In this document: positions 1 to 20,084 of the stretch, one piece after another | Layout of the letters: the number at the start of each line of letters is the position of its first letter | Numbering within the stretch: position 1 is the stretch's first letter | IMG/VR virus record: IMGVR_UViG_3300017781_004896 | Location: 1-20,084 of that record | DNA length: 20,084 nucleotides | Reading direction: 5' to 3' (one strand) | Source of the DNA: a virus | Program-made: the position numbers and the translations under genes | The notes under the pieces: generated by a model | Seen by the model: only the letters and a program-made list of their open reading frames with translations | Database searches by the model: none | Told to the model about the DNA's origin: nothing

Positions 1-14
1 CAAGTCATCAAAAC

Positions 15-20
15 AAGGAG
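15..20 (+). promoter_or_regulatory. Shine-Dalgarno for the QueD-like gene
   Basis: AAGGAG five bases upstream of the ATG at 26. It fixes this start even though the frame stays open to the window edge. Confidence 0.7.
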
Positions 21-25
21 AAACG

Positions 26-475
26 ATGACTTACTACTCAACTAAAACATACGGACACAACATAGGACTATCTGCGGTGTTCAGACAACCCAACGCAGAT
101 CACTCACACTGCCACCTACTGCACGGATACAGCCTGGCATTCAAATTCACATTTGGTTGCAAGGACCTGGACAACAAGAACTGGGCAGTGGACTTCGGAG
201 GACTCAAACCATTGAAGAAATGGCTGGAGAATCACTTCGATCACAAACTGGTCTTGGACGAGAATGATCCACATCTAAACAAGTTCAAGGAACTTGAGGA
301 GTTGGACCTCGCCGATATAAGAATTTTCGATGGCGTAGGTGCTGAAAAGTTTGCGAAACATGCCTTTGATGCCGCTGATGATATAATCAGGGCGGCCACG
401 AATAACAGGTGCTACGTTGTTGAATGTGAATGTATGGAACACGGAGCAAACAGTGCCATCTACAGAAAAGACTAA
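26..475 (+). CDS. QueD / 6-pyruvoyl-tetrahydropterin synthase family protein, atypical zinc site
   Basis: A 149-aa protein of the 6-carboxytetrahydropterin/6-pyruvoyl-tetrahydropterin synthase fold. The family converts dihydroneopterin triphosphate, in bacteria usually on the way to queuosine or other 7-deazaguanines. Seen: the SHCHLLHGYS block (residues 27-36) with Cys29 at the catalytic-Cys position and His33 matching the first His of the family's HGH motif; VDFGGLK (55-61) matching the conserved DFxxLK; FDHK (71-74) matching the catalytic Asp-His; and Glu133 in VVECE. Odd: the second His of HGH is Tyr35, and the His normally in the N-terminal AAH motif aligns with Phe19, so two of three canonical zinc ligands are missing. 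His26, His28 and His30 lie nearby. Start: AAGGAG at 15-20, 5 bases before the ATG. Family assignment is firm. Activity and substrate are uncertain, so no gene symbol is given. Confidence 0.82.
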   Translation: MTYYSTKTYGHNIGLSAVFRQPNADHSHCHLLHGYSLAFKFTFGCKDLDNKNWAVDFGGLKPLKKWLENHFDHKLVLDENDPHLNKFKELEELDLADIRIFDGVGAEKFAKHAFDAADDIIRAATNNRCYVVECECMEHGANSAIYRKD

Positions 476-488
476 TTTCATATATGAT

Positions 489-1595
489 ATGGTGAGAGTG
501 GGCTTGACCAATAAGGCCTACTACTTCCAGATCTACGACACACCATTGGGACACAGGTGGTTGGAGGCACTCAAGGACAACCTCAAACAAAAGAGGATAC
601 TGGAGAAGAACTTCTGTTTCCTTGGTTTCGCAGATTCAAAAAGAAATCTTAGATACCTTGTGCAAGAATTGAACGTTTATATTGCACAAATTAACTCCTT
701 TAAATTCTCTCCATCATATGAGAAAATACACCCCTTCAGTGTGGATGACTTCCAATTCAGTTCTAATTTACCTATAGGTAGTTGGGACAATGGTGACATT
801 TCAAAGACTTTAGGCAAGAGACTAAAACATGAGGCATGCAATAAATTGCACAGATATTTTGAGGACCTGCAAGGCACTGCATGGCAACTATCTGAGTTTT
901 ACAAACAAGCCGACATCGAAACAAAGTATGCAATCAGACAATTGAACAATATCTGCCACGAGATAGAAGGATGGGTACATGCAGATCGTAAAAAGGCATT
1001 CGAGCCAGAATGGGTTCGACCATCACAGATAACAACTTTCTTGAATGCTCCGAGGTATCCCTTACACGATGAGGATTTTGAGTTGTTCAAACACAACAGA
1101 TATGATAGAGAGCTAGGTGGAGTGTATCTACACTGGTCACAAGTGGGTAAAACACTTTACGAGGTTTTCAGAGATGAACACGCCCCAAAAATGACAGACG
1201 CTCTGTGCTCTGAAATCAATCATCAGAAATATTACTCTGGAGAATTTGATGTCGAGTGGGGACAGACTGTCACAGAGGATCATGATTTCAAAAAAGAAGA
1301 AATGGATGAATACAGACGATGGTTAGAAGCAAATGGTTATGATTGGGAGGATCCGAAGTTGTCTCTAGGATACATCAAGATAGGACAAGTAGATTTACAG
1401 AGAACATTTGGAACTGAGGCCTCGATACACTACATACATAAAATAATGAATGAAAATTTAGACATTACCAGTATAAGAACAATTACAGGCCCATCTATCG
1501 AAACTGATTACCCTTACTCTCTAGAAAGCGATGATTGGAAAAAAATACAAATGGAAGGACTTAGACAAGGTTATGAATCACGTAGTATGCGTTAA
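489..1595 (+). CDS. Conserved-looking phage protein of unknown function (368 aa)
   Basis: I do not recognise a functional family. The sequence looks like a real soluble cytoplasmic protein: rich in aromatic and charged residues, with no signal peptide, membrane helix or repeats. It opens with KAYYFQIYDTPLGHRW and has an aromatic/acidic C-terminal half (for example GEFDVEWGQ, then RRWLEANGYDWEDPKLSLGY). It resembles, from memory, hypothetical proteins in other marine T4-like phages, but I cannot confirm that here. The ATG at 489 is preferred. It lies 13 bases after the QueD-like stop and directly precedes the first convincing residues, whereas the in-frame ATG at 417 would overlap the upstream gene by 59 bases and add a low-quality 24-residue lead. 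Neither start has a clear Shine-Dalgarno. The 3' end overlaps the next gene by 23 bases. Confidence 0.75.
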   Translation: MVRVGLTNKAYYFQIYDTPLGHRWLEALKDNLKQKRILEKNFCFLGFADSKRNLRYLVQELNVYIAQINSFKFSPSYEKIHPFSVDDFQFSSNLPIGSWDNGDISKTLGKRLKHEACNKLHRYFEDLQGTAWQLSEFYKQADIETKYAIRQLNNICHEIEGWVHADRKKAFEPEWVRPSQITTFLNAPRYPLHDEDFELFKHNRYDRELGGVYLHWSQVGKTLYEVFRDEHAPKMTDALCSEINHQKYYSGEFDVEWGQTVTEDHDFKKEEMDEYRRWLEANGYDWEDPKLSLGYIKIGQVDLQRTFGTEASIHYIHKIMNENLDITSIRTITGPSIETDYPYSLESDDWKKIQMEGLRQGYESRSMR

Positions 1596-2268
1596 GTGGG
1601 GCAACAAGTATATTTCAAAATATGCCAATGTTCTCAGTAGCATGGTTAAACGGCATACCACAGTGCCATACCAGTTTCATTGTCTAACTGATGATCCCAA
1701 CGGACTGGATCCAGACATCAATGTGATAAAATTACCCAAGGATCCTTGGATAAAATCTTGGTGGAGTAAGTTGTGGATGTTCGCTCCTGAGATGCCGCTG
1801 AAGGGCAACATACTGTTCTTTGATCTTGACGTTGTGATATTTGACAACATAGATCAATTATTCACTCATACAGGCAAGTTCAACATCATCAGAGACTTCA
1901 ACAGATGCAGGATGAAGGACTGGAAACTATCTAACAGTAGTTGTATGCGTTGGGAGGCCGGAACAATGAATTACCTGTGGAAAGATTTCAAGAACAGATC
2001 GGCAGAAATAATGCGAAATAATCACGGTGACCAGGACTGGATTACAAAGAGGGCCAATGACGACATCACGTGGTTTCCAGATGAATGGATAAGGTCTTAC
2101 AAGTGGGAGATGATAGGGCTCAAGGACACGAAATTATTAACTAAAGATGGAAAGAAGTTCTTCCGTGAACCTTGCAAAGTTGCACCTGGTAATAAGGTCG
2201 CGGTGTTCCATGGATCTCCAAATCCAATGGAGTGTGCGGATCAATGGGTCATAGACAATTGGAAGTGA
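1573..2268 (+). CDS. Glycosyltransferase, GT8-like (DxD motif)
   Basis: A 231-aa protein predicted to transfer a sugar from a nucleotide-sugar donor using a divalent metal. Seen: an N-terminal beta-strand NHVVCVKWGNKY (residues 2-13), typical of GT-A folds; ILFFDLDVVIFDNID (80-94) with the metal-binding Asp84-Leu-Asp86 (DxD); NHGDQDW (150-156), matching the D/N-Q-D segment of GT8-type enzymes; and VFHGSPNP (211-218), matching the C-terminal metal-binding His-Gly motif. The ATG at 1573 begins exactly at the fold; an in-frame ATG at 1531 would add 14 residues with no family signal. It overlaps the upstream gene by 23 bases and shares an ATGA with the downstream one, so translational coupling is likely. 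Acceptor unknown: host surface glycan, virion protein or modified phage DNA are all possible. Confidence 0.8.
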   Translation: MNHVVCVKWGNKYISKYANVLSSMVKRHTTVPYQFHCLTDDPNGLDPDINVIKLPKDPWIKSWWSKLWMFAPEMPLKGNILFFDLDVVIFDNIDQLFTHTGKFNIIRDFNRCRMKDWKLSNSSCMRWEAGTMNYLWKDFKNRSAEIMRNNHGDQDWITKRANDDITWFPDEWIRSYKWEMIGLKDTKLLTKDGKKFFREPCKVAPGNKVAVFHGSPNPMECADQWVIDNWK

Positions 2269-2579
2269 TGACCAGTTACGGCAAAGTAAAAGTGAAAAGA
2301 AATAATCCTAGACTGGACGAAATCCCTGAAGACTGCGGATACATGCAACGTTTCAAGTACAATGTTGACATGAACAGCAATGGAATAATGGGCGATTGCA
2401 TAGACTGGTGCCAACAGCACTGCGAGGGCAAATGGGGTTGGTGGTTTGAACCCGCGGGAGAGATTGAGAATCCTAAGAACCACTGGGAACACCAGAATGC
2501 ATACATGAGTTTCGAAGTCAAACGAGATGCAACGAAGTTCTGGTTGTCGGTGGGAATACAGAACAGTGGCCGGAAATAA
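2268..2579 (+). CDS. Small Trp/Cys-rich protein of unknown function (103 aa)
   Basis: Function not recognised. The start ATG overlaps the stop of the glycosyltransferase gene as ATGA (2266-2270), a typical arrangement for reinitiation, which supports this start over an in-frame ATG at 2232 inside the upstream gene. The centre is striking: GDCIDWCQQHCEGKWGWWFE packs three of four cysteines and four of six tryptophans into 20 residues. It is followed by a two-strand-like C-terminus ending NSGRK. The Cys/His spacing (C-x3-C-x3-C) could bind metal but matches no motif I can name. No signal peptide or membrane segment. Position suggests it is co-expressed with the glycosyltransferase and the Fe-S carrier. 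Confidence 0.7.
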   Translation: MTSYGKVKVKRNNPRLDEIPEDCGYMQRFKYNVDMNSNGIMGDCIDWCQQHCEGKWGWWFEPAGEIENPKNHWEHQNAYMSFEVKRDATKFWLSVGIQNSGRK

Positions 2580-2593
2580 GGATAATTACTAGC

Positions 2594-2929
2594 ATGAAAC
2601 CATTCGAAATCACGGACTCAGCAAAAGCACAGATCGAAAGATTGCTTGAAAAGAACCCTGGCAAGTATGCGGTAAGTCTAGCAGTGCTAGGCGGAGGATG
2701 TGCAGGATTCAAATACGAGTGGGATTTCGCCGATACCAAAGAAAGCATAGCAGGAGGTGATCATGTGGAAGACTGGCACACAGGCAGGTTCGTTGTTGAT
2801 GAAACATCTTTACTGTATGTGGTAGGTACCAAGATTGATTGGGTGGAGGAGACCTTTGGGTCACAGTTCGAGATATCAAATCCCAACAGTTCGAGCTCCT
2901 GTGGTTGCGGAGAGTCATTTGGCATATAA
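2594..2929 (+). CDS. A-type iron-sulfur cluster carrier (IscA/HesB/ErpA family)
   Basis: A 111-aa cytoplasmic protein, the usual length for A-type carriers, which accept an Fe-S cluster (or iron) and pass it to apo-enzymes. All three ligand cysteines are present: Cys36 in LGGGCAGFKY and Cys103 and Cys105 in the C-terminal CGCG, matching the E. coli IscA pattern of one central Cys plus C-x-C near the end. Residues 5-20 carry the family's N-terminal 'ITDSAKAQIERLLEK' helix. HesB-like genes are known auxiliary genes of marine T4-like phages. AAGGA at 2578-2582 is 11 bases from the ATG, a long spacing. The stop overlaps the next gene by one base (TAATG). It may serve host Fe-S enzymes during infection; the target is unknown. 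iscA, erpA and sufA cannot be told apart from sequence alone. Confidence 0.9.
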   Translation: MKPFEITDSAKAQIERLLEKNPGKYAVSLAVLGGGCAGFKYEWDFADTKESIAGGDHVEDWHTGRFVVDETSLLYVVGTKIDWVEETFGSQFEISNPNSSSSCGCGESFGI

Positions 2930-3672
2930 TGGATACCGCTTTCATAATAGGCAACGGTGAATCAAGAAATATTTTCCCAATAGATAATTTACGAGGCCAA
3001 GGAACAATATACGGATGCAACGCCATATACAGGGATCATCCCATGTTGTGCGATCACATAGTGGCGGTTAACACTCCCATGTACGAGGAACTGGCCAAAT
3101 GGCACAACAACGGCAAGGAGTCTCCACACATACACGGTCCAAAAGACATCAGCAGATGGAACTACATCTGCGAAGGTGACAGCGAACACGACATACCCCA
3201 AGGATTAAAAATATACAGATTATGGCGTGGTGGTGACGTGAAGAAAGGTGGCAAGATAAAAACCAACGACTTCTCAAAGGCGAAGGGTTCCGGTTGCAGT
3301 GCTGTTTTGCTGGCCGCTGAGTCAGGTATCAAGAACATCGTGATATTGGCATTCGACATAATGGGTGCCCAACAGTGGGAGATGGAAACACCCAGCAGGA
3401 TACAGAACAACATATACAAGGATTCTATAAATTACCCGGGGCGTGAAAGCATGAAGGCCTATCTCAAATACGAATGGATGTATCAACTTAGGCAGACATT
3501 TAAGAAATTTCCCAACACCAACTTCCATTTCATTAACAGAAAGGAATATCTCGAGGGCAATCCATTCCTGCGTTGGTACTTCGATCAGCCAAACATCAAG
3601 TGTGGCATCTACGCCGACCTACAGAGATGGATCACCGGTGGACGTGATGACATTCTATGGAAAACACTATAA
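2929..3672 (+). CDS. GT42 sialyltransferase / DUF115-like protein
   Basis: A 247-aa protein with the nucleotide-binding layout of GT42 sialyltransferases and the related DUF115/MptE-like group. Seen: an N-terminal strand and glycine loop AFIIGNGESRN (residues 4-14); GTIYGCNAIYRDH (25-37), matching the 'CN.F' region after the first strand pair; and KGSGCSAVLLAAESGIKNIVILAFDIMG (119-146 in outline), matching the segment in which a Ser/Gly-rich turn leads into a helix and then a strand ending in Asp. These similarities are recalled, not computed. The role is probably glycan assembly or a related transfer; the donor is unknown. The start ATG overlaps the Fe-S carrier stop by one base. The 3' end overlaps the convergent zinc-ribbon gene by six bases. 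Confidence 0.6.
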   Translation: MDTAFIIGNGESRNIFPIDNLRGQGTIYGCNAIYRDHPMLCDHIVAVNTPMYEELAKWHNNGKESPHIHGPKDISRWNYICEGDSEHDIPQGLKIYRLWRGGDVKKGGKIKTNDFSKAKGSGCSAVLLAAESGIKNIVILAFDIMGAQQWEMETPSRIQNNIYKDSINYPGRESMKAYLKYEWMYQLRQTFKKFPNTNFHFINRKEYLEGNPFLRWYFDQPNIKCGIYADLQRWITGGRDDILWKTL

Positions 3673-3945
3673 AGTCTTGGTACTACTTGCGTCAAGTTTG
3701 TAGACCTTACGCATCTTCACACCCACGCTCTGGGCGAACTTCTTGGAATCACATTTGTTGCACACGTGTTTGTAGTCGTTTGAAGCACGATCCGGATCAA
3801 CCTTGCTCTTGGGTCTCATGAATGTCTCTGTACAGGCATCACACTTGAACACATAGATCAGGTTCTTCCTGTGGTAGTTGTGCATGGTGCCTAGTTTGCT
3901 CTCCCTCTTGTACAACTTCATCGTCTTTAGGGTTTCAATGAACAT
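3667..3945 (-). CDS. Small zinc-ribbon protein (92 aa), only minus-strand gene
   Basis: A basic protein with two CxxC knuckles: CDAC at residues 35-38 and CNKC at 62-65, 23 residues apart, with basic/aromatic residues between them. This is a treble-clef or zinc-ribbon layout likely to bind one zinc and probably nucleic acid; no catalytic motif is visible. The start is uncertain: the ATG at 3945 or an in-frame ATG at 3921 (84 aa). The frame extends upstream to 4062, but that part overlaps the fibre gene and has no protein-like character. It is the sole gene on this strand. It converges on the GT42-like gene (6-base overlap of stops) and diverges from the first fibre gene, with both starts sharing an AT-rich segment at 3946-3976. 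It could be a transcription or nuclease accessory factor, but that is a guess. Confidence 0.72.
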   Translation of the reverse strand: MFIETLKTMKLYKRESKLGTMHNYHRKNLIYVFKCDACTETFMRPKSKVDPDRASNDYKHVCNKCDSKKFAQSVGVKMRKVYKLDASSTKTL

Positions 3946-3950
3946 ATTAC

Positions 3951-3963
3951 TATTTAATAAATA
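3951..3963. promoter_or_regulatory. Late-promoter-like box, possibly bidirectional
   Basis: The 13-base TATTTAATAAATA is nearly self-complementary (reverse complement TATTTATTAAATA). On the + strand it contains AATAAATA (3956-3963), one base from the T4 late consensus TATAAATA, ending 13 bases before the ATG at 3977. On the - strand TTAAATA ends 5 bases before the ATG at 3945. The + strand role is the better supported one. Confidence 0.5.
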
Positions 3964-3976
3964 TGGGTAACACACC

Positions 3977-4918
3977 ATGGCACGATTAACGATAGACACA
4001 GGAACACTGGGAAATCCGGCAACGGGAGATACATTGCGGACAGCGATGACCAAAGCCAACACGAATTTCGCAGAACTTTACACTGATCTAGCCGCTACAA
4101 CATCATCAAACGGGAACCTTACAAATGCAGATACCAACGGTGATGTGAAAATATTTGCAAATGGAACAGGTATCATTGAGATTGATAGGTTATCAATAAA
4201 CAACACAGCAATAACTTCACTAGATACTAATGCAGATATTACACTGACACCCAACGGAACGGGAAACGTCAAATTAGGCAACTTCACTTTCAACGCTGAC
4301 CAAACAGTGGGAGCGGGCCAAGACAACTATGTGATGACTTATGATCACAGCACACAGACAATAGGCCTAGAGGCCTCGGCAGGTGGAGCCTCAGGTATCA
4401 CATTCACAGGTGATGATTCCGCCGGCATCGCCATAGCAGACGGCGGACAACTTTACATACAGGGCGGAACAGGCATTACCACTTCTGCCAACTCGGATGG
4501 CACAATCACGATCACGGCATCAGGTGGATCTGGGCTCCAGTCAAGGACCACCAAGGCAGGATCCGCATCAATACAGGATGGCAGTACATCGGACATAGAC
4601 ATAACGGGATTCATTGGCTACGCTCTCTACAAGGTACAGACATCACACGCGGCAAGGGTCATAGTGTACACCAGTAACCAGGACAGAGACGCAGATGCCT
4701 CAAGGGCAGAAGGTGTTGACCCAACCGCTGACGCAGGCGTGATAGCGGAAGTGATCACAACGGGTGCTGAAACGGTATTGATATCGCCTGGCACGATCGG
4801 ATACAATGATGATTCCACTGTGACCACCAACGTACCAATCAGGGTCACTAACAAGATCGGTGACTCGGCATCCACATCAATCACGGTAACACTACATCTC
4901 GTACAACTGGAGTCTTAA
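3977..4918 (+). CDS. Tail-fibre-like/adhesin protein, GNPATGD type (313 aa)
   Basis: Virion adhesin-like protein. Residues 5-38 form the N-terminal module shared by five genes here (IDTGTLGNPATGDTLRTAM, then KANTNFAELY), probably the attachment end. Two copies of the S/T-N-x-D...G-T-G beta motif follow (TNGDVKIFANGTG and TNADITLTPNGTG). Next is a Gly/Ser/Thr-rich stretch with GGTGITTS and GGSGLQS. A C-terminal ~125-residue domain starts near SRTTKAGSASIQDG and includes IGYALYKVQTSHAARVIVY. It looks like a compact beta-sandwich tip and occurs nowhere else in the window. Cysteine-free. No Shine-Dalgarno; only GGGTAA precedes the start, and an ATAAATA box ends 13 bases upstream. Which organelle it belongs to (long fibre, short fibre or neck whisker) cannot be told. 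Confidence 0.8.
   Translation: MARLTIDTGTLGNPATGDTLRTAMTKANTNFAELYTDLAATTSSNGNLTNADTNGDVKIFANGTGIIEIDRLSINNTAITSLDTNADITLTPNGTGNVKLGNFTFNADQTVGAGQDNYVMTYDHSTQTIGLEASAGGASGITFTGDDSAGIAIADGGQLYIQGGTGITTSANSDGTITITASGGSGLQSRTTKAGSASIQDGSTSDIDITGFIGYALYKVQTSHAARVIVYTSNQDRDADASRAEGVDPTADAGVIAEVITTGAETVLISPGTIGYNDDSTVTTNVPIRVTNKIGDSASTSITVTLHLVQLES
4909..4912 (+). promoter_or_regulatory. Shine-Dalgarno supporting a GTG start
   Basis: GGAG inside the end of the fibre gene, seven bases before the GTG at 4920. It supports GTG as the true start of the protease gene, one base after the preceding TAA. Confidence 0.6.
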
Positions 4919-4919
4919 G

Positions 4920-6686
4920 GTGGAACTGTTTCAGGTCACACTTAAAAAGGGCGAAGACTCAAAGGCATTCTACGATGACATGGAGACACCAGGTGGTGCT
5001 TTACATATTCCAGATCGTAAAATAGAGTGCGGAGCAAGACGACCAACTTCAAGAACCACAGGCTATATGCTTACCTTAGAAGAAGCACAAGAAGTAAGTT
5101 ATGATGACAGAGTAGAAGTTGTTGTTCCACAAAGCGTGTTAGACAGACAGACTGTGGTTAACGATGCTACATACAACGGTAGATTTACCAAAAGCACAAG
5201 TCCAACCGGATCAACTTTTACAAAAGCCAACGGTAGTACCGGAGTAACATACACTAATAATGATCACTTCAACTGGGGGATACTGAGACACATTGAAAGC
5301 ACCAACAGATCAGGTTGGGGAAACAATGCTGGAAGTTCTTCTGGTAGGCGTGTTGATGATACTGTAACATATTCAGCAAGCGGCAAGAATGTAGATATCG
5401 TCATTGTAGAAAATGACACATTAAGTGATCACGCAGAATATTCAAGCAGATTAGTAGACTACAATTGGGGACAACACTACAACACGATCACAGGTGGCAC
5501 AAACTACACCTACAGCAACGCAGATGCTCGTGATAACTTTAGTGCAGAAGATAACCATCCAACAGCAGTGGCCGCTTATGCGGCAGGTAAAAGATTTGGA
5601 CTTGCCAAAGATGCCAATGTGTATATGTTAGACCTAACCTACGAGAGAAGTAAATCAGGTGGCGATAGCACTAGCAGAGCTTTCGCCTACATTAGAGAAT
5701 TTCACGCAAACAAATCTATCAACCCAGCAACAGGTAGAAAAAATCCTACCATTGTGAATGTGAGTTTGGGCACGATCAATACTTATTCAGGTGCCAGTGT
5801 AGCACACTTCCAAGGCGCGACATTAGACAAAGGCAACGGCAGTACATTCCTTACTGATGCTGAACTGTTGGCTCGCGGAGTATACAAGAACACTGGTAAA
5901 TCGTGGACTACGTTCACTAGCAATACCAACTTCCAAGTAAACAGTCCTTCACCTGACAGTGATTTAGTAGATGCTATAGCAGAAGGCGTTATTGTGGTTA
6001 CTTCGGCTGGCAACAACAACAGATACACTGATGTATCAGGTGGCGACAACTATGACAACTATATGGTTACTGGCGCCGCATATGCGAACAGGAACTATTT
6101 GTTCAATGGCTACTATCCATTTAGAGATTATTACATGCGTGGCGCTACCTTCTCATTCAACGGAGCAATAAACGTAGGCGCTCTAAGCAATGATACAGAT
6201 GAAGGTAAAGCAGATTTTAGCGACTGGGGTCCGGGCATAGATGTATATGCCGCTGGAGAGACTGTAATGGGTGCTATGATGAAAGACGAAATTGCCTACG
6301 GTAATCCCTATTATGGACAGTTAAGCAACACACCGAAATGGGATACAATGGGTGTGCAAAACGGAACAAGTTACTCTTCACCTTTGATAGCAGGTATGTT
6401 GGCTTGTTTAGCAGAAGTATATCCCACACTCACACAAGCACAAGCAAGAACATATTTACAAAACAATGCTGTCACAGGATTGATGGCAGACACGGAAGAC
6501 GCAATAAATGTAGATGTAAGCACAAGAGTGAGCATAGACGGTGCTGACATAGACAGAATAGCACTGTGGAAGAATCACAGGGCCACGTCAGGTAACATGG
6601 CGTTCAACACCTACAACAAAGACGTGAACAGCCGTCCCACAACAGGTGCGATATACCCTAGGCCTAGAATCAGACGTAGAGGATAA
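4920..6686 (+). CDS. Subtilisin-family (S8) serine peptidase with I9-like propeptide
   Basis: A 588-aa subtilase. Residues 1-72 resemble the I9 inhibitor/chaperone propeptide (FQVTLKKGEDSKAF near the start, GYMLTLEEAQEV, then RVEVVVPQ before a linker). Catalytic parts: His213 in DNHPTAVAAYAAG (the HGTHVAG equivalent), oxyanion Asn365 in VTSAGNNN, and nucleophile Ser484 in NGTSYSSPLIAG. The Asp strand is VDIVIVENDTLSDHAEY: a gapless match to VAVIDSGIDSSHPDL places Glu164 at the Asp position, with Asp166 two residues later. The chain ends with an Arg/Pro-rich tail (RPRIRRRG). There is no secretion signal, so it probably acts in the cell on assembling virions or travels in the particle. It sits between two fibre genes and starts at GTG right after the first, so it is likely part of the late structural operon. 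Possible roles: maturing adhesins or degrading host envelope proteins. Confidence 0.88.
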   Translation: MELFQVTLKKGEDSKAFYDDMETPGGALHIPDRKIECGARRPTSRTTGYMLTLEEAQEVSYDDRVEVVVPQSVLDRQTVVNDATYNGRFTKSTSPTGSTFTKANGSTGVTYTNNDHFNWGILRHIESTNRSGWGNNAGSSSGRRVDDTVTYSASGKNVDIVIVENDTLSDHAEYSSRLVDYNWGQHYNTITGGTNYTYSNADARDNFSAEDNHPTAVAAYAAGKRFGLAKDANVYMLDLTYERSKSGGDSTSRAFAYIREFHANKSINPATGRKNPTIVNVSLGTINTYSGASVAHFQGATLDKGNGSTFLTDAELLARGVYKNTGKSWTTFTSNTNFQVNSPSPDSDLVDAIAEGVIVVTSAGNNNRYTDVSGGDNYDNYMVTGAAYANRNYLFNGYYPFRDYYMRGATFSFNGAINVGALSNDTDEGKADFSDWGPGIDVYAAGETVMGAMMKDEIAYGNPYYGQLSNTPKWDTMGVQNGTSYSSPLIAGMLACLAEVYPTLTQAQARTYLQNNAVTGLMADTEDAINVDVSTRVSIDGADIDRIALWKNHRATSGNMAFNTYNKDVNSRPTTGAIYPRPRIRRRG

Positions 6687-6687
6687 C

Positions 6688-6695
6688 CATAAATA
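6688..6695 (+). promoter_or_regulatory. Late-promoter-like box CATAAATA
   Basis: CATAAATA, one base from TATAAATA, in the 19-base gap between the protease and the next fibre gene. It ends 10 bases before the ATG at 6706. With T4-like geometry the transcript would carry a leader of only a few bases. Confidence 0.55.
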
Positions 6696-6705
6696 CCATT
6701 AAATT

Positions 6706-8355
6706 ATGGCGAGAAATAACATAGATATAGGAGCACTGGGGAATCCGGCCACGGGCGATACTTTACGTACGGCCATGATCAAGATCAACAACAATTTCGA
6801 AGAACTCTACATAGGAAATGCCGCGGATGGCCAACTGACTACCTCAGTCACAAACGGTGACATATCTATACAGCCAAACGGCACAGGTACTGTCGAGATA
6901 GACGCATTATCTGTGAACAGTGACAACATAACTTCACTGACCACAAACTCGTCTGTGACCATAACCGGTAACGGCACGGCAGGTGTGGACATAGAAGGTA
7001 TTAGTGTAAATGGCACAACGATTACAAGCTCAGACAGTAGCACAATCAACATCAACGAGAATCTCATAGTTGATGGCACAGGGGACTTCTCTGGCACCCT
7101 GTCTGTAACAGGAGCGTCGACATTGACCGCAGGAGCGACGATAGATGGCATCAGCATCACGGACAACACGATCACAACATCAGCATCAAACGCCAACCTA
7201 GAACTCACAGCGTCAGGCACTGGTTCTGTCAGCATCGATGGCATACAGATTTCAGGAACAGAAATCAGTTCGAGTGACTCAACACAGATCACAATAAAAG
7301 AAAATTTACACGTGACTGGGAACATCACGGGCACGATTGACGCTGACAACTCAACAGTTTCAAACCTAGAAGTGGACAACTTCAAGGCCGCTTCAATTGT
7401 CACAGAAGCGGAAGGTATTGGAAGCAACGACAATGACACAACAATTCCAACAAGTGCCGCTGTCAAAGACTATGTGGACAACAACGCAGGTGGCACAACA
7501 GGTGACCTGGCCATAACAGGATCAACCATATCAACACCTTCAAACGCAGACCTAACACTGAGCCCAGGTGGAACAGGTAGTGTACAGACACCGGGAGTCA
7601 CGATAACAGACAACAAGATCACATCAAATAGATCAAATGACAACTTAGAGTTAAACGCATCAGGCACAGGAACGATAGTGCTAGAGAATTTAAAAGTGGG
7701 CACGGGTGCCACAGTGACGACGATACTTGACGAAGACAACATGTCCTCTGACAGTGCCACGGCATTGGCTACACAACAGAGCATAAAAGCATACGTGGAT
7801 TCACAGGCCGGCACAGGTGGCATGACATTCTCAGGCAACACAATGTCTGGATCAAGTAACGCAGACATAGAGATCACACCGGGAGGCACAGGAGCAGTAG
7901 TATTAGGTGATGCCATCAGGATCAGAGACAACCACCTAGAAGGCACAAGATCAAACGAAGACGTCATCATTGATCCCGCGGGAACAGGGCAAGTCGTTGC
8001 CAACGCCGCTTTCAAATTCAACGCAGGTTACGTTGAGAATATAAACACACTGACTTCAAGTTCGACCATAACAGTCAACTGTGCATTGGCCAGCATACAC
8101 AAGGTCACATTGGCCACATCAACGGAATTCAACATCACCAACCTACCAACAGGTGGCACGGTCACATTGATAATAACACAGGATGGTTCAGGATCAAGAA
8201 CAGCAACATTTGGAACGGATGGCTCAAGTGCCGTGAAGTTCCCATCCAACAGTAGCACACTTTCGACCGGTGCCGCTGACATAGATGTTGTCACAATCAT
8301 CAACGACGGAACCAACTTCCTGGGCAACATTGCCAAGGACTACAGGTCATCATAG
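6706..8355 (+). CDS. Tail-fibre-like/adhesin protein, GNPATGD type (549 aa)
   Basis: The second protein with the GNPATGDTLRTAM form of the N-terminal module (residues ~5-38), closest to the protein at 3977. The stalk has seven S/T-N-x-D/N...G-T-G motifs, the most in the window, for example SNADLTLSPGGTGSV and SNEDVIIDPAGTGQV. It also has two ENL-x-V segments (STININENLIVDGT and STQITIKENLHVTG) and two short helical-looking linkers (SAAVKDYVDNN and ATQQSIKAYVDSQ). The C-terminal ~110 residues, from LTSSSTITVNCALASIHKV to FLGNIAKDYRSS, form a distinct beta-rich cap, a plausible receptor-binding tip. No Shine-Dalgarno; the ATAAATA box lies just upstream. The long minus-strand open frame across 6807-7466 is a shadow of the repeats. 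Confidence 0.8.
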   Translation: MARNNIDIGALGNPATGDTLRTAMIKINNNFEELYIGNAADGQLTTSVTNGDISIQPNGTGTVEIDALSVNSDNITSLTTNSSVTITGNGTAGVDIEGISVNGTTITSSDSSTININENLIVDGTGDFSGTLSVTGASTLTAGATIDGISITDNTITTSASNANLELTASGTGSVSIDGIQISGTEISSSDSTQITIKENLHVTGNITGTIDADNSTVSNLEVDNFKAASIVTEAEGIGSNDNDTTIPTSAAVKDYVDNNAGGTTGDLAITGSTISTPSNADLTLSPGGTGSVQTPGVTITDNKITSNRSNDNLELNASGTGTIVLENLKVGTGATVTTILDEDNMSSDSATALATQQSIKAYVDSQAGTGGMTFSGNTMSGSSNADIEITPGGTGAVVLGDAIRIRDNHLEGTRSNEDVIIDPAGTGQVVANAAFKFNAGYVENINTLTSSSTITVNCALASIHKVTLATSTEFNITNLPTGGTVTLIITQDGSGSRTATFGTDGSSAVKFPSNSSTLSTGAADIDVVTIINDGTNFLGNIAKDYRSS

Positions 8356-8360
8356 GAGGA
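8354..8360 (+). promoter_or_regulatory. Strong Shine-Dalgarno overlapping the preceding stop codon
   Basis: AGGAGGA shares two bases with the TAG stop of the 549-aa fibre gene and lies four bases before the ATG at 8365. It is the strongest ribosome site in the window and fixes this start. Confidence 0.7.
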
Positions 8361-8364
8361 CTAG

Positions 8365-9201
8365 ATGCCTCTTGGTATACACAGACACATCATCACAGTG
8401 GGCGGCAACTGGGATCCTTCAGACAGCGTCACAACAAGTTTTCACATCGATGCCGCAGACACATCAAGTTATTCACTCAGTGGTAGCAACGTTTCATCTA
8501 TAACTGACAAGGCAGGCAATTTCTCAATCACTGTCAACGGCACACCCACTAGGGTCTCCAGTGCCCTCAACAGCCTCAATGTGTGGGACTTCAGCGGTTC
8601 GAGTGAGGACTTCACCACGTCGGACGAACAGAATGTCACGGATGGTTCAGGCAACCACTGGGCCATAGGTGTGTTCCTGGCGGACACAGTCAATGACACG
8701 CAGGACAGTTTCTACAGTTTCGAGAACAACACAGTGTCGTCAGGGAGCAAGAGAGACTACGCGGTCAGCGCCGGTAACTCCAGTGCGTTCAACGGTGAGT
8801 TGGACCTGGACGGATTGAGTTCCAACAGGATCTCATCAACAATAGGTAATCTACAGGAGTTCGACTCAGCGGTCACCCTTGACGCATTCCACATAGTGGG
8901 CACCATATTCAACAAGACCGGCAACCAGATCTCCACCAGGGTGGACGGCGCCAACGCATTCACTCCTGTGAACGACTACGACAGAGCCATCTCCCAGAAA
9001 CAGGACGTGAGGATCATGCGAAACAGGTCCAACGAGAGGTTGGATGGCAGGGTTGCTGAATTCTTTGTGGTAGGCGCACTGCCGGGCACGGGCGGAACTG
9101 ACATAACGGAGTTCCAAAAGGCTGAGGGATACCTGGCTCATAAGTGGGGTCTGACGGGAAATCTACCCAGTGACCACCCGTTCAAGAACATCTCTCCGTA
9201 G
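8365..9201 (+). CDS. LamG/concanavalin-like virion protein (278 aa)
   Basis: A probable carbohydrate-binding structural protein. The core looks like a LamG/concanavalin A-type jelly roll: it opens with FHIDAADTSSYSLSGSNV, has WDFSGSSEDFTT and HWAIGVFLAD strands, then RVAEFFVVGALPG. It closes with the signature EGYLAHKWGLTGNLPSDHPF, which I know from many phage and bacterial LamG-like proteins. There is no N-terminal fibre module and no GTG repeats, so it is not a paralogue of its neighbours. It could be a fibre tip partner or a virion decoration protein. Its strong Shine-Dalgarno and the four-base gap from the upstream gene point to co-expression with the 549-aa fibre. Confidence 0.72.
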   Translation: MPLGIHRHIITVGGNWDPSDSVTTSFHIDAADTSSYSLSGSNVSSITDKAGNFSITVNGTPTRVSSALNSLNVWDFSGSSEDFTTSDEQNVTDGSGNHWAIGVFLADTVNDTQDSFYSFENNTVSSGSKRDYAVSAGNSSAFNGELDLDGLSSNRISSTIGNLQEFDSAVTLDAFHIVGTIFNKTGNQISTRVDGANAFTPVNDYDRAISQKQDVRIMRNRSNERLDGRVAEFFVVGALPGTGGTDITEFQKAEGYLAHKWGLTGNLPSDHPFKNISP

Positions 9202-9226
9202 GCAGATTTATCAAATCATAAAAACC

Positions 9227-9234
9227 GCTAAATA
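9227..9234 (+). promoter_or_regulatory. Weak late-promoter-like box GCTAAATA
   Basis: GCTAAATA keeps the TAAATA core of the late consensus and ends nine bases before the ATG at 9244, the same geometry as the boxes at 3956 and 6688. Two mismatches to TATAAATA make it the weakest of the set. Confidence 0.35.
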
Positions 9235-9243
9235 TTAGTCGAT

Positions 9244-12200
9244 ATGGCACAAGAACTAATAAACATAGGCGCACAGGCCAATGATGGGACAGGTGATACT
9301 ATCAGGAACGCCGGCCGTAAGATCAACGCTAACTTCACAGAATTTTTCGCGTTGCCTGCCGTAGCATCTGATATAAGATTCGAGCAAAACAACATCGTAT
9401 CAAAATCTTCTAACGCCGACATAGTGCTCAAGCCTTCAGGAACAGGAAACATAGTATTCCCCGCCCTCACTGTTGAAGACAACAACATCAAAATGACCAG
9501 GTCAAATGATGAATTGAAAATCACAGCCAATGGATCTGGTAAGGTTGTAATAGACGGTATTGGATTCGCAGGCACATCTATTGTGGGCACAGACTCCACA
9601 ACCATCAACATAAATGAAAACTTGATAGTTGAAGGCACACTGAATGCAGGTGCTCCTACCCTATCGTCTGCGGTCACGATCAATTCCACACTGGACGTCA
9701 CAGGTGCAACCACACTGTCTACATTGACGGTTTCGGGAGCCTCATCTTTCGTGGGTACTACGACCATTGATAATCTTACTTTTAACGACAACATAATAGG
9801 TACGAGTTCAAATGCGGATTTGATCCTATCACCAGGCGGCACAGGTGTGGTAAGCGTTTCCAACCTCACAATAGACTCAAGCATAAATTTAACCGATAAC
9901 GTGATCAAGGTCACACGTTCCAACGATGACTTTGTTCTTTCAGCAAATGGCACAGGTTCAGTCCAAATGTCAAAAGTTAACATCAGCGAAGGCACTGTGA
10001 ACAACACAGTGTTAGGGGCAACGACACCAGGGGCAGGAACTTTCACTACATTAGCATTCTCGGGCACATCAATCGTGGCGGACGGTGTCACCATAACTGA
10101 TAACACGGTGACTGCAAATAGGTCAAATGATAATCTGGAACTTGAGGCCAGTGGATCAGGATACGTTAGGATCAATGATTTATTTAACTTCCCCAACTCA
10201 GACGGTAACACAGGACAACTACTCCGGACAGACGGAAGCGGTCAGTTGTCGTGGGTCACTGCTCCACTATTGCTTGGACAGTCGGATATACAAGACGCAA
10301 GAAACACCATTGGGTTTTCATCGTCAACACAGTTAAATGCTAACGAGGCCGTAGGTGCACACGAAAACATCGTTGCAGGCAGTGACAGTGTGGTGGACGC
10401 ATTCGCCCAGTCCCAGTATGACAGTGCTTGGTACTTGATGTTGCAGAGGTACGATTCCGCTGACAGTTCGATACAGTACGCAGGCTTCAAAACGTCAGTG
10501 GCACAAGGAACAGCAAATGGAAGCACATTCGAGGCCGACAACTTAACGTCACAGATCATAAAGACAAATGGTGATGATGGAATCATGCAAGTATCTTCAG
10601 ACGTAAGAGGTGGAGATTCAACGGTCAGGCTCCTAGGACAGGCCGGCCTACTGGCAGACAGTACCACTTCGGCGTTATTCAACTCAGTGAATTTTTTCAG
10701 AATCGGTCTAGGAGATAATGACTCGTCAGGATTCACAGACGGGAATGTGGCGACAAAAGTCACAGCAGACCTTGACAGTGCGACTGCAACACTTGACACC
10801 TTTGCCCACGCAAGTTTCAGGGGAGCGAAATATTATGTTTCGGTAAACAACACAACCACCAATGAAGTCATGAACGCTGAAGTCATCGTGGTTCATGACG
10901 GATCAGATGCTACCATACAGACATACAACCAGTTCTCAACCAACACGGGCAACACTGCACTGGCAACCTTTACCGCAGACATAAGTGGCAGTGACGTAAG
11001 GTTAAGAGGTGCCAACGGGACCGCTGGAACATGTAGAGTCACAATGTACAGGATACTTTTGGCCGACAATGAGTCAGGTTCGAGTGGCACGTACCAGAGT
11101 GTCATTGCGGCACAGACGGTCAGCAACACCGCACTCACCACAATTGACACAGACACGTTCAGGGGTACAGCACATCCAGACATGAGTTCTCAGAAAATTG
11201 CTAATCAATTTGCAAAAACAAGTTTTGACAGTGTGTTCTATCACATGGTGCAAAAAGATGTAACGAACAGCGAATTTGTCATGAACAAGTTGAGTTTGAA
11301 TCATGGCATCAGTGCCGATGGTAGCACAGAAGTGGCAGGGGTCACAGACAGTCATATCCTAAAATCAGGAGAGATGAACGATATCACGGCCTTTGATGCA
11401 GGCATCAGCGGATCAAATATAAATTTACTAGCAACAGGCCAGAGCGATGGCTCAACCACAGTCCAGAACTCATTGTCCTACTATGGCATCGGACTTGGTC
11501 CAAACACAACAACTGCCTCATCAGGAAACATAGGCACACACGCAGGTGTTACCACCGGAGGCAACTATGAAACAGTGATAGATCATGTAATAGCAGAAGG
11601 TACAACACAGGCAAGTTTTGCCGCTGAAAGAACAGCCGCAGAATTTACTGCGAGTCAATTCAACGGTGCATTGTATCATGTTGTTACCAAGGATACGACC
11701 AACGGCAGTTTTGAAACACAGAAAATTTCAGTATTGCACAATTTCAACGATGGTTTCCTTACGTCATCAGCAGTGACTAGAACAGATAGCGGTGACGATC
11801 ATCCAACATTCAACGCCGACATGGTCACAGCAGACGACAGTGCATCCAAGATAAGATTAAGAATGACAGACGGTGATGGTTCATCTGTCACACCAGCAAA
11901 CACAATGGGCTACTACAGGATAGGAATCGGTGACGATGACTCCACAGGATATGTGGGCGAACTAGGGCTAGTTCATGACATCATGCATGTGTCAATCATA
12001 GACAGCACCGTGGTAACCCTTGATTCGTTTACTAAGGCTCCGCACGCCGCGGCAAAATATTTTATAAATGTGAGAAATCAATCAACTGGTGAAACCAGCA
12101 ACATAGAATGTTTGATCACACACGACAACACCAATGCATACATAACATCATACAACGAGCACTTCTCAGGCAACAACAGCCTCATCACATTGACCGCAGA

Positions 12201-13881
12201 CATAAGTGGTACAAGTGTCAGGTTGCGAGGTTCTGCAACGTCAGGCGCCAGCACAAAGGTAGTTGTAAACAGGATAGTGGCATTCGCTGACACAGAATCA
12301 GACGAGGCAACCACAGACAGCACAAGGAAAGTGATAGGTAACGTCACGACATCTAGTACAGCAACAACTTTTGACACATTCCAATCCAGCGACACGGATG
12401 CTGTACATTATGTGGTGTGCGGACAGAACGGGTCAGATGAGAAATTTATATGTGAGGCCACTGTTGTCACAGATGGCACAGGAGTTTTCATATCACAAGG
12501 TCCTAACATAAGCACAAAAGGCACAGACATGTTGGAACTTACCGCTACTATTTCAGCAGGCACGGTCAGTGTCAAAGCAAGTTCCACTTCAGGCGCTTCA
12601 ACGGCGGTGAGTGCTTATGCAGTAAGGTTGAAAGCACCTTTAGACAATTCGATTGTGCTGGACAGTTGGGCCATCGCTGATGACAGAGGTGCCAAGTACT
12701 ACATTTCCGCGGATGACACTATAAACGGACATGTCACAAACATGGAAGCCATGGTGGTACATGACGGCACCAATGCATTTATCACAACGTACGACCAGCA
12801 TAACAGCCATAACAGTTTGGTCTCATTCACCGCAGATATCAGTGATGGACAGTTGAGATTGCTGGCGACACCAACCACAGCAGATGTCAAGTTGAAATTC
12901 TACAGGATAAGATTAGCCGACAACGAATCAAACAGCACAGGAACTGACTTCAACACAGTGGGTGCAACCACAATATCAAGTTCGGCGACTGCAATAGATA
13001 CTTTCGTAGATACACAATTCAAAGGTGCTCATTATGTGATTATCGCTCGTAACGCCACTGAAGGGACTTCCGAAATAACGGAAGCCACAGTCTTGACCAA
13101 TGGCACCACTGCTTTTGTGGCACAGGGTGCTAACGTTTCAAGCAAGGCATCATCGATGTTGACTCTTACCGCGGCACATGATGGATCAAGCACTGTGACT
13201 CTGAGTGCGGCATCCAGTGCAGGTGGGAGCACCACTGTCAACGCACACAGGATTCACCTCAATGTGGAAGATGGAACCTCATATGATGTTCTTGACTCGT
13301 TTGGGCACGGAACATATAAATTGGCGAACTATATTGTGGTAGGAAAAAATGCCGCAAACGAATCGCAGATAGCAGAACTAATGGTTGCCACAAATGGCAC
13401 GGCACCATTTATTTTACAGACAGGTGCAAATATCAGCACACACTCAGAGTCCGATGCATTAATGAATTTCACAGTCGCACACAACGGCAGTAACGTAGAA
13501 TTACGTGCAACAAACAACCAAGAATTAACCGACACCACAGTCAACATGTACAGATTGCATCTTAACAGGCTTGAGGGGTCACCTAGTTCTGTAGCCACTC
13601 TCGACACATTTGACAAGACTGAGTTCAGGAGTGCCAAGTACACCGTTTCGATCAGTGACCCGGCCAGTGGTTCACTTGGATTATACGAAACTCTAGACAT
13701 TAATGTGGTACACGACGGCACTACTGTCTATTTGACCACGTTTGGCAGGACCACTAACCACACTACAGATCTAGTGGAATTCACTGCTGACATCAGTGGT
13801 GATAACGTGAGGTTGCGAGGCACGATAAGTAATACAAACACACACACGGTCACAGTGGTTAGAAGGGTAATGAAAGTTTAA
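9244..13881 (+). CDS. Giant multi-domain tail-fibre-like adhesin (1545 aa)
   Basis: The largest gene here. Residues 4-36 are the ANDGTGD form of the shared N-terminal module. Residues ~38-320 form a stalk with five S/T-N-x-D...G-T-G motifs, a STININENLIVEGT segment, and the NNTVLGATTPGAGTFTTL module common in phage fibres. Residues ~375-1545 are about ten tandem divergent ~95-130 aa domains. Their hallmarks are a 'D-T/S-F ... AKYY' start, 'VVHDGT.A.I.TY' in the middle, 'FTADISG..VRLRG' next and 'YRI.LAD' at the end. Three subtypes occur (see the repeat entry). No signal peptide or membrane helix. The length suggests a long fibre or appendage. There is no Shine-Dalgarno, but an ATAAATA-like box lies nine bases upstream. 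The minus-strand frame at 9228-10211 is a shadow. Confidence 0.8.
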   Translation: MAQELINIGAQANDGTGDTIRNAGRKINANFTEFFALPAVASDIRFEQNNIVSKSSNADIVLKPSGTGNIVFPALTVEDNNIKMTRSNDELKITANGSGKVVIDGIGFAGTSIVGTDSTTININENLIVEGTLNAGAPTLSSAVTINSTLDVTGATTLSTLTVSGASSFVGTTTIDNLTFNDNIIGTSSNADLILSPGGTGVVSVSNLTIDSSINLTDNVIKVTRSNDDFVLSANGTGSVQMSKVNISEGTVNNTVLGATTPGAGTFTTLAFSGTSIVADGVTITDNTVTANRSNDNLELEASGSGYVRINDLFNFPNSDGNTGQLLRTDGSGQLSWVTAPLLLGQSDIQDARNTIGFSSSTQLNANEAVGAHENIVAGSDSVVDAFAQSQYDSAWYLMLQRYDSADSSIQYAGFKTSVAQGTANGSTFEADNLTSQIIKTNGDDGIMQVSSDVRGGDSTVRLLGQAGLLADSTTSALFNSVNFFRIGLGDNDSSGFTDGNVATKVTADLDSATATLDTFAHASFRGAKYYVSVNNTTTNEVMNAEVIVVHDGSDATIQTYNQFSTNTGNTALATFTADISGSDVRLRGANGTAGTCRVTMYRILLADNESGSSGTYQSVIAAQTVSNTALTTIDTDTFRGTAHPDMSSQKIANQFAKTSFDSVFYHMVQKDVTNSEFVMNKLSLNHGISADGSTEVAGVTDSHILKSGEMNDITAFDAGISGSNINLLATGQSDGSTTVQNSLSYYGIGLGPNTTTASSGNIGTHAGVTTGGNYETVIDHVIAEGTTQASFAAERTAAEFTASQFNGALYHVVTKDTTNGSFETQKISVLHNFNDGFLTSSAVTRTDSGDDHPTFNADMVTADDSASKIRLRMTDGDGSSVTPANTMGYYRIGIGDDDSTGYVGELGLVHDIMHVSIIDSTVVTLDSFTKAPHAAAKYFINVRNQSTGETSNIECLITHDNTNAYITSYNEHFSGNNSLITLTADISGTSVRLRGSATSGASTKVVVNRIVAFADTESDEATTDSTRKVIGNVTTSSTATTFDTFQSSDTDAVHYVVCGQNGSDEKFICEATVVTDGTGVFISQGPNISTKGTDMLELTATISAGTVSVKASSTSGASTAVSAYAVRLKAPLDNSIVLDSWAIADDRGAKYYISADDTINGHVTNMEAMVVHDGTNAFITTYDQHNSHNSLVSFTADISDGQLRLLATPTTADVKLKFYRIRLADNESNSTGTDFNTVGATTISSSATAIDTFVDTQFKGAHYVIIARNATEGTSEITEATVLTNGTTAFVAQGANVSSKASSMLTLTAAHDGSSTVTLSAASSAGGSTTVNAHRIHLNVEDGTSYDVLDSFGHGTYKLANYIVVGKNAANESQIAELMVATNGTAPFILQTGANISTHSESDALMNFTVAHNGSNVELRATNNQELTDTTVNMYRLHLNRLEGSPSSVATLDTFDKTEFRSAKYTVSISDPASGSLGLYETLDINVVHDGTTVYLTTFGRTTNHTTDLVEFTADISGDNVRLRGTISNTNTHTVTVVRRVMKV
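10366..13881 (+). repeat. Ten tandem divergent domain repeats in the 1545-aa adhesin
   Basis: Approximate units and my subtype labels: A 10366-10743; B1 10744-11070; A 11157-11535; A 11540-11960; B1 11970-12310; B2 12330-12640; B1 12641-12930; B2 12950-13270; B2 13275-13575; B1 13590-13881. Type A has a 'FYHMVQKD' or similar strand and ends 'YYRIGIGDDDS'. Type B1 has 'AKYYIS', 'VVHDGTNAFITTY' and 'FTADISG..VRL'. Type B2 has 'HYVV..GQN', 'TNGT.AFV.QGANVSS' and ends 'AHRIHL'. A further B1 copy closes the next protein (about 14970-15247). Boundaries were judged by eye. Confidence 0.7.
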
Positions 13882-13882
13882 C

Positions 13883-15247
13883 ATGGCACAGCAGACGCTT
13901 AACATAGGAACAAACGCAAACGACGGGACAGGCGATAATCTAAGAACCGCCATGACCAAGGTGAATGAGAATTTCACTGAAGTTTATTCTGCTCCAGGCT
14001 TTAGTTTAGATGCAATCACAATCTCCGGCAATGAAATAAGTGCCGTTAGATCCAACGATGACCTTGTTTTCAACCCAGCGGGCACTGGTGTAGTCCAATT
14101 CCCTGCCATAAAGATCGACGACAACAATATCGTAGGAACAAGATCAAATGAGGACATCAACCTTCTACCTAGCGGGACAGGTTCGGTGGTGTTTGGGGCA
14201 ATCAAAATACAAGGAACCTCTTTTAGTTCAGATGATTCCACAACAATCAACATCAACGATGGACTTGTTGTAGATGGAACAATTAATGTCACGGGCACAT
14301 CAACACTGACAGGTGCGGCAGACCTAGGTTCCACACTAGCAGTTCCGTCAGGACTAACAACTCTTTCAACTTTGGCTGTTACCAGCACCACAAGTTTGGT
14401 AGGTACAACAACCATTGACAATTTAACATTCAACGACAACATAATAGGAACTAGTTCAAACGCCGACCTAAACTTGACTCCGGGAGGCACAGGCACTGTT
14501 ACCATAGCAAATTTAACCGTTGACTCAAACATCAACATCACAGACAACGAGATCACAACCACGCAGTCAAACTCGGATCTTGTAATTGCCCCAGCAGGCA
14601 CAGGATCTGTTTCAATTGCCAAAGTAGACATCGATAGCGGAACCATAGACAACACAACCATTGGAGGAGCAACTCCAGCCGCTGGAACTTTTACATCGTT
14701 GGCCACTACTGCATCTTTGGCCATAGATGGCGTTACGATTTCAGACAACACAGTTTCAACCAATTCGTCAAATGCCAATCTAGAGTTGACAGGTAATGGA
14801 TCTGGTGGTGTAACAATAAGTGGTTTCACTATGCCAACTTCAGACGGTGCCAGTGGACAATTTATAACAACAAACGGACTTGGAGTGCTTTCATTCGCCA
14901 CTGCTGGGGCCACCCTAAGTAATTCAACTATTGCAGATGCCACAACAACAGTTGCCACTTCATCGACTAGTGTGCTGAACTCGTTCGACAAGACAGTTGC
15001 CAGAAGTGCGAAATACTACATCTCTGCCACAGACGCCACGAACAGCAGATTTGAATTTGTGGAGGCCAATGTGGTACACGATGGTACAAACGCTTTCATC
15101 TCAACGTTCGGTTCGGTTAGTGACCACACAGTAGGCCTAGCGACCTACACAGTTGGTATTAGTGGTGACGATGTGCAAGTCAAAGTTACAAATATCACTG
15201 ACGACAGTATTGTATTCAAATTCCAACGTATAGCAATGAACATATAA
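13883..15247 (+). CDS. Tail-fibre-like/adhesin protein, ANDGTGD type (454 aa)
   Basis: Looks like a short sister of the 1545-aa adhesin. It starts with the shared module (LNIGTNANDGTGDNLRTAM, then KVNENFTEVY), carries five S/T-N-x-D...G-T-G motifs, STININDGLVVDGTINVTG, VGTTTIDNLTFNDNIIGTSS and the NTTIGGATPAAGTFTSL module. It ends in a single B1-type tip domain (residues ~363-454: SAKYYISATDATN, VVHDGTNAFISTFG, FKFQRIAMNI). The stalk matches the 1545-aa protein block by block, so the two probably arose by duplication and differ mainly in tip number. Only one base separates the upstream stop from this ATG and no good ribosome site is seen, which suggests translational coupling. Confidence 0.8.
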   Translation: MAQQTLNIGTNANDGTGDNLRTAMTKVNENFTEVYSAPGFSLDAITISGNEISAVRSNDDLVFNPAGTGVVQFPAIKIDDNNIVGTRSNEDINLLPSGTGSVVFGAIKIQGTSFSSDDSTTININDGLVVDGTINVTGTSTLTGAADLGSTLAVPSGLTTLSTLAVTSTTSLVGTTTIDNLTFNDNIIGTSSNADLNLTPGGTGTVTIANLTVDSNINITDNEITTTQSNSDLVIAPAGTGSVSIAKVDIDSGTIDNTTIGGATPAAGTFTSLATTASLAIDGVTISDNTVSTNSSNANLELTGNGSGGVTISGFTMPTSDGASGQFITTNGLGVLSFATAGATLSNSTIADATTTVATSSTSVLNSFDKTVARSAKYYISATDATNSRFEFVEANVVHDGTNAFISTFGSVSDHTVGLATYTVGISGDDVQVKVTNITDDSIVFKFQRIAMNI

Positions 15248-15254
15248 AAATTAC

Positions 15255-15275
15255 ATTAGGTTTATAAAAACTAAT
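15255..15275 (+). terminator. AT-rich hairpin in the fibre intergenic gap (weak terminator candidate)
   Basis: ATTAG-G-TTT, loop ATA, AAA-A-CTAAT: five pairs, one G-A mismatch, three pairs. The stem is weak and has no U-tract, and the last base is the first base of the late-promoter box. It may be incidental. Confidence 0.2.
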
Positions 15276-15282
15276 ATAAATA
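15275..15282 (+). promoter_or_regulatory. Late promoter, exact TATAAATA
   Basis: A perfect match to the T4 late consensus in the 59-base gap after the 454-aa fibre gene. AAAGGA (15292-15297) and the ATG at 15307 follow, giving a normal leader. It is the best promoter candidate in the window. Confidence 0.65.
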
Positions 15283-15306
15283 TCTACAACAAAAGGATTT
15301 TAAAAC

Positions 15307-16767
15307 ATGGCAAGACAAGCAATCAACATAGGATCAAGTGCAAACGACGGCACAGGTGATCCGTTAAGAACAGCATTTGACAAGATAAACGACAACTTCG
15401 TAGAACTGTACGGGACTGACAATGACATCAACACACTTGATGCAAACCTGGATCTAAGCACTCATGCTATCACAACAGGTGTCACGAACGGTGACATAAC
15501 GATCACACCAAACGGTACAGGAAGCATCAAACTTGGTGCAATGAAGTTCGTTGGAACAACAATGAGTTCAGATGATTCAACACAGATAACGATCGCGGAA
15601 AACATACAAACAACAGGCACGTTGAACGTGTCTGGTGCAACAACTTTAGGTAGCACACTAGCAGTTGGAACATCATTGGCTTTGGCGACGGGTGCCACCG
15701 TGACGGGTATCTTAGACGAAGACAACATGGCAACAGATTCTGCCACGCAACTAGCCACGCAACAGTCTATCAAGGCATACGTAGATAGCACAGTCACAGC
15801 ACAAGATTTAGATTTTGCATGTGATGACTCAACAACACTTTCAATAGACTTAGATTCAGAAAGTTTACAGTTCTCAGGCGGAACTGGAATCACTACAGCA
15901 GGGACAGGCAACACAGTCACTATTGCAATAGACGGCACAGTAACAACATTAACTGGTAGTCAAACTTTAACAAACAAAGTGTTGACATCACCAACTATCA
16001 ATGCCGCAACGATGACAGGCAATGTAACTGTTGATAACCTGATATTCAATGATACAGACATCAGCACCGCATCCAATGGAAATTTAACTTTGAATCCTGG
16101 TGGTTCTGGAACAATTGAATTACACGCAGTCACCAACGTGACAGGTAACTTAACTGTATCGGGCACAACAAACACAGCGGATGTTGCCACAACAGGAAAC
16201 ACGACGATTTCAGGATCACTCACAACAGGAACGTTCGCTGTTGGTGACTTGAATATCATATCTGACGGTACTATTACATCTGACACTAACGGAGACATAG
16301 CCATTGATCCTGCGGGAACAGGAGCCATTGTGCTTACTGGACCAATCACTCATGCAGGAACACAGACTACAACTGGACAGTTGAATGTTGACAACTTAAG
16401 ATTGGACGGGAACGTTTTATCTGCCACATCGGGTGGGGTAACACTGACACCTGCAAATGGACAAAATGTAACTGTTTCAGGCACAAATGTCAAATTGACC
16501 GCGACAGAGGCCAACTTCACATTAATGGAGGCAACTACTGTGAGGGCAGACAAACTCGAAATTGATACTTCAAATGGTGATTTGGATATTAATACACAGG
16601 GTTCAGGAACAATTGATTTTAATACACCAACACAGACCACTGTTGGTGCAGTTGGCGCCGCAACACATTTACCATTAGACTCTGCTAACGAAATTAGACC
16701 GCTAGGTTATTTGAAGATCAAAGTTGGTGGAGTGGATGCAGTTATTCCATACTTTAACGCGAGTTAA
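15307..16767 (+). CDS. Tail-fibre-like/adhesin protein, ANDGTGD type (486 aa)
   Basis: The fifth carrier of the shared N-terminal module (INIGSSANDGTGDPLRTAF, then KINDNFVELY). The stalk has four to five S/T-N-x-D...G-T-G-type motifs (for example TNGDITITPNGTG, SNGNLTLNPGGSG, TNGDIAIDPAGTG and a degenerate SNGDLDINTQGSG). It has a STQITIAENIQTTGTLNVSG segment and the GATVTGILDEDNM / ATQQSIKAYVDS linker that otherwise occurs only in the 549-aa protein. In the middle, TVTTLTGSQTLTNKVLTSPTI is a repeat type common in phage fibres. The C-terminus (THLPLDSANEIRPLGYLKIK to AVIPYFNAS) is a short cap. It has its own exact late promoter and a Shine-Dalgarno, so it is probably expressed independently of the upstream fibres. 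Confidence 0.8.
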   Translation: MARQAINIGSSANDGTGDPLRTAFDKINDNFVELYGTDNDINTLDANLDLSTHAITTGVTNGDITITPNGTGSIKLGAMKFVGTTMSSDDSTQITIAENIQTTGTLNVSGATTLGSTLAVGTSLALATGATVTGILDEDNMATDSATQLATQQSIKAYVDSTVTAQDLDFACDDSTTLSIDLDSESLQFSGGTGITTAGTGNTVTIAIDGTVTTLTGSQTLTNKVLTSPTINAATMTGNVTVDNLIFNDTDISTASNGNLTLNPGGSGTIELHAVTNVTGNLTVSGTTNTADVATTGNTTISGSLTTGTFAVGDLNIISDGTITSDTNGDIAIDPAGTGAIVLTGPITHAGTQTTTGQLNVDNLRLDGNVLSATSGGVTLTPANGQNVTVSGTNVKLTATEANFTLMEATTVRADKLEIDTSNGDLDINTQGSGTIDFNTPTQTTVGAVGAATHLPLDSANEIRPLGYLKIKVGGVDAVIPYFNAS

Positions 16768-16783
16768 TAGATAGCAACAAAGT

Positions 16784-16793
16784 CCTTATAAGG
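16784..16793. promoter_or_regulatory. CCTTATAAGG palindrome overlapping a ribosome site
   Basis: A perfect 10-base inverted repeat four bases before the ATG at 16798. Its right half is the Shine-Dalgarno-like ATAAGG of the small gene. It could be an operator, or a small stem that masks the site; chance is also possible. Confidence 0.3.
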
Positions 16794-16797
16794 CAAT

Positions 16798-16956
16798 ATG
16801 AGAAAACACCGTAACGACCGTCACAGGTATACGTCAACACACTCCGAAATAAAACGCTTGGAGGATGCCATACGGCGAGAGCAAGACAAAATTACACGTG
16901 AAGGCTTGCGACAGCAACTAGAACACTGGATACGTACACAGAATAATCATAGGTAA
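16798..16956 (+). CDS. Small basic protein (52 aa), unknown function
   Basis: A short open frame that fills an otherwise empty 189-base gap. The product starts MRKHRNDRHRYTSTHSEIKR and continues as a likely single amphipathic helix (residues ~17-45, LEDAIRREQDKITREGLRQQ then LEHWIRTQNN). It is rich in Arg, Gln and His and has no cysteine. Supporting evidence: ATG start, ATAAGG four bases upstream, and an exact fit between the flanking genes with the stop just before the next promoter box. The biased, helix-like composition differs from random frames. It could be a small assembly or regulatory protein of the structural operon; I recognise no family. Confidence 0.55.
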   Translation: MRKHRNDRHRYTSTHSEIKRLEDAIRREQDKITREGLRQQLEHWIRTQNNHR

Positions 16957-16961
16957 TTGCC

Positions 16962-16969
16962 AATAAATA
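16962..16969 (+). promoter_or_regulatory. Late-promoter-like box AATAAATA
   Basis: One base from TATAAATA, located between the small gene and the 837-aa gene, ending 20 bases before the ATG at 16990. Confidence 0.5.
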
Positions 16970-16976
16970 CCCGTGT

Positions 16977-16982
16977 AAGGAG
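16977..16982 (+). promoter_or_regulatory. Shine-Dalgarno deciding the ATG at 16990
   Basis: AAGGAG seven bases before the ATG at 16990. It rules against the upstream in-frame TTG at 16957, which would also lie before the promoter box. Confidence 0.75.
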
Positions 16983-16989
16983 TAAAGTA

Positions 16990-19503
16990 ATGGCAACACC
17001 AGTGTGGACTACCACAGCAGGTAAAATTGCAACTATAGATGAACAAGCGTCATTTTCGCTACAACTTGAAGCGAATACCAGCGATTCAACGGCCATAACT
17101 TACTCCGTGATAGCAGGAAGCCTACCCGCAGGTATGCAGGTTACTACAGATGGCTTACTGACAGGTACTCCGGCTGAGGTTGCCAAAAGAACTCTTTACA
17201 CCTTCGTCGTGCGAGCCACGGCCGGTACCGCTATCACAGACAGAACTTTCAGTCTAGACGTTCAGGGCTCAGACGCACCTGTATTCACAACGGCATCAGG
17301 ACAACTACAACTGGATGATAGTACCAGTGTTGGACTTTATTGGGTCATAGATGGTTCCAGTGTGTCACTGCAGATGCAGGCCACAGACACAGACACCAGG
17401 GCAGGTCAGAGTTTGGTTTACGAGATCGTACAAGGATCACTACCACCCGGAGTTACCATGAGCAAGTCAGGATTGATTTCAGGAACAGTTCAACTCACGG
17501 ATGATCAAAGATATGGAGAGCGTGGTGGATATGATGATGGTAATCCAGAGGATCAATGGGATGGTACATTTGATAGAACAGTCAGATCTAAAAGTATAAG
17601 CAAGAATTTTGATTTCATAATAAGGGTATCAGACGGAACCAGTTTCGTAGAACAGAACAACAACATATTTGTTTACTCCGCGGACTTCTGGAGAGTATCA
17701 AACACAGAGATCACTATTGACGCAACAGAAATACAAAACACGCCACTGACCATGGACCTCAGTGCCAACAGGAGACCTGTTTTCAGGACAGGTTCAGATT
17801 TGGGCACGTTCAGACACGACAACGCACTTGTGGTGAAAATCGATGTGGAGGACTTCGATCCGTTGCAAGGCGATCTGGAGTACTCGATACAATCAGGATC
17901 TTTGCCCTCAGGTGTCGCCATCGACGCTGACACGGGAGAGCTTTACGGACAACTGGCAAGACAATCAGCGGTTGAGACAAACTATGCCTTCACCGTGAGG
18001 GCCAACAGAGTTGTAAGCACAGACGTAAACGTGTTCACGGACCAGTCCTTCACAATGAAAGTTATTGGCGAGATAGACATAGGCATAGAATTCACAACAC
18101 CGACTGTGGTGGGAACTCTTACAGCAGACATACCAAGTCTGCTATCAATAGAAGCAGTTACAGAAGAGGCCAATCGTGTGTTGAGTTATTCTGTCACGGC
18201 AGGATCTTTGCCAGCAGGAATTACATTATCAGAACAAGGAAACCTCATAGGCACAATAGATCCGAGTGAATTCACAGATTCCACGAGAGCATTTACGTTT
18301 ACGGTCACAGTGAGTGACCAATACCAATCAGCGGCCACGGCAAAAGAATTCACATTGAACATCGATATCCCATACACTCAAACCGAGTATGGCAACATGT
18401 CGGGCCATTCAACATCTTTCATTGATCAAAATATATTTTATAACATAGCACAAGATCCAAACATCAATTCTGTAGATAATATATTCAGACCCGAAGATGA
18501 CAATTTCGGGATGAAGGTCAAACCTGAAATGCTTATGATGTCGGGACTTGAAGCACAGACGTTGACTGCTTTTCAACAGCAGATGGAACAGAACCATGCT
18601 CCCAAGACCCTGTACTTTGGAGACATAAAGACAGCAGTGGCCAAAGAAGGCACTGATACAAAATACGAAGTTGTCTATATAGAAATCAAAGATCATCTTG
18701 TCAACAAGGATGGCCAATCTGTGTCCAGTTCGATTAATTTACGTGATGCTGTGTCAAAACCTTTACTAGGACCAAGGGCGTCTAGCATGAACGCCACAGC
18801 AGATTACGTAGATTATGAAGTGACCACGGACGGAGGACTATCGTTCAGCACAGCAGGATCTAAAGTAAGATATGCAAACCAATTGAGTGCTGACCTAGGA
18901 TTCATAGAAACAGTGTATCCAAATGCAGTAGCCAACATGAGGTCAAGAATGAAAAGCCTAGGACACAAGGAATGGGATTATCTACCATTGTGGATGAAGA
19001 CAACACAAGCAGGCGATCTTGCACCGTTAGGATATGTGACGGCAGTACCCATCTGTTACTGCAAACCAGGAACATCAGCATTGGTCAAAAAAAGAATTGA
19101 GGACAAAGCACTAAACTTCAAGAATATTGCATTCACCATAGACAGATATGTGGTCAACAAAAGCAAAGTTGCCACGGAAACGTTCACAGCGGATGGTACG
19201 ACAACCAGTTTCGTTGTTGATGAACTGGTGCACGAGGAAGATGTATTGGTCAAAGAAGGAACAAGCAGGGTGTTCGTGGGCAAAGGTGTAACAGCCGACA
19301 ACAACATAAAGCCAACATATCTCACAGCAGATGGCACTATTAGATCCGCAGATCATGAGTTAGGCATTACACTTTCTCACAACACAACCACAATGAAAAC
19401 AACGATCACTTTTACCAAAGAAATACCACAAGCAGGCACAATAATCAAGGTGGAGAGATTGAACGATAAATATCTTAAATTTAGAGATAAAGGAATACAA
19501 TAA
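16990..19503 (+). CDS. Virion structural protein with four He_PIG/Ig-like repeats (837 aa)
   Basis: The N-terminal ~460 residues hold four Ig-like domains of the He_PIG type, each with the hallmark 'Y.I..GSLP.G....... G.L.GT': near residues 39 (AGSLPAGMQVTTDGLLTGTP), 144 (QGSLPPGVTMSKSGLISGTV), 298 (SGSLPSGVAIDADTGELYGQ) and 399 (AGSLPAGITLSEQGNLIGTI). The C-terminal ~375 residues, from TEYGNMSGHSTSF, are a different, mixed-composition domain with KEWDYLPLWMKTTQAGDLAP and AVPICYCKPGTSALVKKRIE. I associate this with large structural proteins of marine T4-like phages, from memory. It ends in a small beta module (TFTADGTTTSFVVDELVHEE). Probable role: surface-exposed virion or baseplate-linked adhesin. 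The stop overlaps the next start by one base (TAATG). Confidence 0.78.
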   Translation: MATPVWTTTAGKIATIDEQASFSLQLEANTSDSTAITYSVIAGSLPAGMQVTTDGLLTGTPAEVAKRTLYTFVVRATAGTAITDRTFSLDVQGSDAPVFTTASGQLQLDDSTSVGLYWVIDGSSVSLQMQATDTDTRAGQSLVYEIVQGSLPPGVTMSKSGLISGTVQLTDDQRYGERGGYDDGNPEDQWDGTFDRTVRSKSISKNFDFIIRVSDGTSFVEQNNNIFVYSADFWRVSNTEITIDATEIQNTPLTMDLSANRRPVFRTGSDLGTFRHDNALVVKIDVEDFDPLQGDLEYSIQSGSLPSGVAIDADTGELYGQLARQSAVETNYAFTVRANRVVSTDVNVFTDQSFTMKVIGEIDIGIEFTTPTVVGTLTADIPSLLSIEAVTEEANRVLSYSVTAGSLPAGITLSEQGNLIGTIDPSEFTDSTRAFTFTVTVSDQYQSAATAKEFTLNIDIPYTQTEYGNMSGHSTSFIDQNIFYNIAQDPNINSVDNIFRPEDDNFGMKVKPEMLMMSGLEAQTLTAFQQQMEQNHAPKTLYFGDIKTAVAKEGTDTKYEVVYIEIKDHLVNKDGQSVSSSINLRDAVSKPLLGPRASSMNATADYVDYEVTTDGGLSFSTAGSKVRYANQLSADLGFIETVYPNAVANMRSRMKSLGHKEWDYLPLWMKTTQAGDLAPLGYVTAVPICYCKPGTSALVKKRIEDKALNFKNIAFTIDRYVVNKSKVATETFTADGTTTSFVVDELVHEEDVLVKEGTSRVFVGKGVTADNNIKPTYLTADGTIRSADHELGITLSHNTTTMKTTITFTKEIPQAGTIIKVERLNDKYLKFRDKGIQ
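19465..19472 (+). promoter_or_regulatory. Late-promoter-like box GATAAATA inside the preceding gene
   Basis: GATAAATA, one base from consensus, in the last codons of the 837-aa gene. AAAGGA (19489-19494) and the ATG at 19503 follow in sensible order. It overlaps coding sequence, so chance is more likely than for the intergenic boxes. Confidence 0.4.
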
Positions 19504-20066
19504 TGGCTAGTAACATAGTACCAGGAAACATAGACGAAACATATCCTAAAGCAGGACAGGACAATAGCTCTCAGGGTTTTAGAGATAATTTTTTAGCGAT
19601 CAAAAATAATTTTACCGAGGCCGTAACTGAAATAGTAAATCTACAGACAAACAAGGCAAATTTGAATGCCGCTAGTGATTTTACAGAAAATGAAGTAAGA
19701 AGGGCAAAGTTCAAAGACACATCAGAAACCATCTATGGTCATGGCAGTGTATCTAGTGGAAGTGTAACGTTGGATCATGAGAATGGTCATTACCAAACTT
19801 TAACCGTAACAGCAGACACCACCTTTGCATTCAGTAACTTTCCATCTGGTGCATTGGGTAGAATAATATTAGATATAACAGTAGCACCATCATCAACAGG
19901 TATCCTTACTTTCCCAAGTGCTGTGATCAAGGCAGATAATGTCACAGGCAGTGACGGAACATCAGATCAGGTAACTATAGGATTGGGCAGGGCATTGTTT
20001 GAATTCATGTCACCAGATGGTGGCACAACTGTGCTAATGCACCAACTGGGCAAACAGTACGTATAA
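19503..20066 (+). CDS. Structural/fibre-associated protein with diverged N-terminal module (187 aa)
   Basis: Residues 5-47 (NIDETYPKAGQDNSSQGFRD, then NFLAIKNNFTEAVTEIVNLQ) look like a diverged relative of the N-terminal fibre module: a 'GQDN.S.GFRDNF' segment replaces 'NDGTGD.LRTAF', followed by the same 'K.NFTE' helix. Similar sequences are common in marine T4-like phage structural proteins, from memory. The C-terminal ~110 residues (from YGHGSVSSGSVTLDHENGHY) are beta-rich with TADTTFAFSNFPSGALGRI, resembling the cap of the 549-aa fibre (which has STEFNITNLPTGGTVTLII). It lacks the GTG stalk repeats, so it is effectively module plus cap. Translation is probably coupled to the 837-aa gene, whose stop it overlaps. 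Confidence 0.75.
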   Translation: MASNIVPGNIDETYPKAGQDNSSQGFRDNFLAIKNNFTEAVTEIVNLQTNKANLNAASDFTENEVRRAKFKDTSETIYGHGSVSSGSVTLDHENGHYQTLTVTADTTFAFSNFPSGALGRIILDITVAPSSTGILTFPSAVIKADNVTGSDGTSDQVTIGLGRALFEFMSPDGGTTVLMHQLGKQYV

Positions 20067-20081
20067 TAACTAAGGAGTCTA

Positions 20082-20084
20082 ATG
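20082..20084 (+). CDS. Start of a further gene, cut by the window edge
   Basis: Only the ATG is inside the window. AAGGAG at 20072-20077, four bases upstream and after the TAA stop at 20064-20066, makes a real start likely. Product unknown. Confidence 0.4.

Follow-up and report, generated by a model that had tools for sequence, protein, structure and literature searches.

The window, by which we mean the whole 20,084-nucleotide stretch analyzed, is a 20-kb fragment of an uncultured marine bacterial virus (IMG/VR record IMGVR_UViG_3300017781_004896), and its open reading frame at 9244-13881 encodes a 1545-aa protein in which ten homologous units fill aa 382-1545 (10387-13878; Table 1). The N-terminal motif of this protein also begins the fiber genes at 3977, 6706, 13883 and 15307. 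Of these, the gene at 3977-4918 passes Pfam T4_gp9_10_N (PF07880; 27.1 bits, cut-off 25), the gene at 13883-15247 falls under this cut-off with 20.6 bits, and phrog_677 ("baseplate wedge tail fiber protein connector") matches those at 3977, 13883 and 15307. The 1545-aa protein itself has no match to this gp9/10-type N-terminal domain at E ≤ 1, and its N-terminal motif resembles that of the gp9/10-type paralogs by eye.

Several other genes surround the array. At 4920-6686 the fiber cluster contains a gene whose product belongs to the subtilase family (Pfam Peptidase_S8, 3.9e-24) and is related to proteases from the baseplate clusters of cyanophages, and in cyanophage S-SSM7 a subtilase also adjoins a fiber gene that ends in a single unit of the type we call T below. 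The fiber paralog at 6706-8355 contains stem repeats of the same type as the 1545-aa protein and no A, B or T unit, and the gene at 16957-19503 encodes an 848-aa protein with putative Ig (He_PIG) repeats; pelagiphages and two jumbo phages, Atu_ph07 and Phosso (annotated protease), have relatives that match parts of this protein. Upstream of the fiber cluster are genes for a QueD-like 6-carboxytetrahydropterin synthase, with about 50% identity to phage homologs, and for an IscA-like Fe-S carrier, the latter recognized by eye only. The T4-type DNA polymerase encoded on a sister contig has its nearest relatives in the Rhizobiaceae jumbo phages Phosso and Atu_ph07 (46-50%), and this kinship makes a T4-related, possibly alphaproteobacterial phage the likely source of the window.

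Table 1. Features of the nested fiber array and its surroundings, with positions numbered from the first letter of the window.
Feature	Coordinates	Strand	Evidence
Attachment segment at the N-terminus (MAQELINIGAQANDGTGDTIRNAGRKINANFTEFF) and stem composed of short 'SNaDl.l.psGTG.v' repeats	9244..10386	+	
U1, type A, outer triad	10387..10785	+	BLASTP, tree, type HMMs
U2, type B1, outer triad	10786..11136	+	BLASTP, tree, type HMMs
U3, type A, middle triad	11137..11571	+	BLASTP, tree, type HMMs
U4, type A, inner triad	11572..12009	+	BLASTP, tree, type HMMs, AF2 model
U5, type B1, inner triad	12010..12363	+	BLASTP, tree, type HMMs, AF2 model
U6, type B2, inner triad	12364..12651	+	BLASTP, tree, type HMMs, AF2 model
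U7, type B1, middle triad	12652..12987	+	BLASTP, tree, type HMMs
U8, type B2, middle triad	12988..13284	+	BLASTP, tree, type HMMs
U9, type B2, outer triad	13285..13593	+	BLASTP, tree, type HMMs
U10, type T, C-terminal tip, clade of single-copy tips	13594..13878	+	BLASTP, trees
Single T tip ending the neighboring fiber gene 13883-15247	14969..15244	+	BLASTP
QueD-like and IscA-like genes	26-475 and 2594-2929		

The ten units and their boundaries had been proposed in a first-pass annotation made from the sequence alone, and both were upheld by all-against-all BLASTP, in which matches between units lay far above chance, with E as low as 5e-30. For example, U2 and U7 are 46% identical (E 5e-30), U6 and U8 are 41% identical (E 2e-21), and U3 and U4 are 33% identical (E 2e-19). 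The extra copy that the same annotation had placed at 14970-15247 also proved to be homologous, with 43% identity to U10 (E 2e-21). Our FastTree of 441 units recovered an A clade containing U1, U3 and U4 (support 0.99), a B1 clade containing U2, U5 and U7 (support 0.98) and a B2 clade containing U6, U8 and U9 (support 0.995), and placed U10 with single-copy tips, including the neighboring copy, and not with B1 (support 0.84). An IQ-TREE ML tree of 149 units, built without bootstraps (the clade support values given are those of FastTree only), returned A, B1 and B2 as exact clades (39/39 units each) and grouped T with the cyanophage tips (32/32). By these assignments the units fall into four types, and the window order is A-B1-A-A-B1-B2-B1-B2-B2-T. 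Three subtypes in the order A-B1-A-A-B1-B2-B1-B2-B2-B1 had been read by eye; A, B1, B2 and the first nine letters stand, but a fourth type is also present, and the reading of U10 as B1 is ruled out, since it groups with single-copy tips in both trees. U10 ends no more than 2-3 residues from the protein terminus, as in all complete T-bearing arrays.

Window copies of one type are 24-47% identical to each other, and a unit for the most part groups with the units that occupy its own position in other phages. The dN/dS is about 0.05-0.22 in each of the ten units, with no positive selection on average in any of them. This combination of high divergence and low dN/dS indicates an old array maintained by purifying selection, in line with the initial view of the copies as diverged; recent slippage or gene conversion is ruled out, since the units mostly cluster by position across phages.

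Comparing unit number and order among relatives, as had been proposed, we collected about 210 related IMG/VR loci, a sample consisting of relatives of the query, and typed their units with four type-specific HMMs whose training set was a subset of these units and which gave a margin over the second-best type of at least 18 bits for every unit. All 89 complete arrays, of which 59 are distinct at 90% identity, contain A, B1 and B2 in equal number, with sizes of 3, 4, 7, 10, 13 and 16 units. The order A-B1-B2, without T, is present in 22 of these arrays, A-B1-B2-T in 24, the 7-unit A-B1-A-B1-B2-B2-T in 17, and the 10-unit order of the window in 20; there are four 13-unit arrays, and a second 10-unit order, A-A-B1-A-B1-B2-B2-B1-B2-T, and a 16-unit array occur only in L189 and L192, respectively. 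A further 78 complete proteins contain one T only, which, together with the lone copies at the C-terminus in the cyanophage records that we examined, agrees with the earlier remark that one tip per fiber is usual.

All 89 words parse as nested A..B1..B2 triads, with T added except in the 3-unit form, and in explicit parses each triad encloses at most one other triad, located in the gap between A and B1 or in the gap between B1 and B2. In the window, U4-U5-U6 lies inside U3/U7-U8, which lies inside U1-U2/U9. No tandem A-B1-B2-A-B1-B2 array and no unbalanced or intermediate array is present among the 89 complete arrays. There are 1680 possible words in which each letter is used three times; 12 of them nest, and only 4 do so without tandem, although the figure of 4/1680 is not a p-value, since the arrays are related. 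Linkers are near constant by junction (2-6 residues from B1 to B2, 8-17 from A to B1 and 26-35 from A to A), which argues that no domain is being missed. Five loci (L091, L092, L103, L105 and L106) have another N-terminus (MADKTPVRVVFNSSNVATGMAEFQSGE where read), a lone A-B1-B2 C-terminus, and no T.

Repeat proteins normally grow by tandem duplication, whereas the fiber family sampled here grows only by balanced triplets inserted inside existing triplets. Positions 1-7 of the 7-unit array L066 match window units U1, U2, U3, U7, U8, U9 and U10 at 46-76% identity; in such 7-unit relatives U3 is contiguous with the U7-U8 orthologs, and U4-U5-U6 has no close counterpart in L066. On this alignment, the window array corresponds to a 7-unit array into one triad of which a contiguous A-B1-B2 triad has been inserted. 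In the trees, U4, U5 and U6 have as sisters the three units by which the 13-unit arrays are longer, so these three make up a further triad, which nesting has split. Independent insertion events are few, with arrays present in few lineages.

Similarity between arrays also follows triad borders in several cases. Despite their different outer architectures, L189 and L192 have innermost triads that share 83/93/96% identity, and the L192 paralogs 6A and 7B1 are 72 and 83% identical to the same innermost L189 units; the remaining same-type pairs between these two arrays are at most 69% identical and mostly below 65%, with T at 42%. Over U4-U6 the window has raised third-position identity to L009, L010 and L012, and this identity drops at the U6/U7 border from about 70% to about 40%. 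Our claim, on sequence comparison, that triads move or recombine as blocks is confined to L189 and L192, the L066 comparison, and these third-position cases over U4-U6. The idea that two arrays always resemble each other most in their innermost triads proved only partly true: innermost triads are the best pair in 48 of 211 array pairs against 27 expected, and both-outermost triads are best in 93 of 211. In L013, third-position identity to the window rises from about 50% to 83-100% from the end of U8 through T (aa 1308-1545 equivalents), and this C-terminal end appears to be a recent exchange.

AlphaFold2 prediction for U4-U5-U6 with 18 orthologs gave three separate beta-sandwich domains (mean pLDDT 78, pTM 0.82), and prediction for the full ten-unit array gave ten separate domains (mean pLDDT 81, with a moderate pTM of 0.53), each unit having about 7-8 strands, and with low-confidence stretches between some domains. 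Both models bear out the discrete domains expected from the first-pass annotation, and a continuous beta-helix tailspike is ruled out, since AlphaFold2 gives separate domains. In a Foldseek search of the PDB with the predicted units, the best matches, at fold level only, were 9f4a (E 1.4e-4) and 1qex (E 3.5e-4), the gp9-like protein of Klebsiella phage KP1 and gp9 of T4; the array has no sequence match in the PDB. T4 gp9 is a trimer (PMC3004832), and its C-terminal domain trimerizes and holds the long tail fiber (PMC10253068). The terms "adhesin" and "multi-ligand binding", which had been applied to the array, name candidate functions at most, as the nearest solved fold, the gp9 C-terminal domain, docks another fiber, and no unit is under positive selection on average.

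We consider it fairly probable that the 1545-aa protein is a baseplate-attached fiber, the distal part of which consists of three nested A-B1-B2 triads and then the tip T, with each triad forming a putative single-chain pseudo-trimeric head. The simplest account of the strict balance and nesting is a structural one. A, B1 and B2 would be three diverged copies of a domain that was once homotrimeric and that now makes one head in one chain, such that a single-chain pseudo-trimeric head would replace the homotrimer of gp9-type C-terminal domains. With a stem that we assume to be trimeric from other fibers, the chain would leave the stem, run out through the nested heads and come back, T would end beside the stem, and three T domains from three chains would form an ordinary homotrimeric tip. 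A new head would arise by insertion of a triad into the gap of an existing triad, and insertion into these gaps would mean that triads nest and are never in tandem; the nesting would be required because the chain must return to the stem, with T ending beside the T domains of the other chains. Each triad would pack as a single-chain pseudo-trimer, including those triads that are non-contiguous in the chain, and the stand-alone A-B1-B2 C-termini of other fibers fit this reading. That the family as a whole follows a nested (context-free) grammar, in which pseudo-trimeric heads are inserted within one another, multivalency is gained by three-domain cassettes, and the chain returns to form the tip, is a proposal that we rate at slightly better than even. 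Its use is most likely that of a multi-headed receptor-binding or fiber-docking device at the baseplate.

The units could instead be independent binding domains, like beads on a string, with the balanced nested order being the frozen result of a few chance duplications. The several long linkers of 23-35 residues before internal A units, the low-confidence stretches between some domains in the models, and the small number of array lineages, and so of independent events, would all fit such an arrangement. We nevertheless regard it as improbable, since at least six architectures (4, 7, two kinds of 10, 13 and 16 units) keep both the 1:1:1 balance and the nesting with no intermediate, and since the pTM values of 0.82 for a triad and 0.53 for ten domains are, by our own estimate, higher than expected for independent beads. 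Growth by a two-domain unit, as originally suggested from the partial alternation of B1 and B2, is less probable still. In this account B1-B2 pairs and A domains were duplicated separately, and two such duplications would explain the 13-unit arrays, which differ from 10-unit arrays by a non-adjacent A and a B1-B2 pair. What we found instead is that arrays differ by one A, one B1 and one B2: none of the 89 has a lone additional A or a surplus B1-B2 pair, the step from 7 to 10 units is one contiguous triad (U4-U6), and the 13-unit extras, being sister to U4, U5 and U6 respectively, amount to one triad. The alternation of B1 and B2 is a by-product of the nesting.

A different function for the heads, which we consider possible but rather unlikely, is that they serve as sockets for the N-termini of other trimeric fibers, as the gp9 C-terminal domain does for gp34, so that the protein would act as a scaffold for branching instead of binding a receptor. 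This is favored by the fold match to gp9, whose C-terminal domain attaches the long tail fiber (PMC10253068, PMC3004832), by the several fiber genes that adjoin the gene for the 1545-aa protein, and by the low dN/dS in all units; against it, single T copies are at the very C-terminus of fibers, where binding tips are often found, and no partner fiber was identified. If the pseudo-trimer reading is correct, a homotrimeric tip would have become a single-chain hetero-trimer and would then have been multiplied into a multi-headed fiber, and these proteins would be natural designs for multivalent heads. The prediction is that arrays have 3n(+1) domains in nested order.

To our knowledge, no phage fiber or repeat protein with a nested-triad architecture has been described, and the open-access literature that we searched contained nothing similar to nested or pseudo-trimeric fibers. 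A tblastn search of 50,697 phage records with the full array as query gave no match, Pfam gave no match above cut-off for the array, and PHROGs gave weak matches only (phrog_5639, E 4e-4). In the named phage genomes that we examined, the domain occurs once, at the extreme C-terminus of fiber-like proteins. For example, the cyanophage fibers S-SM2 SSM2_107, S-SRM01 PQC13_gp333, S-SSM7 SSSM7_233 and C48C1 WJE88081 belong to the same family, as type T, and have exactly one copy at the extreme C-terminus without A-B1-B2 triads, whereas the window protein has nine further units.

Two viral proteins match U4-U6 by predicted structure, namely A0A8S0I641 and the Synechococcus phage S-SKS1 protein M4QPH9 (SWZG_00164, 1062 aa, annotated as a baseplate wedge subunit; L211:20098-23286). 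The match has a TM of 0.74 and extends over 388-395 columns, which takes in all three domains, although the sequence similarity of the S-SKS1 protein is marginal (best type HMM 20.9 bits) and it is not recognized as A/B1/B2. The S-SKS1 protein appears, by predicted structure, to hold the same three-domain arrangement, and a giant wedge-initiator protein of phage Bellamy is a weaker structural match. With the full-array model, the strong S-SKS1 match was not reproduced (TMq 0.17), and searching BFVD for the fold of the full array produced no whole-chain match that was informative.

Weaker single-domain fold matches were found to gp42 of Klebsiella phage Kp9 (7xy1), the tailspike of Acinetobacter phage P1 (6e1r) and Fri1 gp49 (6c72), and the C-terminus of RaK2 gp529 has been reported to match T4 gp9 (PMC10253068). 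Unlike the array, the tailspike or fiber C-terminal domains of Kp9, P1, Fri1 and RaK2 are present in one copy per chain. Among the closest known systems are the best fold matches, T4 gp9 and the KP1 gp9-like protein, which like the array are baseplate-attached, and with which the neighboring fiber genes in the window share the gp9/10-type N-terminal segment. Whereas each gp9 chain contributes a single C-terminal domain to a homotrimeric socket, the window protein has ten diverged copies, of four types, nested in one chain.
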